This document shows, piece after piece, positions 1 to 64,000 of a stretch of DNA of 64,000 nucleotides. The stretch is from positions 1,738,001 through 1,802,000 of the forward strand of contig NZ_JBBOUU010000001.1 of the NCBI RefSeq assembly GCF_038006205.1. The letters are read 5' to 3'. Under the pieces are notes generated by a model. The model was not told where the DNA came from, ran no database searches, and saw only the letters and a program-made list of their open reading frames with translations. Positions within the stretch are counted from its first letter, which is position 1. The number at the start of each line of letters is the position of its first letter. The DNA is from Solibacillus sp. FSL R7-0668. GTDB lineage: Bacteria; Bacillota; Bacilli; Bacillales_A; Planococcaceae. The position numbers and the translations under genes were made by a program.

Positions 1-203
1 TTTAACCTTCTTATCGCGAAGGGGACGGTTATGTTGTCATAACAGCTCAAAAGGAGGTTCGATTATTATAGCGGGCTATGCCGATTTCAGCAAAGACGGC
101 ACTCTCTTGCAACCATAAAATAATGTACTTAGCTTTCTCATTGCTTGTAAATTTAGAATTATCAAAATTATAGTTATGTAATGAAAAACTGTCAAGGGAT
201 GAC

Positions 204-232
204 GTGACGAAACAAGAAAAAAGGTGTAGAAT
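204..232 (+). promoter_or_regulatory. Candidate promoter of the MBL-fold hydrolase gene
   Basis: GTGACG (204-209) and TAGAAT (227-232) are separated by 17 bases and resemble -35 and -10 boxes. The pair lies directly upstream of a perfect palindrome and of the chosen start at 279. The -35 match is weak, so this is a moderate-confidence inference. Confidence 0.4.
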
Positions 233-249
233 AAATGAATATTCATTCA
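232..249. promoter_or_regulatory. FadR-like (TetR family) operator
   Basis: The sequence TAAATGAATATTCATTCA contains the perfect 14-base palindrome AATGAATATTCATT (234-247). One base separates it from a fully symmetric TGAATGAATATTCATTCA, the type of site bound by the Bacillus fatty-acid-degradation repressor FadR (YsiA), as recalled from the literature. It directly follows the candidate -10 box, where a bound repressor would block transcription. No FadR gene is in the window. Confidence 0.55.
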
Positions 250-278
250 TTAGTGAGCAGTTCGAGGGGGATTATGAG

Positions 279-1220
279 ATGGAAGTACACAAACTGGTTA
301 TTCCAACACCATATGCGGTGGGAGATGTAAATGCTTTTTTAGTAAAGGGAGATGCCCTAACGCTATTTGATGCAGGTCCAAAAACTGAAGAAGCATACGA
401 AGCAATTAAGTGGGGGCTGCGCGGTGCAGGCTATGAAATGAAGGATGTCGAGCAAGTGGTTTTGACACATCACCACCCGGATCATGCAGGCTGGGTAGAT
501 GCCTTTGTTGGGGCAGAAATTTTAGGGCATCGCTATGTGGATTATTGGATGCGCAAAACACAAGAGTTTTTCTCCTATTACGACCGCTTTTTTACAAAGC
601 ATTTGCTTGAGCAGGGAGTGCCGGAAAAATATATTCCACGCATTTTAAAGGTAAAGGGCGAGGTAGAACTTTTTGGGTCAACCCCACTGACGCAATTTTT
701 ACAAGAAGGGGATGAAGTACCGGGACATCCGGGCTTAAAAGTCTATGAAACACTGGGCCATGCGCAAAGTCATTTAATTTTTATCGATGAAAATACGCGC
801 GACTGTATTGGGGGCGATCTGTTATTAGAGCGGACATCGTCAAATCCATTAGTGGAGCCACCCGTAGACCTTACAATGGAGCGACCAAAATCATTACTTC
901 AATATAATGCTTCATTAAAGAGATTACAAGAATTAGAAGTTTCAAAGGTTTATACGGGGCATGGCGGAGAGGTGACGAATATTGTTCCGTTAATTGATGA
1001 GCGCCTAGAAAAGCAAAAGCAACGCGCATTAAAGGTACGTGAAATGATTGAACAGCCGAAAACAAACTTTGAAGCAACGACGCAACTTTTTGAACGAATT
1101 TATCAGCAGCAGCTAGGGCTGACACTTTCAGAAACACTTGGTCAAATGGATTATTTAGTGGATGAAGGGTTAGCTGAAGTTGAACTTCGCGACGGTGTTT
1201 ACTATTATAAAAAGGCATAA
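279..1220 (+). CDS. MBL-fold metallo-hydrolase
   Basis: A 313-residue metallo-beta-lactamase-fold hydrolase. The metal-binding HxHxDH signature appears as THHHPDHAGW, with further conserved histidines in LGHAQSH and TGHGGE, so a dinuclear zinc-type centre is expected. The C-terminal part, after about residue 235, looks like the helical extension of the acyl-CoA-thioesterase-like MBL group; substrate is not known. The frame stays open back to a GTG at 204, but the ATG at 279 has a GAGGGGG ribosome site at 264-269 and the upstream segment carries the promoter and palindromic operator, so 279 is the likely start. The operator suggests induction by acyl-CoA and a role linked to fatty-acid breakdown (inference). 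Confidence 0.85.
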   Translation: MEVHKLVIPTPYAVGDVNAFLVKGDALTLFDAGPKTEEAYEAIKWGLRGAGYEMKDVEQVVLTHHHPDHAGWVDAFVGAEILGHRYVDYWMRKTQEFFSYYDRFFTKHLLEQGVPEKYIPRILKVKGEVELFGSTPLTQFLQEGDEVPGHPGLKVYETLGHAQSHLIFIDENTRDCIGGDLLLERTSSNPLVEPPVDLTMERPKSLLQYNASLKRLQELEVSKVYTGHGGEVTNIVPLIDERLEKQKQRALKVREMIEQPKTNFEATTQLFERIYQQQLGLTLSETLGQMDYLVDEGLAEVELRDGVYYYKKA

Positions 1221-1221
1221 A

Positions 1222-1257
1222 AAAAGCGTGTTGAGCCCTCACTCAACACGTTTTTTT
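1222..1257. terminator. Bidirectional intrinsic terminator between the MBL gene and hmp
   Basis: Perfect 9-bp stem CGTGTTGAG (1227-1235) / CTCAACACG (1242-1250) with a 6-base loop. It has A-rich sequence on the left and seven T on the right, so it can serve both convergent genes. Confidence 0.9.
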
Positions 1258-1260
1258 AAA

Positions 1261-2421
1261 TTATTTTGCTGTTGGAATTTGTAATGCCATTGCAGCGCCA
1301 AAGAATTCGTAATGAATATTTTCAGAAGGGACATTTAATTCAACTAAGTTTGCAATAACTGCTTCCATGAAGGCGATTGGCCCACATACATACACTTCTG
1401 CGTCTTCTTCTAATAATGATGCAATTTGCTCTTTTGTTACATAGCCTTCTGTTTCACTAAATACAGCTGTGTAAGTTCCGCCTAAAGCATCCACCTTTTC
1501 TTCGATTGTTTCTGTGAATGCTGCCACATTGCGATTGCGAGCACATTGAAGGAATGAAGCTTTACGCCCTTCGATAGATTGTAGCATGCTTTGTAAAGGT
1601 GTTACACCAACACCACCAGCGATAAATAATACAGGGCGATTATTATCTGCTAATGTGAAGACACCAGCTGGGGCACTTAATTGTACTTTTGTGCCAACTT
1701 CCGAATCGTGTAAGTAATTTGAAACTACTCCGTTTGGTGTCGCATCGTTTTCACGTTTAACAGAAATGCGGAAATAATCTTCCGTTCCTTCTGTTACTGT
1801 GTATTGACGGTTCATTAAATATTCTTGTCCAGGTACTTGAACGCGAATCGAAATATATTGACCTGCAGAGAACTCCGGTAATTTCAAACCATCAGCTGCT
1901 TTTAAGTAGAATGATTTGACGATATCGCTTTCTTCCTCGATTTTTGCGATTTCGAAATCTTTGAATAAGCGCCATCCACCTTTATTTTCAGTAGCTTTGT
2001 ATAAGTCTTCTTCTACAGAGATGAAGACTTCAGCGATTACACCATATGCTTGAGCCCAAGCATCGATAATTTCGTCCGTTGCAGCATCACCTAATACTTC
2101 TTTAATCGCACCTAATAAGTATTTACCAACAATTGGGTAGTGCTCTGGTAAAATACCTAAGCTTACGTGTTTGTGTGCAATTTGTACAACAGCTGGTACG
2201 ATTGCTTCTAAGTTTTCAATGTGAACGGCAGCAGCGTAAACTGTGTTTGCTAAAGCTGTTTGTTGGCGATCTTTCTTTTGGTTCGTATGGTTAAAAATGT
2301 TTAGTAATTGTGGGTTATCAGTAAAAAGGTTTTTATAAAACGTTTTAGTAATCGCTAATCCGTGTACTTCTAATACAGGTACAGTAGCTTTGATTGTGTC
2401 AATTGTTTGTTTTGTTAACAT
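1261..2421 (-). CDS. hmp: Flavohemoglobin (nitric oxide dioxygenase)
   Basis: This 386-residue protein has the full flavohemoglobin layout. An N-terminal globin domain (about 1-138) carries the proximal-histidine region AHKHVSLGI. An FAD-binding barrel (about 150-255) contains NRQYTVTE, and the NAD-binding domain (about 260-386) contains [11 protein letters not shown] and VCGPIAFM. It converts nitric oxide to nitrate with O2 and NAD(P)H in the cytoplasm. The frame extends four codons upstream to a GTG, but AAGGGTGG lies about eight bases before the ATG at 2421, and family members start with this MLTKQTI-type sequence. It is divergent from nsrR, and two NsrR-like half-site motifs lie between them. 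Confidence 0.96.
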
Positions 2422-2508
2422 AAGGAGTTCCACCCTTCTTTTTGTAAGAACCTATTGTGTGTTCTTTGTGATTACAATATACTGCTACGAAATCTTTAAA
2501 GCAATATG

Positions 2509-2563
2509 AAAAATACATCTTTAACAAAATTGTCACAAACCTATATTTAAAATACATCTTTAA
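2509..2563. promoter_or_regulatory. Tandem NsrR-like operators in the hmp-nsrR intergenic region
   Basis: AAAATACATCTTTAA occurs twice (2510-2524 and 2549-2563, 39 bases apart). Read on the minus strand, each copy is AAGATGTATTTT, matching the known NsrR half-site AAGATGYATTT. The second copy is followed (minus strand) by AAATATA, giving a near-palindromic full site; the first has a weaker partner. Binding is inferred. Confidence 0.55.
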
Positions 2564-2632
2564 AAATCAGTCAGAATTCTCGACCTATTGTGAGAAAATG
2601 TTATACTAATATGTAGAAAGTTGGTGAAAACC

Positions 2633-3076
2633 GTGCGCTTAACCGTATATACAGACTATTCTTTACGTACGCTCTTATATTTAGGGGTGCGTGGTCAGGA
2701 CCATTTAGCAACGATTCAAGAGATAGCAGACGCCTATCAAATTTCAAAAAACCATTTAATGAAAGTTACGTATGATTTAGGGCAACACGGATATATCGAA
2801 ACGATTCGAGGTCGTGGCGGTGGGATTCGCTTAGCTATGGACCCTAAAGATATTAATATTGGCGAGGTTGTGCGTAAAACCGAGGAAGACTTCCATATTG
2901 TTGAATGCTTCAATCCAGAAAGTAATTTATGTAAAATTTCGGCGGAATGTCAACTGAAATTTGCACTTAATCAAGCATTAAAGGCATACTTTGCTGTCTT
3001 AGATTCTTATACATTAGCGGATGTATTGGCTTCAAAAGACGCATTAACTGAATTATTTGGGATCACAAGAAACTAG
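2633..3076 (+). CDS. nsrR: Nitric oxide-sensing Rrf2-family repressor NsrR
   Basis: A 147-residue Rrf2-type regulator. The N-terminal winged helix begins RLTVYTDYSLRTLLYL and continues with the recognition segment ISKNHLMKVTYDLGQHGYIETIRGRGGG. Three cysteines with C-x7-C-x5-C spacing (ECFNPESNLCKISAEC) are the iron-sulfur ligands typical of NsrR, whose cluster is destroyed by nitric oxide, releasing DNA. Starts at TTG 2621, GTG 2624 and GTG 2633 are possible; 2633 is chosen because GGTGA lies five bases before it and the protein then aligns with the usual M-[KR]-L-T-x-Y-T-D-Y start. It is divergent from its expected target hmp. Confidence 0.93.
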   Translation: MRLTVYTDYSLRTLLYLGVRGQDHLATIQEIADAYQISKNHLMKVTYDLGQHGYIETIRGRGGGIRLAMDPKDINIGEVVRKTEEDFHIVECFNPESNLCKISAECQLKFALNQALKAYFAVLDSYTLADVLASKDALTELFGITRN

Positions 3077-3145
3077 AGCATGTAGATGTATCTAGTTTTT
3101 GTTTTGTAGATGAAAAAAATAACGGATAAGTACGAGAGGTATATT

Positions 3146-3892
3146 ATGAAGAAAACGATATTTATTTCAGGTGCAACAAGTGGCATTGGACGAAAAATGA
3201 CCGAAATGCTGATTGAACAAGGCCATACCGTATATGCAACGGGAAGAAATGAAGTGGCAATAAAGGCATTAAAGCAATTAGGGGCGATTGCGATTAAGGG
3301 AGATATGCGCAGCCGTGACGATATTGATCGCATTACAGCACAGCTTCCACTATTAGATGTAGCAATTATTAATGCGGGACTCGGTTATTTTGAAAATGCC
3401 TATGATCTCACTGACGATGAAGTGGATCAAATGCTCGAGGTCAATGTACGTGCACCGATTTATTTGGTAAAGCGTATTGCACCGACTATGATACAAAAGC
3501 AAAATGGTCACTTTATTTTTATCGGTTCACAGGCGGGGAAGGTGGCAACGAAAAAGGCAAGTGTCTATGCGGCAAGTAAGCATGCGATTACTGGCTTTGT
3601 AAATGGGCTACGTTTGGAGCTTGCTGAACACAAAATTGCGGTAACGGGTATATACCCAGGACCGATTGATACACCCTTTATTCAAAAGGCAGATGCGACA
3701 AATGCTTATCGAAATGCGATTCAAAAATTTCTAATTTCACCCGAAAAGGTTGCTGCAGAAGTAGTACGAGCGATTGAAAAACGTCCACGTGAGGTAAATC
3801 TACCTCGAATTATGGGCCTCTCAAGTAAACTGTATGCCGTTGCACCATCCGTAGTAGAATTTGTAGGTAAAGGATTTTTCAATAAAAAATAA
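3146..3892 (+). CDS. SDR family NAD(P)-dependent oxidoreductase
   Basis: A 248-residue classical short-chain dehydrogenase/reductase with a Rossmann fold. Visible motifs are SGATSGIG near the N terminus (cofactor binding), NAG, the catalytic serine in IGSQAG, and YAASK (catalytic Tyr and Lys). PGPIDTPF follows, as in many family members. The start at ATG 3146 is preferred over upstream in-frame codons because GAGAGG lies just before it and the dinucleotide-binding strand begins at residue 3. Substrate cannot be told from sequence. It stands alone, downstream of nsrR with a short gap, and is followed by a hairpin terminator; read-through from nsrR is possible. Confidence 0.9.
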   Translation: MKKTIFISGATSGIGRKMTEMLIEQGHTVYATGRNEVAIKALKQLGAIAIKGDMRSRDDIDRITAQLPLLDVAIINAGLGYFENAYDLTDDEVDQMLEVNVRAPIYLVKRIAPTMIQKQNGHFIFIGSQAGKVATKKASVYAASKHAITGFVNGLRLELAEHKIAVTGIYPGPIDTPFIQKADATNAYRNAIQKFLISPEKVAAEVVRAIEKRPREVNLPRIMGLSSKLYAVAPSVVEFVGKGFFNKK

Positions 3893-3997
3893 CTACCAAC
3901 TTTTAGAAAACTATTCGTTTCGATGTATATATAATAGAAAAACTAAAAAGTATTTAAACTACACGAGCCTGCATGTAAATGAATAAATCTCTAGAAA

Positions 3998-4037
3998 CCT
4001 TCCATTATCATAGTTATGTTGATGGGAGGCTTTCTTT
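3998..4037 (+). terminator. Intrinsic terminator after the SDR gene
   Basis: Ten-base-pair stem CCTTCCATTA (3998-4007) / TGATGGGAGG (4020-4029), with G-T pairs, followed by the T-rich tract CTTTCTTTT. The stem is imperfect as DNA, so confidence is moderate. The rest of 3893-4307 is AT-rich promoter DNA for argG with no gene seen. Confidence 0.6.
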
Positions 4038-4081
4038 TGGAATAGAGTGCTTTCATTTAGCATGAAAGCTATTAATAAAAT

Positions 4082-4098
4082 ATACAATATTTTTGTAT
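4082..4098. promoter_or_regulatory. Inverted repeat ATACAA-N5-TTGTAT upstream of argG
   Basis: Perfect 6-bp arms around five bases. The TTGTAT half recurs in the direct repeats at the argG promoter (4253 and 4273). This suggests that one DNA-binding protein recognises all of them, possibly an ArgR/AhrC-type regulator. The sequence is not a clear ARG box. Confidence 0.35.
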
Positions 4099-4221
4099 GA
4101 AGATAATTAGCATTATTCAACAAATAATAGCAAAAGTTAGTGTAAACGAGTGAAGATTAAATGGTAAGCTATATTTGTTTTTCGAACCCTCTAAAAAGTC
4201 TAAAATTTTATAAAAATACAG

Positions 4222-4250
4222 TTGCGTTTATGATTATTACATGATACTAT
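4222..4250 (+). promoter_or_regulatory. SigA-type promoter of argG
   Basis: TTGCGT (4222-4227), 17 bases, then TACTAT (4245-4250). Transcription would start near 4257, about 50 bases before the argG ATG. Confidence 0.55.
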
Positions 4251-4252
4251 CT

Positions 4253-4282
4253 TTGTATAAACTTTTATTAAATTGTATAAAC
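4253..4282. promoter_or_regulatory. Direct repeat TTGTATAAAC x2 overlapping the argG start region
   Basis: TTGTATAAAC occurs at 4253-4262 and again at 4273-4282, exactly 20 bases apart. That is two helical turns, on the same face of the DNA. It sits right after the -10 box, so a bound protein could block initiation. The regulator is unknown; an arginine repressor is the obvious guess. Confidence 0.4.
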
Positions 4283-4307
4283 ATACATCATTTTGGAGGC
4301 AATTATC

Positions 4308-5525
4308 ATGGCAAACAAGAAAGTCGTATTAGCATATTCAGGTGGTCTAGATACATCAGTAGCAATTCCTTGGTTAAAGGAGCAAGGTTGGGACGTAATC
4401 GCAGTATGTCTTGACGTAGGTGAAGGAAAAGATTTAGAGTTCATTAAAAACAAAGCGCTTCAAGTAGGTGCTATTGAATCATATATGATTGATGCAAAAG
4501 ATGAGTTCGCTGAGGACTATGCATTAATCTCATTACAAGGTCACACTTGGTACGAGCAAAAGTACCCATTAGTATCTGCATTATCTCGTCCGTTAATTTC
4601 GAAAAAATTAGTTGAAATCGCAACAGAAACAAATGCCGATGCTGTAGCTCACGGCTGTACAGGTAAAGGGAATGACCAAGTACGTTTCGAAGTTTCGATT
4701 AAAGCATTAAACCCAGATTTAGAGGTGTTAGCTCCTGTACGTGAGTGGGGCTGGAGCCGTGATGAAGAAATCGAATATGCACAAAAGCATGGTGTGCCAA
4801 TTCCTGCAACACTTGACTCACCATTCTCAATTGACCAAAACTTATGGGGTCGTGCAAACGAAGCGGGTGTAATGGAAGACCCTTGGGTAGCACCACCAGA
4901 AGAAGCTTATGGATTAACAGTTGCACTTGAAAATACACCAGATACTGCGGAAATCGTAGAAATCGAATTCGTAGCGGGTAAACCAGTAGCATTAAATGGT
5001 CAAGAAATGAAGCTAGCGGATTTAATTCAAGAATTAAACAAGGTAGCAGGTGCACACGGTATTGGCCGTATTGACCACGTAGAAAACCGTTTAGTTGGGA
5101 TTAAATCTCGTGAAGTATACGAAATTCCTGGCGCAAAAGTATTATTAACAGCGCATAAAGAATTAGAGGATATTACATTAGTAAAAGAACTGGCTCATTT
5201 TAAGCCAATTATCGAGCATAAATTATCTGAAATCATTTATAACGGTCTTTGGTTCAACCCAATCCGTACTGCTTTAGAAGCATTCTTAAAAGAAACTCAA
5301 AAGTATGTAAATGGTACAGTGCGTGTGAAACTTTATAAAGGTCACGCAATCGTGGAAGGACGTAAATCTGATAACTCTTTATATTCTGAGGAATTAGCAA
5401 CTTACTCTAAACACGATCAGTTCAACCATGCTTCAGCTGTAGGCTTCATCGAGTTATGGGGTATGCCAACAGTGGTTGCTTCAGAAGTAGCAAAAAATAC
5501 AAAATTACCATCTGAAATTAAATAA
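4308..5525 (+). CDS. argG: Argininosuccinate synthase
   Basis: This 405-residue cytoplasmic enzyme joins citrulline and aspartate with ATP to form argininosuccinate, the penultimate step of arginine synthesis. The PP-loop ATP motif AYSGGLDTS is at residues 8-16, and [14 protein letters not shown] is the conserved substrate-binding segment. The start is the ATG at 4308, with TTTGGAGG about eight bases upstream; the frame continues up to a TTG at 4293, which overlaps the ribosome site. argH follows 84 bases later with a hairpin between. Repeated TTGTAT boxes surround its promoter. Confidence 0.98.
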
Positions 5526-5539
5526 AGTAATACAAGAGA

Positions 5540-5570
5540 GCGATTCGGAGCCCGAGTCGCTTCTTCTTTT
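5540..5570 (+). terminator. Hairpin with T-rich tail between argG and argH
   Basis: Nine-base-pair stem GCGATTCGG (5540-5548) / CCGAGTCGC (5552-5560), three-base loop, then TTCTTCTTTT. It looks like a weak intrinsic terminator that could lower argH relative to argG. No clear separate promoter is seen before argH. Confidence 0.65.
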
Positions 5571-5609
5571 AACTGAAAATAGGATAAGAGCTGTTAGGAG
5601 AGAACAACT

Positions 5610-6983
5610 ATGGCAAAATTATGGGGCGGACGTTTCCAAAAGTCAGCAGAGGCATGGGTCGATGAATTCGGCGCATCGATCGGCTTTGACCAACAATTAG
5701 TATTAGAAGATATCGAAGGTTCAGTAGCACACGTGACAATGCTTGGTGCACAAAGCATTTTACCAGCAGAGGACGTTGCGAAAATTTTAGAAGGCTTAGC
5801 ACAATTAAAGGTGAAGGCTGAAGCTGGCGAGCTTGAATTTACAGTAGCCAATGAGGATATTCACTTAAACTTAGAAAAAATGTTAATCGATTTAATCGGA
5901 CCAGTTGGAGGTAAATTACATACAGGCCGTTCACGTAATGACCAAGTAGCAACAGATATGCATTTGTTCTTAAAAAAACGTGTGCCTGAAGTAGTCGGGT
6001 TAATCGAAAACTTCCAAAATACCATTATTACGCAAGCAGAGCAACATATTGAGACAATTGCACCAGGCTATACCCATTTACAGCGTGCGCAGCCAATTAG
6101 TTTTGCGCATCATTTAATGGTGTATTTCTGGCAATTACAGCGCGATAAAGAGCGTTTTAATGAGTCGATGAAGCGTGTGGATATTTTACCATTAGGTGCT
6201 GGGGCGATGGCTGGGACAACTTTCCCGATTGATCGTTTAAAATCAGCAGAGCTTCTTGGTTTTGCAGATGTCTATGCCAATTCAATGGACGCGGTAAGTG
6301 ACCGTGATTTTATCGTTGAATTTTTATCAAATTCGGCATTATTAATGACCCATTTATCTCGTTTTGCTGAGGAAATTATTCTTTGGTCTACAGATGAATT
6401 TAAATTTATCGAGCTGGACGATGCCTTTTCTACAGGTTCATCGATCATGCCACAAAAGAAAAATCCAGATATGGCCGAGTTAATTCGTGGGAAAGCAGGA
6501 CGTGCATTCGGTAATTTAGTAGGCTTACTAACGGTATTAAAAGGGACACCACTTACGTATAACAAAGACATGCAAGAAGATAAGGAAGGCATGTTTGATA
6601 CGATGGAAACCGTACTGGGCTCATTAAAAATCTTTGAAGGTATGGTGCGCACAATGACGATCAACAAACCTCGTCTGCATAGCGCGGTGCATTCAGACTT
6701 CTCAAATGCGACGGAATTAGCCGATTATCTAGCAACAAAAGGGATGCCATTCCGTGAAGCACATGAAGTAACAGGGAAGTTAGTATTTACATGTATTCAA
6801 CAGGGGATTTACTTATTAGATTTACCTTTAGAAGAAATGCAAAAAGAATCAGTACTTATTGAAGAAGACATCTATGCCGTTTTAGCACCAGAAGCTGCGG
6901 TTAGTCGTCGAAATTCTTTAGGTGGAACGGGCTTTGAGCAAGTGAAAATTCAAATTGAAAAAGCAAAAAGTTTATTAGTGTAA
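5610..6983 (+). CDS. argH: Argininosuccinate lyase
   Basis: This 457-residue member of the fumarase/aspartase superfamily splits argininosuccinate to arginine and fumarate, ending the pathway begun by the adjacent argG. It starts with the typical MAKLWGGRF. The superfamily signature [12 protein letters not shown], which carries the mobile catalytic serine loop, is present, as are SRNDQVATD and HTGRSRND-type active-site segments and TGYTHLQ-like [12 protein letters not shown]. The ATG at 5610 has AGGAGAG about eight bases upstream. The gene ends just before a terminator. Confidence 0.98.
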
Positions 6984-6990
6984 TGACCTG

Positions 6991-7024
6991 AGGTGTTCAA
7001 CGGCTTTGTTGAGCATCTTTTTTA
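6991..7024 (+). terminator. Intrinsic terminator after argH
   Basis: Stem AGGTGTTCAAC (6991-7001) / GTTGAGCATCT (7008-7018), six-base loop and a T run. It closes the argGH unit. Confidence 0.8.
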
Positions 7025-7085
7025 TTTTCCTATTTTTGGACTTAAGAGTATAATAGGAAAAAAATAATAGAAAGGTGTCCTTTTT

Positions 7086-8696
7086 ATGAAGAATGTAAAA
7101 TCGTCTCAATCGTGGGCAATTACATTATTCGCTATTGGTGTGTTTATGGCGGCACTGGATAACGGCATTATTAGTGCGGCTTTAACGACTATTAATAGCT
7201 CTTTTGGTGTATCTCCAAACTGGGGTGCATGGGGTGTCACGATTTATACGCTCGGTTTAGCAATCAGTGTACCAATTGTAGGGAAGCTATCGGACCGTTA
7301 TGGACGTAAAAAATTATTTATCGTTGAAATTGCTTTGTTTGGTATCGGCTCTCTATTAGTAGCACTGAGTCCGAATTTTACCTTTTATTTAATTGCTCGC
7401 TTCATTCAATCGATGGGCGGGGGTGGTATTTTTATCATCGGTACCTCTTATGTTGTCAGTACGTTACCTGCCGAAAAGCAAGGAAAGGCGCTTGGCATGC
7501 TTGGTGGAATGAACGGGATGGCCGCTGTGCTTGGACCAAATGTAGGGAGTCTGATATTGGATTTCACTGGTAGCTGGCATTGGTTATTTTTAATTAATGT
7601 GCCGATTGCCATTATCTTAGTCCTTTTAGGGATAACAAAATTACAAGAAACAACCGATCCAACACCAGGTCAGCTTGATATGACAGGAACGGTCCTTCTT
7701 TCAATCGCGATTTTAGGCATTATGTATGGCTTAACAAATATTGAGGGTGTGACCTTCTTTGAGTCACTTCTTGCAACGAATGTCTATCCGTTCATATTAA
7801 CAGGCTTAGCAATACTGGTTGGTCTTTACTTTTATGAAACGCGGTTGGAGCGAAACGGGGGAGACCCGATTTTACCCGTTTCATTAATGCGTCAGCCGAC
7901 GTATTTAATCACGCTAGTACTAGGCTTTTTATCTGGAGGTATGCTGACAGGGATGATCTTTATTCCAGCATTTACGGAGCAAGTTCTTGGCATATCCGCT
8001 ACGCACTCGGGTTATTGGATGACGCCACTTGCATTGGCTGCAGGAGTAGGGGCGGGTTTAGGCGGAGTGCTTGTTGATAAGCGTGGTCCAATTTTAGCGG
8101 TCGTTTTTGCAGGGTTAGTTGCGGGAATTGGTTTTTATTTATTCCCAGCTTGGGTCGAGGTAAAATGGCAATTCATCATTGCTTCAGTTGTTGCAGGAAT
8201 TGGGATGGGGGTACTTTTAGGGGCACCTTTGAATATTTTAGCAACAGAAAAACTACAGGAAAACAAAGGTACTGCCTTAGCATCGTTATCACTCATTCGA
8301 ACGATTGGGATGACATTAGCGCCAACGATTTATGCAGGATTCATTGCACGTGGTTTTATTGAATTACCGAGCCTATTTAAATCGGATTTCCCAACGATTT
8401 TACAAAATAATGTGCAAGCTGCGGAGTTATCCCAACAAGCAACTGTCGAACTTGCTGCGATTGGTCAGCAATTTGCAGCAGGTGGGGACTATTCACAGCA
8501 ACAAATGATGGAGGCTGTCCAAACGATTCAAGATCCTACATTAAAAGAAGTTGTGTTAATTTCAGTCAATGAAGTAACGCAATTAGCCGCACAAAATGGA
8601 TATAGTGGATTATTTACAACAGCTGCCCTAATTGGACTTTGTGTTTTAATCATTGGAATAATGTTAAAGCCAATTCGAAATAAAGAGTGGCAATAA
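7086..8696 (+). CDS. MFS transporter, DHA2 (EmrB/QacA-like) drug exporter family
   Basis: A 536-residue membrane protein with about 14 hydrophobic segments, the size and layout of DHA2 proton-drug antiporters. MFS motif A appears as GKLSDRYGRKK between helices 2 and 3. A motif-C-like glycine-rich helix is GGMNGMAAVLGPNVGSL, and the N-terminal AALDNGIISAAL matches the family's helix-1 acidic motif (D25). A roughly 90-residue extracytoplasmic loop (about 430-505) lies before the last helix, rich in Gln and Ala. The likely role is export of hydrophobic or cationic compounds; the substrate is unknown. No regulator is adjacent. Confidence 0.9.
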   Translation: MKNVKSSQSWAITLFAIGVFMAALDNGIISAALTTINSSFGVSPNWGAWGVTIYTLGLAISVPIVGKLSDRYGRKKLFIVEIALFGIGSLLVALSPNFTFYLIARFIQSMGGGGIFIIGTSYVVSTLPAEKQGKALGMLGGMNGMAAVLGPNVGSLILDFTGSWHWLFLINVPIAIILVLLGITKLQETTDPTPGQLDMTGTVLLSIAILGIMYGLTNIEGVTFFESLLATNVYPFILTGLAILVGLYFYETRLERNGGDPILPVSLMRQPTYLITLVLGFLSGGMLTGMIFIPAFTEQVLGISATHSGYWMTPLALAAGVGAGLGGVLVDKRGPILAVVFAGLVAGIGFYLFPAWVEVKWQFIIASVVAGIGMGVLLGAPLNILATEKLQENKGTALASLSLIRTIGMTLAPTIYAGFIARGFIELPSLFKSDFPTILQNNVQAAELSQQATVELAAIGQQFAAGGDYSQQQMMEAVQTIQDPTLKEVVLISVNEVTQLAAQNGYSGLFTTAALIGLCVLIIGIMLKPIRNKEWQ

Positions 8697-8790
8697 AAAT
8701 TTATTGTTTATTTCAGCTATTATTGGGTATTTTATATTTATGCTCATGCAAATTGTATGGGTGTTAAGTCTCTCCCCCAACAGTAGACTG

Positions 8791-8826
8791 GAAAAATGCC
8801 CTTTTGCGCATAAAAGGGCATTTTTT
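8791..8826. terminator. Bidirectional terminator between the MFS and chemoreceptor genes
   Basis: Stem AAAAATGCCCTTTT (8792-8805) / AAAAGGGCATTTTT (8812-8825), six-base loop. It is A-rich and T-rich at its two sides, so it works for both convergent genes. Confidence 0.9.
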
Positions 8827-8828
8827 GT

Positions 8829-10820
8829 TTAGATTGTGAACTTCTTTACGGTACTAGCTAAATGATTACTCAGTAAATTGAGTTGTTCGCTTTCTTCTGC
8901 TACTAATTGAATGGAAGCAAGCTGCTCGTCACTTGAAGCGCTAACTTCCTCACAAGTTGCTGCAATCGCCTGAGAATTGGATGCTAATTCTTCAATTGTA
9001 TGAATGACATCTTCCTTGCTGTGCATCATCGCGGTAATTTCAATAGCGAGGGAGTCAAATGTGTGTTCAATCTCTTGCATACTGTTCGAAATATCAGAGA
9101 AGGTTTGCTTTGTATTCGTAACGACAGTGCCCTGTGTTGCGACTGATTTTTCTATTTCGTGCATTTGCTGTGAAATGGTGCTTGATTCTTGCTGTAATGT
9201 CGTAATCGTTGTATGTACTTGCTCTGTTGCGACAGCTGTTTGCTCGGCTAATTTACGTACTTCCTCGGCTACAATAGCGAAGCCCTTCCCATGCTCACCT
9301 GCACGAGCAGCTTCAATAGATGCATTTAACGCAAGTAAATTGGTTTGATCGGAAATAGCGCTAATTGTATCGATTACTTCTGTAATGCTTGAAATCTTTT
9401 GTTCTAAGCTTGAAATGACCTGTTCCATTAGTTGGAAATTTGATTGGGAATGCTCAAAGCTACTTAATAGCTCTTGCATATTATGTTGGCCATCTTCATT
9501 GAGTTCACTAGCTTGCTTTGTTACAGCGTGTAGTTCCGTTGTTTGCTGTTCAAGTGAATTAATGTGATTTCCTAATTCGTTTGTTTGGTTTGTCACTTCT
9601 TCACTTTGCTCAGAAGCCTCATTTGTGCTTGCGGCAATTTCTGCTACGGCCTCAGAAACGAGGATACTTGAAGCATTTGTTTCTTCTGCCATCGCACTTA
9701 AATGCTGTGAGCGCTGTTCCACTTGAGTAGAGGATTGTTGCACGACTTGTACAATCTCCTTCATTTCATCAATCATTCGATTAAAATTATTCGCAAGCTG
9801 ACCAATTTCGTCCTTGGATTGTAAATTTATTTTGGCTGTTAAATCGCCGTTTGCTACGCGTTCCATTAATAGGCCAAGTGTTTGCAACGGCTTTAGCATT
9901 TTTGAAATAACAACTAGTAATACGACAAACATCACAGCGATAATGATAATTGTAATAATGAAGATGACTTTTTGAATACTGCTCGCTGTTTCGTTTAATT
10001 TTTGTTCTGTATACATTGCACCAATATTCCAGCCGATTTCAGGAATTTTACTATATACAATAATATGGTCTACATCCTCAATGAGTGAATTTACAAAACC
10101 TGAATTGCTTGAAGCTTGCAATACTTTTGAAATGGCATCTTGATCTTTAATATTTTCTCCTGCATAGGTAGGGTGAACGATTGCCATGCCCTCGTTGTCA
10201 ATAATAACAGGTATCCCTTCGTAGCCTAATTCAATAGTAGCGACCATTGACGTTAAATTATCCAACAATATATCTACACCAAGCACCCCAATAATGTTGT
10301 TGCCATCTTGAACGGTAACTGAACCGGTGATGGTTGAGTTGCCAGTAGCTTTATCAATATAGGGTGATGTCCACTGCACCTTACCGGGATTGTTCATACT
10401 TTTGATATACCATGAGCGTGTTGTTGCATCGATATCTTGGATTCCATCAAAATGTGGTTCAATGGTGATCATATTTTCATCTGCGAAATAAATGGATGAG
10501 GCTTCGGGGAAACTAGCGATAAAATTAGATAATTGCTTTCGATAGTGATTATCCGCTTCCTCATTAAAAGTGCGGTCTGCTTGCGCAAATGTTTTGGCAT
10601 CGTCAGAGAGTGCCATATTTTGTAATGATTGTTCATAGCCTTGTAAAAAAGAATTCATCGTTTGTGAAACTTGTTTTACTACTGCCTCACTTTGTCCGAC
10701 AACTGCCTCGACTGTTTTGTCTTTAATCATCATCGAACTAACCGAAGCTAATGAACCAATCCCGACAATGACAATCAGCACAACAATACTAATAATTCGC
10801 CATCGGATGGATGATCTCAT
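8829..10820 (-). CDS. Methyl-accepting chemotaxis protein with a dCache-type sensor
   Basis: A 663-residue chemoreceptor. It has a first membrane helix at about 9-31, a large extracellular Cache-type sensor (about 35-280) and a second helix (about 284-306). A HAMP domain (about 307-360, with [24 protein letters not shown]) is followed by a coiled-coil signalling domain. The signalling tip is [20 protein letters not shown] followed by [19 protein letters not shown]. It senses an external ligand, probably a small organic acid or amino acid, and controls CheA. AGGAGG precedes the start. No other chemotaxis gene is nearby, so it is an orphan receptor. The gene is divergent from telA. Confidence 0.95.
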
Positions 10821-10870
10821 GGAAAATAACCTCCTAGAATGTATAATTGATATTTCAGAATAATAGTATA

Positions 10871-10899
10871 ATAATACTACTCTTTCTTTGGGTTTACAA
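10871..10899 (-). promoter_or_regulatory. SigA-type promoter of the chemoreceptor gene
   Basis: On the minus strand TTGTAA (10899-10894) and TATTAT (10876-10871) are 17 bases apart. No SigD site is obvious on this strand, although many Bacillus chemoreceptors use SigD. Confidence 0.45.
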
Positions 10900-11039
10900 T
10901 TTTTGTTCTTTTTGTTTATTAATCCTGTAAATTATTCGTAAAAACACGATAAATTACGTATAATTTGTGGTAGGTAAAATGAAACCTTTTAGCGGCTTAT
11001 TCGTAAGATAAATTAGTACAATGATCGGGGGAAATAGAT

Positions 11040-12185
11040 ATGTCAGAAAATCCATTATTCGAAGACTTAGATAAACGAAATCAACAGACACAAACAACGG
11101 ATATCGTTCCACAACAAGTAAAGCCACTTGTGTCAGAACAAGAGCTTTCACAAATTCGTCAACGCCAAGAGCAGCTAAAGCAGCAACCACAAGTCCAAAC
11201 CCTTGCACAAAAAATCGACGTCAAAAATCAAATTGCTGTATTAGAGTTCGGGAAGGAAACGGCGCAGGGCATTTCTACGTTTTCAGACCGCATGCTAGCA
11301 ACAATCAAACAAAGCAATCTTGAAAAATCGACAACGCTTTTAAATAATTTAAATAAAATTATGGATCGTTTTGACCCTCAGGATTTCCAAGAAGAAGAGA
11401 AAAAAGGATTCTTAAAAAGATTATTCTCAAAAAGTAAAGAGCAGTTAGAGCGTATTTTATCTAAATACGATTCCATGAATAAAGAAGTAGATGCAGTTTA
11501 CACCGAAATTCAAAAATACGAAATTGAAATGAAGCAAAATACTGTGCAACTAGAACAAATGTATGATGAAAACTTAAATTACTTCCATTCTTTAAGTGAA
11601 CATGTCGCAGCAATTGATTTAAAAGTAGGAGAATTACGCCAACAACTGCCTGTCCTAAATGCCAAAGCCGAAACAGGTGATCAAGAAGCGATTATGGAGC
11701 TTGAAACGATTAGACGTGGAATCGAGCTATTAGAGCAGCGTGGCTACGACTTAGAAATGGCCCAGCAAGTATCATTCCAATCAGCACCGCAAATTCGCTT
11801 GATGCAGCAGGGGAATAACCACTTAATCGGTAAAATCAATTCAGCATTCGTTACAACCATTCCTATATTCAAACAGGGGTTAATTCATGCTGTCACAATA
11901 CAGCGTCAAAAGCTCGTGTCGGATTCAATGGCTGAATTAGACCGCCGTACAAATGAAATGCTTGTTCGCAATGCTGAAAACGTCCGTCAAAATTCGGTCA
12001 ATATCGCGCGTCAGGCTGGTAGCCCAAGCATCAAGGTTGAAACAATCGAAACAACTTGGAAAACGATTATGGCGGGAATTGAAGAGACAAAACAAATTCA
12101 GGCTGAAACGGTTCGTAATCGTGAAGAAGGCCGCAAACGTATTGAACAACTGCAATTAGAATATGAAAAATTAAAAAAAATGTAA
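11040..12185 (+). CDS. TelA/KlaA-family toxic anion resistance protein
   Basis: A 381-residue, highly charged, alpha-helical cytoplasmic protein of the TelA (toxic anion resistance) family. Seen features are the long coiled-coil stretches (about 95-175 and 330-381), RLFSKSKEQLERILSKYDSMNKEVD, and the conserved helical core ending in IARQAGSPSIKVETIETTWKTIMAGIEETK. The biochemical role is not known. In related genomes it goes with tellurite or cell-envelope stress genes, but here there are no terD-like neighbours. The ATG at 11040 follows a GGGGGAAAT ribosome site. It is divergent from the chemoreceptor and followed by its own terminator. Confidence 0.88.
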   Translation: MSENPLFEDLDKRNQQTQTTDIVPQQVKPLVSEQELSQIRQRQEQLKQQPQVQTLAQKIDVKNQIAVLEFGKETAQGISTFSDRMLATIKQSNLEKSTTLLNNLNKIMDRFDPQDFQEEEKKGFLKRLFSKSKEQLERILSKYDSMNKEVDAVYTEIQKYEIEMKQNTVQLEQMYDENLNYFHSLSEHVAAIDLKVGELRQQLPVLNAKAETGDQEAIMELETIRRGIELLEQRGYDLEMAQQVSFQSAPQIRLMQQGNNHLIGKINSAFVTTIPIFKQGLIHAVTIQRQKLVSDSMAELDRRTNEMLVRNAENVRQNSVNIARQAGSPSIKVETIETTWKTIMAGIEETKQIQAETVRNREEGRKRIEQLQLEYEKLKKM

Positions 12186-12189
12186 GAAA

Positions 12190-12228
12190 CACCGCTACAC
12201 GAGCCATTTTCGTGGAGCGGTTTTTTTC
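12190..12228 (+). terminator. Intrinsic terminator after the TelA-family gene
   Basis: Stem ACCGCTACACG (12191-12201) / CGTGGAGCGGT (12211-12221), one mismatch, followed by seven T. Confidence 0.85.
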
Positions 12229-12327
12229 GTATAGCTAGTTGTTAAATGATTTGCAATTACCTTTTTAATCGTTTATGATTATATCATAGTAAACAAATAG
12301 GGATTGAAAGAAAAGGTTGTGAACGTT

Positions 12328-13275
12328 TTGGCAAACTTATATGAACATACAAAAAAATATTTAATAAAAGCAAATGCCCTTCCATCATTAGTAACGATGA
12401 CGGCACAAGAGGCAAGAGAAATGCGCGCAAAAGCACCAAAACTTAAGCGTCCTGTTGCAAAATTAAAATCAATTAAGCAGCAAGCAATCACGATGCGAGA
12501 TGGGCATCAAATTGCGGTTCGAATCTATACACCGGTTGGACAAGGGCCTTTTGATATTATTGTTTATTATCACGGTGGGGGGTGGGTGTTAAATGATTTA
12601 AATACTTGTCACGAAAGCTGCTCGTATTTAGCGCAGCAAGCCAATCAAATTGTTGTATCTGTCGAATACCGATTAGCACCTGAATTTAAATTCCCTACTC
12701 CAGTTTTTGATGCGTTCGATAGTTTTGTATGGGTGAGAGAGCATGCCTCAAGCTTTGGGGGGAATACCAACCGGATTTCTGTAGCAGGTGACAGTGCGGG
12801 AGGCAATTTAGCAGTAGCGGTAAGTCAATTGGCTGCACAAAACGAATGGTCTATTACATCACAAATATTACTCTATCCTGTTACAGAGTTAAGCTATAGT
12901 ACAAACTCTTATTCACTATTTGAAAAAGGCTTTGGCTTAGATCGAGAGGTGATGCAGTGGTTCGGTGACTATTATATAACGTCACAAAATGATGCCAGCA
13001 ATCCGCTCATAAGTCCTCTTCAATTGACGAATTATTCGCATTTTCCACCTACGCTTCTATTTGCGGCTGAAAATGATGTATTACGAGACGAGGCACTTGA
13101 ATTTGCGAAGCGATTACGACAAGCAGGTGTCCAAACAACGGCAATCGTCATGGAAGGTATTGTTCATAGCTACTTTACGCATAATGACGTCTTTGACCGC
13201 GAAATACAGCAAACCATTGACCAAGTGAACGTCTTTTTAAAGCGATTATCGAAGGATAGTAGTACAAATAATTAG
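12328..13275 (+). CDS. Alpha/beta hydrolase (HSL-family esterase/lipase)
   Basis: A roughly 315-residue esterase of the hormone-sensitive-lipase group. The oxyanion-hole motif HGGGW and the nucleophile elbow GDSAGG (serine) are present. The catalytic acid is in AENDVLRDEA and the histidine in GIVHSY. It probably hydrolyses short-chain acyl esters in the cytoplasm. The TTG at 12328 is taken as start because AAAAGGTTGTGA, close to the ideal AAAGGAGGTGA, ends five bases before it. In-frame TTG 12304 and GTG 12319 are alternatives. It stands alone between two terminators. Confidence 0.88.
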   Translation: MANLYEHTKKYLIKANALPSLVTMTAQEAREMRAKAPKLKRPVAKLKSIKQQAITMRDGHQIAVRIYTPVGQGPFDIIVYYHGGGWVLNDLNTCHESCSYLAQQANQIVVSVEYRLAPEFKFPTPVFDAFDSFVWVREHASSFGGNTNRISVAGDSAGGNLAVAVSQLAAQNEWSITSQILLYPVTELSYSTNSYSLFEKGFGLDREVMQWFGDYYITSQNDASNPLISPLQLTNYSHFPPTLLFAAENDVLRDEALEFAKRLRQAGVQTTAIVMEGIVHSYFTHNDVFDREIQQTIDQVNVFLKRLSKDSSTNN

Positions 13276-13324
13276 GACGACCGATTTCATTCATTTCAAA
13301 CCAAAATTTTACCTATCTACACGG

Positions 13325-13360
13325 AGCAGCTCTCGATTTCTGGGGCTGCTTAATTTTTTT
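13325..13360 (+). terminator. Intrinsic terminator after the esterase gene
   Basis: Stem AGCAGCTCT (13325-13333) / GGGGCTGCT (13342-13350) with G-T pairs, followed by TAATTTTTTT. Confidence 0.75.
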
Positions 13361-13445
13361 ATTTGCCATGTCTAATAAAGGGTTAAAATGGTGAAATTGG
13401 GTAAAGAACATACGATAGTAAATTGCCATAAGGGGAGAACAAGAC

Positions 13446-13748
13446 ATGGAATTAAACTTAATGAAAATTGATGAATTTTTAAATTTACCAAAGAGTGTGA
13501 TCCGTCGTGCTGATGAACATGACGTGTTAAATATAAAGAATGAGCTGCTCCTATTATTAAATCATCGCAATGAGGACTTGGCGCAAGATAAAAATCAAAT
13601 TCGTAAATTAATCAATGAAATCCAATATATGAATGTTTATGTCGTAAAAGATGACTATGATAAAATCATTTATTCCTACGAACCGCCAAAATACGAAACA
13701 CCGCGAGTCACAATCAAAGGGAGCGGTTGGATAGAGCTTGTGAAATAA
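13446..13748 (+). CDS. Conserved-looking small protein of unknown function
   Basis: A 100-residue acidic cytoplasmic protein without signal peptide or membrane helix. The N-terminal half is helical (MKIDEFLNLPKSVIRRADEHDVLNIKNELLLLL) and the C-terminal half is likely beta-rich, ending KGSGWIELVK. The start ATG at 13446 has AAGGGGAGA about seven bases upstream, supporting a real gene. I do not recognise the family. It is followed by 240 bases with no further gene seen before the M20 peptidase. Confidence 0.7.
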   Translation: MELNLMKIDEFLNLPKSVIRRADEHDVLNIKNELLLLLNHRNEDLAQDKNQIRKLINEIQYMNVYVVKDDYDKIIYSYEPPKYETPRVTIKGSGWIELVK

Positions 13749-13992
13749 CAGTATATAGTTTCTTCTTAGTGCCTTTTAGAATACAGCTAACAGGCAGTAA
13801 AAAGGAAGAAGGTAAGCAAAAGAACGGTATTCTTTTTTTGAGATTTGGCAAATCAAATACTGGAATAGGCCGCTCATAATATTTAGCTTAATTCGATAGC
13901 AAGAAGTAAAAAATCTAATTCACCCATTGCCTAAGTTCTCTACTTTGGCATTTTATTTTTTAGGGAATATATTGACAAAGGGAGGCGATTAT

Positions 13993-15120
13993 TTGGAAGC
14001 GAAAGCCTATTTTATACTGCATGAGCAAGACATTCTTGAAGATATAAAACGACTAGTAATAGCCGATTCGCCATCACATAATAAAGAGCTGTTGGATTTG
14101 TGTAAGGAGCTTATTCAATCAATGTTTTATGAGTATTTTAATATGAAAGCAACTGAATATGCGATGGAGCATAATGGCAACCATTTACGCTTTGAAATGG
14201 GTCAAGGTGTCGAGCAAATATTGATGATTGGTCATTATGATACGGTGTGGGATCAAGGAGCATTACCGTTTCGCATTGAAGACAATAAAATCTTTGGCCC
14301 AGGTATTTTAGATATGAAATCGGGTTTAATTAGTGCTATTTGGTTTTTCAAATACGTCCAACAGTTTAATTTACCATTAAAGCGTCGCGTTGTATTTTTC
14401 TTAAATAGTGATGAAGAATTAGGAAGCCCCACTTCAAGAGCGCTAATTGAGGAGGAGGCCAAAAAATCGATTGCTGCATTTATTTTGGAGCCAGCTGTGG
14501 CTGTATCAGGTGCTTTAAAAATTGCACGCAAAGGCACATCGCATTATTTATTGAACATTAAAGGTGTTGCTTCACATGCGGGCAATAATCCACGTGATGG
14601 TGTAAGTGCTATTACCGAAGCAGCTCGACAAATTTTAGATATCGAAGGGCTAAATGATTTTGATAAGGGCACAACACTCAATGTCGGTATGGTGCAGGGG
14701 GGTGGAAAATTGAATGTCATTCCAGATGAGGCACATCTCGGTGTGGATGTTCGTTCTGTAACGCGAGGAGAGCAGGAGCGGATTGATGATTACTTTGAAC
14801 ATCTAAAGCCACATGATGTACGTATTAAAATCGATATTGATGGCGGTATTAATCGACCGCCAATGGAGCGAGACGAAGAAAGCGAAGACTTATTTGAAGC
14901 GGCACAGGAAGAAGCAAAAGAACTTGGCTTTAATCTAGAGGAAGCAGCAGTAGGAGGGGCAAGTGATGGCAATTTTACATCACTTTATATCCCTACATTG
15001 GATGGACTTGGATTAGTAGGTGACGGTATTCACGCGAAACATGAGCATATTTTAAAAGACCAAGTGGTAGAACGTTTTGCATTATTAACGAATACGCTTC
15101 TTGAAGTGGTGAATGAGTAG
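13993..15120 (+). CDS. M20 family metallopeptidase (glutamate carboxypeptidase-like)
   Basis: A 375-residue zinc-dependent exopeptidase/deacylase of the M20 family, closest in feel to CPG2-type carboxypeptidases. The metal-binding motifs are GHYDTVWDQG (His and the catalytic Asp), GPGILDMKSG (bridging Asp) and NSDEELGS (catalytic Glu-Glu). A dimerisation domain (about 175-290) carries the conserved SHAGNNPRDGVSA. The last ligand His is in GDGIHAKHEH. The frame continues upstream to 13927, but the TTG at 13993 has AGGGAGG eight bases ahead and starts the protein where the family starts. The substrate is probably a small acylated amino acid or folate-like compound (inference). Confidence 0.9.
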   Translation: MEAKAYFILHEQDILEDIKRLVIADSPSHNKELLDLCKELIQSMFYEYFNMKATEYAMEHNGNHLRFEMGQGVEQILMIGHYDTVWDQGALPFRIEDNKIFGPGILDMKSGLISAIWFFKYVQQFNLPLKRRVVFFLNSDEELGSPTSRALIEEEAKKSIAAFILEPAVAVSGALKIARKGTSHYLLNIKGVASHAGNNPRDGVSAITEAARQILDIEGLNDFDKGTTLNVGMVQGGGKLNVIPDEAHLGVDVRSVTRGEQERIDDYFEHLKPHDVRIKIDIDGGINRPPMERDEESEDLFEAAQEEAKELGFNLEEAAVGGASDGNFTSLYIPTLDGLGLVGDGIHAKHEHILKDQVVERFALLTNTLLEVVNE

Positions 15121-15181
15121 TTGGCACAGCATTGAAAATTTGCTATGCTACTGAAAAATCAGCCATTTTGGGGGGATGAAT

Positions 15182-15892
15182 ATGATTGAAACGGTAGCAT
15201 CATGGCTTCAACATTCCACATCTACGGTCATTTTAACGGGTGCCGGCATGTCGACGGAATCGGGTATACCTGATTTTCGTTCGAAGGCAGGTTGGTGGAA
15301 GTCTGTAGATCCGCGAACGGTCGCAACGGTTGAAAGCCTTGCGGGAAATTATGCACTTTTTCGTGAGTTTTACCAGCTAAGAATCGAAGCACTTGAACAG
15401 GCTAAGCCACATAAAGGCCATGAAATTTTAGCAAGTTGGGAGCAGCGCGGATTAGTTGCCCTCGTTGCAACTCAAAATGTCGATGGGCTTCATCAATTAG
15501 CGGGAAATAAGGATGTAGCAGAGCTTCATGGGAATATTGTGACGATTCGCTGTGCAAAATGTAGGAAGCCACATAGTAAGTCGCATTTTATGGAAAACGC
15601 AGTATGCACGTATTGCATGCATCATTTGCGCCCAAATGTTGTGTTATTTGGCGAGGCATTACCACAAGAGGCATGGAATCGTACATTCAATACCGTACAA
15701 AGTGCAGACGTTGTGCTTGTGATTGGCACGAGCCTTGAAGTATATCCGGTTAACCAATTACCGAAGATGGCTAAAGGTAAGCTTGTATATATTAATTTAG
15801 AAGTTGGTACGCATACACAGGGCTTTGATGCAATGATACAGGGTACTGCGGGAGCGGTTTTAGTGCAACTGGATGCATTCCTAAGTAGATAA
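15182..15892 (+). CDS. Sir2-family NAD-dependent protein deacylase
   Basis: A 236-residue sirtuin. NAD-binding motif GAGMSTESGIPDFRS is at about 21-35, TQNVDGLH and the catalytic-histidine ELHGN follow, and the structural zinc site is CAKC...CTYC. GTSLEVYPVNQL is the second nucleotide-binding segment. It removes acyl groups from lysine side chains in the cytoplasm, consuming NAD. Two ATGs are in frame; 15182 is preferred because GGGGGG lies six bases before it and abuts the ATG at 15176. It is 61 bases downstream of the M20 gene and may share its transcript. Confidence 0.95.
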   Translation: MIETVASWLQHSTSTVILTGAGMSTESGIPDFRSKAGWWKSVDPRTVATVESLAGNYALFREFYQLRIEALEQAKPHKGHEILASWEQRGLVALVATQNVDGLHQLAGNKDVAELHGNIVTIRCAKCRKPHSKSHFMENAVCTYCMHHLRPNVVLFGEALPQEAWNRTFNTVQSADVVLVIGTSLEVYPVNQLPKMAKGKLVYINLEVGTHTQGFDAMIQGTAGAVLVQLDAFLSR

Positions 15893-15899
15893 AAAAATG

Positions 15900-15942
15900 G
15901 GGATGAATTCGACATGAAGAAGGTTGAATTCATCCCTTTTTC
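15900..15942. terminator. Bidirectional terminator between the sirtuin and methyltransferase genes
   Basis: Perfect 11-bp stem GGGATGAATTC (15900-15910) / GAATTCATCCC (15926-15936), with A-run upstream and TTTTTC downstream. Confidence 0.88.
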
Positions 15943-15964
15943 TAAGGCAGACTTAATGTGTATG

Positions 15965-16765
15965 TCATTGTGTAGCGATGATCACAAAGCTATTTAATGA
16001 TTGCCGATTTGCTTCATCTCGATTCATTAAATGATAATAGCTCGTAGCTAATGTTTGAATCACCATGGGTGCTTGCTGTAACTGCTCGTACAACTCATTT
16101 GCGTAATCAATTTCCCATTCGCCGTCTTGTAAGTATGTCGCGTCAATTAGTATTGGCTGCTGGACTTTAAACCCTGCTTGCGCTAGCATTTCTTGAATTT
16201 GTGCTTTATGGAAGACGTTTTGTATATTGCCATCCCCACCGAAAAAGGCACTAGAAAGGGCAAGAATTTGGACTGCGCAAAAGTGGGAGCGTTGGTTCCT
16301 TTCTGTATAGTCAACATCCCATTCAGCAAAACAAAGACGATTTGTCATTGAACTCATTTTCTGAAAGTAGGCAAGTAGCTGCTGTGGATTCGAGAAATAC
16401 CAAGAGCAGTGTGATAATATGATAGCGTCGAACCTTTCAACGGTATCAAATACTAAAAAGTCTGTTTCGTAATGAAAGTCAATTCGAGCCCCGAGTGGAG
16501 ATTGCTTGATTGTATCAGAAGCTTCCCCAAGTGTAATCGGCGCCCCGTAGTGCGGTGAAGCGATATCAAGGGCAACCACTTTGCCTGATTTACCAACAGC
16601 TTCTGCTAATGCTACGGTAGTATCCCCTTGACCACAGCCAATTTCTAATACACACATACCCTCTTTTATTTGGAAAGCTTCGACTAATGCCATTCGATGG
16701 GCTAACTGTGTGCGTTGTATGGTGTCATCCCCAATAATTTTCATACATGCTAATAAATGATCCAA
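15965..16765 (-). CDS. Class I SAM-dependent methyltransferase
   Basis: A 266-residue methyltransferase with a Rossmann-like fold. The SAM-binding motif I is VLEIGCGQGDTT (about 39-50), the acidic end of strand 2 is VVALDIASP, and the motif-IV region is DAIILSHCSWY. Substrate is unknown. The likely start is the TTG at 16765, with TGGAG about eleven bases upstream; an internal Met at residue 8 is possible. It is monocistronic and converges on the sirtuin gene. Confidence 0.85.
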   Translation of the reverse strand: MDHLLACMKIIGDDTIQRTQLAHRMALVEAFQIKEGMCVLEIGCGQGDTTVALAEAVGKSGKVVALDIASPHYGAPITLGEASDTIKQSPLGARIDFHYETDFLVFDTVERFDAIILSHCSWYFSNPQQLLAYFQKMSSMTNRLCFAEWDVDYTERNQRSHFCAVQILALSSAFFGGDGNIQNVFHKAQIQEMLAQAGFKVQQPILIDATYLQDGEWEIDYANELYEQLQQAPMVIQTLATSYYHLMNRDEANRQSLNSFVIIATQ

Positions 16766-17029
16766 TTTTTTTCAACTCCAAGTATTAATATCGTTGTATT
16801 GCGAATAATTGTTTAACCTAATACGGTTTTGAATCCCTAAAAATTGACGATCATCGATTCATCGACTCCTAACTTAAGTTAATGATAGTGAATCACTGTT
16901 TTAGAAATATTGCAAATTATGGATGAAATGAATTGTTTAATGAAAACGGGTTAAAATAGTGCTGGATAGGGAAGTAAACGAAAAGCCGAACATTGATCGG
17001 GAATTTTTTTATAAAATTCGTCTTTATTG
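16766..17029. other. AT-rich intergenic region without a recognised element
   Basis: The gap between the methyltransferase gene and guaC is 355 bases. It holds the guaC promoter at its right end, but I see no gene, purine riboswitch or terminator in the rest. A weak dyad around CATCGATTCATCGA is not convincing. Confidence 0.5.
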
Positions 17030-17058
17030 TTGACAACGCTTTCATCATCTTGTAAAGT
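17030..17058 (+). promoter_or_regulatory. SigA-type promoter of guaC
   Basis: Consensus TTGACA (17030-17035), 17 bases, TAAAGT (17053-17058). Confidence 0.7.
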
Positions 17059-17120
17059 AGCTAATGGCGAATGAGTAAACAAAAAAATATATAAACGTTC
17101 GTGTTTAGGAGTGTTGTCAA

Positions 17121-18104
17121 ATGATGGATACAGTTTTTGATTATGAGGATATTCAATTAGTACCGGCGAAATGTATTGTGAAAAGCCGTACAGAATGTGA
17201 TACTACTGTGAAATTAGGGAATCATACGTTTAAATTACCGGTTGTCCCAGCCAATATGCAAACAATTTTAGATGAAAAATTAGCCGAACAATTAGCGTCT
17301 CAAGGCTATTTCTATATAATGCACCGCTTTAACCCGCATACGCGTGCACAATTTGTCCGTGATATGCAGGCAAAAGGATTAATTGCCTCGATTTCTGTTG
17401 GTGTGAAGGACGAGGAATATGAATTTGTTGAGCAACTAGCTGATGAGCAGCTTGTCCCTGAATTTATGACGATCGATATTGCACATGGTCATTCCAACCA
17501 AGTTATTAATATGATTAGTCATATTAAAAATCATTTACCGAATACATTTGTCATTGCGGGTAATGTCGGTACACCTGAAGCCGTACGTGAATTAGAAAAC
17601 GCTGGCGCAGATGCAACAAAAGTAGGAATAGGTCCTGGTAAAGTATGTATTACTAAAATTAAAACAGGCTTTGGCACAGGTGGCTGGCAATTAGCGGCAC
17701 TTCGCTGGTGTGCAAAGGCTGCATCAAAACCAATTATCGCAGATGGTGGTATTCGTACACATGGCGATATCGCAAAGTCTGTTCGCTTCGGTGCTTCAAT
17801 GGTGATGATTGGTTCGTTATTTGCAGGCCACGAAGAATCACCAGGGAAAACGGTGGAAGTGGACGGCAAGCAAGTAAAAGAATACTTCGGATCAGCGTCA
17901 GAGTTCCAAAAAGGTGAGCGCAAAAACGTAGAAGGTAAAAAGATGTATGTCGATTCAAAAGGTTCAATTTTCGATACGTTAACAGAGATGGAACAAGATT
18001 TACAGTCTTCGATTTCTTATGCGGGTGGCAAAACATTAGCCTCAATTCGCACAGTAGATTATGTTGTCGTGAAAAATTCAATCTTTAACGGAGATCGAAT
18101 TTAA
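17121..18104 (+). CDS. guaC: GMP reductase
   Basis: A 327-residue TIM-barrel enzyme of the IMPDH/GMPR family, the short GuaC type without CBS domains. It turns GMP into IMP with NADPH, recycling guanine nucleotides. The active-site loop [11 protein letters not shown] carries the catalytic cysteine (about residue 176), and the phosphate-binding [10 protein letters not shown] and [14 protein letters not shown] follow. The N-terminal [28 protein letters not shown] is typical of GuaC. ATG 17121 is taken with AGGAG eight bases upstream; the next ATG at 17124 is an alternative. It is transcribed alone from a strong promoter. Confidence 0.96.
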
Positions 18105-18120
18105 AATTTTCAGATAATAG

Positions 18121-18150
18121 TTGACTTATTACTACACTATAGATTACACT
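18121..18150 (+). promoter_or_regulatory. Promoter of the leucine T-box leader
   Basis: TTGACT (18121-18126), 18 bases, TACACT (18145-18150). It places the transcript start at the beginning of the T-box leader. Confidence 0.5.
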
Positions 18151-18154
18151 ACAT

Positions 18155-18412
18155 TTCAAGAGTACATGGAAGCGTTGATTGGAAGTAGTAAATGGTGTGT
18201 ATACCTTGAGAGAGCCAGTGGTTGGTGCAAACTGGTGGATACAACTATTGAACTCGTCCAGGAGCATACGACCTGAAATGCTAGTAGGGAAGTCGGGAGC
18301 CTACCGTTACAAGGGCCTTAAGTGGAGCGTCTCGACGTTCAATTAGAGTGGTACCGCGAGTTCAACCTCGTCTCTATTCGGAGAAATCCGTTTAGGGGCG
18401 GGGTTTTTTAGT
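18155..18412 (+). ncRNA. T-box leader (leucine, CTC specifier) controlling leuA
   Basis: The T-box sequence AGAGTGGTACCGCG is at 18345-18358; its TGGT bulge pairs with an uncharged tRNA ending ACCA, which fits tRNA-Leu. The specifier is read as CTC at 18253-18255 inside GAACTCG, in the same context (GAA-codon) as the proline leader in this window. Stem I elements (AGAGAGCCAGTGG and partner bases) precede it. The terminator arm is about 18363-18405, ending GGGGCGGGGTTTTTT. When leucyl-tRNA is charged, the terminator forms; uncharged tRNA-Leu stabilises the antiterminator and leuA is expressed. Confidence 0.92.
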
Positions 18413-18460
18413 TTCGCGCTTTCATAGTCAAAATTATTTAGATGAAAAGGGGAATTTACG

Positions 18461-20050
18461 ATGAGTCGAAAAATTTGGGTTTTTGATACAACATTACGTG
18501 ACGGCGAGCAGGTGCCAGGAGCCAAGTTAAACTTATATGAAAAGGTAGAAATTGCTCAACAGCTCAAAAAACTAGGCGTTGACATTATTGAAGCCGGATT
18601 CCCTGCTTCGTCACAAGGCGATTTTGATGCAGTGAAGGCCGTCGCACAAAAAGTAGGGAATACATCGGATATTATGATAACGGCACTTGCCCGAGCGGTG
18701 AAAAATGATATTGATTCGGTCTATAACGCCGTTAAGTATGCACAAAATCCAATGATTCATATGGTGCTAGGAACGTCTGATATCCATGTTGAAAAGAAAT
18801 TTAGTAAGTCAAAGGATCAAATTTTACAAATTGGCGTAGATGCTGTGAAATACGCGAAAACACTACTACCACAAGTACAATATTCTACAGAGGATGCATC
18901 ACGCTCCGATTTTGAATATTTATGGAAAACGATTGAAGCGGTGATGAAGGCGGGCGCAACAATGATTAACGTGCCAGATACAGTTGGTTACGCAGAGCCG
19001 GAGCAATGGGGTGAGATGATTGCGAAGTTAAACTATCGCATGAAAAACCTAGATGATTCGGTACTGCTTTCTGTACACTGCCATAATGACTTAGGGATGG
19101 CAACTGCCAACACACTTGCTGCTGTAAAAAATGGGGCAGACAAAATCGAAGTGACCATGAATGGTATCGGCGAACGAGCAGGAAATGCGGCTCTAGAAGA
19201 GGTTGTGATGGCGATCAAAACGCGCGGCGATGTTTATAATGTATTTACCGATATTAATACGAAGGAAATTATCAACACATCTCGTCTCGTTTCAAGCTTT
19301 ATGGGGCTAGATGTACAGGTCAACAAGGCAATAACAGGAGACAATGCCTTCGCACACTCATCTGGTATTCATCAAGATGGTCTATTAAAATCACGTGATG
19401 CTTATGAAATTGTGCACCCTGAAGATGTGGGCTTAGATGATATGGAACTTGTGTTAACCGCACGTTCTGGTCGTCATGCTGTAAAAAATTCATTATCCAA
19501 ACTTGGGTTTGCCGATTTTGCTGAAGAAGAATTCGAGGAAATTTTCGAAGGCTTCTTAAAGCTAGCGGACTCCAAGAAGGAAGTATATGATCATGATTTA
19601 TATGTCATCGTTGAAAATTACTATGAAAAATCTGATAAAAACAATCCAAACAAAGAATCCTATAAGGACCAATTTTATGATTTAGAGGACTTACAAATTA
19701 TCGCTAATTCAACCTTCCCAAATGCCAGTGTCAAAATCCGTAAAGGGAATGAAGTATATAAGGCAAGCTCTGTCGGTTCCGGTCCGATTGATGCCCTATA
19801 TTCAGCGATTGCAGATGTCACGGAGATTAAAGTGAAATTAGTAGAGTATAATATTAGTTCAGTTTCTCGTGGACAAGAGGCGCTTGGTAAAGTCAAAATT
19901 ATTGTTGAATTTGACGGGGAACAATACATTGCCAAAGCGGCAGATACGGATATTTTAAAGGCTTCGGCATTTGCGTATATTAATGCGATTAACAGCATTA
20001 TTGTGGCACAAATTACACCACAATCACCAATTGAAATTGCCAATATCTAA
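18461..20050 (+). CDS. leuA: 2-isopropylmalate synthase
   Basis: This 529-residue enzyme condenses acetyl-CoA and 2-oxoisovalerate, the first committed step to leucine. The catalytic DRE-TIM barrel (about 1-280) has the signature [10 protein letters not shown] (usually followed by SPG, here VPG) and the metal-binding HCHNDLG. A linker follows, then the C-terminal LeuA regulatory domain (about 385-529) that binds leucine. Citramalate synthase is an alternative, but the overall sequence and the leucine T-box favour LeuA. AAAGGGG precedes the ATG. The other leu/ilv genes are not adjacent. Confidence 0.9.
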
Positions 20051-20052
20051 AA

Positions 20053-20092
20053 AAACGTGTCCCTGTCGAACCGGGGACACGCTTTATTCGTT
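20053..20092. terminator. Intrinsic terminator after leuA
   Basis: Stem CGTGTCCC (20056-20063) / GGGACACG (20074-20081), A-run before and CTTTATT after. It can also serve the convergent gene at 20091. Confidence 0.8.
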
Positions 20093-21086
20093 ATTTGATA
20101 AGCTGTTTTGCAAGTAATGTGTAGCTGTTTATACGTTGCTCAAGCGAATAGAGATTGCTGTTAATCATAGCTTCATCAAACCCGTATTCCGCTTGTTCTT
20201 CTACTATTTGCGCTGCGACATCCTCAGCAGAACCAATTAGCATTAAATGGCGGTTTTGCTCGAGTATCATTTTATCCATTTCCGTTAACGGATAGTCGTT
20301 TGCTTCTTCTGGTGAGAGGACATTTAATAGCTTGCCGCGCATTAAATTTAAGCGACTAATTTGCATAGGCATCGAGTAATATTCGGCTTCATCAGCTGTT
20401 GCTGCAACACTGACGGCATAAGTTGTAATAATATTCGGCTTTTCCATATAGTAGGAAGGTTGAAAGCTATTTCGATACGCATCAAAAATAGATTTGGACA
20501 TTTGCCCGTTAAAAAATTGTGCAAACGAGTAACCAACCCCTGCTGCACCGGCTTGTCGTGCGCTCTGACCACTAGAGCCGAGCAACCAGGCTTCTGGTAA
20601 TTGGACTTTAAAAGGCGTTGCGACAACTTGATCATATACCGCTTCTCCTGTACGCTGATCGTTCATTAAACGTAGAATTATCTCAAGTTTATCGTATTGC
20701 TCTGTTAAATCAGGACGTCGCCCACTCGCTAAAGCAGTCATAGCAGGCATATCTCCACCAGGAGCACGGCCAGCACCAAAATCAATTCTACCCGGTGCGA
20801 GCGCAGCTAATGTTTTAAACACCTCGGCCACTTTAAAGGGCGAGTAATGCATCATCATAATGCCACCTGTTCCTACACGAATACGCTCCGTTTTTGCGGC
20901 AATGTAGGCGGCAGTTACTTCTGGTGCGGAGCTTGCAAGTGTCGTCGTGTTATGATGCTCGGCAAACCACATACGTTCATAGCCCAGTTCATCACCAAGC
21001 TGTGCAATTTTTACACTATTTGCGAGTGCCTCTGTGGATGTCATTCCTTTAGAAATCGGCACTTGATCTAAAATACTAAGTTTCAT
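20091..21086 (-). CDS. LLM-class flavin-dependent oxidoreductase (luciferase-like)
   Basis: A 331-residue TIM-barrel protein of the bacterial luciferase-like family. Typical segments are SILDQVPISKG, the FMN-site region MWFAEHHNTTTLASSAPEV, RVGTGGIMMMHYSPFKVAE, RIDFGAGRAPGGD and WLLGSSGQSARQAG. It resembles the group-1 YwcH/YtmO-like members, whose substrates are often unknown. The ATG at 21086 is chosen because GAGGTG is just upstream; the GTG giving three more residues overlaps that ribosome site. It is downstream of the YdcF-like gene on the same strand and may be co-transcribed with it. Confidence 0.9.
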   Translation of the reverse strand: MKLSILDQVPISKGMTSTEALANSVKIAQLGDELGYERMWFAEHHNTTTLASSAPEVTAAYIAAKTERIRVGTGGIMMMHYSPFKVAEVFKTLAALAPGRIDFGAGRAPGGDMPAMTALASGRRPDLTEQYDKLEIILRLMNDQRTGEAVYDQVVATPFKVQLPEAWLLGSSGQSARQAGAAGVGYSFAQFFNGQMSKSIFDAYRNSFQPSYYMEKPNIITTYAVSVAATADEAEYYSMPMQISRLNLMRGKLLNVLSPEEANDYPLTEMDKMILEQNRHLMLIGSAEDVAAQIVEEQAEYGFDEAMINSNLYSLEQRINSYTLLAKQLIK

Positions 21087-21138
21087 TATTTTCACCTCGT
21101 TACTAGCAACAATAACGAAATAGCCTCCACTTGTAAAA

Positions 21139-21711
21139 TTATTGACCTAGTAGATAGGCTTTTAAAAGTGCTGCGCGTTCTCGAACACGCGATTTTAGCT
21201 TAACAACTTTTGGTGTAGGTGCGGCGATGACATCTGAATTTAAACCTAGTTTAGTAGCTAGTAGAGTCGCACGCTTTAAATGGAAGTCATTTGAAATAAT
21301 GGTGATGGCGCTCGTGTTTTCAGGTAAGAGCTGTTGAGAGAATTTCAGGTTTTCAAAGGTTGAAGTTGAGTTGTCTTCTATTAAAATTCGCTTTGCATCG
21401 ATGCCAGCTTGCACTAAATAATCATACATAACTGAAGCCTCAGTTTGGTCTTCATCAGCACCTTGCCCACCTGAAACAATGGCCGTCACATGCGGATATT
21501 GTAGTAAATACTCAATCGCAACGTCCAAGCGGTATTGTAATGATAAGGATGGAATACCGCCTGGCTTTACTTTTGCGCCTAAAATAATAGCGTAGTCATT
21601 CGAACCATCAGCCTTTTTTTCTGTTGCTTTATCCATTTCGTTGCCGAGCCATATGTATACAATCGCAGGTATTGTCAGTACGACGAAGCCAACAACAATC
21701 CATTTCTGCAT
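21139..21711 (-). CDS. YdcF-family (DUF218, SanA/ElyC-like) membrane-anchored protein
   Basis: A 190-residue protein with one N-terminal membrane helix (about 4-22) followed by an extracytoplasmic DUF218 domain. Family hallmarks are YAIILGAKVKPGGIPSLSLQYRLDVA, SGGQGADEDQTEA and the Thr/Asn-rich NSTSTFENLKFS, then ISNDFHLKRA. Related proteins affect envelope polysaccharide or vancomycin susceptibility in Gram-negatives, but the reaction is not known. It sits between the TDT transporter and the flavin oxidoreductase. Confidence 0.85.
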   Translation of the reverse strand: MQKWIVVGFVVLTIPAIVYIWLGNEMDKATEKKADGSNDYAIILGAKVKPGGIPSLSLQYRLDVAIEYLLQYPHVTAIVSGGQGADEDQTEASVMYDYLVQAGIDAKRILIEDNSTSTFENLKFSQQLLPENTSAITIISNDFHLKRATLLATKLGLNSDVIAAPTPKVVKLKSRVRERAALLKAYLLGQ

Positions 21712-21803
21712 CGAAAAACCCCCTTTCTATACTATACGTAGAAGAAAGGGGGGATGTTTCGTTTTGGTGCAGATTTTTCTTTTGGTGGTCCTGTTATACG
21801 ATC

Positions 21804-22787
21804 TTATTTCGTGCTATTTTGAGGCAACACTTCTTCTGACATCGCTTGCAGGGATTTTGCTCGTACTTGTATGCTTAAATAATTAATATAGCGGATGAGT
21901 ACATAGCCTACAATACATACGGCCAGGAAAAGCTGTATGTAAAAATAGCTTGTCAAGATACTTTTCGTCATGCCCTGTAATTCAACCGTATGAAGCACTG
22001 CATTGGTCGAAGTTGCTGAAATGACAAGTGGGAAAGTCATCGCTGCATAGCTTGGGTAAAACTGGAGCTTCAACATCGAAGGCAGTTTCAATACTACTAA
22101 TAAAAATAACAGCTGAGCAACGACATATAAAGCAATGATGATGCCGATTGCGTGTTGAAATTGCTCTAAATATGCCGCTAAAATAAGTGATGCCGGTGCG
22201 GATAAAATCGCAAGCATCGGAATTGTTGGCTCTGGTAAATCATTGCGAATAAAGCCACGTAAAATAACGATTGGTGCCACAATCAAAAACGCACAAAAGG
22301 CAAAAATGACAATGCCTTGTGTAAAGCCTCCTGATAAATCTTTTGCTGTTAGTGGCATGACAGCCGTTCCGACAAATAAAATAAGCCAGCTCGGAAAGAC
22401 ATCTGTAACGGTAATTTTCTTTTTCCATATAAACGTAATAAAGAAATAACAAATAATAAAAATTTGTGTTGCTGCTGCTAAAATCCAAAGTGTATGGATG
22501 ATGGAACTACTTATTCCGTAATAATGTAAGCCACTACTAAGCGCTAATGTCCCCATCGTAAATGTAGGGGATACCGAAGCAATAATGGGATTTTGCATTT
22601 CTGTAACAACCGAATTTGTAGCAAATACTAACTTTCCTAGTAATAAAAGAAACAGAACGATGCCTAAAAAGAAGCTAAAATGTGCGGCATTTGTAATCTG
22701 TAATTCATGCAATAAATTCCCGAGTGAAAAAAAGGCAAGCATAACGCCGCTTAACGGAATCGGGATTGCTTCGAATAAATACTTCAT
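21804..22787 (-). CDS. TDT-family (TehA/SLAC1-like) transporter
   Basis: A 327-residue integral membrane protein with about ten hydrophobic helices, matching the tellurite-resistance/dicarboxylate transporter (TDT) family. Sequence clues are IPIPLSGVMLAFFSLGNLL at the N terminus and the FYPSYAAMTFPLVISATSTN segment near helix 8. Substrate is likely an anion, but none can be assigned. A GGAGG lies about 14 bases before the ATG, somewhat far. A C-terminal cytoplasmic tail of about 25 residues follows the last helix. Confidence 0.75.
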   Translation of the reverse strand: MKYLFEAIPIPLSGVMLAFFSLGNLLHELQITNAAHFSFFLGIVLFLLLLGKLVFATNSVVTEMQNPIIASVSPTFTMGTLALSSGLHYYGISSSIIHTLWILAAATQIFIICYFFITFIWKKKITVTDVFPSWLILFVGTAVMPLTAKDLSGGFTQGIVIFAFCAFLIVAPIVILRGFIRNDLPEPTIPMLAILSAPASLILAAYLEQFQHAIGIIIALYVVAQLLFLLVVLKLPSMLKLQFYPSYAAMTFPLVISATSTNAVLHTVELQGMTKSILTSYFYIQLFLAVCIVGYVLIRYINYLSIQVRAKSLQAMSEEVLPQNSTK

Positions 22788-22867
22788 AGTGAGCGATTAG
22801 TCCTCCGTCATAAAAATTGCGTAAAAACAACGAGCCCGTTTTTACGCTTAGGTGTTTGTACACTATT

Positions 22868-23182
22868 CTACTGCGTTATCTTCAATCCAACAACCGCAAT
22901 GATGATAAAAGAAATAAATAAAATACGTTTCCAGTCTTTGGATTCATTGTAGAAGAGCATTCCTACGAGTGTCCCCCCAACCGTTCCAATCCCTGTCCAG
23001 ACTGCATAGGATACCCCCAGTGGCAATGTTTTCATCGCTAATGCCAGAAAGGTAAAACTACATGCAAACGCACCAAACATAATGGTGAATGAAGCGATAT
23101 TTTTTTTCAGTGCGACTTTATTCATGCCGATAACACCACCTACTTCAAATAGACCCGCTACTATTAAATAGAACCAAGCCAT
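22868..23182 (-). CDS. Small multidrug resistance (SMR) transporter subunit, second of a pair
   Basis: A 104-residue protein with four membrane helices. The conserved glutamate in helix 1 (LFEVGGVIGMNK) and the GVSYAVWTGIGTVGGTLVGM segment in helix 3 mark the SMR family. It exports cationic compounds with proton exchange. Its ATG overlaps the stop of the upstream SMR gene by one base (TAATG), so both are translated together and probably form a heterodimer, as in EbrAB or YkkCD. Confidence 0.93.
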   Translation of the reverse strand: MAWFYLIVAGLFEVGGVIGMNKVALKKNIASFTIMFGAFACSFTFLALAMKTLPLGVSYAVWTGIGTVGGTLVGMLFYNESKDWKRILFISFIIIAVVGLKITQ

Positions 23183-23517
23183 TATGCATCCCTCGCTTCT
23201 TCTTCGTTTGAAAGTAATTTTAAGCCGATGACGCCGACTAATAGTAAAGCGATAAACCCAACTTTGATCATGCTAAAGGGCTCGACAAATAGAAAGGTCT
23301 CGACAATGACCGTCCCAGCAGTCCCGATTCCTGTAAATACAGCATAAACCGTTGAAACGGGTAGTTTGTTTGTTGCGATAATTAATACGTAAAAGGATAA
23401 AACGATCAGTGCAATGACACCAATCCATAATGGAAGGGTGTTGGCATATTTTAATCCCATTGCCCAGCCGATTTCGATGATACCTGCCAATATTACTAAT
23501 AACCAATATTTTGTCAT
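23182..23517 (-). CDS. Small multidrug resistance (SMR) transporter subunit, first of a pair
   Basis: A 111-residue, four-helix SMR protein with the helix-1 glutamate (AGIIEIGWAMGLKYA) and VSTVYAVFTGIGTAGTVIVE. It has a short charged C-terminal tail (SNEEEARDA), as usual for one partner of paired SMRs. It starts nine bases after the tetR stop and overlaps the second SMR gene by one base. The order is tetR, smr-A, smr-B in one operon. No guanidine (ykkC) riboswitch is seen upstream, so a drug or quaternary-amine substrate controlled by TetR is more likely than guanidinium. Confidence 0.93.
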   Translation of the reverse strand: MTKYWLLVILAGIIEIGWAMGLKYANTLPLWIGVIALIVLSFYVLIIATNKLPVSTVYAVFTGIGTAGTVIVETFLFVEPFSMIKVGFIALLLVGVIGLKLLSNEEEARDA

Positions 23518-23526
23518 GATGTGCTC

Positions 23527-24087
23527 CTAGTTTGTTATGCCTTTATAAAAGATTTTCCAGCTAGCGTGTAACCGTTTTAAAAATCGCTCATTTCCACCAT
23601 AGAGCATTTCAACATATAGACTATCTAATAAGGCCAAATAGCTAATGGCTGCTTCCTGAGGGCTAACGGTTATGTGCTGTGTGGTGAAATAATCTTCAAA
23701 TAATTGCTCTAAATAATCTAAATAATAGTACGTTAGCTTTGTTAATGTTTGTGCTAAATGCGGAGGTGTTAAATACGTAGAACGAATAAAAAATTTTGTC
23801 TCGACATATTGTCCCATACGCTGTTCTACTTGTTGTAGAAGTGGCAGTAATTTTTCTTCAATCGATTGTTGTGCATAGCTTGTCATAGCTGCCTTCATAA
23901 ATTCAAGTTCATTTAGCATCGCTCTTTCGTAAATGGCGAGATACAATTCATCTTTACTTTTAAAGTAAGTGTAGATGGATTGTTTTTTAATGCCAGTTTC
24001 TTCTGCGATTTGTGCGAGTGAGCCACCATTATAGCCATGCTCACCAAAATTATGAAATGCGGCTTGTATTAATTTTGCCCTTGTCAT
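23527..24087 (-). CDS. TetR/AcrR-family repressor of the paired SMR operon
   Basis: A 186-residue regulator. The N-terminal helix-turn-helix reads AAFHNFGEHGYNGGSLAQIAEETGIKKQSIYTYFKSKDELY, a textbook TetR domain. The C-terminal half is a helical ligand-binding and dimerisation domain. The ATG at 24087 has GAAGGTGAAG upstream; the longer frame to 24129 would run through the palindromic operator and is unlikely. The 28-base palindrome covering its ribosome site suggests autoregulation and control of the two downstream SMR genes. It is probably released by a toxic cation. Confidence 0.93.
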   Translation of the reverse strand: MTRAKLIQAAFHNFGEHGYNGGSLAQIAEETGIKKQSIYTYFKSKDELYLAIYERAMLNELEFMKAAMTSYAQQSIEEKLLPLLQQVEQRMGQYVETKFFIRSTYLTPPHLAQTLTKLTYYYLDYLEQLFEDYFTTQHITVSPQEAAISYLALLDSLYVEMLYGGNERFLKRLHASWKIFYKGITN

Positions 24088-24091
24088 CAAC

Positions 24092-24119
24092 TTCACCTTC
24101 CTGACGTTCGTAAGGTGAA
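24092..24119. promoter_or_regulatory. TetR-type palindromic operator
   Basis: Arms TTCACCTT (24092-24099) and AAGGTGAA (24112-24119) are perfect 8-bp inverted repeats separated by 12 bases, the usual size for TetR operators. The left arm overlaps the ribosome site of the tetR gene. Confidence 0.75.
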
Positions 24120-24192
24120 TATAACACAAGAAATTTGCATAGGCAAAGCTTTTGCATTACAGTGAAAAAAATAGTAGAAATCAGGTGGAAAA

Positions 24193-24807
24193 ATGGAGCG
24201 CTGTGCGTGGGTAAAATTAGATGAACCGCTATATGTGAACTATCATGATGAAGAATGGGGTGAGCCGGTATATGACGATCAAAAATTATTTGAAATGCTC
24301 TGCTTAGAAGGGGCACAAGCGGGACTCAATTGGCTCACAATCTTAAAACGGAGAGAGGGTTATCGTGCCGCTTTTGATGGTTTTGATGTGGAAAAAATTT
24401 TGCGCTATGATGAGGCAAAGCTTGCAGCATTAAAAGAGGATGAACGCATTATTCGCAATCGTTTAAAAATCGCGAGTGTTGTGACAAATGCCAAAAGCTA
24501 TCAGAATATGCAACAACAGCATGGCTCATTTGCAAACTATATTTGGTCGTTTGTCGATGGTCAGCCGATTATTAATCATTGGGAGCGAATGGTAGATGTA
24601 CCCGTAACAACGGAGCTGAGTGACCGTATGAGTAAGCAATTGAAAAAGGATGGCTTCAAATTTGTCGGGAGTACAATTTGTTATGCGTTTATGCAGGCGG
24701 TAGGAATGGTCAATGATCATACGAAAAATTGCCACTGCTATCACAAGCGTTCCAAAAACGAAACGTTCAATTTGCAGAACAACCTAAACATGCGGCTACC
24801 TGATTGA
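24193..24807 (+). CDS. tag: DNA-3-methyladenine glycosylase I
   Basis: A 204-residue Tag enzyme, which removes 3-methyladenine from alkylated DNA to start base-excision repair. The family start RCAWV...YHDEEWGEPVYDDQKLFEML is complete. Catalytic and recognition residues lie in LEGAQAGLNWLTILKRREGYR. The zinc ligands Cys (residue 4), His (18), and the C-terminal DHTKNCHCY are all present. It is divergent from the TetR-SMR operon and ends in a hairpin that overlaps its last codons. Confidence 0.96.
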   Translation: MERCAWVKLDEPLYVNYHDEEWGEPVYDDQKLFEMLCLEGAQAGLNWLTILKRREGYRAAFDGFDVEKILRYDEAKLAALKEDERIIRNRLKIASVVTNAKSYQNMQQQHGSFANYIWSFVDGQPIINHWERMVDVPVTTELSDRMSKQLKKDGFKFVGSTICYAFMQAVGMVNDHTKNCHCYHKRSKNETFNLQNNLNMRLPD

Positions 24808-24822
24808 GTAAACCGCATGTTT
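24786..24822 (+). terminator. Hairpin terminator overlapping the end of tag
   Basis: Ten-bp stem AAACATGCGG (24786-24795) / CCGCATGTTT (24813-24822), followed by TCATTTG. The left arm is inside the tag coding end. Confidence 0.6.
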
Positions 24823-25041
24823 TCATTTGACACAGTTCATTCTGCCTAAAGTAAGACATCTAGATGTATTTTCAACATAAATTTTAAAGTATAATGAAAT
24901 AAATCGGGAGTTAATTCCTAATTATGACAAAAATAATTGAGCAACATGAATCAATTTCTTCCTTTTTCCAAAAAATAATATTCAAGGAAAAATTTCTATG
25001 CGTATAATGAAATTATTAGATGAATAAAGGAGTTTAAGCGG

Positions 25042-26871
25042 ATGACAGAATCAGTATTATCACTAAATAATTCAAATGACACCCAAACAAATTTGCAACA
25101 ATTTATCGAACGCTTAAAGCCGCTCCACGTAATATTGTCGCAAAATACATATGTAAAAGATATGACCAATCGACTAAATCGCATTATTGAGGATGCAACT
25201 AGTCAGCCAATCATGTTAATTTTGGGAAAAGAGCGCGTCGGCAAAACAACATTAATTAATGGCCTATTAGGAAGAAGCCTATTAGAGGATAATAAAAACG
25301 AGCCAACATATGTCAATACGTTTATCAAATATGGTGAACAGGAGTGCATAAAAGCAATCTTTTTAGATGGTATGGTGGCCACTTTTGATATTTCGAAATT
25401 AAAGCTCCTAACGATTTCTAATAGTGAAAGTGCTCAAATTATTCGCGAGCATATTGATTATTTAGAAGTGTATATTAAACATGATTTATTAAAAGATGTG
25501 ACAATTATCGACTCTATTGGACTTGAAGTTGGGGCAAATAATACAGCATACTTTTCCCAAAGCTTATTGCAACGAGTGGATGAAGTATTCTTTGTGTTAA
25601 GAGCTGGTTCATCTGCTACAGATGATGAAGTGAACTTTATTAAAAAGCTCAATACACTAGGAATTACTGCTAATTTAGTCGTTAATGGGATTGATCAGCT
25701 CGATCATAAAGTAGAGCAGTTTATCCAAGAAGAAAAGAATGTCTATGGTGAACATATCGGACATGTTGTTGCGGTTTCGGCACTTCAAGCATTGCAAGGC
25801 CGTAAAACGAATAATAGCCAACTACTCATTGATTCGCGTATTACACAGCTTACCCAGTTAATTCAAGAGCTAGCGGATAATCAACAAAAGAAAACGCGCA
25901 ATGTTATGGAGCAATTTATGAATTGGCTGGAGCGTTTACGAAAAGAAGTCGAGCTCATTCCGCTCCGTGAGCCTTATGCTTCGGCTTTTGCCAATGTGGA
26001 GCAATATCATTCGGATTCAGATTTAGAATTTACACGTAAACAGCGTGACTTGGCATTGATTTCGGCGTACGAAGAGGAATATGCAAGTGTGAGCAAAGTA
26101 TTTAAAGATGTTCAAACGCTTTATCAATTACTGCAAAAATTAGCGAGTGATTTGTATTTACGTGATACCTTAGTAGAGAAATACGAGGAAATTGCCGTAC
26201 TTTATCAAAAAAATGTACGCGATTATCGCAAGCTGCATGTCGATTATACGATGGAATATGCTCGCTTTGAAAAGCAATATAAAAAGCAAACGAACCAAAA
26301 TTTAACCTTCCCACTTCCACAAGAAGAAGCACAGGGGATCATGTTAGATCGAATCCAATCATTGAATAAAATACAAGCTCAGCTAGCTGAAAAAGTCGAA
26401 CTAATTCGTAAATATGAGGAGTTCGTACTAAAAAATTTATACATCGTTCAAAATCGATTAAATGAGCTTGCAGAGAAACGTCTCGTTCAAATTCAAGGGC
26501 AGGTAAGCGACTTAAATATTCAGCGCAAACGTGAACGCAGTTATTTAAAATCCTATGCGAATAAATTAACAGAGTTTAACTGTATTGTAGAAGCACAGGG
26601 CTTTTTAATGGATGCCATCATGCCTTATTTACTAGAGCAGCAGCTACCAATTTCTGAACAGGAAAAAACGCATATTCAAAATACAATCGAATGTATTTGT
26701 GCCATTGATTTGACACATCAAGCATTGTATAAACGTTTAAATGTGACAGATGCAGATGATTTATTGACACAGATGGACTTTGAAGGGAAATTCAAATTAT
26801 TCGGACTGAGCTTAACGGAATCGGATATCCTATCTGAAATTCCTGAACTACCAAATTTACTAGAAGTATAA
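25042..26871 (+). CDS. Dynamin-like GTPase, stand-alone
   Basis: A 609-residue protein with an N-terminal dynamin-type GTPase domain. G1 is GKERVGKTT (62-70), G3 is DSIG (157-160) and G4 is NGID (215-218). A long helical region with several coiled-coil stretches (about 300-520) follows, like the stalk of bacterial dynamin-like proteins. G4 reads NGID rather than the usual [TN]KxD. No obvious hydrophobic paddle or transmembrane segment is seen. Bacterial relatives remodel or tether membranes, but this one's role is unknown. AAAGGAG supports the ATG at 25042. It is monocistronic, convergent with yfkAB and 3.5 kb from the RavA/ViaA-like locus. Confidence 0.82.
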   Translation: MTESVLSLNNSNDTQTNLQQFIERLKPLHVILSQNTYVKDMTNRLNRIIEDATSQPIMLILGKERVGKTTLINGLLGRSLLEDNKNEPTYVNTFIKYGEQECIKAIFLDGMVATFDISKLKLLTISNSESAQIIREHIDYLEVYIKHDLLKDVTIIDSIGLEVGANNTAYFSQSLLQRVDEVFFVLRAGSSATDDEVNFIKKLNTLGITANLVVNGIDQLDHKVEQFIQEEKNVYGEHIGHVVAVSALQALQGRKTNNSQLLIDSRITQLTQLIQELADNQQKKTRNVMEQFMNWLERLRKEVELIPLREPYASAFANVEQYHSDSDLEFTRKQRDLALISAYEEEYASVSKVFKDVQTLYQLLQKLASDLYLRDTLVEKYEEIAVLYQKNVRDYRKLHVDYTMEYARFEKQYKKQTNQNLTFPLPQEEAQGIMLDRIQSLNKIQAQLAEKVELIRKYEEFVLKNLYIVQNRLNELAEKRLVQIQGQVSDLNIQRKRERSYLKSYANKLTEFNCIVEAQGFLMDAIMPYLLEQQLPISEQEKTHIQNTIECICAIDLTHQALYKRLNVTDADDLLTQMDFEGKFKLFGLSLTESDILSEIPELPNLLEV

Positions 26872-26873
26872 AA

Positions 26874-26922
26874 AAAGAGCGGAATAGGTGCCAATTAGCC
26901 CTTGTTCCGCTCTTTATTTTTT
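26874..26922. terminator. Bidirectional terminator between the dynamin-like gene and yfkAB
   Basis: Eleven-bp stem AAAGAGCGGAA (26874-26884) / TTCCGCTCTTT (26905-26915), A-run on the left and ATTTTTT on the right. Confidence 0.85.
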
Positions 26923-26928
26923 GTATCT

Positions 26929-28059
26929 TTATTTAGATGTGACTCGAATCTCCTTCACCGAGCCACTAATAAACTGTTGGTCTTCGTAATACATGTTTTT
27001 AACTAAAACATTGGGTCCGAGACATTTTACAGCAGGGCAGTGACAGTTCAAGCTCTTGGCTAAATCGGTGTCCATCCATTTGTTAAAAATATCAGGGAGT
27101 GAGTCGGTGTTAATATTACCGAGCGCAGGTGTATCCCCGAAATCCGTAACAATAACATCACCTGTAAAGATATTGACGTTTAAGCGAGAACGACCATCGG
27201 GATCATTACGCATGGAGACGTTTTTTGCTGCTCGTAAGCGTGCTAATAATAGCTGATCTTCCTCAGATGGGCTACAAGGGTAAAATGGTAACGTCCCGAA
27301 CAGCATCCATGTATTTTCATCACGAATGTCAAGTAAATGGTGGATCGCCTCACGTGTTTCTGCTAATGAAAGCGATGTTAAGGCGCTTGCAAAATCAGAG
27401 GGATACATAGGGTGTACTTCGTGACGAGTACATTTCATTTCGTTAATAATTTGGTTGTGGATATGCTCTAAGTACGGCAATGTTTTTTTGTTTAGCATCG
27501 TTTCAGCAGAGACCATAACTCCGTTTTCTGCAAGCATGCGTGCGTTGTCAATCATGCGTTGGAATAGCGCGGCACGTTGGTCAAATGTTGGTTTTCGTTC
27601 CATCATCGCAAAGCCTGTTTCGACAAATTCCTCAATTGTGCCCCAGTTATGAGAAATATGGAGCACATCTAAATAAGGTGCGATTTCAAGATAACGTTCT
27701 CCGTCAATTGTTAAATTTGAGTTCATTTGCGTACGGACGCCGCGATCATGTGCGTATTTTAATAGGGGCAATACATATTCACGTACAGATTTGCGGCTCA
27801 TCATTGGTTCTCCACCAGTAATAGAAATTGTTGATAAATTGGGGATTTCATCTAACCGTTGTAAAATTAATTCGATTGGTAATGCCTCTGGGTCTTTTGT
27901 TTGTAATGTATAACCGACAGCGCAGTGAGCACAACGCATATTACATAATGTAGTCGTTGTAAATTCAATATTAGTTAATGTTAAGCCCCCATGTTTTTCG
28001 ACATCTAAGTAAGCTTCCCATGGATCGAAACTTGGCGTGATTTCTTTTAACATCGTCAT
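26929..28059 (-). CDS. yfkAB: Radical SAM / CxCxxxxC-motif protein YfkAB
   Basis: A 376-residue radical SAM enzyme. The cluster-binding CxxxCxxC motif reads CNMRCAHC (about residues 36-43) and SITGGEPM is the SAM-binding GGE motif. Near the C terminus CHCPAVKC supplies the CxCxxxxC motif that defines YfkAB, a possible second cluster site. The reaction is unknown. Starts at TTG 28068, ATG 28059 and ATG 28053 are in frame; AAAGGAAG lies three bases before the TTG and twelve before ATG 28059, so the choice is uncertain. It lies downstream of the beta-helix gene on the same strand, separated by that gene's terminator. Confidence 0.9.
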   Translation of the reverse strand: MTMLKEITPSFDPWEAYLDVEKHGGLTLTNIEFTTTTLCNMRCAHCAVGYTLQTKDPEALPIELILQRLDEIPNLSTISITGGEPMMSRKSVREYVLPLLKYAHDRGVRTQMNSNLTIDGERYLEIAPYLDVLHISHNWGTIEEFVETGFAMMERKPTFDQRAALFQRMIDNARMLAENGVMVSAETMLNKKTLPYLEHIHNQIINEMKCTRHEVHPMYPSDFASALTSLSLAETREAIHHLLDIRDENTWMLFGTLPFYPCSPSEEDQLLLARLRAAKNVSMRNDPDGRSRLNVNIFTGDVIVTDFGDTPALGNINTDSLPDIFNKWMDTDLAKSLNCHCPAVKCLGPNVLVKNMYYEDQQFISGSVKEIRVTSK

Positions 28060-28190
28060 TTTAATCAATTACTTCCTTTCTAACGATTTATTGTCTCATA
28101 AAATACGATGAAAGCAAATGTCTATCGCCTATTTTAATAGAAATTTCATTGGTGTGCACAGAGGAATGCGCATATCAAATCGCAAATTAA

Positions 28191-28220
28191 AAAGCCTACA
28201 AAGATTCGTAGGCTTTAACT
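28191..28220 (-). terminator. Terminator of the beta-helix gene
   Basis: Stem AAAGCCTAC (28191-28199) / GTAGGCTTT (28208-28216). On the minus strand it is followed by TTAATTTG. It separates the beta-helix gene from yfkAB. Confidence 0.75.
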
Positions 28221-28239
28221 CTTAATCCATTAAATCCGA

Positions 28240-30174
28240 TTAATTTAGCTCATCAAGTGTATGGGTAATGTGACTATTATTTTCGCTGTAAAAAATATTG
28301 CCAAGAGAATTTTCAATGGTCGTATGCACTAAGTCTATTTTCGAATGGTTTACCGCTTGTACATTAAAATGATATTTATCATTTTGAATAATGCAATGCT
28401 GGGCATGGAGTGTCGAGTTGTTTTGTACATAAATATCGGATTCATGCCCCTCTGTTAGCTGTGTGGCAGAAAGCTCGACAGCAGAATCTAAATCAATCCA
28501 AATCTGAGGGTACAGATGATTGGAAATAAAGGAATCTTGAATAAAGGCCTCGGCATGGTTTTCGATAATAAAGCCGTTCTTTTCGCCATGCAATAATTCA
28601 CTGTTTTTGAATATGACGGAGCTATCATTGACGATAATTTGTGGTAGTTTATGGGTCGTTATCTGACTTTCGGTTATATGCATCGTGGCATTCTTCATTA
28701 CTTTAATGCCGTTACTATCACCACCACTAATGCGTGATTTCACAATAGATGCCTTCGTTTGTCCGACAATTTCCACTTGGACACCCGTACCATCTTTAAT
28801 CGTAGTCTCTGAAATATCCAATTCACAGCTATCCACCATAAAAATCCCTTTGCCTCCGAATAATTCGCTCTGTGTAATCGACACATTGGCATGGTCCTTA
28901 CCCGCAATATGGGGCATTTCATTATTGTCGAACTTGCAGCCTTCAATTGTCGTAGTCGCACCGTTGACCGTTAATATGCCATTTCCTTTATTTTGCTGAA
29001 TGACAGAATCCAAAACAAACATCTCCGCATTGATGACGGTTATGGCAGTATTTTCCTGATTCCTAATCGTGCTCGTCACGACGGAGCAGGAAGAATTTTT
29101 CTCTACAAAAATCCCGACCTGCTTGCCTTCTTTAATGGTTATGTCTTTCAGTGTACAGATCGACTGCTCGGATATAAATAATTGCGGTAATGCATTAGCC
29201 GCGAATATTGACTCATTAAAGTTAGCAATCGATTTATCTTTTAATTGTACGCCGACGCCTTGACAGCTGTATATTTGGCAATCGGTCATATTGAGCAGCG
29301 ACTCCAAGGTGAGCTGTACATTTGCAATTTTATGAAAGGCAAAGGATGTATTCGTTATCGTTGCTTCTGAACATTCACGCAGCATGATACCCGATTCATT
29401 GCCATATTCAATTCGACTGTTTAGTAAATGAAGCTGACTACTCTGGATCCATAGCTGCGGTAATGCATGATGCTGAATGACGGTATTTTGTATTCGAATT
29501 TTTGATTGCTCTGCTGCATATATACCATTACCTTCACCATGCTCAAGTCCACATCCCTGCATATGAAGAGTAGAGGAAGCTTGAATAATCAGTTGTGTGC
29601 CTGTATGATGATGCATTTTGACATGATTTAATGTTGCGATGGATGTATTTTTTAACCAAAGGGCATGCTCGGCTTTTAAGAGCTCGCAGTTCGTTAATTC
29701 AATTGAAGATTGATCCATGAGTATATGTGTCTTTTCGTTGCTTTCGAAATAGCAATTGCTCATGGTTGCCGAACTTTTATTTAGCAATGCGACTGCTACA
29801 TCCTTCGCCCCGATAAATTTGCATTTTTCTGCATGTGCTTTCCCACCGTTTAATGATAATAATACAGTGGACATAGAGCCATTTAGCACGCAATTGGTGA
29901 GTGTAATGGTACCTTCGACGTAGATTTGTGTCGTCGGGTGAAGGGTAATATTTTCTAAAGTTAAATGTGTAGCTTTAGGAACAATGACAATCCCTTCTAT
30001 GACAACATGCTCTGCAACCTTTGCGGTAATCATTACATCTTGTTGTATTGAAATGGATTCCCTGTATTTACCGGCAGCCACTAAGATTTCATCGCCGTAA
30101 TTCGCTTTTTGTACGGCGCGTTCGACTGTTTTAATCAAAGAAAAAACAGAGGTAGACACTTTAATTATCGCCAT
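28240..30174 (-). CDS. Right-handed parallel beta-helix repeat protein, probably cytoplasmic
   Basis: A 644-residue protein made almost entirely of pectate-lyase-like beta-helix coils of about 23 residues. From about residue 235 a 46-residue double coil recurs, marked by LPQLWIQSS, NVQLTLES, LPQLFISEQS, MPHIAGKDH, LPQIIVNDSS and YPQIWIDLDS. The N terminus (VERAVQKANYGDEILVAAGKYRE) is the usual cap. There is no signal peptide, SLH motif or membrane helix, so it should stay in the cytoplasm, unusual for this fold in Firmicutes. No catalytic acid cluster is apparent; a scaffold role is possible. GGGAGGGG precedes the ATG. It is divergent from the RavA-like ATPase. Confidence 0.88.
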   Translation of the reverse strand: MAIIKVSTSVFSLIKTVERAVQKANYGDEILVAAGKYRESISIQQDVMITAKVAEHVVIEGIVIVPKATHLTLENITLHPTTQIYVEGTITLTNCVLNGSMSTVLLSLNGGKAHAEKCKFIGAKDVAVALLNKSSATMSNCYFESNEKTHILMDQSSIELTNCELLKAEHALWLKNTSIATLNHVKMHHHTGTQLIIQASSTLHMQGCGLEHGEGNGIYAAEQSKIRIQNTVIQHHALPQLWIQSSQLHLLNSRIEYGNESGIMLRECSEATITNTSFAFHKIANVQLTLESLLNMTDCQIYSCQGVGVQLKDKSIANFNESIFAANALPQLFISEQSICTLKDITIKEGKQVGIFVEKNSSCSVVTSTIRNQENTAITVINAEMFVLDSVIQQNKGNGILTVNGATTTIEGCKFDNNEMPHIAGKDHANVSITQSELFGGKGIFMVDSCELDISETTIKDGTGVQVEIVGQTKASIVKSRISGGDSNGIKVMKNATMHITESQITTHKLPQIIVNDSSVIFKNSELLHGEKNGFIIENHAEAFIQDSFISNHLYPQIWIDLDSAVELSATQLTEGHESDIYVQNNSTLHAQHCIIQNDKYHFNVQAVNHSKIDLVHTTIENSLGNIFYSENNSHITHTLDELN

Positions 30175-30295
30175 AGAACCCCTCCCTAAACATGCTATAT
30201 GTTATATGTTCACGGAAAATGCATAAGTTAATCATAAATATTATATTTTCCACTAAAAACATCATACAAAAGTTATGTAAAGTGAATGACCTCAT

Positions 30296-30321
30296 GATTT
30301 ATACAAATTGATTAGGGGTAT
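30296..30321 (+). promoter_or_regulatory. Possible SigB-type promoter upstream of the RavA-like gene
   Basis: GATTTA (30296-30301), 14 bases, GGGTAT (30316-30321). The -10 matches the SigB consensus GGGTAT fully, the -35 (GTTTAA) four of six. About 110 bases before the start at 30435. Low confidence. Confidence 0.25.
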
Positions 30322-30434
30322 AGTTACCTGTAAAAGGTTTAAAAACTATGTACGACATGTATCACATTAGTAATAAAGTAATTGTATTCATTTACGGAAT
30401 CGAATAAGAAGTTGATTGAAAGGAATGTGCAAAA

Positions 30435-31553
30435 TTGGCTAAGCAATTACAAATGATTCAACAAAGATTAAATGAGTATTTTTATGACCGTGAAGAGGAG
30501 GTTGAAGCGTTACTGACCGCCTTACTTTCAAAACAACATTTACTATTTATTGGACCTGCTGGAACAGGGAAGAGCATACTGTCATCCATGCTTGGCGAGA
30601 TTGTCGAGGAAAGTCATTATTTTCAGCATTTACTGACCCCATTCAGTACGCCTGAAGAATTATTTGGTGTTCTGTCGCTAAAGGATTTAGAGCAAGGAGT
30701 ATATAAGCGTAATGTTTCGAACATGCTCCCAGAAGCCCATTTCGCATTTGTCGATGAGATTTTCAAAGCCAATTCAGCTATTTTAAATTCTTTATTAACG
30801 TTAATTAATGAGCGTATTTTTTATAATAACGGCGTGCCCGTGCCCTCACCATTGATGACAATTGTCGGCTCTTCAAATGAGTATATTGAAGAGGGGGAAG
30901 GGCTAGAAGCGTTATTTGATCGCTTTTTACTACGCTACGAAGTGAATTATATCCGTGAGGCAGATTCCTTTATTGCCATGTTAAAGGACCAAAATCCGAT
31001 CGTAATACCAAAAATGACGATGCAGGAGCTATGTGCACATCAAGAGCAGGTTGCTAACGTTACAATATCCGATACGATTTATCAAGCAATCGCGAAAGTT
31101 CGGCAAGCATTACATGATGCGGCCATTCGTCCATCTGACCGACGCTTCAAGCAATCGCTATCCATTTTACGAGCAAAGGCTTATTTAGCGGGCCGTTCCC
31201 ACGTAATACGCTCTGATTTGGCTATTATGGGCAATATTTTGTGGGAAACGATTGATCAAAAAAATGCGACACAGGAAATTATAAATGAAACGGTATTTGA
31301 TACAGTCGAAGCCTTTATCCATCGAACAACGACCGAATTCGAAACGCTATTAATGACAGCACAAAACACGATGCAAAATAAAACAGCGCTTGCTCGTACG
31401 CAACTGAGTCATTTACTAATGCAAGGAAAAACTTTATACATGGAAGTGGAAAATATGAACCGGCAAATTCCCAATCGCCCGGAGCTTCAGCATTTAAAGG
31501 TGGACATGCATAAGCGCTTATTACAAATGACATCAGATGTGATCGGTTTTTAG
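30435..31553 (+). CDS. MoxR-family AAA+ ATPase, RavA-like
   Basis: A 372-residue AAA+ protein. Walker A is GPAGTGKS (40-47), Walker B FVDEIF (D107-E108), sensor 1 is GSSNEY, and the arginine-finger region is EALFDRFLLRY. Segments LLTPFSTPEELFG, KANSAILNSLLTLINERIF and DRRFKQSLSILRA closely follow E. coli RavA. A long helical C-terminal tail (about 285-372) replaces the RavA LARA domain. MoxR ATPases act as chaperones with vWA partners, here the next gene. The start is TTG 30435 with AAAGGAATG six bases upstream. Confidence 0.9.
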   Translation: MAKQLQMIQQRLNEYFYDREEEVEALLTALLSKQHLLFIGPAGTGKSILSSMLGEIVEESHYFQHLLTPFSTPEELFGVLSLKDLEQGVYKRNVSNMLPEAHFAFVDEIFKANSAILNSLLTLINERIFYNNGVPVPSPLMTIVGSSNEYIEEGEGLEALFDRFLLRYEVNYIREADSFIAMLKDQNPIVIPKMTMQELCAHQEQVANVTISDTIYQAIAKVRQALHDAAIRPSDRRFKQSLSILRAKAYLAGRSHVIRSDLAIMGNILWETIDQKNATQEIINETVFDTVEAFIHRTTTEFETLLMTAQNTMQNKTALARTQLSHLLMQGKTLYMEVENMNRQIPNRPELQHLKVDMHKRLLQMTSDVIGF

Positions 31554-31592
31554 TTGGTTGTACTTTATTTTTTATAGTAGGTGGGGAATTAT

Positions 31593-33086
31593 ATGGATGA
31601 AAATATAGTTGTCTTGTATAGCCGATCACTTTTCGATATAAGCCATTTGCAAAAAGCGCGCTTTAATGAGCTAGTAAAAATGGCCAAGCTTTTGGCGGAT
31701 AGCTGCATGGAAGGCGAAAAAATACTGACCGGCTTCACAAATTATATCGGGGATACATGGTATGCATTTTTTAGCAAAGACCCGACACTTTTGAAAACAG
31801 CACAGCAAATAGATGAAAGCCAATATGATTTTATTTCGAACTTGTTGAAGCAAGATGAATATCTTCAATGGCAGCAGCTAACAAAAGGGGACGAGCTGCT
31901 AAGTGTGCTGACCGCAATCAGTATGGCAGATCAATTACTAAAGGCAATAAAAGACACTCAGAACATGAATCTAAGTGCGCATAATCAAAGGTTGGTGGAG
32001 CGTAAGCATACATTTGCTAAAAAGCGTATTGAAGAGTTGGAGCAAAAAATAAAGGAGTCTACAACAGACATTATGAAGGATGCCTACCGACGCCAAAAGC
32101 ATCTTTATGAAGAACGCATAAAAACGGTCGATCAAGAAATGTTGACCTCACAGCAACAAGTGAAGCAACGACTGAAGCGCATTAGTGAACAGTCTATCGG
32201 AACAATCATTCACCAAAATAAGAAAAAAATTCACCATACAAAGAAGTTAATTAGGGCAATTGGAACGATGGACGGCAAAAAGTTCGAATACGTCCCACTA
32301 TGTGATCAATTTGATCTAGCTGAAAAATTACGCGCCAGCAAGGAATTACAGCGAATAGCCGACTTGGTGGGGCGCTTTAAGCGAATCGCGATGAAAAAAC
32401 AAAAAGAAAAACAGATACAAACGATGGAACGGAAAAATATCTCCATTGGACAAGAAGTTTCGAGATTATTGCCAACAGAGCTTGCTAACTATGTGATGGC
32501 GCCTAGCAAGCTGGATTTTATGCGCCGTTTCAGTGAATCGCAAACACTTGTCTATGATCCGGTGGGGAAGAATCAAAAGGGAAAAGGACCAATGATTATT
32601 TGCATGGATGAAAGTAGCTCTATGACCTCGATTAAAGAGCAAAGTAAGGCATTTTGTATCGCGCTCCTGACCATTGCCAAGAAGCAAAAGCGTGATTTAG
32701 CGATTATTCCCTTTGCTAGCACAGTCGGGGAGATTCAAATCTTTCGGAAAGGACAAGCAACGACACGGGATTTAATGGCATTTAGCCAGCGCTTTTTAGG
32801 GGGTGGCACAAATTATGAGCAGCCGTTACGCGAATCATTAAACATCCTTTTGCAAAGTGAATTTAAGGAAGCAGATATCCTTTTCGTAACAGATGGCTCG
32901 AGTTTTTTATCGACACGCTTTATTGATGAGTTCAATGCGACGAAAAAGAAAAAACAATTTGAATGCACAGCAATCCTTTTAACCAACTTATTTAATGCGG
33001 TGAATGTGAACGTGGTCAATAAGTTTGCGGATCGTGTAATGGAGGTAAATGAATTATTCGAAGCAACTGATGCATTCGTTTTATAG
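31593..33086 (+). CDS. VWA-domain protein, ViaA-like partner of the MoxR ATPase
   Basis: A 497-residue protein. The N-terminal 300 residues are helical and charged, with strong coiled-coil potential (about 145-215). The C-terminal von Willebrand A domain (about 330-497) has an intact metal-binding MIDAS: DESSS (339-343), the threonine in GGGTNYEQPL and the aspartate in FVTDGSS. This is the layout of E. coli ViaA, which works with RavA. It starts 39 bases after the ATPase stop, in one operon. ATG 31593 follows TAGGTGGGG. Target or client is unknown; membrane or respiratory complexes are known for RavA-ViaA in enterobacteria. Confidence 0.88.
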   Translation: MDENIVVLYSRSLFDISHLQKARFNELVKMAKLLADSCMEGEKILTGFTNYIGDTWYAFFSKDPTLLKTAQQIDESQYDFISNLLKQDEYLQWQQLTKGDELLSVLTAISMADQLLKAIKDTQNMNLSAHNQRLVERKHTFAKKRIEELEQKIKESTTDIMKDAYRRQKHLYEERIKTVDQEMLTSQQQVKQRLKRISEQSIGTIIHQNKKKIHHTKKLIRAIGTMDGKKFEYVPLCDQFDLAEKLRASKELQRIADLVGRFKRIAMKKQKEKQIQTMERKNISIGQEVSRLLPTELANYVMAPSKLDFMRRFSESQTLVYDPVGKNQKGKGPMIICMDESSSMTSIKEQSKAFCIALLTIAKKQKRDLAIIPFASTVGEIQIFRKGQATTRDLMAFSQRFLGGGTNYEQPLRESLNILLQSEFKEADILFVTDGSSFLSTRFIDEFNATKKKKQFECTAILLTNLFNAVNVNVVNKFADRVMEVNELFEATDAFVL

Positions 33087-33162
33087 GGAGCAGGATTCTT
33101 TCTAGTCAAACCGCCTATTGTCTCTTACAATGAAGGAGGTAAAAGATTTAGGGGGAATTATT

Positions 33163-33999
33163 TTGAACACAGAGACATATCATCAAATTTTTGCGCTGAC
33201 ACAAGAAGAGCGTAAACAGTATATAGAAGAAAATCCATTGGTAGTCCAGCACATATTGCAAACAGTTGGGCAGGAGCAAGCTGAATTAAGAGATCAGTTG
33301 AACTATCGTTTATTTATTCAATTATTATCAGAAAATAGCTTATCGAAACCGATGATCCATGACTTTGTTGACGAACTTACTTCAATTAAAGGGTTAGTTT
33401 TTAATATTGGGGAAAAACATACGAACAGTGTATTTTTACGTTCGTATGCCGCGCTATTTTTAGCAGCGATTGTCAACGCAGACCGACAGCTACAGTATTT
33501 AACGGACGAGCAATTGGAAAGCTTAACACAAAATACGATTGCTCTTTTGGCAAAGGAGCAGGATTTACGCAGCTTTGTTAGTGCGGAGCAGGGATGGGCC
33601 CATAGCATTGCCAATTGCAGTGAATTAATGTGCGCAATTATTCAGCATCCAAAATTTCAAATTCGCTATACGGCACAAATTTTACAAGCGATTCGTGCAA
33701 ACATTTGGAAGGGCTATGTTTTCCAAGATGATGAAGAAGAACGTTTCTGCAATATGATTGAAGCGTTACTTGCAAAGGGAATTGATGAAGAACTATTTAT
33801 TGAGTGGACGGAGCAACTGTTTGATTACTTGCAGATGGTTGCCTATGAGCAAGGTTATGACGCCATTTGGTTTAAAGCACGTACCAATCAATTAAACATC
33901 GCTAAAACACTATACTTTTATTTGAAATTTGCAAATCGACATGACAAATTACGCGGAATTGTATCCATCTTTATTCAGCGCTGGATTAAATTAAATTAG
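33163..33999 (+). CDS. DUF2785 family protein
   Basis: A 278-residue helical cytoplasmic protein with the DUF2785 signature around GWAHSIANCSELMCAIIQHP and the FLRSYAALFLAAIVNAD segment; HEAT-like helical pairs are likely. Function is unknown. The frame begins at 33118, but TTG 33163 preceded by AGGGGG at about eight bases is the best-supported start; an ATG at 33130 has no ribosome site. It lies 76 bases downstream of the ViaA-like gene with no clear terminator between, so it may be the third gene of that operon. Confidence 0.78.
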   Translation: MNTETYHQIFALTQEERKQYIEENPLVVQHILQTVGQEQAELRDQLNYRLFIQLLSENSLSKPMIHDFVDELTSIKGLVFNIGEKHTNSVFLRSYAALFLAAIVNADRQLQYLTDEQLESLTQNTIALLAKEQDLRSFVSAEQGWAHSIANCSELMCAIIQHPKFQIRYTAQILQAIRANIWKGYVFQDDEEERFCNMIEALLAKGIDEELFIEWTEQLFDYLQMVAYEQGYDAIWFKARTNQLNIAKTLYFYLKFANRHDKLRGIVSIFIQRWIKLN

Positions 34000-34140
34000 C
34001 TTTTATCCGTTTGAAGGTGAAATTCGAGCTGCAAATGTTTTTGTGAAATATTAAATGGATGAATTGCCAATTAAAAATTCCGCTAAATACGCATAAATTC
34101 TAAATATTATTGTAGAATAAATGTGTATTTCCGATATGTC

Positions 34141-34155
34141 ATAAATAAAACTTAT
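34141..34155. promoter_or_regulatory. CcpC-type dyad (ATAA-N7-TTAT) upstream of acnA
   Basis: ATAAATAAAACTTAT is an exact ATAA-N7-TTAT element. Its centre is about 66 bases before the predicted transcript start (near 34214), the position of the CcpC box I at B. subtilis citB. A further ATAA half-site lies at 34190-34193, near -24. A citrate-responsive CcpC repressor is inferred. Confidence 0.6.
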
Positions 34156-34178
34156 CGTAAAGGATAATAATAATGCAA

Positions 34179-34207
34179 TTTACTTATGTATAAAACTAAG
34201 CTATTAT
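34179..34207 (+). promoter_or_regulatory. SigA-type promoter of acnA
   Basis: TTTACT (34179-34184), 17 bases, TATTAT (34202-34207). Confidence 0.55.
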
Positions 34208-34268
34208 AAGTGGTGGAGAAAAGAGCATTACAACCTTTTCAATTATGAAATTCTAGGGGGAACACACA

Positions 34269-36962
34269 ATGGCAAACTTACACAACAGCCGCGCTTCATT
34301 TGAAGTAAATGGTAAGTCTTATGGCTACTACCGTTTAGCTGCTATTGAAGAAGCTGGTATCGCAAACGTATCACGCCTACCTTACTCAATTAAAGTATTA
34401 TTAGAATCAGTATTACGTCAATATGACAACTATGTAATTAAAGAAGAGCATGTAAACGAATTAGCAAAATTCGGTTCACACGACAAAGAAGCAGAAGTTC
34501 CATTCAAGCCTTCACGTGTAGTATTACAAGACTTCACTGGTGTACCAGTAGTAGTTGACTTAGCTTCATTACGTTCTGCAATGAAAGAAATGGGTGGAGA
34601 CCCAGCTAAAATCAATCCTGCTATTCCAGTTGACCTTGTAATTGACCACTCAGTACAAGTTGACAAATACGGTAACGCAGCAGCATTACAAGCGAACATG
34701 GATTTAGAGTTCGAGCGTAACGCTGAACGTTATAACTTCTTAAAATGGGCTCAAACTGCTTATGATAACTTCCGCGCTGTACCACCAGCAACTGGTATCG
34801 TACACCAAGTTAACTTAGAGTATTTAGCTCCAATCGTTCATGTAAACGAAACAGAAGACGGTTTAGTAGCATTCCCTGACTCAGTAGTAGGTACTGACTC
34901 TCACACAACAATGATCAACGGTATCGGTGTTCTAGGTTGGGGTGTAGGTGGTATCGAAGCTGAAGCTGGTATGTTAGGTCAACCATCTTACTTCCCAATT
35001 CCTGATGTTATCGGTGTTAAATTAGTAGGCGAATTACCAAACGGTACAACTGCTACTGACTTAGCATTAAAAGTAACACAAGTATTACGTCAACGCGGCG
35101 TAGTAAACAAATTCGTAGAGTTCTTCGGTCCTGGTGTTGTTAAATTACCATTAGCTGACCGTGCTACAATCTCAAACATGGCTCCAGAATACGGTGCTAC
35201 TTGTGGTTTCTTCGCAGTTGACGAAGAATCATTAAACTACATGCGCTTAACTGGCCGTGACGAAGAGCACATCGCTGTTGTTGAAGCTTACTTAAAAGCA
35301 AACGACATGTTCTTCAACCCGGACTTAGAGCCTGTTTACACTGACGTTTTAGAAATTAACTTAGCAGAAATCGAAGCTAACCTTTCTGGTCCTAAGCGTC
35401 CACAAGATTTAATTCCTTTAACTGAAATGAAAAAAGTTTACCGCGAGTCAGTAGTAGCTCCTCAAGGTACACAAGGTTTCGGTTTAACAGAAGAAGAATT
35501 TTCAAAAACATCAACTGCTAACTTTGCAGACGGTGCTGTTGAAATTCCAGCAGGTGCTGTAGCAATTGCTGCGATCACTTCTTGTACAAATACATCTAAC
35601 CCATACGTATTATTAGCTGCTGGTTTAGTTGCTAAAAAAGCGGTTGAGTTAGGAATCAAACCTGCTAAGTGGGTTAAAACTTCTTTAGCACCAGGTTCTA
35701 AAGTAGTAACTGGTTACTTAGAAGAGTCAGGATTACAAGAGTACTTCGACGCAATCGGTTTCAACACTGTAGGTTACGGTTGTACAACATGTATCGGTAA
35801 CTCAGGTCCGTTATTACCAGAAATCGAAGAAGCAATCAAATCAAACGATTTATTCGTAACTTCTGTATTATCAGGTAACCGTAACTTCGAAGGTCGTGTA
35901 CACCCATTAGTAAAAGCGAACTTCTTAGCATCACCACCATTAGTAGTGGCTTATGCTTTAGCTGGTACTGTAGATATCGACTTACAAAAAGACGCTATCG
36001 CTGTAACTCCAGAAGGTAAAGAAGTATTCTTTGCTGATATCTGGCCATCAACTGAAGAAGTTAATGCTGTATTAAATAAAGTTGTAACTCGTGAATTATT
36101 CCAAAAAGAATACGAAACAGTATTCACTGCGAACGAAGCTTGGAATGCAATCGAAACTTCAACTGAAAACTTATATACTTTCGATGACAAATCAACTTAC
36201 ATCCAAAACCCACCATTCTTCACTGGTTTATCTAAAGAGCCAGGTGCGATCCAAACTTTAGAAGGTATGCGTGTAATGGCTAAGTTCGGTGACTCTATCA
36301 CAACTGACCATATCTCTCCTGCAGGGGCAATCGGTAAAGATACACCAGCTGGTAAGTACTTAATCGAAAACGGCGTAGCTATCCGTGACTTCAACTCTTA
36401 CGGCTCTCGTCGTGGTAACCACGAAGTAATGATGCGTGGTACATTCGCGAACATCCGTATCCGTAACCAAATCGCTCCAGGTACAGAAGGTGGTTTCACT
36501 ACTTACTGGCCAACAGGCGAAGTTGAGTACATTTACGATGCATGCATGAAGTACCAAGAAGCAGGCACTGGCTTAGTAGTATTAGCTGGTAACGACTACG
36601 GTATGGGTTCATCTCGTGACTGGGCTGCTAAAGGTACATTCTTATTAGGCGTTAAAACAGTAATCGCACAATCTTATGAGCGTATCCACCGTTCTAACTT
36701 AGTAATGATGGGCGTATTACCATTACAATTCATGGCTGGTGAATCAGCTGATACTTTAGGATTAAAAGGTGACGAAACAATTTCTGTTAACTTAACAGAT
36801 GATGTTAAACCACGTGACATCTTAACTGTTACTGCAACTTCTCCAGAAGGTAAAGTAACTGAGTTCAAAGCATTAGCTCGTTTCGATTCAGAAGTAGAAG
36901 TAGACTACTACCGTCATGGTGGTATCTTACAAATGGTATTACGTGCGAAAGCTGCACAATAA
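34269..36962 (+). CDS. acnA: Aconitate hydratase
   Basis: An 897-residue TCA-cycle aconitase of the AcnA/IRP type, isomerising citrate to isocitrate. The [4Fe-4S] ligands are in SCTNTSNP and [11 protein letters not shown]. Other signatures are [56 protein letters not shown] and [16 protein letters not shown]. Bacillus aconitase also acts as an RNA-binding regulator when it lacks its cluster, which may apply here. Codon use is strongly biased (for example TTA, GTA, AAC), as in highly expressed genes. AGGGGG is seven bases before the ATG. The promoter shows a CcpC-type layout. Confidence 0.98.
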
Positions 36963-36985
36963 GCCATTAGCTAAATAGTTTATAA

Positions 36986-37022
36986 AGACAAAGTCAATTT
37001 CGATTGGCTTTGTCTTTTTTTC
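36986..37022 (+). terminator. Intrinsic terminator after acnA
   Basis: Stem AAAGACAAAG...CAAT / ATTG...CTTTGTCTTT (about 36986-37017) followed by a T run. Confidence 0.88.
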
Positions 37023-37134
37023 TGTAACTTTTTATAAATGGTTGTTAAAGTTTACTAAATAAACTAGTAAAATCCTTGATATTCCGCTAATATACGAGAT
37101 GTAAGCATAATTAATCTTACTGGAGGTTTTCATA

Positions 37135-39264
37135 ATGAAAAAGCGTAAAATGTATTCAGCAACAGCATTGGCGGCTACTACTGCCGTTTTAGTTGGAGTA
37201 ACAGGGGTTTCAGCAGAGCAAACACTGTTTACAGATGTACCAGCAAATCATCCATATGGGGAACCAATTACAGCTTTAGCAGCACTAGGGGTTGTTAATG
37301 GCTTTGGGGATGGCACATTTAAGCCTGATGCAGCTGTTACACGTGGACAAGCAGCAAAAATGATTGCGGGTGCTTTCCAATTAAATAACCCAGCTGTAGA
37401 AAACTTGCAATTTACAGATGTTGCAAAGACAAGCCCTTATTACTCAGCAATCTTAGCACTGGTTTCATTAGGAGTTATTACGGGCTATGAAGACCAAACA
37501 TTCCGTCCAGCAGAAAATTTAACTCATGGACATATTAAAGTTATTATTGAAAGAGTGAGTGCAGCATATCCTGTGGATGCAGCTGCATTATTTACGCTTG
37601 CTAACGTTGCGTTCGATGAGAAGAAGAATATTACACGTGGCGAGCTAGCGAGTATTTTAACAGAGGCATTAAAGTTAGTTGAAGAAAATAGTAAATACTT
37701 TAACTTATCAGTGATGCATGTAAACGATACACATGGTCGTGTAGATGTTTTCCCTAAATTAATGACAGCTGTAAAAGAACAGCGTGCAAAAACACCAGAC
37801 GCGCTATTATTACATGCTGGAGATGCATTTAGTGGTACATTATACTTCAATGAATTTGAAGGGAAAGCAGATCTTCCGTTTTTAAATGCAATGAATTTCG
37901 ATGCGATGGTATTCGGAAATCATGAATTTGACTTAGGCTCTTCTCCAGAGGGACATAAAGCATTAGCAGATTTCGTGAAAGCGGCGAAATTCCCATTCAT
38001 TTCAGCAAATACAGATTTCTCGAAGGATAGCTTGTTTACAGGCTTGTTTACAGATTTAATTTCAAGTGAGCCAGAGAATGGAAAAATCTATTCAGGGATG
38101 ATTAAAGAAATTAATGGTGAAAAGGTGGGTATTTTTGGTTTAACGACTTCTGAAACGAAAGATATCTCTTCACCAGGCAGTGTTGTATTTGAAGATTATA
38201 TCGAAGAAGCAAACAAAGCTGTAAAAGCATTCGAGGATAAAGGTGTAAACAAAATTATTGCATTAACGCATATTGGCTATGATGATAATGTTGCCTATGA
38301 TAATGACCAAATGTTAGCAAAATCAGTACCAGGTATTGATATTATCGTTGGCGGTCACACGCATACAGAGTTAAAAGAGCCTGTCGTAGTGAACACGAAT
38401 ACGGTTGGTGAGAAAAAGGATGCTACATTAATCGTTCAAGCTTACCAATACTCAGATTACTTAGGGACATTAAACGTAGCATTTGATGAAAATGGCGTTG
38501 TCGTAAACCATAAAGGCCAGTTAATTAAAGTTGGTGAGCTAGCAGAAGATCCAGAAGGTGTGAAATTACTAGCCCCTTATAAAGCAAAAGTGGATGCAAC
38601 TGAAAAGGCTGAAATTGGTGTGACATTAACACAAGAGTTAGCTAATCCACGTAGCTCTGAAACAAGCCCAGTGAGTGTTCGTAATAGCGAAACGGCACTA
38701 GGTAATATTATTACAGACGGTATGTTAGCGAAGGCTAAAAAATCGACAGATAAAAAAGTTGTGATGGCCTTACAAAATGGTGGTGGTATTCGCGCTGCTA
38801 TAAATGAAGGACCAATTACAACAGGTGAAGTCATTACGGTATTGCCATTTGGAAACACATTAGCCCTAGCGGATGTAACAGGTGCTGAGCTAAAAGCAAC
38901 ATTTGAGCATGCAGTAAAAGATGCACCGAAAGAAAGTGGCGGCTTCCTTCACATTTCAGGCGCAAAATTTGAATATGATTCTACGAAAAACGCTGGCTCA
39001 CGTGTAGTATCATTGAAATACTTTGATGAAGCTACAAATAGCTATGTAGATATTCAAGACAATCAAACGTATACAATTGCAACAAACGCATTCACTGCTA
39101 AAGGTGGAGACGGCTTTGCAGACTTAAAAGCAGCTTATGCAGCCGGTCGTGTGACAGACTTAGGTTTATCTGATTGGGAAAACTTAAAAGAACAGTTTAT
39201 CTCATTAAAGGAAATTCCATATGAACTACAAGGACGTATTGTTGACGTAGCAGCAACAAAATAA
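37135..39264 (+). CDS. S-layer-homology-domain 5'-nucleotidase / 2',3'-cyclic phosphodiesterase family protein
   Basis: A 709-residue secreted cell-wall enzyme. Signal peptide 1-27 (ending VSA-EQ), then SLH domains at about 30-72 (FTDVPANHPYGEPITAL...VTRGQAAKMI) and 92-135, with a weak third one to about 180. They anchor it to secondary wall polymer. The metallophosphatase domain (about 190-440) has MHVNDTHGR, HAGDAFSG, FGNHEFD and VGGHTHTE for two metals. The C-terminal 5'-nucleotidase domain (about 500-690) has NGGGIRAAI. It probably dephosphorylates external nucleotides to feed purine or phosphate uptake. TACTGGAGG precedes the ATG. Confidence 0.93.
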   Translation: MKKRKMYSATALAATTAVLVGVTGVSAEQTLFTDVPANHPYGEPITALAALGVVNGFGDGTFKPDAAVTRGQAAKMIAGAFQLNNPAVENLQFTDVAKTSPYYSAILALVSLGVITGYEDQTFRPAENLTHGHIKVIIERVSAAYPVDAAALFTLANVAFDEKKNITRGELASILTEALKLVEENSKYFNLSVMHVNDTHGRVDVFPKLMTAVKEQRAKTPDALLLHAGDAFSGTLYFNEFEGKADLPFLNAMNFDAMVFGNHEFDLGSSPEGHKALADFVKAAKFPFISANTDFSKDSLFTGLFTDLISSEPENGKIYSGMIKEINGEKVGIFGLTTSETKDISSPGSVVFEDYIEEANKAVKAFEDKGVNKIIALTHIGYDDNVAYDNDQMLAKSVPGIDIIVGGHTHTELKEPVVVNTNTVGEKKDATLIVQAYQYSDYLGTLNVAFDENGVVVNHKGQLIKVGELAEDPEGVKLLAPYKAKVDATEKAEIGVTLTQELANPRSSETSPVSVRNSETALGNIITDGMLAKAKKSTDKKVVMALQNGGGIRAAINEGPITTGEVITVLPFGNTLALADVTGAELKATFEHAVKDAPKESGGFLHISGAKFEYDSTKNAGSRVVSLKYFDEATNSYVDIQDNQTYTIATNAFTAKGGDGFADLKAAYAAGRVTDLGLSDWENLKEQFISLKEIPYELQGRIVDVAATK

Positions 39265-39270
39265 TGACAG

Positions 39271-39312
39271 AAAAAATCACTGGATAGCAAATTTCCAGTG
39301 ATTTTTTTTTTT
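39271..39312 (+). terminator. Intrinsic terminator after the SLH 5'-nucleotidase gene
   Basis: Stem AAATCACTGGA (39274-39284) / TCCAGTGATTT (39294-39304), then ten T. The remaining gap to 39599 is AT-rich promoter DNA with no gene seen. Confidence 0.9.
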
Positions 39313-39599
39313 TTGATTTTTACACGATAAATATTATGAAATTAATAGGAATGAATTTATAAATAGATAGCATTAATGAAAGCGCTTCCTTGCAAATAAT
39401 AAACTTATGGAGTACAAATGTTATTTAAGAAATATTTCTGCGTAAATTTTCAATATTTTATTGAACTTTTTTCACATACCGAAAATAAAAAACAGGTATT
39501 TTCTAGTAGAATTTATACGTAACTTAGAATATATTTGTAATTATACAAATTGTTTGAATTTTCAATTTGTATTATTCGATTTTGCAAAGGGGGGTATTT

Positions 39600-41906
39600 A
39601 TGGGGTCTTTTCAGTTATTTGGGAAGGAATTGCAATCACTGAAAAATCGTAAAGGGTTATTATTTACGCTAATCGGTGTCATGCTAATTCCAATTGTCTA
39701 CGTAGCAGTATTATTATCTGCTACTTGGGGACCATATGACAATCTTGACAACTTACCGGTTGCATTCGTTAACAAGGATGTAGGAGGGGTGTCAGGGGGA
39801 CAACCGATCAATGTCGGCGAAGATTTAATGGCAACATTAAAAGACAGTAAATCACTTGGTTGGCATTTTGTATCGGAGCAAGAGGCAAAGAAGGGGTTAG
39901 ACAATCAAACGTATTATTTAGTTGTTGAGGTGCCGGAAGACTTCTCACAAAAAGTAACAACGGTATTAGATGCAAATCCGCAAGTGCCAGAGCTACGCTA
40001 TATCCAAAATGAAGGGCTAAACTTCATGGGCGCGCAAGTAACAAATAGCGCGGTGGAAAAGCTTCGTGAGCAACTAGGTGATAAAATTACGGCAACTTAT
40101 GCCCGTACAGTATTATCGCGCTTTGCAGACATTGAATCAGGCTTTGCATCAGGGGCAGATGGTTCACAGCAAATTGCAGATGGTTCTGCACAATTAGCAC
40201 AGGGGACAAACACGCTACTAACATCACTAACTGAAAAATCATCCGATATCAATCAGTTAGCAGCAGGTGCAAAACAAGCAGATGCCGGCGCAGGGGAATT
40301 ATTATCTGCTATTACGGGTGGTTCGAGCAATATAAGTAAACTAGCAAATGGCTCTAAGGAAGTGGCAACGGGTGCAAGCCAGTTAAAGGTCGGTTCTGAA
40401 CAAGTGCTCGCTGGTTTAAATTCATTACAAGGTGGGACAAATCAAGTATATGATGGCTTGCAGCAATTACAGCCGGGTTCACAAAATTTATTAGCAGGGT
40501 TACAGCAATTATCGGCGGGTGCAAACCAATTATATGCGGGTGTCGCTTTAGGAGATGGAACAGCAGCGAACCCAGGATTAGCAAATGGTTTAGCACAGCT
40601 AGCAACGGTTTTACAATCGAAGGAGCAAAGTATTCAACAGCTAGCTCAGGGTGCGCAGTTATTACAAGGTTTGGCTCAAGCACCCGGACTAGAAACTTAT
40701 AAGGACAATTTACTTGCACTAAGCGCTGGTTTAACGGAATTAGGTCAAATCTATCCAGTAGCAGTCCAAAGTGCAGGTGCATTAAATAATGGCGCACAAC
40801 AAATTGTACAAAGTATGCCAACGTTGACACAAGGACTTGAAAGCGCGGTATCTGGGCAACAATCAATTGTCGGAGGTATTGGTGCACTTGTAGACGGACA
40901 GGCACAAGCCGTAGCTGGCGTTAACAAATTAGTAGTGGGTCAAACGGCAGTCGTAGCCGGCGCAGCAAAGCTTTCGAGTGGTTCTTCACAACTTGCAGCG
41001 GGCAATACGACATTATTAAATTCTTGGGGTCAACTTGGAGCAGGTGCTTCAAGTCTGAAAAACGGATTGACTCAAATTAGTACAGGCAATGAAACGGTAG
41101 CGACAGGTTGGCAGACAATGACAGAGGGCGTAACGTCATTAAATGATGGTGCGAATCGGTTACAAGATGGTTCTAATCAGCTTGTAACAGGTCTTGAAGG
41201 TGGTCGTGATCAAGTAGCGGCGCTAAAAATTACCGATGCCAATATTTCGATGTTTGCTTCCCCTGTAAAGTTAGCAGGAGATAAGGTCAATACGTATGAA
41301 TATTACCGTGATTCAACAGCACCGTATGTATTATCACTCGCTTTATTTGTAGGGATGCTTGTACTTTCGTTCTTTGTTGACTTTAAAAAGCCGGTAGTAT
41401 TTCCAAAATCTGCTGTAAGTTGGTTTGTAAGCAAATGGCTCCAATTGGCGGGATTTGCAACGATTCAAGCCATATTAGTAGCGGCATTCACATTACTAGC
41501 ATTACAACTTCAGGTTGAAAATGTGATGATGTTCTTCTTATTTGCGATATTAGCGAGCATTACATTTATGTCAATTGTCTTCTTCTTAGTATCCTCAGCA
41601 GACAATGTAGGTCGCTTTATTGCACTAGTATTGGTCGTAGCGCAATTATCGATTACAGGGGCAAACTTACCGATTCCAATGTTACCTGAAAATTTACAGT
41701 CTTTAAGTACGCTATTGCCATTTACGTATTCGATTTCAGGTTTCAAATCGGCTATTACGCTAGGAGACACATCGTTAGTCATGTCCAATTCATCCATCTT
41801 GGCATTGTATTTAGTTGGGGCATCTGTCTTAGCGTTCGTCACATTTGTCGTAAGCTACAAATCATTAACAACGAAATACACACCAGAAGTACAGCCAACA
41901 GCATAA
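39600..41906 (+). CDS. YhgE/Pip-domain membrane protein
   Basis: A 768-residue membrane protein of the YhgE/phage-infection-protein (Pip) family, related to type VII secretion-associated EsaA-like proteins. One N-terminal helix (about 19-41, LIGVMLIPIVYVAVLLSA) is followed by a large extracellular part and about five C-terminal helices (about 575-755). The extracellular part (about 185-540) is a regular repeat of the form LxxGxxxLxxG, an elongated coiled coil. The frame starts at 39567, but the ATG at 39600 has GGGGGG upstream. The role in this organism is unknown. Its terminator is split by the IS element. Confidence 0.87.
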   Translation: MGSFQLFGKELQSLKNRKGLLFTLIGVMLIPIVYVAVLLSATWGPYDNLDNLPVAFVNKDVGGVSGGQPINVGEDLMATLKDSKSLGWHFVSEQEAKKGLDNQTYYLVVEVPEDFSQKVTTVLDANPQVPELRYIQNEGLNFMGAQVTNSAVEKLREQLGDKITATYARTVLSRFADIESGFASGADGSQQIADGSAQLAQGTNTLLTSLTEKSSDINQLAAGAKQADAGAGELLSAITGGSSNISKLANGSKEVATGASQLKVGSEQVLAGLNSLQGGTNQVYDGLQQLQPGSQNLLAGLQQLSAGANQLYAGVALGDGTAANPGLANGLAQLATVLQSKEQSIQQLAQGAQLLQGLAQAPGLETYKDNLLALSAGLTELGQIYPVAVQSAGALNNGAQQIVQSMPTLTQGLESAVSGQQSIVGGIGALVDGQAQAVAGVNKLVVGQTAVVAGAAKLSSGSSQLAAGNTTLLNSWGQLGAGASSLKNGLTQISTGNETVATGWQTMTEGVTSLNDGANRLQDGSNQLVTGLEGGRDQVAALKITDANISMFASPVKLAGDKVNTYEYYRDSTAPYVLSLALFVGMLVLSFFVDFKKPVVFPKSAVSWFVSKWLQLAGFATIQAILVAAFTLLALQLQVENVMMFFLFAILASITFMSIVFFLVSSADNVGRFIALVLVVAQLSITGANLPIPMLPENLQSLSTLLPFTYSISGFKSAITLGDTSLVMSNSSILALYLVGASVLAFVTFVVSYKSLTTKYTPEVQPTA

Positions 41907-41907
41907 G

Positions 41908-41921
41908 CAAAAGCCCGAGCA
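41908..41921 (+). terminator. Left arm of the yhgE terminator, separated from its right arm by an IS
   Basis: CAAAAGCCCGAGCA, two bases after the yhgE stop. The perfect reverse complement, TGCTCGGGCTTTTG, is at 43395-43408 beyond the IS. Together they would make a 14-bp stem ending in a T run. The IS lies in the former loop. Confidence 0.7.
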
Positions 41922-41934
41922 TCAATTAAAATGT

Positions 41935-41985
41935 ACCCTATAAGATAGACACTTTGAAAAAGTCTATCCTATAGGGTATTTTTAT
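41935..41985 (+). terminator. Hairpin with T-rich tail inside the IS left end
   Basis: Arms ACCCTATA-A-GATAGAC (41935-41950) and GTCTATC-C-TATAGGGT (41962-41977) pair over 15 bp with one mismatch, followed by ATTTTTATTT. It overlaps the left inverted repeat and precedes orfA. It would stop transcripts entering from yhgE. Confidence 0.75.
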
Positions 41986-42020
41986 TTATAGTGAGAAAAA
42001 AGATGTCGGAGTGGAATCAA

Positions 42021-42440
42021 ATGACGAAAGAATTATTTACAAAAAAAGAACAAGAACAACTAAAATGCAATCCTAATGTGCAAGCTGTTAGTGAGAGATC
42101 AATTACATATACAGATGAATTTAAACGTCATTTTATTGCGGAGTATGAGAAAGGGAAGCTTCCTAGAGAGATTTTTGAAGATGTTGGTTTAAATGTTGAA
42201 TTAATCGGTTTAGAGCGTATTAATTCAGCTCGAAAACGTTGGCGTGCAGCCTATCGTAAATCAGGTGTGGCAGGTCTACAAGATACTCGAAAAACCAATT
42301 CTGGTAGACCTTCAGAACGTGAATTAACATTAGAAGAAAAAATCACTCGGCTAGAAGCGAAAAATCGTATATTAGCAGCGGAGAACGAATTACTAAAAAA
42401 GCTCGATTTACTCGAAAGGCAGATGTTAAAGAAGAAGTAA
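42021..42440 (+). CDS. IS3-family transposase OrfA (helix-turn-helix subunit)
   Basis: About 139 residues. It has a helix-turn-helix DNA-binding region (FKRHFIAEYEKGKLPREIFEDVG), a basic segment (INSARKRWRAAYRKSG) and a C-terminal leucine zipper (LEEKITRLEAKNRILAAENELLKKL). The leucine-zipper end overlaps the slippery site. The ATG at 42021 has GGAGTGG six bases upstream; GTG 41991 and ATG 42003 are in-frame alternatives. Alone it acts as a regulator of transposition in this family; fused to OrfB by frameshifting it forms the active transposase. Confidence 0.88.
   Translation: MTKELFTKKEQEQLKCNPNVQAVSERSITYTDEFKRHFIAEYEKGKLPREIFEDVGLNVELIGLERINSARKRWRAAYRKSGVAGLQDTRKTNSGRPSERELTLEEKITRLEAKNRILAAENELLKKLDLLERQMLKKK
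42395..42401 (+). other. A-AAA-AAG programmed -1 frameshift site
   Basis: In the orfA frame the bases read CTA AAA AAG. Slipping back one base opens a frame that continues without a stop (KARFTRKADVKEEVKITPELKFEL) into OrfB. This A6G heptamer is the standard signal in IS3 elements. Confidence 0.85.
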
Positions 42441-42505
42441 AAATTACACCAGAATTAAAGTTCGAACTCATCCAGCATACGATAAAAAAATACAAATTAA
42501 AGCGC

Positions 42506-43351
42506 ATGGTGAGCTATTTATGTAACATAATGGGCGTATCTCGTTCAGGTTACTACAATTACTTCACGGAAAAATCAGCACAAAAGCGCGCAATTAAAGC
42601 GGAAATAGATGAAGAAGTAAAGGATATCATTTTAAAGGCGTATCATTTCCGAGGACGCAAAAAAGGAGCACGCCAAATTAAAATGACCTTAGAAAATCAA
42701 TACCAAATTACATATAACTTAAAGCGTATTCGCCGCATAATGAAAAAATTTTCGATTATATGTCCAATTCGTAAAGCAAATCCATATCGTCGCATGGCGA
42801 AAGCAACGAAAGAACATCGCACATGTCAGAACAAACTACAACGTCAATTTAAACAAGGTGAAGCAGGTAAAGTTCTGTTAACAGATATCACTTATTTAAC
42901 GTATAAAGGTGGAAAACGCGCTTATTTATCAACGATTAAAGACGCCGAAACGAATGAGATTTTAGCGTATGAAGTATCCCCTTCATTACATCTAGAGATT
43001 GCGCTCAATACGCTTCACAAACTGAAGAAACACCGCCATTTAACAGAAGGCGCCTTTATTCATTCGGATCAAGGTTTCCATTATACGAGTCCGCAATTTC
43101 AAAAGCTCGTAAAGAAAATGGGGTTAGGTCAATCGATGTCACGTCGGGGAAACTGTTGGGATAATGCGCCCCAAGAATCATTCTTTGGGCATTTTAAAGA
43201 TGAAACGAATCTAAAAGAATGTGAAACGCTAGAAGAAGTAAAACGAGAAGTTAAGAGTTATATGACGTATTACAATCATTATCGTGGCCAGTGGAATTTA
43301 AAAAAGCTGCCGCCTGTAAAATACAGACAGCTGCTTCAACAAGTTGCCTAG
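42506..43351 (+). CDS. IS3-family transposase OrfB (DDE integrase core)
   Basis: Counting from the internal ATG, 281 residues; the true product is an OrfAB fusion made by -1 frameshifting, as the frame is open back to the slippery site. An HTH_21-like region (GRKKGARQIKMTLENQYQITYNLKRIRRIMKKFSI) precedes the rve integrase core. The catalytic acids are D in LLTDITYL, D in HSDQG and E in PQESFFGHFKDE. The conserved MSRRGNCWDNAPQESFF is a hallmark of IS150-group transposases. No frame damage is seen. Confidence 0.93.
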   Translation: MVSYLCNIMGVSRSGYYNYFTEKSAQKRAIKAEIDEEVKDIILKAYHFRGRKKGARQIKMTLENQYQITYNLKRIRRIMKKFSIICPIRKANPYRRMAKATKEHRTCQNKLQRQFKQGEAGKVLLTDITYLTYKGGKRAYLSTIKDAETNEILAYEVSPSLHLEIALNTLHKLKKHRHLTEGAFIHSDQGFHYTSPQFQKLVKKMGLGQSMSRRGNCWDNAPQESFFGHFKDETNLKECETLEEVKREVKSYMTYYNHYRGQWNLKKLPPVKYRQLLQQVA

Positions 43352-43394
43352 GCTTTTCAAAATGTCCTTTACAAAGGGTACACTTTAAATTAAG

Positions 43395-43408
43395 TGCTCG
43401 GGCTTTTG
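43395..43408 (+). terminator. Right arm of the split yhgE terminator
   Basis: TGCTCGGGCTTTTG, the exact reverse complement of 41908-41921. Confidence 0.7.
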
Positions 43409-43431
43409 TATGTTATAGAAGGTAAGGATGA

Positions 43432-43725
43432 TTAAAATTCCACTTTAGCAATCATGCCTTCTTCATCATCAATATCTAATACGATACGCGCTGCCATTGA
43501 ATCACGTCCTAATTGCTCGTCGATATAAAGACGTAGCGCGGTAATGAAGTTCACTGTATTATAAATATCTAATTGACCATTGTAAAATGCCTCTGCCGAA
43601 TAGCCAGCAGCATCATCATACATTAACTCCACTTCAATTTCTTCAGGAGCTACGTTTTTAAATTTTGCATGGAATAAGCAAATCGCATTGATGAGGTCTT
43701 GTTCGAGTAACGTTAGTTTTTCCAC
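43432..43725 (-). CDS. DUF2653 family protein (YxcD-like)
   Basis: A 97-residue acidic cytoplasmic protein resembling B. subtilis YxcD (DUF2653). Its start MEKLTLLEQDLINAICLFHA is helical and its second half (YNGQLDIYNTVNFITALRLYIDEQL) alternates helix and strand. Function is unknown. Its first 13 bases overlap the end of the upstream membrane-protein gene, so the two are translationally coupled. Confidence 0.8.
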   Translation of the reverse strand: MEKLTLLEQDLINAICLFHAKFKNVAPEEIEVELMYDDAAGYSAEAFYNGQLDIYNTVNFITALRLYIDEQLGRDSMAARIVLDIDDEEGMIAKVEF

Positions 43726-44171
43726 GTATCCGTTACCTCTTTATGTTCTTTTTTGCGTTTAATTAGCTGGTAAATTTTCACTAAGAAGAACACAATTGCA
43801 GCGATTGCAGCTACGTTTACAAGTAAGCCTAAAATATTACCTAGCATACCCATACCAGCAAATAGACTACCGAATAAAAGACCAGCTAAACCACCAAGCA
43901 TTAAGCCTTTCATTAAGCCACCTTTGCTTGAAGAAGCTGCTTTTGTATCCTTTTGAGTTGTGTTGTTATTTTGTTTTGCCGTTGTTGGACTTGTCGCATC
44001 ATCGTTATTTTTTTGGATGTTCGTGCTATTATTGTTACTGTTAAAGCCTTTCTTTCCTGATTTGTACGATTTTGCTTCAACGGTTTGTGCATCATCAACG
44101 AATAAAAGTGTAGATCCAACACTTGAGAACACAAGTGCAAACGCTAATAATACTGCAGATAATTTCTTCAT
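43713..44171 (-). CDS. Secreted/membrane protein of unknown function, coupled to the DUF2653 gene
   Basis: A 152-residue protein. A signal-peptide-like N terminus (MKKLSAVLLAFALVFSSVGSTLL) is followed by a low-complexity Asn/Lys/Thr/Ser linker (about 35-85), a glycine-rich helix (GGLMKGLMLGGLAGLLFGSLFAGMG) and a second helix (LVNVAAIAAIVFFLVKIY), ending in a basic tail. The layout recalls proteins annotated as Tim44-like in Bacilli. ATG 44171 follows TTGGAGG; the frame extends upstream to 44270 without a ribosome site. It overlaps the DUF2653 gene by 13 bases. Confidence 0.78.
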   Translation of the reverse strand: MKKLSAVLLAFALVFSSVGSTLLFVDDAQTVEAKSYKSGKKGFNSNNNSTNIQKNNDDATSPTTAKQNNNTTQKDTKAASSSKGGLMKGLMLGGLAGLLFGSLFAGMGMLGNILGLLVNVAAIAAIVFFLVKIYQLIKRKKEHKEVTDTWKN

Positions 44172-44424
44172 GTTTTTCCTCCAATAATCTCTATGTCTTT
44201 CCTCTTCTAGTATAGCAAAAAGGGACATCGATAGAAAATAAAAACTCCACGCTATCTTTCGCACCTGCATTTCTTATTTCATGACAAATGCTTGTAAAAT
44301 CACAAAAATAGGTTGTGAAAGGCGCATTGAAATTGTATGATGATACTTAATTTAAGCGCAATTCAGAATTCACTTCATTTTATGATAAAGGAATGCGCTA
44401 ATTGAATTATTGGAGGAACGAAAA

Positions 44425-45408
44425 ATGAGCAAAATTCGTATTGGTATTGTTGGTTACGGAAATTTAGGTCGTGGTGTGGAAGCGGCAATTAACCAAAATG
44501 ATGACATGGAGTTGGTTGCGGTCTTTACGCGCCGTAATCCGGCATCTGTTACAATAAAAACAGCAAATGTACCGGTTTATTTAGTAGAGGATGCACAAAA
44601 CTTTAAAGACGAAATTGATGTCATGGTTTTATGTGGTGGTTCGGCAACGGATTTACCAGAGCAAGTGCCACATTTCGCACAGTGGTTTAATACCATTGAT
44701 AGCTTTGATACACATGCAAAAATCCCTGCGTTCTTTGATGCAGTCGATGCGGTCGCACAAAAGGCCAATACAGTATCGATTATTTCGGTTGGCTGGGATC
44801 CAGGCTTATTCTCATTAAATCGTTTATTAGGCGAGGCGGTTCTTCCTGCAGGCAATACATATACATTCTGGGGAGACGGTTTAAGTCAAGGTCATTCAGA
44901 TGCTGTACGTCGTATTGCAGGTGTAAAAAATGCAGTGCAGTACACATTACCAATTAAAGAAGCAGTTGACCGTGTACGTAGCGGTGAAAACCCAGAGCTT
45001 TCAACGCGTGAAAAGCATGCGCGCGAATGCTATGTTGTGTTAGATGCGGGCGCAGATGCAGCGGCAATTGAAAAAGAAATTAAAGAAATGCCCAACTATT
45101 TTGCGGATTATGATACAACGGTAAACTTTATTACGGAAGATGAATTCAAAGCCAATCATCAAGGCATGCCGCATGGTGGTTTCGTCATTCGTTCAGGTGA
45201 ATCGGGCGAAAAGGATAAGCAAATTTTAGAGTTTTCATTAAAATTAGGGTCGAATCCAATGTTTACATCGAGTGTATTAGTGGCCTATGCACGTGCGGCG
45301 TATAAATTAGCGCAAAAAGGGGATAAGGGAGCGAAGACGGTATTTGATATTCCGTTTGGCTTGCTATCACCGAAATCAGCAGCGGAATTACGAAAAGATT
45401 TGCTATAA
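44425..45408 (+). CDS. ddh: meso-Diaminopimelate D-dehydrogenase
   Basis: A 327-residue NADPH-dependent enzyme that makes meso-diaminopimelate from tetrahydrodipicolinate in one step, short-cutting the acylated routes of lysine synthesis. The Rossmann motif IGIVGYGNLGRGVE is at residues 5-18. Family segments are VLCGGSATDLPEQVPHFAQWFNTIDSFDTHAKIPAFF, SVGWDPGLFSLNR and WGDGLSQGHSDAVRRI. Such enzymes are known from Lysinibacillus and relatives. ATG 44425 has TGGAGG about eight bases upstream; the frame could extend to 44410 but the ribosome site falls there. No lysine riboswitch is seen upstream. Confidence 0.95.
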   Translation: MSKIRIGIVGYGNLGRGVEAAINQNDDMELVAVFTRRNPASVTIKTANVPVYLVEDAQNFKDEIDVMVLCGGSATDLPEQVPHFAQWFNTIDSFDTHAKIPAFFDAVDAVAQKANTVSIISVGWDPGLFSLNRLLGEAVLPAGNTYTFWGDGLSQGHSDAVRRIAGVKNAVQYTLPIKEAVDRVRSGENPELSTREKHARECYVVLDAGADAAAIEKEIKEMPNYFADYDTTVNFITEDEFKANHQGMPHGGFVIRSGESGEKDKQILEFSLKLGSNPMFTSSVLVAYARAAYKLAQKGDKGAKTVFDIPFGLLSPKSAAELRKDLL

Positions 45409-45411
45409 GTG

Positions 45412-45456
45412 AAAAAATGACGCCGTCTATATTTTGAGACGGCGTCATTTTTTATC
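45412..45456. terminator. Bidirectional terminator after ddh
   Basis: Near-perfect stem AAAAAATGACGCCGTCT / AGACGGCGTCATTTTTT with loop ATATTTTG. It serves ddh and the convergent gene at 45464. Confidence 0.92.
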
Positions 45457-45463
45457 GATTAAT

Positions 45464-46018
45464 TTATTGCAAACTCTCGCGTTCTGTAAAAGTAATGTCC
45501 AAACTACGCGCAGTACTGTAAATCTTTTGCTTTTGTTCTGTGCTGAATTTTGCCGTTTCACCAATGATGATTTCATCGTTTGCCGTTTGGAAAATGTATT
45601 GACCATACGGAAGCTTATCACCACCATACTCATAAACGACAGATTGAATATCCGCCCAATTCATCACTTGCTCATTTTGATACGATTTCACAATAATTTG
45701 ATCACTTTGAATGACCTGGTAATTTGTTAGTGTCCAACCGCAAAAGCCGAGGATGCCGATAATTGTCAGTGTTGCTAGACTATACGTAAGCTTTGTATGC
45801 TTTAATGCTAGTAGGATAAGTGTTGCAACAATTAATACAAGTGAAGAAATCGAAATAATGAGGTTGTTCTTAGGTGTTAGTAAGATAATATTGTCTTTAC
45901 TAAAATGCAATGTCTCGGTCATAATGGTCGGTAAGAATAAGGCAATAATCATACCAATCAGTCCAATAGCAATCGCGATAATACCAATTTTGGCCCGTGT
46001 AGATTTTTCGTGTAACAT
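45464..46018 (-). CDS. Membrane protein of unknown function
   Basis: A 184-residue protein with three N-terminal membrane helices (about 10-31, 50-71 and 78-98) and a cytoplasmic or external C-terminal domain of about 85 residues. That domain (VIQSDQIIVKSYQNEQVMNWADIQSVVYEYG...) looks like a PH-like (bPH) fold, as in several small Bacillus membrane proteins; this is a guess from pattern only. A GGGGGG ribosome site precedes the ATG. It is monocistronic. Confidence 0.7.
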   Translation of the reverse strand: MLHEKSTRAKIGIIAIAIGLIGMIIALFLPTIMTETLHFSKDNIILLTPKNNLIISISSLVLIVATLILLALKHTKLTYSLATLTIIGILGFCGWTLTNYQVIQSDQIIVKSYQNEQVMNWADIQSVVYEYGGDKLPYGQYIFQTANDEIIIGETAKFSTEQKQKIYSTARSLDITFTERESLQ

Positions 46019-46120
46019 CCAATCCCCCCTTAGTCGTTTCCTTAATTACGTATTAAAACGTAAAAGGTTTCAAAAATATGAATTTAAACCATAAGATGGT
46101 AAATATGTGTTGCTTATTGA

Positions 46121-46256
46121 GGCAAAGTTGGCTTTTTGGGTATTCGCAAATAACCTTATCATTTCGCAAATAAACTTCGGAAAAAGCAAATAGCCCGTGC
46201 GAACCCGCAAATAAAACTGAAAAATCGCACAATCCCTCGTGGAAAACGCAAGTAAT
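46121..46256. repeat. Phased short-repeat array, core CGCAAATAA, period 20-21 bp
   Basis: Copies of CGCAAATAA or close variants begin at 46145, 46165, 46185 (AGCAAATAG), 46206, 46226 (CGCACAATC) and 46247 (CGCAAGTAA). Starts are spaced 20, 20, 21, 20 and 21 bases, two helical turns. A possible weak copy lies near 46121. Sequence between copies is not conserved. It fills most of the 365-base gap before ypgQ; no gene is seen there. Confidence 0.7.
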
Positions 46257-46383
46257 TCACATGTCAATCACGAATCCCGCATGCTTCAACCCACATCGAT
46301 CCAATCAGGCGCTTTAAGCACCAAGCCCGTGTAATTCGTGGTAAACTAAGGAAGAGAAAAGTACAAATGAAGATGGTGAATAG

Positions 46384-47016
46384 ATGAACGAACAAATTAC
46401 ACAATGCACGGCTCTTGTAAAAGAAATCTATGAAAAAATGGATGCGAGCCATGATTTTCAGCATATTGAGCGCGTGTATGAAAATGCACGGACGATTTTA
46501 ACAGCTGAGCCACAGGCAAATGAAAAAATTGTGCATTTAGCGGTGCTCTTACATGATGTGAGTGATTCAAAATATACCGAAACAAAGGATAATGAAGAGC
46601 GCATTTTACAAGCACTGAATCTAACAGCCGAAGAAATACAGCATATTCAAACGGTCATTGCCGAGGTGTCCTTTAATGGGGGCAACGAACTGCCAGCAAC
46701 AACGATCGAATCCAAAATTGTGCGTGATGCTGACCGTTTAGATGCCATTGGTGCAGTCGGAATTGCCCGCACATTTGCTTATGGCGGGGCAAAAGGACGT
46801 AAACTGTATGATGACGCGGAGGAAGCACGTGAAGGGATGACGCTAGAAGAATACCGCACAAAATCAACTGCCAGCGTCACACATTTTTATGAAAAGCTCC
46901 TATTATTAAAGGATTTAATGGTGACGGAAAAGGGGCGCGAAATGGCTGAAGGGCGTCATGCATTTATGGTACAATTTTTAGATCAGCTAAAAAAAGAAAG
47001 AGACGGGATTTCATGA
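46384..47016 (+). CDS. ypgQ: HD-domain phosphohydrolase (YpgQ-like)
   Basis: A 210-residue HD-superfamily protein. The metal-binding residues are in HDFQHIERV, LLHDVSD (the HD doublet) and the downstream KIVRDADRLDAIGAVGIAR. B. subtilis YpgQ, which it resembles and which also neighbours ypgR, is described as a (deoxy)nucleotide pyrophosphohydrolase. A nucleotide-cleaning role is therefore likely. Its last codons overlap the start of the ABC-F gene by four bases (ATGA), so they are co-translated. Confidence 0.87.
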   Translation: MNEQITQCTALVKEIYEKMDASHDFQHIERVYENARTILTAEPQANEKIVHLAVLLHDVSDSKYTETKDNEERILQALNLTAEEIQHIQTVIAEVSFNGGNELPATTIESKIVRDADRLDAIGAVGIARTFAYGGAKGRKLYDDAEEAREGMTLEEYRTKSTASVTHFYEKLLLLKDLMVTEKGREMAEGRHAFMVQFLDQLKKERDGIS

Positions 47017-48899
47017 GTCATTTAATCGTATCAAATTTAACAAAAACAGTTGGCGACAAAACGCTATTTCAAAATATTGAATTTACCATTTACGAAGGGG
47101 AGCGCGCGGGTCTAATCGGCATTAACGGCACAGGGAAATCGACGCTATTATCGATTTTAGCTGGTGTACAAGATGCCGATACAATCGAGCTTGATCATCC
47201 CAATAAATACCGCATTGCTTATTTAGAGCAAGACCCACAGTTTGAAGGCGATATTACCGTATTACAGGCGGTGTTCAGTGGGGATTCACCGATATTACAG
47301 TTAAATCGTCAATATGAACAAACGGTAGCTGCATTATCGAATAACCCAACTTCTGAAAAGCTACAAAATGAATTATTCCGCCTGCAGCAGCAAATGGATA
47401 CAGACAATGCATGGGATGTCAACGCACTGGCAAAACAAGCGTTAACGAAGCTTGGCATTGATATGTTTGATAAGGAAGTAACCTCTTTATCAGGCGGTCA
47501 GCAAAAACGTGTCGCCTTAGCAAAAGTGTTAATCGAACCGGCTGATCTCTACTTATTAGACGAGCCGACGAACCATTTAGATGTGGCGTCAACGGAATGG
47601 CTACAAGAGATGGTATCCCGCTTAAAAGGAGCAGTCATTTTCATTACCCATGACCGTTATTTCCTTGATGAAACCGCAACCCATATTTACGAATTAGCGG
47701 ATCAAACATTATACCGCCATACGGGTACATACGGCGATTATTTAGAAGCACGTGCGATTCGTGAGGAAATGCAAGTGGCGACACAAGCAAAATTACGCAA
47801 TCGTTACCGTTCAGAATTACAGTGGATTCGCCGTGGAGCAAAAGCACGTACAACAAAGCAAAAGGCACGCATTCAGCGCTTTGAGGCATTGGATGATTCG
47901 ATTGATCGTTCAGGTGAACAAACTGACCTAGAAATGAACTTAGCGACATCACGGCTCGGGAAAAAGGTGCTGGAATCAGACGGCATTACCAAAGCTTATG
48001 GCGACCGTACGATTATTAAAGATTATAGCTTTTTATTACAGCAGGGGGACCGTATCGGGATTATTGGTGCAAACGGCTACGGAAAATCAACCTTACTGAA
48101 TATGCTTGCTGGCGAAATTGAGCCAGACCAAGGCGAAGTAGTTGTTGGTTCGACAGTCAAACGATTACACTTTAAACAAGCATTACCGGCCATGAACGAA
48201 AATGCGCGAATGATTGACTATGTACGCGAGGCATCGAATGATATTACAGATGCTAATGGAGAACGCTTCTCCGCATCACAAATGCTTGAGCGCTTTTTAT
48301 TCCCGTTAAATGTTCACGGCACACCAATCAGTAAGCTTTCAGGTGGGGAGCGCAAACGACTGCATTTACTGCGCTTATTGATGGAGCAGCCAAACGTCTT
48401 ATTACTAGACGAGCCGACCAATGATTTGGATATTGAAACATTAGGTGTTTTAGAGGACTTTATCGAAAATTTCCCGGGCGTGGTCATCACGATTTCGCAT
48501 GACCGCTTCTTCTTAGACCGTATCGCGAAAAAACTTTGGATTTTAGATGGTCAAGGGGGCGTATCGGAAAGCTTGGATGTGTATACCGATTACTTAGCAA
48601 AAAAGGAAAACGAGCAGCAACAACTCACAAAAGAAGTGAAGCAAGATAAGCAAAAAGTTGAGAAGCCTAAATCAGAGAAGAAGAAGCTGTCATTCAAGGA
48701 ACAAAAGGAATGGGAGACAATCGCTGACGATATTGCCAAAATGGAAGATAAAATCATGCAAACTGAAGAAGAAATTTCTACGGCAGGTTCAGATTTTACA
48801 AAGCTTCAGCAATTAACCTCTGATTTAGAAACGTACAATAGTGAATATGAGCACTTAATCGAGCGTTGGAGCTATTTAGACGAAATTGTAAATGGATAG
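47013..48899 (+). CDS. yfmR: ABC-F family ATPase (YfmR/Uup-like)
   Basis: A 628-residue soluble ABC-F protein with two ATPase cassettes. The Walker A motifs are GINGTGKST (about 37) and GANGYGKST (about 351). The signature motifs are LSGGQQKRVALAK and LSGGERKRLHLLR, the Walker B motifs LYLLDEPTNHLD and VLLLDEPTNDLD. A charged C-terminal coiled coil (about 535-628) follows, as in Uup/YfmR, whose members bind the ribosome and help it past difficult peptides such as polyproline. It overlaps ypgQ by four bases and is followed 15 bases later by ypgR. Confidence 0.94.
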   Translation: MSHLIVSNLTKTVGDKTLFQNIEFTIYEGERAGLIGINGTGKSTLLSILAGVQDADTIELDHPNKYRIAYLEQDPQFEGDITVLQAVFSGDSPILQLNRQYEQTVAALSNNPTSEKLQNELFRLQQQMDTDNAWDVNALAKQALTKLGIDMFDKEVTSLSGGQQKRVALAKVLIEPADLYLLDEPTNHLDVASTEWLQEMVSRLKGAVIFITHDRYFLDETATHIYELADQTLYRHTGTYGDYLEARAIREEMQVATQAKLRNRYRSELQWIRRGAKARTTKQKARIQRFEALDDSIDRSGEQTDLEMNLATSRLGKKVLESDGITKAYGDRTIIKDYSFLLQQGDRIGIIGANGYGKSTLLNMLAGEIEPDQGEVVVGSTVKRLHFKQALPAMNENARMIDYVREASNDITDANGERFSASQMLERFLFPLNVHGTPISKLSGGERKRLHLLRLLMEQPNVLLLDEPTNDLDIETLGVLEDFIENFPGVVITISHDRFFLDRIAKKLWILDGQGGVSESLDVYTDYLAKKENEQQQLTKEVKQDKQKVEKPKSEKKKLSFKEQKEWETIADDIAKMEDKIMQTEEEISTAGSDFTKLQQLTSDLETYNSEYEHLIERWSYLDEIVNG

Positions 48900-48914
48900 G
48901 AGTGTTTAGTAGAG

Positions 48915-50033
48915 ATGAAAATACTAGCAATTGAGCCAACACCAAGCCCGAATTCGATGAAAATAATCATTGACCAAGACTTACCATTTGGCAAAAGCTT
49001 TAACTATACAAAAGATAATATTAACGAGGCTACATCTGAACTACAAGCGATTTTTGCGGTAGAAGGTGTGAAAGGTATTTACCATGTTTCTAACTTTTTA
49101 GCGGTGGAGCGTAATGCCAAATTTGCATGGGAAGCCATTTTAGCAGATATTCGTCGTGCAATCGGTGGCAAAGAGGTGGAAGGCTCGGAACAGCAACTAA
49201 ACGAGCATTATGGGGAAGTCAATGTCCATGTGCAAATGTATAAGGCCATTCCACTGCAAATTAAAGCATTTGATGGTGAAGGCGAAGTGCGTGTTAGCGC
49301 AGGCGATCGTTTTACAATTGCCTTTAAGCAGCTACAATTTAAAGTAGCGGAGGACAACTTCATTTTAGAGCGTAAATGGGTGGACTTCGGCGTGCGCTAT
49401 GGGGATAAAGAGCAAGTGGCACAGGAAGTATTAAAAGAAGTGGATGCGCTCTATCCACAAGATCGTGTCGAGGCCATTGTTGAAAATGTCAATACCGCCG
49501 TCGTAACAGCTGCCCAAGAGCGTAAAAAAGTCACACTTGAGGAATACATACAAGTGGCAGACTGGCAGCAGCGTTTCCAAATGCTCGATCAATTACCTGA
49601 TCCAGAAGTGAAGGATATTCCGTTATTGGAAAAAGCATTAGAGGATGAGCAAATGTCGATTCGTCGTCTAGCAACGGTATATTTAGGAATGATTGAGGAT
49701 GAGGCAGTCGTTCCGGCATTAACGAAAGCGTTAAATGATAAGAGTGCAGCCGTGCGTCGAACTGCGGGGGACTGCATGAGTGATTTAGGCTTAGAAAGCT
49801 TTGAGTCAGCCATGATTGAAGCGCTAACAGACAAAAATAAGCTTGTGCGCTGGCGTGCGGCGATGTACTTATATGAGGTTGGTACAGAAGCAGCAGTCGA
49901 GGCTTTAAAAGTCGCAAGTGAAGATAAAGAATTTGAAGTGAAACTGCAGGCAAAAATGGCACTAGCACGTATTGTAGATGGCGAGGAAGCAAAAGGTTCG
50001 GTTTGGAAGCAAATGACGGAAAGCCGTAAATAA
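48915..50033 (+). CDS. ypgR: YpgR/CvfC-like protein with NifU-N and HEAT-like repeats
   Basis: A 372-residue protein. The N-terminal part (LAIEPTPSPNSMKI) belongs to the NFU/NifU N-terminal domain, and the C-terminal half (about 220-365) is a set of HEAT-like helical repeats (for example DEQMSIRRLATVYLGMIEDEAVVPALTKALNDKSAAVRRTAGDCM). It matches B. subtilis YpgR and staphylococcal conserved virulence factor C, both of poorly known function; a link to iron-sulfur assembly is suspected from the NFU domain only. It is the last gene of the ypgQ-yfmR-ypgR operon. Confidence 0.87.
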   Translation: MKILAIEPTPSPNSMKIIIDQDLPFGKSFNYTKDNINEATSELQAIFAVEGVKGIYHVSNFLAVERNAKFAWEAILADIRRAIGGKEVEGSEQQLNEHYGEVNVHVQMYKAIPLQIKAFDGEGEVRVSAGDRFTIAFKQLQFKVAEDNFILERKWVDFGVRYGDKEQVAQEVLKEVDALYPQDRVEAIVENVNTAVVTAAQERKKVTLEEYIQVADWQQRFQMLDQLPDPEVKDIPLLEKALEDEQMSIRRLATVYLGMIEDEAVVPALTKALNDKSAAVRRTAGDCMSDLGLESFESAMIEALTDKNKLVRWRAAMYLYEVGTEAAVEALKVASEDKEFEVKLQAKMALARIVDGEEAKGSVWKQMTESRK

Positions 50034-50048
50034 TCATTCGAAAACAGA

Positions 50049-50095
50049 CAAAACCTATTGAGCAAACTTTTACATGCTTAATAGGTTTTTTGGGT
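50049..50095 (+). terminator. Intrinsic terminator after ypgR
   Basis: Stem AAAACCTATTGAGCA / TGCTTAATAGGTTTT (about 50050-50089, one mismatch), then TTTG. Confidence 0.85.
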
Positions 50096-50268
50096 TAGAA
50101 AAAATGAGTTTTGATTTAGCTCAAACATCAACCATATACCGTGCATGATAGAGTGAGTTGTCGAATAAAGTCGAATGATTATTGCAAACTTTTCAGAAAA
50201 ACTATTCCATTATCAGGAAATTTGGTATATATTTGCGGAGTGGAGATAGTTGAGGAGATGAACAGAAA

Positions 50269-51480
50269 ATGGAGTTATTACACAATGAATCATTGTTGGA
50301 AAATTCAATTAGTGTCAATAATACTCGATTAGAAAAGCTATTAGCGCTATTTAACTCTCTTAATATGAATCATTCACGATTATTTAATAAAGAGGACGCT
50401 CGTTTAGTTGTATATGATATTTGGTTTTTGTTAGAGTATGGCGAAAAATACAAAGAAAAAGTCAATGTAAAGGAAGTCAAAAAGAAAAAATGGCGCTTAT
50501 TGTTACTTGAGTTTTTTGCAGAAAATGGATTGTATGAGCAGGCGGAATTGACACAATATTGTTGTGCGGAGAAACGATTTTTTGCAGCATTAATTATTGT
50601 AAAAAAATTAGTAACCGGATATTTACCACAACTGGAGAAACTATGGAAAATACAGAATTTTAAAGAAGATGTTCAGATAACGAATAACCAGAATGAATTT
50701 GAAAGAATACAAAACCATATATTTACAGAAATTAAAAATAAATGGTATATTCATTTATTCAAGTATGAGAGCAAATTCAAAACGATTCTTGAGCAAGTAG
50801 TGAAGCAATTGAACTCAGTTGAACAGGTGCTAGGTCCAGAAATTTGGAAAACAATTGATGAAGATCATTTTGATATGCTAATGAAATCGATTGAGGTCAA
50901 TCATTTTGCAGAGTTGCTATTTTGGAAGGAGAAAGTTGAGAAAACAGCATTTTTCTCGAGTCAAACGAATCAAAATGGCTCTTACGTCCTTTGTGTGCAA
51001 CAGGATGTATCCATGCGTGATTATATAACTATTCAAACTGCGATTGTCCTCGAATTAATGAAAACACTCCAGAATAACGAAGGAAATTTAATATTTGTTC
51101 CTTTTGGTCAAAGTATTGAACGCGAGATGATTGCACTAAAAGGAATGTTTAATATGGATCGATATTTTGATTTGAATCAGCAAATTCAGTCTAAAAGTGT
51201 GCCAATCAATTATAAAAATGCACTGAATTATGCATTATTAATGTTGAAGCTGGAATTATCTCAAAATGATCATGGTAAAATTTACTTTTTATGCAATGAG
51301 CTGATTTATAAATATTTACCACAGGATGATGTGTGGATGACTGCGGTAGAAAGCTATAAGAAAAATAATGGCCTCGAAATATCTGTCATCTTTTTAGGGG
51401 AAAAAAATAATTTTCAACCGATTTGGTTTGCTGATGAAGTCCTTTTAGCAGATCAATTTGTATCGTCATTCAAACTATAA
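50269..51480 (+). CDS. Orphan protein with a degenerate vWA-like C-terminal domain
   Basis: A 403-residue protein with no family I can name. Its N-terminal 225 residues are helical. The C-terminal part (about 238-395) follows the vWA pattern: GSYVLCVQQDVSMRDYITIQTAIVLELMKTL, then a strand NLIFVPFGQSIEREM, then KIYFLCNELIY. Compared with the ViaA-like protein at 31593, the MIDAS is lost: DVSMR (D246) replaces DxSxS, and the TDG aspartate is absent. It stands alone, AT-rich, between two strong terminators. GAGGAG lies eleven bases before the ATG. It may be a pseudo-vWA partner of a MoxR system (inference). Confidence 0.7.
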   Translation: MELLHNESLLENSISVNNTRLEKLLALFNSLNMNHSRLFNKEDARLVVYDIWFLLEYGEKYKEKVNVKEVKKKKWRLLLLEFFAENGLYEQAELTQYCCAEKRFFAALIIVKKLVTGYLPQLEKLWKIQNFKEDVQITNNQNEFERIQNHIFTEIKNKWYIHLFKYESKFKTILEQVVKQLNSVEQVLGPEIWKTIDEDHFDMLMKSIEVNHFAELLFWKEKVEKTAFFSSQTNQNGSYVLCVQQDVSMRDYITIQTAIVLELMKTLQNNEGNLIFVPFGQSIEREMIALKGMFNMDRYFDLNQQIQSKSVPINYKNALNYALLMLKLELSQNDHGKIYFLCNELIYKYLPQDDVWMTAVESYKKNNGLEISVIFLGEKNNFQPIWFADEVLLADQFVSSFKL

Positions 51481-51531
51481 AAAACCCTGAAGCATAGGCA
51501 TTGCTTGTAGCGCCTATGCTTCAGGGTTTTT
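51480..51531. terminator. Perfect 20-bp terminator hairpin
   Basis: AAAAACCCTGAAGCATAGGC (51480-51499) and its exact reverse complement (51512-51531), 12-base loop. The ends are A5 and T5, so it works in both directions. Confidence 0.95.
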
Positions 51532-51547
51532 AACATGCTCCAAAAGT

Positions 51548-52435
51548 TTATGAATCGGGCTGCACTTTTTGTACTTGCTGGTCTGGATAAAATACAGTGT
51601 AGATAATACTGCCGAAAATAAGGACAATGCCCAATATTTGCAGCATAGACGGTCTAAAGCTTAGTAAAATGGCATCCAATAAAATGGCGACAACCGGATC
51701 AACGAAAACGAGCACTGATACAATGACGGTTGACAAATTTCGAATACTATCAAAAAATAAGTAATAGACAAAGCCCGTATGGATAAAGCCAGTCCCTAAA
51801 ATATAAAGCCAATTGGTTGTTGTTAAGCCATTAAAGACCGTAAAATCACAAAGCGGAAACAGCATAATAATTCCAATAGTCGTTTGAATAAACGTTAGTG
51901 CATAGGAAGAGAGACCATGAATGGTTTTACTTGTAAACATTGTGAGGGCATAGAAAATTGCCGATAGTAAAGCCCAAACAAAGCCCGAATTCATAAATTG
52001 CGAAATGCTTGTAAAGCTATCAATTCCAACAATTAAAAGGCTACCAAAGAAGCATACAACAGTTGCTAAAATAGAGCCAATCCCCATTTTTTCTGCTAAC
52101 AAAACTGAGCCTAGCATAAGCACGAAAATGGGTGCTAAATTATAAATGGATATGGCAATCGAAATTGACATCACTTCAAATGCTTTAAATAAAAACACCC
52201 AATTGAGTACGATAAAAATACCACAAAGGCACGTCTTCAGCACTTCACGTTTGTCCCATTGCTCCGTTTTATGTCCACCTGTCAGAAGCCATAAGCCACC
52301 TAAAAATAAAGTTGCACAAATACAACGGACAAACACAAGCTCAATTGCTGGAAGTCCGGTTTGTATAGTGAAAAATCCAATGGAACCAAATATGGCCATA
52401 GAAAGTGTCAGTTTGATCATAGCGCCGGTATTCAT
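51548..52435 (-). CDS. EamA-family (DMT superfamily) transporter
   Basis: A 295-residue membrane protein with ten helices in two homologous halves, the EamA layout. Typical features are the early GSIGFFTIQTGLPAIELVFVRCI and the C-terminal half repeat around FIHTGFVYYLFFDSIRNLSTVIVSVLVFVDPVVAILLDAI. It probably exports an amino acid or metabolite; none can be named. It starts at the second of two ATGs because AGGTGG is five bases ahead of it; the GTG at 52444 overlaps the ribosome site. It is directly downstream of proA on the same strand (24 bases), so it may be part of the proBA transcript. Confidence 0.88.
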   Translation of the reverse strand: MNTGAMIKLTLSMAIFGSIGFFTIQTGLPAIELVFVRCICATLFLGGLWLLTGGHKTEQWDKREVLKTCLCGIFIVLNWVFLFKAFEVMSISIAISIYNLAPIFVLMLGSVLLAEKMGIGSILATVVCFFGSLLIVGIDSFTSISQFMNSGFVWALLSAIFYALTMFTSKTIHGLSSYALTFIQTTIGIIMLFPLCDFTVFNGLTTTNWLYILGTGFIHTGFVYYLFFDSIRNLSTVIVSVLVFVDPVVAILLDAILLSFRPSMLQILGIVLIFGSIIYTVFYPDQQVQKVQPDS

Positions 52436-52459
52436 CATGTCCACCTACTTCCCTGCTGT

Positions 52460-53713
52460 TTAGTTCCGAATTTGGCCGTTCCCTGTAATGTAAAATTTCG
52501 TTGATGTTAAGGCAGGTAAGCCCATTGGTCCACGTGCATGCAGCTTTTGTGTGGAGATGCCAATTTCAGCACCGTAACCAAATTCAAAGCCGTCTGTAAA
52601 GCGTGTAGAAGCATTGTGATAGACTGCCGCTGCGTCCACTGAATTTAAAAAGACATCGGCATTTTGCGCATCTTCGGTAATAATAGCTTCTGAATGATTA
52701 GTTCCGAATTTATTAATATGATGTACCGCTTCGTAGACGTTTTCAACCACTTTCACGCTTAATGTGCAAGCTAAAAATTCTGCTGAATAATGCTCATCTG
52801 TTGCTGGTAGGGCAGCACTTAATGCGTGGCAAACATGCTCGTCCCCGTAAATTTTAATGCCCAGCTCCTCATGTAAGTAATGGAGGAATTCTTTGCCGTG
52901 TAAATGAAAGAAATCCTCGTGTATAAGTAAGCTTTCTGTTGTGTTACATACAGATAGACGCTGTGTTTTTGAGTTTTTAATGATTGTTTTGGCCATGTCT
53001 ACATTTGCGAAATTATCAACATACACATGGCAGTTACCTGCGCCTGTTTCAAGCACTGGTACAGTCGATTCTCGTACAACTAAATCGATTAAGTTTTTGC
53101 CACCGCGTGGAATCAATACATCTAAATACTCGGTCATCGTGAAGAGCGTTTTGGCAGTTTCACGGCTCGTGTCTTCGATTAACTGTACCGCATCAACTGG
53201 ATAGTTTGCTTTCTCTAATGCGCGGTGAATCGAGGCAACAAGGGCGATATTGGAATGTTTTGCGGATGAGCTACCACGTAAAATAACCGCATTGCCTGTT
53301 TTTAATGAAAGGGTAGCTGCATCGACTGTGACGTTTGGACGCGCCTCATAAATCATCCCAACAACGCCAAGTGGCACACGCTTTTTTGTAATGTGTAGGC
53401 CGTTTTCTTTCGTAATCTCTTCCAGAACTTCTCCAACTGGATCTGGTAAATCGATTAGCTGTAAAATGGCGTCACTCATCGCTTGGACACGCTCTTTATT
53501 TAAGAGTAGGCGGTCTAGCGTAGAGGAATCTAGCTTGTTTTCTTGCCCTGCGATAATATCCTGCTGGTTGGCAGCTAAAATTTCATCTAAATCTGTTAGT
53601 AGCTGTGCAGCGATATGTGTTAATGCCTCGTTTTTTTGTTGTGTTGTGCGAATATTGGTTTCATAGCTTGCGATTTTTGCGCGCTTTCCTTTTTCTAGTA
53701 CCTCATTTGTCAT
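52460..53713 (-). CDS. proA: Glutamate-5-semialdehyde dehydrogenase (gamma-glutamyl phosphate reductase)
   Basis: This 417-residue enzyme reduces glutamyl-5-phosphate with NADPH, the second step of proline synthesis. Its segments [33 protein letters not shown] (with the catalytic-cysteine region SVCNTTES following) and [23 protein letters not shown] are diagnostic. It follows proB by 12 bases and is under the same T-box leader. A complete-looking gene. Confidence 0.97.
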
Positions 53714-53725
53714 GGTGATTCCTCC

Positions 53726-54808
53726 TTAATTTTTTACCCAATGATTGCGGTGAATAACTTCAATTGGATCGTGTGAAAGCTCATCCGTACGTTTGCCCAT
53801 TGCCTGCTCGAGCTCTTTTGCAGAATATAACACTTCACCACGGCCTATGCAGGTATGGCGGTCATATACTTCGACAACATCTCCACGCTTGAATTGTCCT
53901 TCAAAGGCGTAAATACCAGCAGGAAGTAGACTTTTCCCTCTGTGCTGTAGGGCATGAACAGCACCTTCGTCGATAAACAGCTTGCCTGAAGCCTCTGTTA
54001 GTGTGACCCATTGCTTATTTGTTGTAATGGCTTTGTCACTCCGTTTGAAATAGGTGCCATCGCCTTTATTATCTAAAATTTCAATTAATTTTTGTGATCC
54101 AAAGCCCGTACCGATAAAGACATCTACTCCGGCATTCATGGCGAATTTTGCGGCGGCTAGTTTTGACTGCATCCCACCTGTACCCACTTTGGAGCCTGAG
54201 CCTGATGCAAAGCCGAGCATTTCGTCGGTAATCTCTTCAATGAGCGAAATCCGCTGTGCATCTGGATTGTTTAGCGGATTGGCTGTGTAGAGTCCGTTGA
54301 CATCTGTTAAAATAATGAGCTGGTCAGCGTGGACTAAGCCGCTTACTAAAGCCGATAGCATATCATTATCGCCAAATGTTAATTCAGCTACAGAGACGGT
54401 GTCGTTTTCGTTAATAACTGGAATAATGGAGCGTTCTAATAGCTCGGATATTGTTTCGTAAGCATTTTTATAACGTTTTTTATCGCTAAAGTCTGAGCGA
54501 GTTAATAGGATTTGCGCTGGAATATTGCCATAGCTTGCGAATTCGTCTGAATAGGCTTGAATGAGTAAACTTTGTCCAACTGCTGCTGCGGCTTGCTTGC
54601 CCTTGATTGTTAGCGGACGGGATGGGTAGCCTAATTTACCAAAGCCTGCTGCCACTGCTCCCGATGACACTAGGATTACTTCATGACCAGCCTTTTTTAG
54701 TGTTGCAAGTGCTGCGACATGATCGGTGAATTTTTGTTCGTCGATTTCACCTTTCGTATTCGTTAATGAACTGCTGCCGATTTTAACAACGACGCGCTTT
54801 CGTTCCAT
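53726..54808 (-). CDS. proB: Glutamate 5-kinase
   Basis: A 360-residue enzyme that phosphorylates glutamate, the first and feedback-inhibited step of proline synthesis. The amino-acid kinase domain (about 1-255) has VVKIGSSSLTN, VSSGAVAAGFG, NENDTVS and TDVNGLYTANP. A C-terminal PUA domain (about 275-350) is present, as in ProB proteins of this type. Expression is controlled by the proline T-box just upstream, so uncharged tRNA-Pro turns on proBA. Confidence 0.97.
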   Translation of the reverse strand: MERKRVVVKIGSSSLTNTKGEIDEQKFTDHVAALATLKKAGHEVILVSSGAVAAGFGKLGYPSRPLTIKGKQAAAAVGQSLLIQAYSDEFASYGNIPAQILLTRSDFSDKKRYKNAYETISELLERSIIPVINENDTVSVAELTFGDNDMLSALVSGLVHADQLIILTDVNGLYTANPLNNPDAQRISLIEEITDEMLGFASGSGSKVGTGGMQSKLAAAKFAMNAGVDVFIGTGFGSQKLIEILDNKGDGTYFKRSDKAITTNKQWVTLTEASGKLFIDEGAVHALQHRGKSLLPAGIYAFEGQFKRGDVVEVYDRHTCIGRGEVLYSAKELEQAMGKRTDELSHDPIEVIHRNHWVKN

Positions 54809-54836
54809 AAAATTGCCTCCATTTCTATTGTTGACA

Positions 54837-55090
54837 CAAAAAAAGCACTTTTCCTCCTAATGCATAGGACGAAAAGTACTGTAACTTCCGTGGTACCACC
54901 TAAATTGAATGCGAAATGCATTCCACTTCATCTCATAACGCTGAGTCGGCGCCTAAATTTATTAGGAGCATGTCAAAGTAGGTTCGGTAGGTTTTGCTAT
55001 GCCATTCTTTCAGCCGCTGGAATGTGCTCTCTTCTCTAGCTAAGTGCTACGTACTATTCTTTAAGTAAGCTTTTGATTTTCTAATAGCAT
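54837..55090 (-). ncRNA. T-box leader (proline, CCT specifier) controlling proBA
   Basis: On the minus strand the T-box AGGTGGTACCACGG spans 54901-54888. The specifier is CCT at 54982-54980 in the context CGAACCTACTTT, the same GAA-codon arrangement as the leucine leader. The terminator stem AGTACTTTTC.TCCTA / TTAGGA.GAAAAGTGCT lies at 54837-54880 and ends in seven T. TTGACA at 55114-55109 is a likely -35 box. The TGGT bulge fits tRNA-Pro (ACCA end). It reports proline starvation. Confidence 0.92.
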
Positions 55091-55332
55091 GCCCGATTGT
55101 CTAGATTTTGTCAATATGATTTGAATAAGAGTATGTAAAAGCATCCTAAATGAAATTTGCGAATTCATAAAATATTAGCGGAATTCGTCAATTTACATAC
55201 GATAAAAGGCGCTAAAAAGCCATTTAAAAAGCAATTTTATAAAAACTGCACTTTGTCAGATTTGCACAATTTTTTTATGGTGGAGCTACCTAGGAATAAC
55301 CAGTTGTGCACAGCTCAAAGGAATGCAGAACA

Positions 55333-55839
55333 ATGCAAGATGTCGATGAACGTATTGGTGAGTTTGAGTATTTAATTTTACGCGTCATTGCGAAGTACAA
55401 ATTATTTCAGGAAAAAGAAAATTATATGCAAGTAGGGCGCTTAGCCATTTGGAAGGCGGTTAAGGAGTTTGATCAAACAAGGGGAAATTTTGAAATGTAT
55501 GCCTATATGATGATTAAATATGCGATTGTTCGAGAGTTTCAGGGCAAATTGAAGGTAACGCAACATGAAACGTCGACAGAGGATGAAAAACTATCCTATT
55601 TATCCGATACAGCTACAGAATTAGCGCCACATCAGATGGAACGGCCGGAATGGTATTATCATTTATTTTCTGAGCATCAGCGCATTATTGAGCTGCTATA
55701 TTATGAGGGCTATTCCATCAAGGATGCGGCAAAGCTTGAAGGGATTTCCTATGATGTTATGAAAAAGAGGCGAGCAAAAATGCTAAAAAATGCGCGGGCC
55801 TTGCTACAAAAAAAGGACGGGTCTGCACCCATCCAATGA
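55333..55839 (+). CDS. Sigma-70-family-like factor, orphan
   Basis: A 168-residue protein with the two-domain layout of small sigma factors. Region 2 includes YMQVGRLAIWKAVKEFDQTRGNFEMYAYMMIKYAIVREFQ. The region-4-like C terminus (SEHQRIIELLYYEGYSIKDAAKLEGISYDVMKKRRAKMLKNARALL) is a helix-turn-helix. The ATG at 55333 has AAAGGA about ten bases upstream; the frame is open to 55306. No anti-sigma gene is adjacent, but a convergent membrane-anchored protein ends one base away. Target promoters are unknown. A free-standing sigma factor or sigma-like transcription regulator is likely. Confidence 0.8.
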   Translation: MQDVDERIGEFEYLILRVIAKYKLFQEKENYMQVGRLAIWKAVKEFDQTRGNFEMYAYMMIKYAIVREFQGKLKVTQHETSTEDEKLSYLSDTATELAPHQMERPEWYYHLFSEHQRIIELLYYEGYSIKDAAKLEGISYDVMKKRRAKMLKNARALLQKKDGSAPIQ

Positions 55840-55840
55840 A

Positions 55841-56236
55841 TTATTGTTGAACCGTATTTAAAAATGCGTTTCGTTGTTCTTCGGATTGTTGCGTGCCTGC
55901 TACTAACATTGCACCGATACGATAGTCAGCTTGTCCCTTTTCGACAACATATTGTAAATTAACGGATTGTACTTTGCCACCCACATTGCAATCGCCTTTA
56001 AATTCAACGACGTGCTCCATCATTTTCGTTTGGAAATACTCCCATTTACTTTTTTCACAATAGTTTTCAAATGCAGCCTTAGTTGTGATGTTACTATTTT
56101 CAACAACTGGGGCTGCCTGTATGTATTGCACGTATTCGTTATCCGTCACTGGTTTTTTTGGCCCAAAAAAGTAAAAAAACAGACCTAAAATGGCAATTGG
56201 AATAATCCAAAAAATCGTTCGCTTATATTTTCCCAT
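55841..56236 (-). CDS. Membrane-anchored protein of unknown function
   Basis: A 131-residue protein with one N-terminal membrane helix (about 8-25, IFWIIPIAILGLFFYFF) and an extracytoplasmic domain with two cysteines (NYCEKSKWEYF and GDCNVGG). That domain may be a small beta-sandwich. No family recognised. The GGGGGAG ribosome site supports ATG 56236. It converges on the sigma-like gene with one base between stops, and no terminator is seen. Confidence 0.72.
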   Translation of the reverse strand: MGKYKRTIFWIIPIAILGLFFYFFGPKKPVTDNEYVQYIQAAPVVENSNITTKAAFENYCEKSKWEYFQTKMMEHVVEFKGDCNVGGKVQSVNLQYVVEKGQADYRIGAMLVAGTQQSEEQRNAFLNTVQQ

Positions 56237-56431
56237 ATTTAAACTCCCCCTTTGTACATAGATAGTATAACATTTTATAATGTTCATTTTCTACATTGGT
56301 ATAGTGAAATTCTCGTAAAAGTGGATAATTCGTCTGATAGGTATCTAGTTTGATTGCGTATGTACGTTCGGTTTTAGCTTGCAAATTGATTAATTCCATT
56401 TATACTAAAGGAAGATAAGGGGGAGGAATCT

Positions 56432-58504
56432 ATGCAAAAAGCCTTACTCATCGCAGAAAAGCCTTCACTAATGCGTGATATTGAAAAAGTATATAAAAAA
56501 ATGAATTTACCATATACGATTGAGTTTGCAAGCTTTGTAGGACATGTGGTGGAGTTAAAAGAGCCGCATGAATATAAGGCGGAATGGAAAAAGTGGGACC
56601 TCGCGTTATTACCAATGATGCCAGAGCGTTATGAATTTCGTGTGAAAAAAACAGCGGCGAGCGTTTACAAAAATATTGCTGACCAGCTAAAGCATGGACA
56701 CTATGATTTTGTTATTAATGCCTGTGATGCGGGAATGGAAGGCGAAAATATTTTCTATTCCTTTTATAAAAAGGCGAATTGTAGACTACCAGTGAAGCGT
56801 TTTTGGACTTCACAAACGACAGAGCCTGCGATCCGAGAGGCACTTGAAAATTTAATTGATGAGCAAGATGTCCTCATAAAAAATTTGCGTAATGCGGCGA
56901 TGTATCGCATGATATTCGATTGGTTAGTCGGTTTGAATTTAACGCGTGCGGCTACGGTAAAAGGTGGTCGTACGATTAAAGTAGGGCGCGTTATGACACC
57001 TACTTTAGCCATTGTCGTTTGGCGTGAGCTGGAGATTCGCAATTTTATCCCACAGCCCTACTATCAAATTGAACTGGATTTAGGCAATTTTAAGGCGCTC
57101 TGGTTTGATCCGAAATCAAAATCCAATAAAATCGCAACGCTTGAACAGGCACAGGCGATTTTGCAGCGTTTAACAGGTGAGGCAATCGTTGTGGATATAA
57201 AAACGGAGCGCAAAACGATGTATGCGCCAAGCTTGCATTCGTTACTGGAGCTACAAAAGGAAGCAAATCGTCTCTTTGGTATGACATCCGCTGAAACACT
57301 TAAGGTAGCACAAAGCTTATACGAGACACGAAAGCTTGTGACATATCCTCGTACCGAATCACAGCATTTACCAACAAATTTTGCGAAAACGATTGACCGG
57401 AATTTGACCGCCATTCAATCGCTTCCACAATATGCCGAGTTAACCACTGCTCTATTAAATGACCGAGCGCGTATTCAAAAAATCCAGCATTCGAAAAAAT
57501 ATGTGGATGACAAAAAGCTAACCGATCACCACGCCATTACCGTAACCGAGGTAAAGCTTGGTCAAAAGAAGCTCTCGCCGCAAGAGGAGAAAATTTATCA
57601 GCTTATCATAAAACGTTTACTTGCCATCTTTATGGACCCCTATGTAATTGATAAAACACAAGCTGTGCTCACTTGTGGTGGGGAGCATTTTAAAGCATCA
57701 GGAAATATCGTAGTGGACGAGGGGTATACGGTGCTTTATAAGGCGCATAAAAAGAAGCAAACCGACATGCCGTTGCCAGCACTTCAAATAGGAGAAAAGC
57801 GAATGGTGAAGGAAGCAAAGCCACTTTCTAAAGTTACTGAACCTCCTGCACGTTATACCGATAGTACGCTGTTAGATGCGATGTTTCATGCGGGACGTTT
57901 TGTAGAGGATAAGGCATTACAGGAAATTTTAAAGGATGCAGAGGGGATTGGTACTTCTGCTACCCGTGCTGAAATTTTGGAAAAGCTGTTTGCGATTGGG
58001 ATGCTTGAGCGTCAAGGGAAATCGATTGCGGCAACACAGTTCGGCATCGATGTCATTGATAGTATGAAGCATCATGATATTGTATCACCGGTATTAACCG
58101 CTGTTTGGAGCAAAAAGCTGAAGGATATTGTGGATGGTACATTAAGCTCTCGCCAATTTTATGAGGAGATGCAACGATTTATCGTCACAACAACCGAAAG
58201 CTTTAAAGCAATTGACATGGAAGTAGCAGAAAAGGAAATTGTTGTTGTTGGGAAATGTCAAAAATGCGGTGGACAAGTAGTAGAAGGCTTTAAAGGCTAT
58301 CAATGTAAAACAAAGGGCTGTAAGTTTTTCATTTCGAAATCGCTGATGAAGGCAAAAATTACAGTAAACGACGCGAAAAAGCTACTGGCAGGCAAGGAAA
58401 CAAGGGAAATTCGATTCACATGGAAAAGTGGTAAAAAGGGGAAAGCTAAATTGAGGCTTGAAAACGATCAGCTACAATTTGTCTTTGCACAACCGAAAAA
58501 ATAA
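56432..58504 (+). CDS. Type IA DNA topoisomerase (topoisomerase III-like)
   Basis: A 690-residue enzyme with TOPRIM start LLIAEKPSLMRDIEK, the catalytic-tyrosine motif LVTYPRTES (about residue 308) and a C-terminal four-cysteine zinc-like ribbon (CQKCGGQ...CKTKGC). It relaxes or decatenates DNA through single-strand passage. In the TOPRIM acidic segment it reads DAGMEGEN, where relatives normally have DAGREGE; the arginine is replaced by methionine. GGGGGAGG precedes the ATG. Whether it is the main TopB or a second paralogue cannot be told. Confidence 0.9.
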   Translation: MQKALLIAEKPSLMRDIEKVYKKMNLPYTIEFASFVGHVVELKEPHEYKAEWKKWDLALLPMMPERYEFRVKKTAASVYKNIADQLKHGHYDFVINACDAGMEGENIFYSFYKKANCRLPVKRFWTSQTTEPAIREALENLIDEQDVLIKNLRNAAMYRMIFDWLVGLNLTRAATVKGGRTIKVGRVMTPTLAIVVWRELEIRNFIPQPYYQIELDLGNFKALWFDPKSKSNKIATLEQAQAILQRLTGEAIVVDIKTERKTMYAPSLHSLLELQKEANRLFGMTSAETLKVAQSLYETRKLVTYPRTESQHLPTNFAKTIDRNLTAIQSLPQYAELTTALLNDRARIQKIQHSKKYVDDKKLTDHHAITVTEVKLGQKKLSPQEEKIYQLIIKRLLAIFMDPYVIDKTQAVLTCGGEHFKASGNIVVDEGYTVLYKAHKKKQTDMPLPALQIGEKRMVKEAKPLSKVTEPPARYTDSTLLDAMFHAGRFVEDKALQEILKDAEGIGTSATRAEILEKLFAIGMLERQGKSIAATQFGIDVIDSMKHHDIVSPVLTAVWSKKLKDIVDGTLSSRQFYEEMQRFIVTTTESFKAIDMEVAEKEIVVVGKCQKCGGQVVEGFKGYQCKTKGCKFFISKSLMKAKITVNDAKKLLAGKETREIRFTWKSGKKGKAKLRLENDQLQFVFAQPKK

Positions 58505-58514
58505 TGATGCCCTT

Positions 58515-58558
58515 AAAAAAGCAATCACGAACCTGTATGGAGAAGTGGTTGCTTTTTT
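58515..58558 (+). terminator. Intrinsic terminator after the topoisomerase gene
   Basis: Stem AAAAAAGCAATCAC (58515-58528) / GTGGTTGCTTTTTT (58545-58558). Confidence 0.88.
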
Positions 58559-58787
58559 CGAAAATTATGAGGATAATTCCTTTATTTCATTCGAATTATC
58601 ACACCAATTTATAAAAATACCATATAATAAATTGACAAAAGCCATAATTATTCGTATTTTGTCTAAAATAGATTATTGAATTTCCAGAATAGTCTTGACT
58701 GTAAGAAAATAAATTTGTACACTGTGTAAAGTCAAATGTTTTTTCGGTAAGTACAAATATCAATTTTGAACGTAAGGATCTGATGAG

Positions 58788-60149
58788 ATGATAGTATGTA
58801 AATTTGGCGGCACATCTGTCGCAAGTGCAGAACAAATCAAAAAAGTAGCAAATATTGTGAAATCTAATCCTGAAAGAAAGATTGTCGCTGTTTCCGCTCC
58901 TGGTAAGCGATCAAGTGATGATACGAAGGTGACAGATTTATTAATCGATTTAGCAGATACAGCTTTAGCTGGCGGTGATGTGGAATCGAAAATTAACGTA
59001 GTAGTTAATCGATATCGAGCGATTACGGACGGACTTGGTTTAGACAATACGATAACGGATGTAATCGCAGCGGATTTACGTGAGCGTGTGCAGGCGGATC
59101 GTTCAAATACAGATTTATTCATCGATAGCATAAAAGCGAGTGGTGAAGACAATAACGCAAAACTAATCGCAAGTTACTTCAACTCTATTGGGATGCCTGC
59201 AAAATATGTCAGTCCAAAAGAGGGACTTGTTGTAAATGATTTACCAGAGCGTACATTTGCTCTGCCTGAAGCTTATGTAAATTTAAGTAAGCTAAAGGAA
59301 ACGAATGAAATTATCATTTTCCCTGGCTTCTTCGGCTATACAAAAGAGGGGATTTTACGTACTTTTGACCGAGGCGGCTCGGATATTACAGGCTCGATTT
59401 TAGCGTCTGCAGTTGGTGCGTCCTTATATGAAAACTTTACGGATGTCGACTGTGTGTTTGCGGCGAATCCAAAAGTTGTAAATGATCCAGTAGACATTAA
59501 AGAAATTACGTACCGTGAAATGCGTGAATTATCGTATGCAGGCTTCTCCGTTTTCCATGATGAAGCGTTAATGCCTGTATACAAACAAGGGATTCCGGTA
59601 AACATTAAAAATACCAATAATCCTTCAGCACCAGGAACACGAATTTTACCAACACGTATGCAAACAAATCGCCCGGTTACAGGTATTTCGGCAGACGGTG
59701 GCTTTTCAATCCTATACGTGTCGAAATATTTAATGAACCGTGAAGTAGGCTTCGGACGTAAGCTGTTACAAATTATTGAAGAAGAAAATATTTCGTATGA
59801 GCATACGCCATCTGGTTTAGATGATATTTCGGTAATTATGCGTTCAAATCAGCTTACACCAGAAAAAGAGGGGCGCATTGTTAGCCGTGTCAAAACAGAG
59901 TTATGTGCGGATGATGTTCATTTCAGTCATGATTTTTCTATGATAGTGATTGTCGGCGAAGGGATGCGTCATAATACAGGTCTTGCAGCACGCGCGGCAA
60001 CAGCTATTTCAAATACTGGGGCTAATATTGAGATGATTAATCAAGGTTCATCAGAAGTAAGCTTAGTATTTGGCGTTCGCTCAGAGTTTGAGGACCGTAT
60101 TTTAAAAGGGCTATATGAAGAGTTTTTTGCACAAATTCCAATCGCTTGA
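58788..60149 (+). CDS. Aspartate kinase (YclM/ThrD-type)
   Basis: A 453-residue aspartokinase, the first step of the pathway to lysine, threonine and methionine. The kinase signature VCKFGGTSVAS is at the N terminus, and FDRGGSDITGSILASAV and FHDEALMPVYKQGIPVNIKNT follow. Two C-terminal ACT domains (about 300-453, SADGGFSILYVSKYLMNR...MIVIVGEGMRHNTGLAARAATAIS) bind an effector. Its length and sequence fit B. subtilis YclM. No lysine riboswitch or T-box was found upstream. Confidence 0.95.
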   Translation: MIVCKFGGTSVASAEQIKKVANIVKSNPERKIVAVSAPGKRSSDDTKVTDLLIDLADTALAGGDVESKINVVVNRYRAITDGLGLDNTITDVIAADLRERVQADRSNTDLFIDSIKASGEDNNAKLIASYFNSIGMPAKYVSPKEGLVVNDLPERTFALPEAYVNLSKLKETNEIIIFPGFFGYTKEGILRTFDRGGSDITGSILASAVGASLYENFTDVDCVFAANPKVVNDPVDIKEITYREMRELSYAGFSVFHDEALMPVYKQGIPVNIKNTNNPSAPGTRILPTRMQTNRPVTGISADGGFSILYVSKYLMNREVGFGRKLLQIIEEENISYEHTPSGLDDISVIMRSNQLTPEKEGRIVSRVKTELCADDVHFSHDFSMIVIVGEGMRHNTGLAARAATAISNTGANIEMINQGSSEVSLVFGVRSEFEDRILKGLYEEFFAQIPIA

Positions 60150-60161
60150 AAGCGTAAGGAT

Positions 60162-60196
60162 AAGTCGAATCCATAAATGGGGTTCGGCTTTTTTTC
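60162..60196 (+). terminator. Intrinsic terminator after the aspartokinase gene
   Basis: Stem AAGTCGAATCC (60162-60172) / GGGTTCGGCTT (60180-60190) with G-T pairs, followed by TTTTT. Confidence 0.85.
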
Positions 60197-60296
60197 AATG
60201 TCTTATGAGGTTTAGAGAAGGCTAAGGCGCTTTTTTCTTGTTTTTTCATAAAATGCATGTGAGAATAGACGCACATGCAAAAATCGGAGGCAACTT

Positions 60297-60992
60297 ATGA
60301 AAATTGAAATCTTCTCGGACTTTTCTTGTCCATTTTGCTATATTAGCAAAACAAAATTACAACAGGCAATTAAGGAGTTAGGCTTGGAGCAGCAAGTCAA
60401 AATCGAATATAAGGCCTATCAGCTAAAACCAGATGCTTCTAAGACAGAGACGCGTAATTATAAAGAGGACATGTTACAACGTTTTCAAGGACGCGAAGCC
60501 AAAATGCAAGAAGCGATAGATGCTGTTCATGCACATGCAAAAGAAGTCGGTCTTACGTATAATGTTGATGCAATCCAAACTGCTAATACCGAAAATGCGC
60601 ATCGTTTAGCAAAATTAGCGGCCAAATTTAATGTAGCAGATGCCTTTACGGAGCGCGTCATGAACGGATATTTTTCAGAAGGCTTTAATATCAATGACAC
60701 AGTTGCGTTAATTGATATCTGTGTTGCATTAGGTATCCCACAGGAACAGGCACAGCAAGTCATTGATGAGCAGCTCTATTCAGAGGAGCTGGCACAAGAT
60801 CGCTACGATGCGCAGCAACTACAAATTACAAGTGTGCCCTTCATGGTTTTTGAAGATGCCTATGGAATTAAAGGGGTAGAGCCACTTGAAATTTATGTGA
60901 AAACATTAAAACAAGCACAGGCAGTCGCGGATAAGCGTTTAACCGTTATTGAAGGCGATGCGGTATGCGGTAATGATGGCTGTGAAATTTAG
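60297..60992 (+). CDS. DsbA-family (FrnE-like) oxidoreductase
   Basis: A 231-residue thioredoxin-fold protein with the CxxC motif in FSCPFCYI (residues 11-14) and a helical insertion (about 60-160). The cis-proline loop is TSVPFMVFEDAYGIKG. There is no signal peptide, so it is cytoplasmic, as FrnE-like members are. The C terminus has two more cysteines (VCGNDGCEI), a possible second redox or metal site. It may act in oxidative-stress protection (inference). AATCGGAGG precedes the ATG. Confidence 0.9.
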   Translation: MKIEIFSDFSCPFCYISKTKLQQAIKELGLEQQVKIEYKAYQLKPDASKTETRNYKEDMLQRFQGREAKMQEAIDAVHAHAKEVGLTYNVDAIQTANTENAHRLAKLAAKFNVADAFTERVMNGYFSEGFNINDTVALIDICVALGIPQEQAQQVIDEQLYSEELAQDRYDAQQLQITSVPFMVFEDAYGIKGVEPLEIYVKTLKQAQAVADKRLTVIEGDAVCGNDGCEI

Positions 60993-61042
60993 CATATTGC
61001 AAATCACCTATAAAATTCTAATTCGTAAGTAAGGGGTCTTTC

Positions 61043-61573
61043 ATGCAACAATTTACGTATAAAGCGCTAGGCAAACTTCAATCTACTAAGCCACAAGCCA
61101 TTCGCAATGAAGCAGGAGAGCAAATAATGCTAGTAGAGCGTGTGTATGATAATGGCTTAAAAAAGCTACTAGATGGCTATTTTGACTACCGCTATTTTTT
61201 AAAGTACCGCGTGACAACGAATGAAGGTGTACCATTATTTGAAGCGAAGAAAATTTTCCGTCGTGGGAAAGTTTGGTTTGAGGCGAAGGATCTCGTTTCT
61301 AATGAAACCTATGTAGTGAATTATGAAAACTGGCGAATCGGTGTACCGGAACTATTTGTAAGCGGTCAAACTATTAAAATGAAAATCGATAAAGAGATGG
61401 AAGACTGGTCGAACTTCATTGTAGCAGGTGAAATCGTTGCACGTTGGAAGGCTAGCTATGATGAAACAAGCGATGAATTTACCGCAATGCTGGAAGTGGC
61501 AGACATATCACCGATTCAAAATACAGCATTTTTCATCGCCATTGCACAGGCTGCATTATTTATCGGAGTATAG
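61043..61573 (+). CDS. Tubby C-terminal-domain-like protein (LURP/YxjI-like)
   Basis: A 176-residue, beta-rich protein like those annotated in Bacilli as tubby C-terminal-like. The pattern of paired strands YKALGKLQSTKPQAIRNEAGEQIMLVERVYDNGLKK and DYRYFLKYRVTTNEGVPLFEAKKIFRRGKVWFEAKD supports this. A C-terminal hydrophobic stretch (about 158-176, NTAFFIAIAQAALFIGV) may anchor it to the membrane. Function is unknown. The next small gene starts ten bases after its stop. Confidence 0.72.
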   Translation: MQQFTYKALGKLQSTKPQAIRNEAGEQIMLVERVYDNGLKKLLDGYFDYRYFLKYRVTTNEGVPLFEAKKIFRRGKVWFEAKDLVSNETYVVNYENWRIGVPELFVSGQTIKMKIDKEMEDWSNFIVAGEIVARWKASYDETSDEFTAMLEVADISPIQNTAFFIAIAQAALFIGV

Positions 61574-61582
61574 GAGAAGTAG

Positions 61583-61846
61583 ATGAACGTAGTATTTGTA
61601 TTAACGGAAACAGCAGAAGAAGTGCTACATATGGTATCGAATGATGTCGCAGGATTACTTGCGGCTGTCAAAGGGGACAGTGTGTCATTTCCATTTGGCA
61701 CGTATCAATATGATAGCCACACGCTCGATCATTATTTATTAGAAGATGGCACTTACCAACAGGAGCTGGTTGTGTATTTAAAGCCGGAGCAAAAGAAAGG
61801 CGAGACAGTACTGCCATTGCCTCAAGTCGATCAGCCCATTTTTTAG
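61583..61846 (+). CDS. Small protein of unknown function, downstream of the tubby-like gene
   Basis: An 87-residue acidic cytoplasmic protein (VVFVLTETAEEVLHMVSNDVAGLLAAVKGDSVSF...). GGAGAAG precedes its ATG and overlaps the upstream stop region, so it is probably translated from the same message as the tubby-like gene. No family recognised. Confidence 0.65.
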   Translation: MNVVFVLTETAEEVLHMVSNDVAGLLAAVKGDSVSFPFGTYQYDSHTLDHYLLEDGTYQQELVVYLKPEQKKGETVLPLPQVDQPIF

Positions 61847-61987
61847 TCGGTTGTTGAGGGAATGATGGGAACTTGAGAGGATTCACAAATAAAATCCAAA
61901 ACTCGCATCTATGCATACAGAAAACATTTAGAAAATCATGTATTGGTTCGGGAATGAGCCAATAATGTTCTAAAAAAGGAAAATTAG

Positions 61988-62037
61988 ATCACCTACTCGA
62001 ATGTATTGTACATACAAATCGGGTAGGTGATTTTTTT
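61988..62037 (+). terminator. Terminator-like hairpin that contains the ribosome site of the next gene
   Basis: Arms ATCACCTAC-T-CGA (61988-62000) and TCG-G-GTAGGTGAT (62019-62031) pair over 13 bp (one T-G), followed by seven T. The loop itself can fold (ATGTA/TACAT). The right arm holds AGGTGA (62025-62030), the ribosome site for TTG 62036. Confidence 0.8.
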
Positions 62038-62296
62038 GGAACAGTTGAGTTTATTTCAAATGCAGGCTGCGATACGAAAGCCAAAATTTTTAGTATTAGA
62101 GCAGGTGAAAGTACAGTTAATGGATGAGGAAATTGACAGCGAAACTCATTATTATCGAAAATTCTATGAGCCGCATATAATAAATAAAGTAGGCGAGGTG
62201 CTCCAAATCATCATTACAACAAAGGCCATTACGTATGAAGTAGATATTTATGGGACGCGTTATTATTTATTGGAAGAAGAGCTTGTTGGATTGTAG
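62036..62296 (+). CDS. Small protein of unknown function starting within a terminator
   Basis: About 86 residues. The N-terminal segment MEQLSLFQMQAAIRKPKFLVLEQVKVQLMDEE is followed by a likely beta-hairpin (IINKVGEVLQIIITTKAITYEVDIYGTRYYLLEEELV). The best start is TTG 62036, five bases after AGGTGA; GTG 62027 overlaps that site. The ribosome site is buried in the hairpin, so expression depends on it opening. No family recognised. It could be non-functional, but the long open frame argues otherwise. Confidence 0.55.
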   Translation: MEQLSLFQMQAAIRKPKFLVLEQVKVQLMDEEIDSETHYYRKFYEPHIINKVGEVLQIIITTKAITYEVDIYGTRYYLLEEELVGL

Positions 62297-62379
62297 GACT
62301 TCAAATGTCATATGTTTTAGGAATATTTCGAAACTTTCAGCACTCTTCACTCGTATAGTAGTGGAACGGAGGGGGCTAT

Positions 62380-62691
62380 ATGACACAATTAAAGACATTT
62401 AAATTTATTTTTGTAACAATTGTACTTGTCGTTTTATTTGGATTTGGCGCTATGTATACAAATGTAACGATCTACACAATTGTCGATATAGAGCCAGAGC
62501 AAATTATCGAAGAAAACGACCACTACTATTTATTATTCGATGATCGAAAATTGAAATTAAGTGAAAACGCACGTAACCATCTGGAGCTTGATAAATTTCC
62601 AACCTATAAATTGACGTATTCTTATAATAAATTACTTGACAAAAAGGGGAAAGTTTTGCGCCTAGAGGTATATGGGAAACAAATTCCATAA
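62380..62691 (+). CDS. Small membrane-anchored protein of unknown function
   Basis: A 103-residue protein with one N-terminal helix (about 8-27, FIFVTIVLVVLFGFGAMY) and an external beta-rich domain of about 75 residues. GGAGGGGG precedes the ATG. No family recognised; the layout resembles small Bacillus exported proteins. Confidence 0.7.
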   Translation: MTQLKTFKFIFVTIVLVVLFGFGAMYTNVTIYTIVDIEPEQIIEENDHYYLLFDDRKLKLSENARNHLELDKFPTYKLTYSYNKLLDKKGKVLRLEVYGKQIP

Positions 62692-62910
62692 ATTTTAAAA
62701 TGTATATTCACCATCAAATTAAACATAATTTCATCACAATTGTCGCGACTTCCTAGTGAAATGTAAATTAAATGTTAAATTCAGATGAAATAAATGTTAA
62801 GATAGGTTTTTAGTGGGTTTGAAGGGATTCACAGAAGAACAAACATAATTTCACGTGAGGTTGCGTCGAATAGGTTGTTCGATTGATTATGACATTTGGT
62901 GGTGAAATGC

Positions 62911-64000
62911 ATGCTCACGATTTTTGGTGGGATTGGTCTGTTTTTACTAGGGATGACCATGCTTACGAACGGACTGAAAGAAATTGCCGGAGACGCATTA
63001 AAAAAATGGCTCAACCGGTTTACGAAAGGTCGTATAAGTGCGGTTGTTTCTGGTGCTGTTATGACGATGCTTGTGCAGTCCTCCACGGCAACAACTTTAC
63101 TAACAATTGGCTTTGTTAGTGCAGGATTGCTTACATTTATGCAATCGATTGGTGTTATTATTGGGGCGAATATTGGGAGTACAAGTACGGGTTGGATTAT
63201 TTCATTAATCGGCTTCAAAATTAGTTTACAAACCATGGCATTACCGATAATCGGTGTTGGTGTCTTCATGACCATGATTGCGCCGAATGATATTAAAAAA
63301 TTTGGTAATGTATTAGCAGGATTTGGTTTACTATTTTTAGGGATTGATATGCTACAGCAAGGAATGGGCTCGGCACAGGACTTCATTGCGTTCGATAAAA
63401 TTCCGGCTGACTCCATTATTTCAATCTTTTTATTAATCGTTATTGGGATTGTCATGACGGTCATTATGCAGGCTTCGAGCGCGGCAATGGCAGCGACGTT
63501 AGCGGCATTATTTGCTGGAGCAATTGACTTTGAACAGGCAGCGTATTTAGTCATTGGTCAAAATATTGGTACGACAGCGACCGCACTCTTTGCAGCAATT
63601 GGGGCATCGGTTTCGGCAAAGCGTACGGCAATTACACATTTAATGTTTAATGTCATAACTGCTATAATTGTTACGGCAATTTTTTCATATTTTGTTCAAG
63701 CAACAAAATGGATTACGGTAGCGATTTCAGGTAGCTTTGATGAAACATTGGGCTTAGCAATTTTCCATACGCTATTCAGTGTACTTGGTGCGCTGATTTT
63801 TATTCCGTTAATGCAGCCGTTTGCCAATTTACTCATGAAAATGGTACCAGAGCGTGAAAATGCCTTGACGCGTAATTTAGATGATAGCTTAATGGCAATG
63901 CCTTCTGTTGCAATTGATGTCGTATTTAAAACAATGCGCGATATTATGGTGGAGCTTACGAAGGCGCAGCATCTATTATTACAGTCAAAAAAGGTAACGG
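62911..64000 (+). CDS. Na/Pi cotransporter family protein (NptA/YjbB-like), cut by the window end
   Basis: 363 codons are seen, in frame to the window edge without a stop. The protein has about eight or nine membrane helices with the family's inverted repeat. The first half has LVQSSTATTLLTIGFVSAG and IGANIGSTSTGW, the second VIMQASSAAMAATLAAL and IGQNIGTTATAL, both QSS-type sodium/phosphate motifs. After about residue 305 comes a cytoplasmic PhoU-like helical region (MAMPSVAIDVVFKTMRDIMVELTK). It takes up or exports phosphate. ATG 62911 has GGTGGTGA nearby, and the longer shadow frame there is not used. Confidence 0.9.
   Translation, partial: MLTIFGGIGLFLLGMTMLTNGLKEIAGDALKKWLNRFTKGRISAVVSGAVMTMLVQSSTATTLLTIGFVSAGLLTFMQSIGVIIGANIGSTSTGWIISLIGFKISLQTMALPIIGVGVFMTMIAPNDIKKFGNVLAGFGLLFLGIDMLQQGMGSAQDFIAFDKIPADSIISIFLLIVIGIVMTVIMQASSAAMAATLAALFAGAIDFEQAAYLVIGQNIGTTATALFAAIGASVSAKRTAITHLMFNVITAIIVTAIFSYFVQATKWITVAISGSFDETLGLAIFHTLFSVLGALIFIPLMQPFANLLMKMVPERENALTRNLDDSLMAMPSVAIDVVFKTMRDIMVELTKAQHLLLQSKKVT

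Follow-up and report, generated by a model that had tools for sequence, protein, structure and literature searches.

Pairs of a MoxR-type AAA+ ATPase and a vWA protein act on varied targets (PMC9489729, PMC7159879). In the NorQ-NorD pair, the proposed mechanism is that one NorD monomer plugs the NorQ hexamer and uses its MIDAS for the target (PMC9976466). Kaur et al. proposed that the vWA protein captures a peptide, which is released in an ATP-driven step, and that MoxR-vWA ternary systems are conflict systems; a GXXXTAKS P-loop is often present in the ternary systems that have a beta-propeller (PMC7159879). The N-terminal domains of the EccA-type AAA clade, including the beta-helix of EccA, might recruit substrate (preprint PMC10659427). 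The portions of the open-licence literature that were covered gave no description of a beta-helix protein with a MoxR-vWA pair, and the words beta-helix, beta-solenoid, and beta-helical have 0 occurrences in the main text of PMC7159879.

Such a combination is present in Solibacillus sp. FSL R7-0668, in a window of 64,000 nucleotides. The minus strand carries the gene of a 644-aa right-handed beta-helix protein, here called BHX (28240..30174; Beta_helix 7e-53). Divergent from it, the plus strand carries genes for a 372-aa MoxR-type AAA+ ATPase (30435..31553; bpMoxR 1.6e-48, AAA_5, AAA_lid_8), a 501-aa vWA protein with a MIDAS motif (31581..33086; VWA_2 1.2e-7), and a 293-aa DUF2785 protein, predicted by AlphaFold2 to be an alpha-solenoid (33118..33999; DUF2785 9.7e-44). 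The gaps of 27 bp between MoxR and vWA and 31 bp between vWA and DUF2785, on one strand, are as expected of an operon. Compared with one Solibacillus relative (locus L031), dN/dS is 0.09 for BHX, 0.065 for MoxR, 0.149 for vWA, and 0.088 for DUF2785, and all four genes are intact and under purifying selection. The dN/dS range of 0.065-0.149, together with recurrence in relatives, shows that the arrangement is more than chance; the four-gene locus is real, conserved, and modular. The divergent block of beta-helix, MoxR, intact vWA, and DUF2785 genes named in the first-pass annotation is borne out by the open reading frames, the Pfam matches, and the recurrence. The dynamin-like GTPase gene that it had placed 3.5 kb upstream (25042..26871, plus strand; Dynamin_N 6.6e-10) ends 3.56 kb ahead of the ATPase gene; its distance from BHX is 1.37 kb, and the radical-SAM gene yfkAB (26929..28068, minus strand; TIGR04478 631 bits, cut-off 250) lies in between. 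Elsewhere in the window, a T-box leader at 18166-18378 (RF00230, 146 bits) is the only Rfam match.

The ATPase and the adjacent vWA protein form a MoxR-vWA pair, with Walker motifs in the one and a MIDAS in the other. The Walker and related motifs of MoxR are invariant in 11 aligned rows, and the MIDAS residues D343, S345, S347, T410, and D438 are invariant in 12 aligned rows of the vWA protein, whose vWA domain comprises residues 338-439 of 501. No beta-propeller was matched by Pfam in the vWA protein, and a PDB sequence search with its profile gave no match. In locus L032 (genome G114, 6043-7609) the vWA gene lies in two frames, by sequencing error or decay. The MoxR core aligns to RavA residues 9-296 (PDB match, E 7e-58), the protein ends at 372 aa, and its last 87 aa have only Pfam matches below cut-offs. 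The C-terminal substrate domain of RavA is of the LARA type. The ATPase was rejected as RavA, as NF010054 gives 196.6 bits against an equivalog cut-off of 681 and the recognised RavA C-terminal domain is missing. ViaA was rejected at 74.1 bits against the cut-off of 500 for NF008230 (vWA match E 1.3e-20). The pair had been called RavA/ViaA-like, but it does not resemble RavA/ViaA in particular: both scores fall below the equivalog cut-offs, and the relatives are DUF6744-MoxR-vWA sets, several of them on a phage or plasmids.

BHX is modelled as beta-helix coils (AlphaFold2 mean pLDDT 94.0, pTM 0.87), and no signal peptide was seen by eye. Its only Pfam matches are Beta_helix and NosD, and no AAA domain is present in the same polypeptide. 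Conservation is highest in the C-terminal coils (about 505-640), in loci with and without MoxR. Across 43 rows, the invariant residues are chiefly G, N, and Q, plus a few H, S, A, C, and K, and no BHX residue tracked with the presence of MoxR at the thresholds used. A polysaccharide lyase or epimerase was rejected, given these invariant residues and Foldseek matches to beta-helix proteins of many kinds (best match E 2.7e-8, query TM 0.34). NosD was also rejected; the NCBIfam NosD score is 17.2 against 300 bits, and the Pfam NosD match of 4.5e-14, above its cut-off, is taken as shared repeats. A PDB sequence search found one phage tail protein (1.8e-5). BHX has no match in phage records and matches four Streptomyces plasmids, of which the one examined encodes a beta-helix-AAA fusion. 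Relatives longer than 1000 aa contain two AAA matches and AAA_lid_6 behind the beta-helix in 5/5 scanned, and more such long frames exist. These tandem fusions (L159, L162, L163, L164, L205) come from Bacilli and one Streptomyces plasmid. Caryophanon has two paralogues, each about 700 aa long, that consist of beta-helix only, as does a 519-aa Lysinibacillus protein; an AAA domain is absent from all three.

Among 261 genomes of the order, BHX (above 690 bits) occurs in 52, in one of them cut off by a contig end, and the MoxR clade that goes with it (scores over 590 bits) comprises 26 genes in 25 genomes. In all 25, one copy is divergent from BHX at 152-763 bp, taking the longest open reading frames as starts, and a vWA gene lies behind it. 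The 26th gene is a second copy in genome G259 (contig 28, L156), beside DUF6744 and near an actin-like gene, away from BHX. The proposed co-localisation is therefore found in every genome with this MoxR clade, the extra copy of G259 standing apart. The clade is present in 25/52 BHX genomes and 0/209 others, and both BHX and this MoxR are present in 16/16 same-genus genomes listed. The other 27 BHX genomes lack the clade, and the stretches L055-L058 also lack DUF2785, which indicates an independent role for BHX. Across the wider class, 10/398 genomes, one of them outside the family, have a BHX-like match (E up to 1e-25). Stretches of up to about 9 kb per side, some ending at contig ends, were read around 43 BHX loci; MoxR-vWA is missing from 18 of these. 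Most of the 43 are flanked by yfkAB and acnA, and this shared synteny accounts for part of the BHX-MoxR linkage by inheritance. Two Caryophanon genomes have BHX, MoxR, and vWA together, with neither yfkAB nor acnA in the stretches read. MoxR-less Ureibacillus genomes are interleaved with three MoxR-bearing genomes of the Ureibacillus clade (L054, L157, L158); the MoxR of these three needs three changes on the BHX tree, which fits several losses, or loss and regain.

DUF2785 lies within 4 kb of BHX in 37/43 loci; in both Caryophanon genomes the distance is about 9 kb. Its model (mean pLDDT 90.6) is nearly all helical, and a fold search matched only helical-repeat proteins, at E of 0.001 or higher. 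On the DUF2785 tree, the linked rows require two changes, which does not demonstrate one origin for them. In six listed loci without BHX, DUF2785 occurs in other contexts, and acnA is absent. For DUF2785, the open-licence papers covered include one genome report. Of the proposal that BHX and DUF2785 are new partners of the pair, the conserved BHX-MoxR-vWA unit and the usual linkage of DUF2785 stand, but both proteins also occur without MoxR-vWA. Ureibacillus genomes encode, between DUF2785 and acnA, a protein some 185 aa long (e.g. L051 11976-12545) that appears by eye to be membrane-anchored and has no Pfam match. The dynamin-like gene is a facultative neighbour: it stands no more than 5 kb from BHX in 20/43 loci, fewer than half, including loci without MoxR-vWA, and is not near it in 23/43. 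PADLOC matches the dynamin-like protein to mad8 (1.8e-4) and YfkAB to viperin models (1.6e-11), both distant.

A degenerate SigB-like element, GTTTAA-N14-ATGTAT, lies upstream of MoxR (30337..30362, plus strand). The sigB operon of the same genome, named from gene content, has GTTTAA-N13-GGGTAA before its rsbV-like gene. The exact element GTTTAA-N14-GTGWAW was seen by eye in 12 of 19 BHX-MoxR intergenic regions, drawn from the 25 genomes; among the 19 regions it is not in L031, L032, L046, L052, L053, or L054, and it has 0 matches in the window and none in the two nearest relatives. The SigB-like promoter that had been suggested before the ATPase gene thus finds a counterpart in relatives, but its copy in the window is degenerate. 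Scans of 26800-34400 gave 21 promoter sites against a shuffle mean of 26.0 and four terminator sites against 5.8, neither above shuffles; one terminator-like hairpin (28191..28216, minus strand) lies 3' of BHX and belongs to this class. The strict sigma-70 pattern had no match in the locus. Before DUF2785, 15 regions aimed at MoxR-less loci, three of them MoxR-bearing, gave one SigB-like match (L058). SigB control of the MoxR genes is possible from these motifs and weakly supported; the locus may be under stress control.

Related pairs have another third partner, DUF6744. In the MoxR tree, a branch (79/93; 63/41 in a wider tree) has the BHX-linked rows on one side. The wider tree joins them with the DUF6744-linked L156 in a group with 98/100 support, beside DUF6744-linked and partnerless rows; support for a BHX-linked group without L156 is modest. 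Ten genomes outside the family have related MoxR genes, 11 in total, at 408-471 bits against the profile, and DUF6744 lies upstream in 8/8 loci examined from other families of the class, three of them cut off by a stretch end. DUF6744 was also found in one phage and eight plasmid records. In the four records read (Moorella phage MTATph1, two Brevibacillus plasmids, and one Alicyclobacillus plasmid) the order is DUF6744, ATPase, and a third gene, which is annotated VWA in the three plasmids and hypothetical in the phage. One DUF6744 query, run against 45 BHX stretches, matched none of them. Of 21 stretches around the order's other MoxR-vWA pairs, DUF6744 occurs in three, a 375-aa protein in five, and none of the tested partners in 13; BHX, DUF2785, and the dynamin gene occur in 0/21. 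The 375-aa protein precedes MoxR-vWA in 5/5 loci read of one genus (L079, L080, L081, L085, L086) and is a candidate for a further lineage-specific third partner; its L080 copy has no Pfam match, and in L085 it lies in two frames. The source genome has a second, distant MoxR-vWA pair (L069 8350-11290; C2:30358-33250); its contig is 126 kb long, an AAA_21 ATPase gene is close by, and none of the third partners tested was found in that stretch. The P-loop reads GTGKS in all BHX-linked MoxR rows and in L069, L070, and L156, whereas 13 sister rows have TAKS. An earlier third partner of MoxR-vWA appears to have been replaced by BHX. A tentative history, to which we give somewhat less than an even chance, is that the chromosome of an ancestor of Solibacillus and related bacteria captured MoxR-vWA from mobile DUF6744 sets and exchanged the third partner for cytosolic BHX; the product would now be a vertically inherited, beta-helix-directed remodelling chaperone, the separate-subunit counterpart of the beta-helix-AAA+ fusions.

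The preferred reading, with a probability of about 0.5, is that these genes specify a dedicated system for ATP-driven remodelling, with the beta-helix as its object or its means. MoxR, as an ATPase that should assemble into a hexamer, would drive the vWA partner, which would hold the target via its metal site. Cytosolic BHX would be the third component in contact with the pair, either as a platform that brings the target or as the client that is assembled or released, and the alpha-solenoid DUF2785 protein would be an accessory. By analogy with the beta-helix N-terminal domains of AAA+ proteins, BHX may present the target to MoxR-vWA. A role as client fits equally, because BHX occurs without this MoxR, but the chromosomal MoxR beside BHX never occurs without BHX. 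The remodelling reading is weakened by the divergence of the genes, which are not one operon, and by the 13/21 sister stretches without a tested third partner. The neighbourhood might instead reflect inheritance only, with a captured MoxR-vWA pair sitting between BHX and DUF2785 in a conserved region of the chromosome and directed at different targets. RavA-ViaA, for comparison, acts on respiratory complexes and the membrane, and is characterised by binding to lysine decarboxylase, respiratory complexes, or lipids. Inheritance alone is rather unlikely; the yfkAB-acnA flanks, the 27/52 BHX genomes without this MoxR, and the varied targets of such pairs (PMC9489729, PMC7159879) agree with it, but a copy lies beside BHX in 25/25 genomes with this MoxR, the linkage is kept in Caryophanon with yfkAB and acnA not nearby, and DUF6744 matches 0/45 BHX stretches.

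An anti-phage conflict system, with BHX as sensor or containment scaffold, is improbable. The bpMoxR match, the related pairs on phage and plasmids, and PHROG matches of MoxR (2.2e-82) and vWA (1.6e-50) are in line with it, but PADLOC has no match for the three core proteins BHX, MoxR, and vWA, so that a defence system was rejected, and reaches only E 0.022 for DUF2785. Unlike a patchy defence gene, BHX and MoxR are kept throughout the 16 same-genus genomes listed; no effector domain was found by Pfam, and the genes are under purifying selection. BHX could also be structural, with MoxR-vWA helping to assemble a layer of the envelope, spore, or cytoskeleton, perhaps together with the dynamin-like GTPase. 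The long, regular beta-helix and the dynamin gene near 20/43 loci, MoxR-less ones included, would suit such a layer. However, Caryophanon is not known to form spores and has BHX and MoxR-vWA, 23/43 loci have no dynamin gene nearby, and BHX has no export signal visible by eye; the chance of this structural reading is slight.

If the remodelling reading is true, the range of third partners described for MoxR-vWA machines gains a beta-helix, and a third partner exchanged in evolution would make it possible to study how the target of a MoxR chaperone is determined, with an intact, conserved chromosomal system as the means. Compared with described systems, the DUF6744-MoxR-vWA sets of Bacilli, phage, and plasmids have related MoxR genes and carry DUF6744 beside the pair, whereas the BHX locus has a divergent beta-helix third protein and DUF2785; no open-licence paper naming DUF6744 was found. 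RavA-ViaA resembles it in the MoxR core alignment and the ViaA model match, and differs in that the ATPase here is shorter, the partner is a beta-helix, and the scores are below cut-off. NorQ-NorD likewise has a MoxR hexamer and a vWA partner with a MIDAS needed for the target, and differs in having a known enzyme as its target (PMC9976466). The beta-helix-AAA+ fusions, assigned to the EccA/SpoVK clade by analogy with PMC10659427, are distant BHX homologues, and L159 has an N-terminal cap that, by eye, is similar to BHX. In contrast, they are one polypeptide with AAA and AAA_lid_6, while the BHX locus has separate proteins and a MoxR. The beta-propeller ternary systems (Kaur et al. 2020, PMC7159879) share the bpMoxR profile match and the three-part logic, but here the propeller and the TAKS P-loop are absent, and a beta-helix is the third part. 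The BHX locus is thus a variant of the MoxR-vWA ternary systems with a beta-helix partner, which would serve in ATP-driven remodelling.
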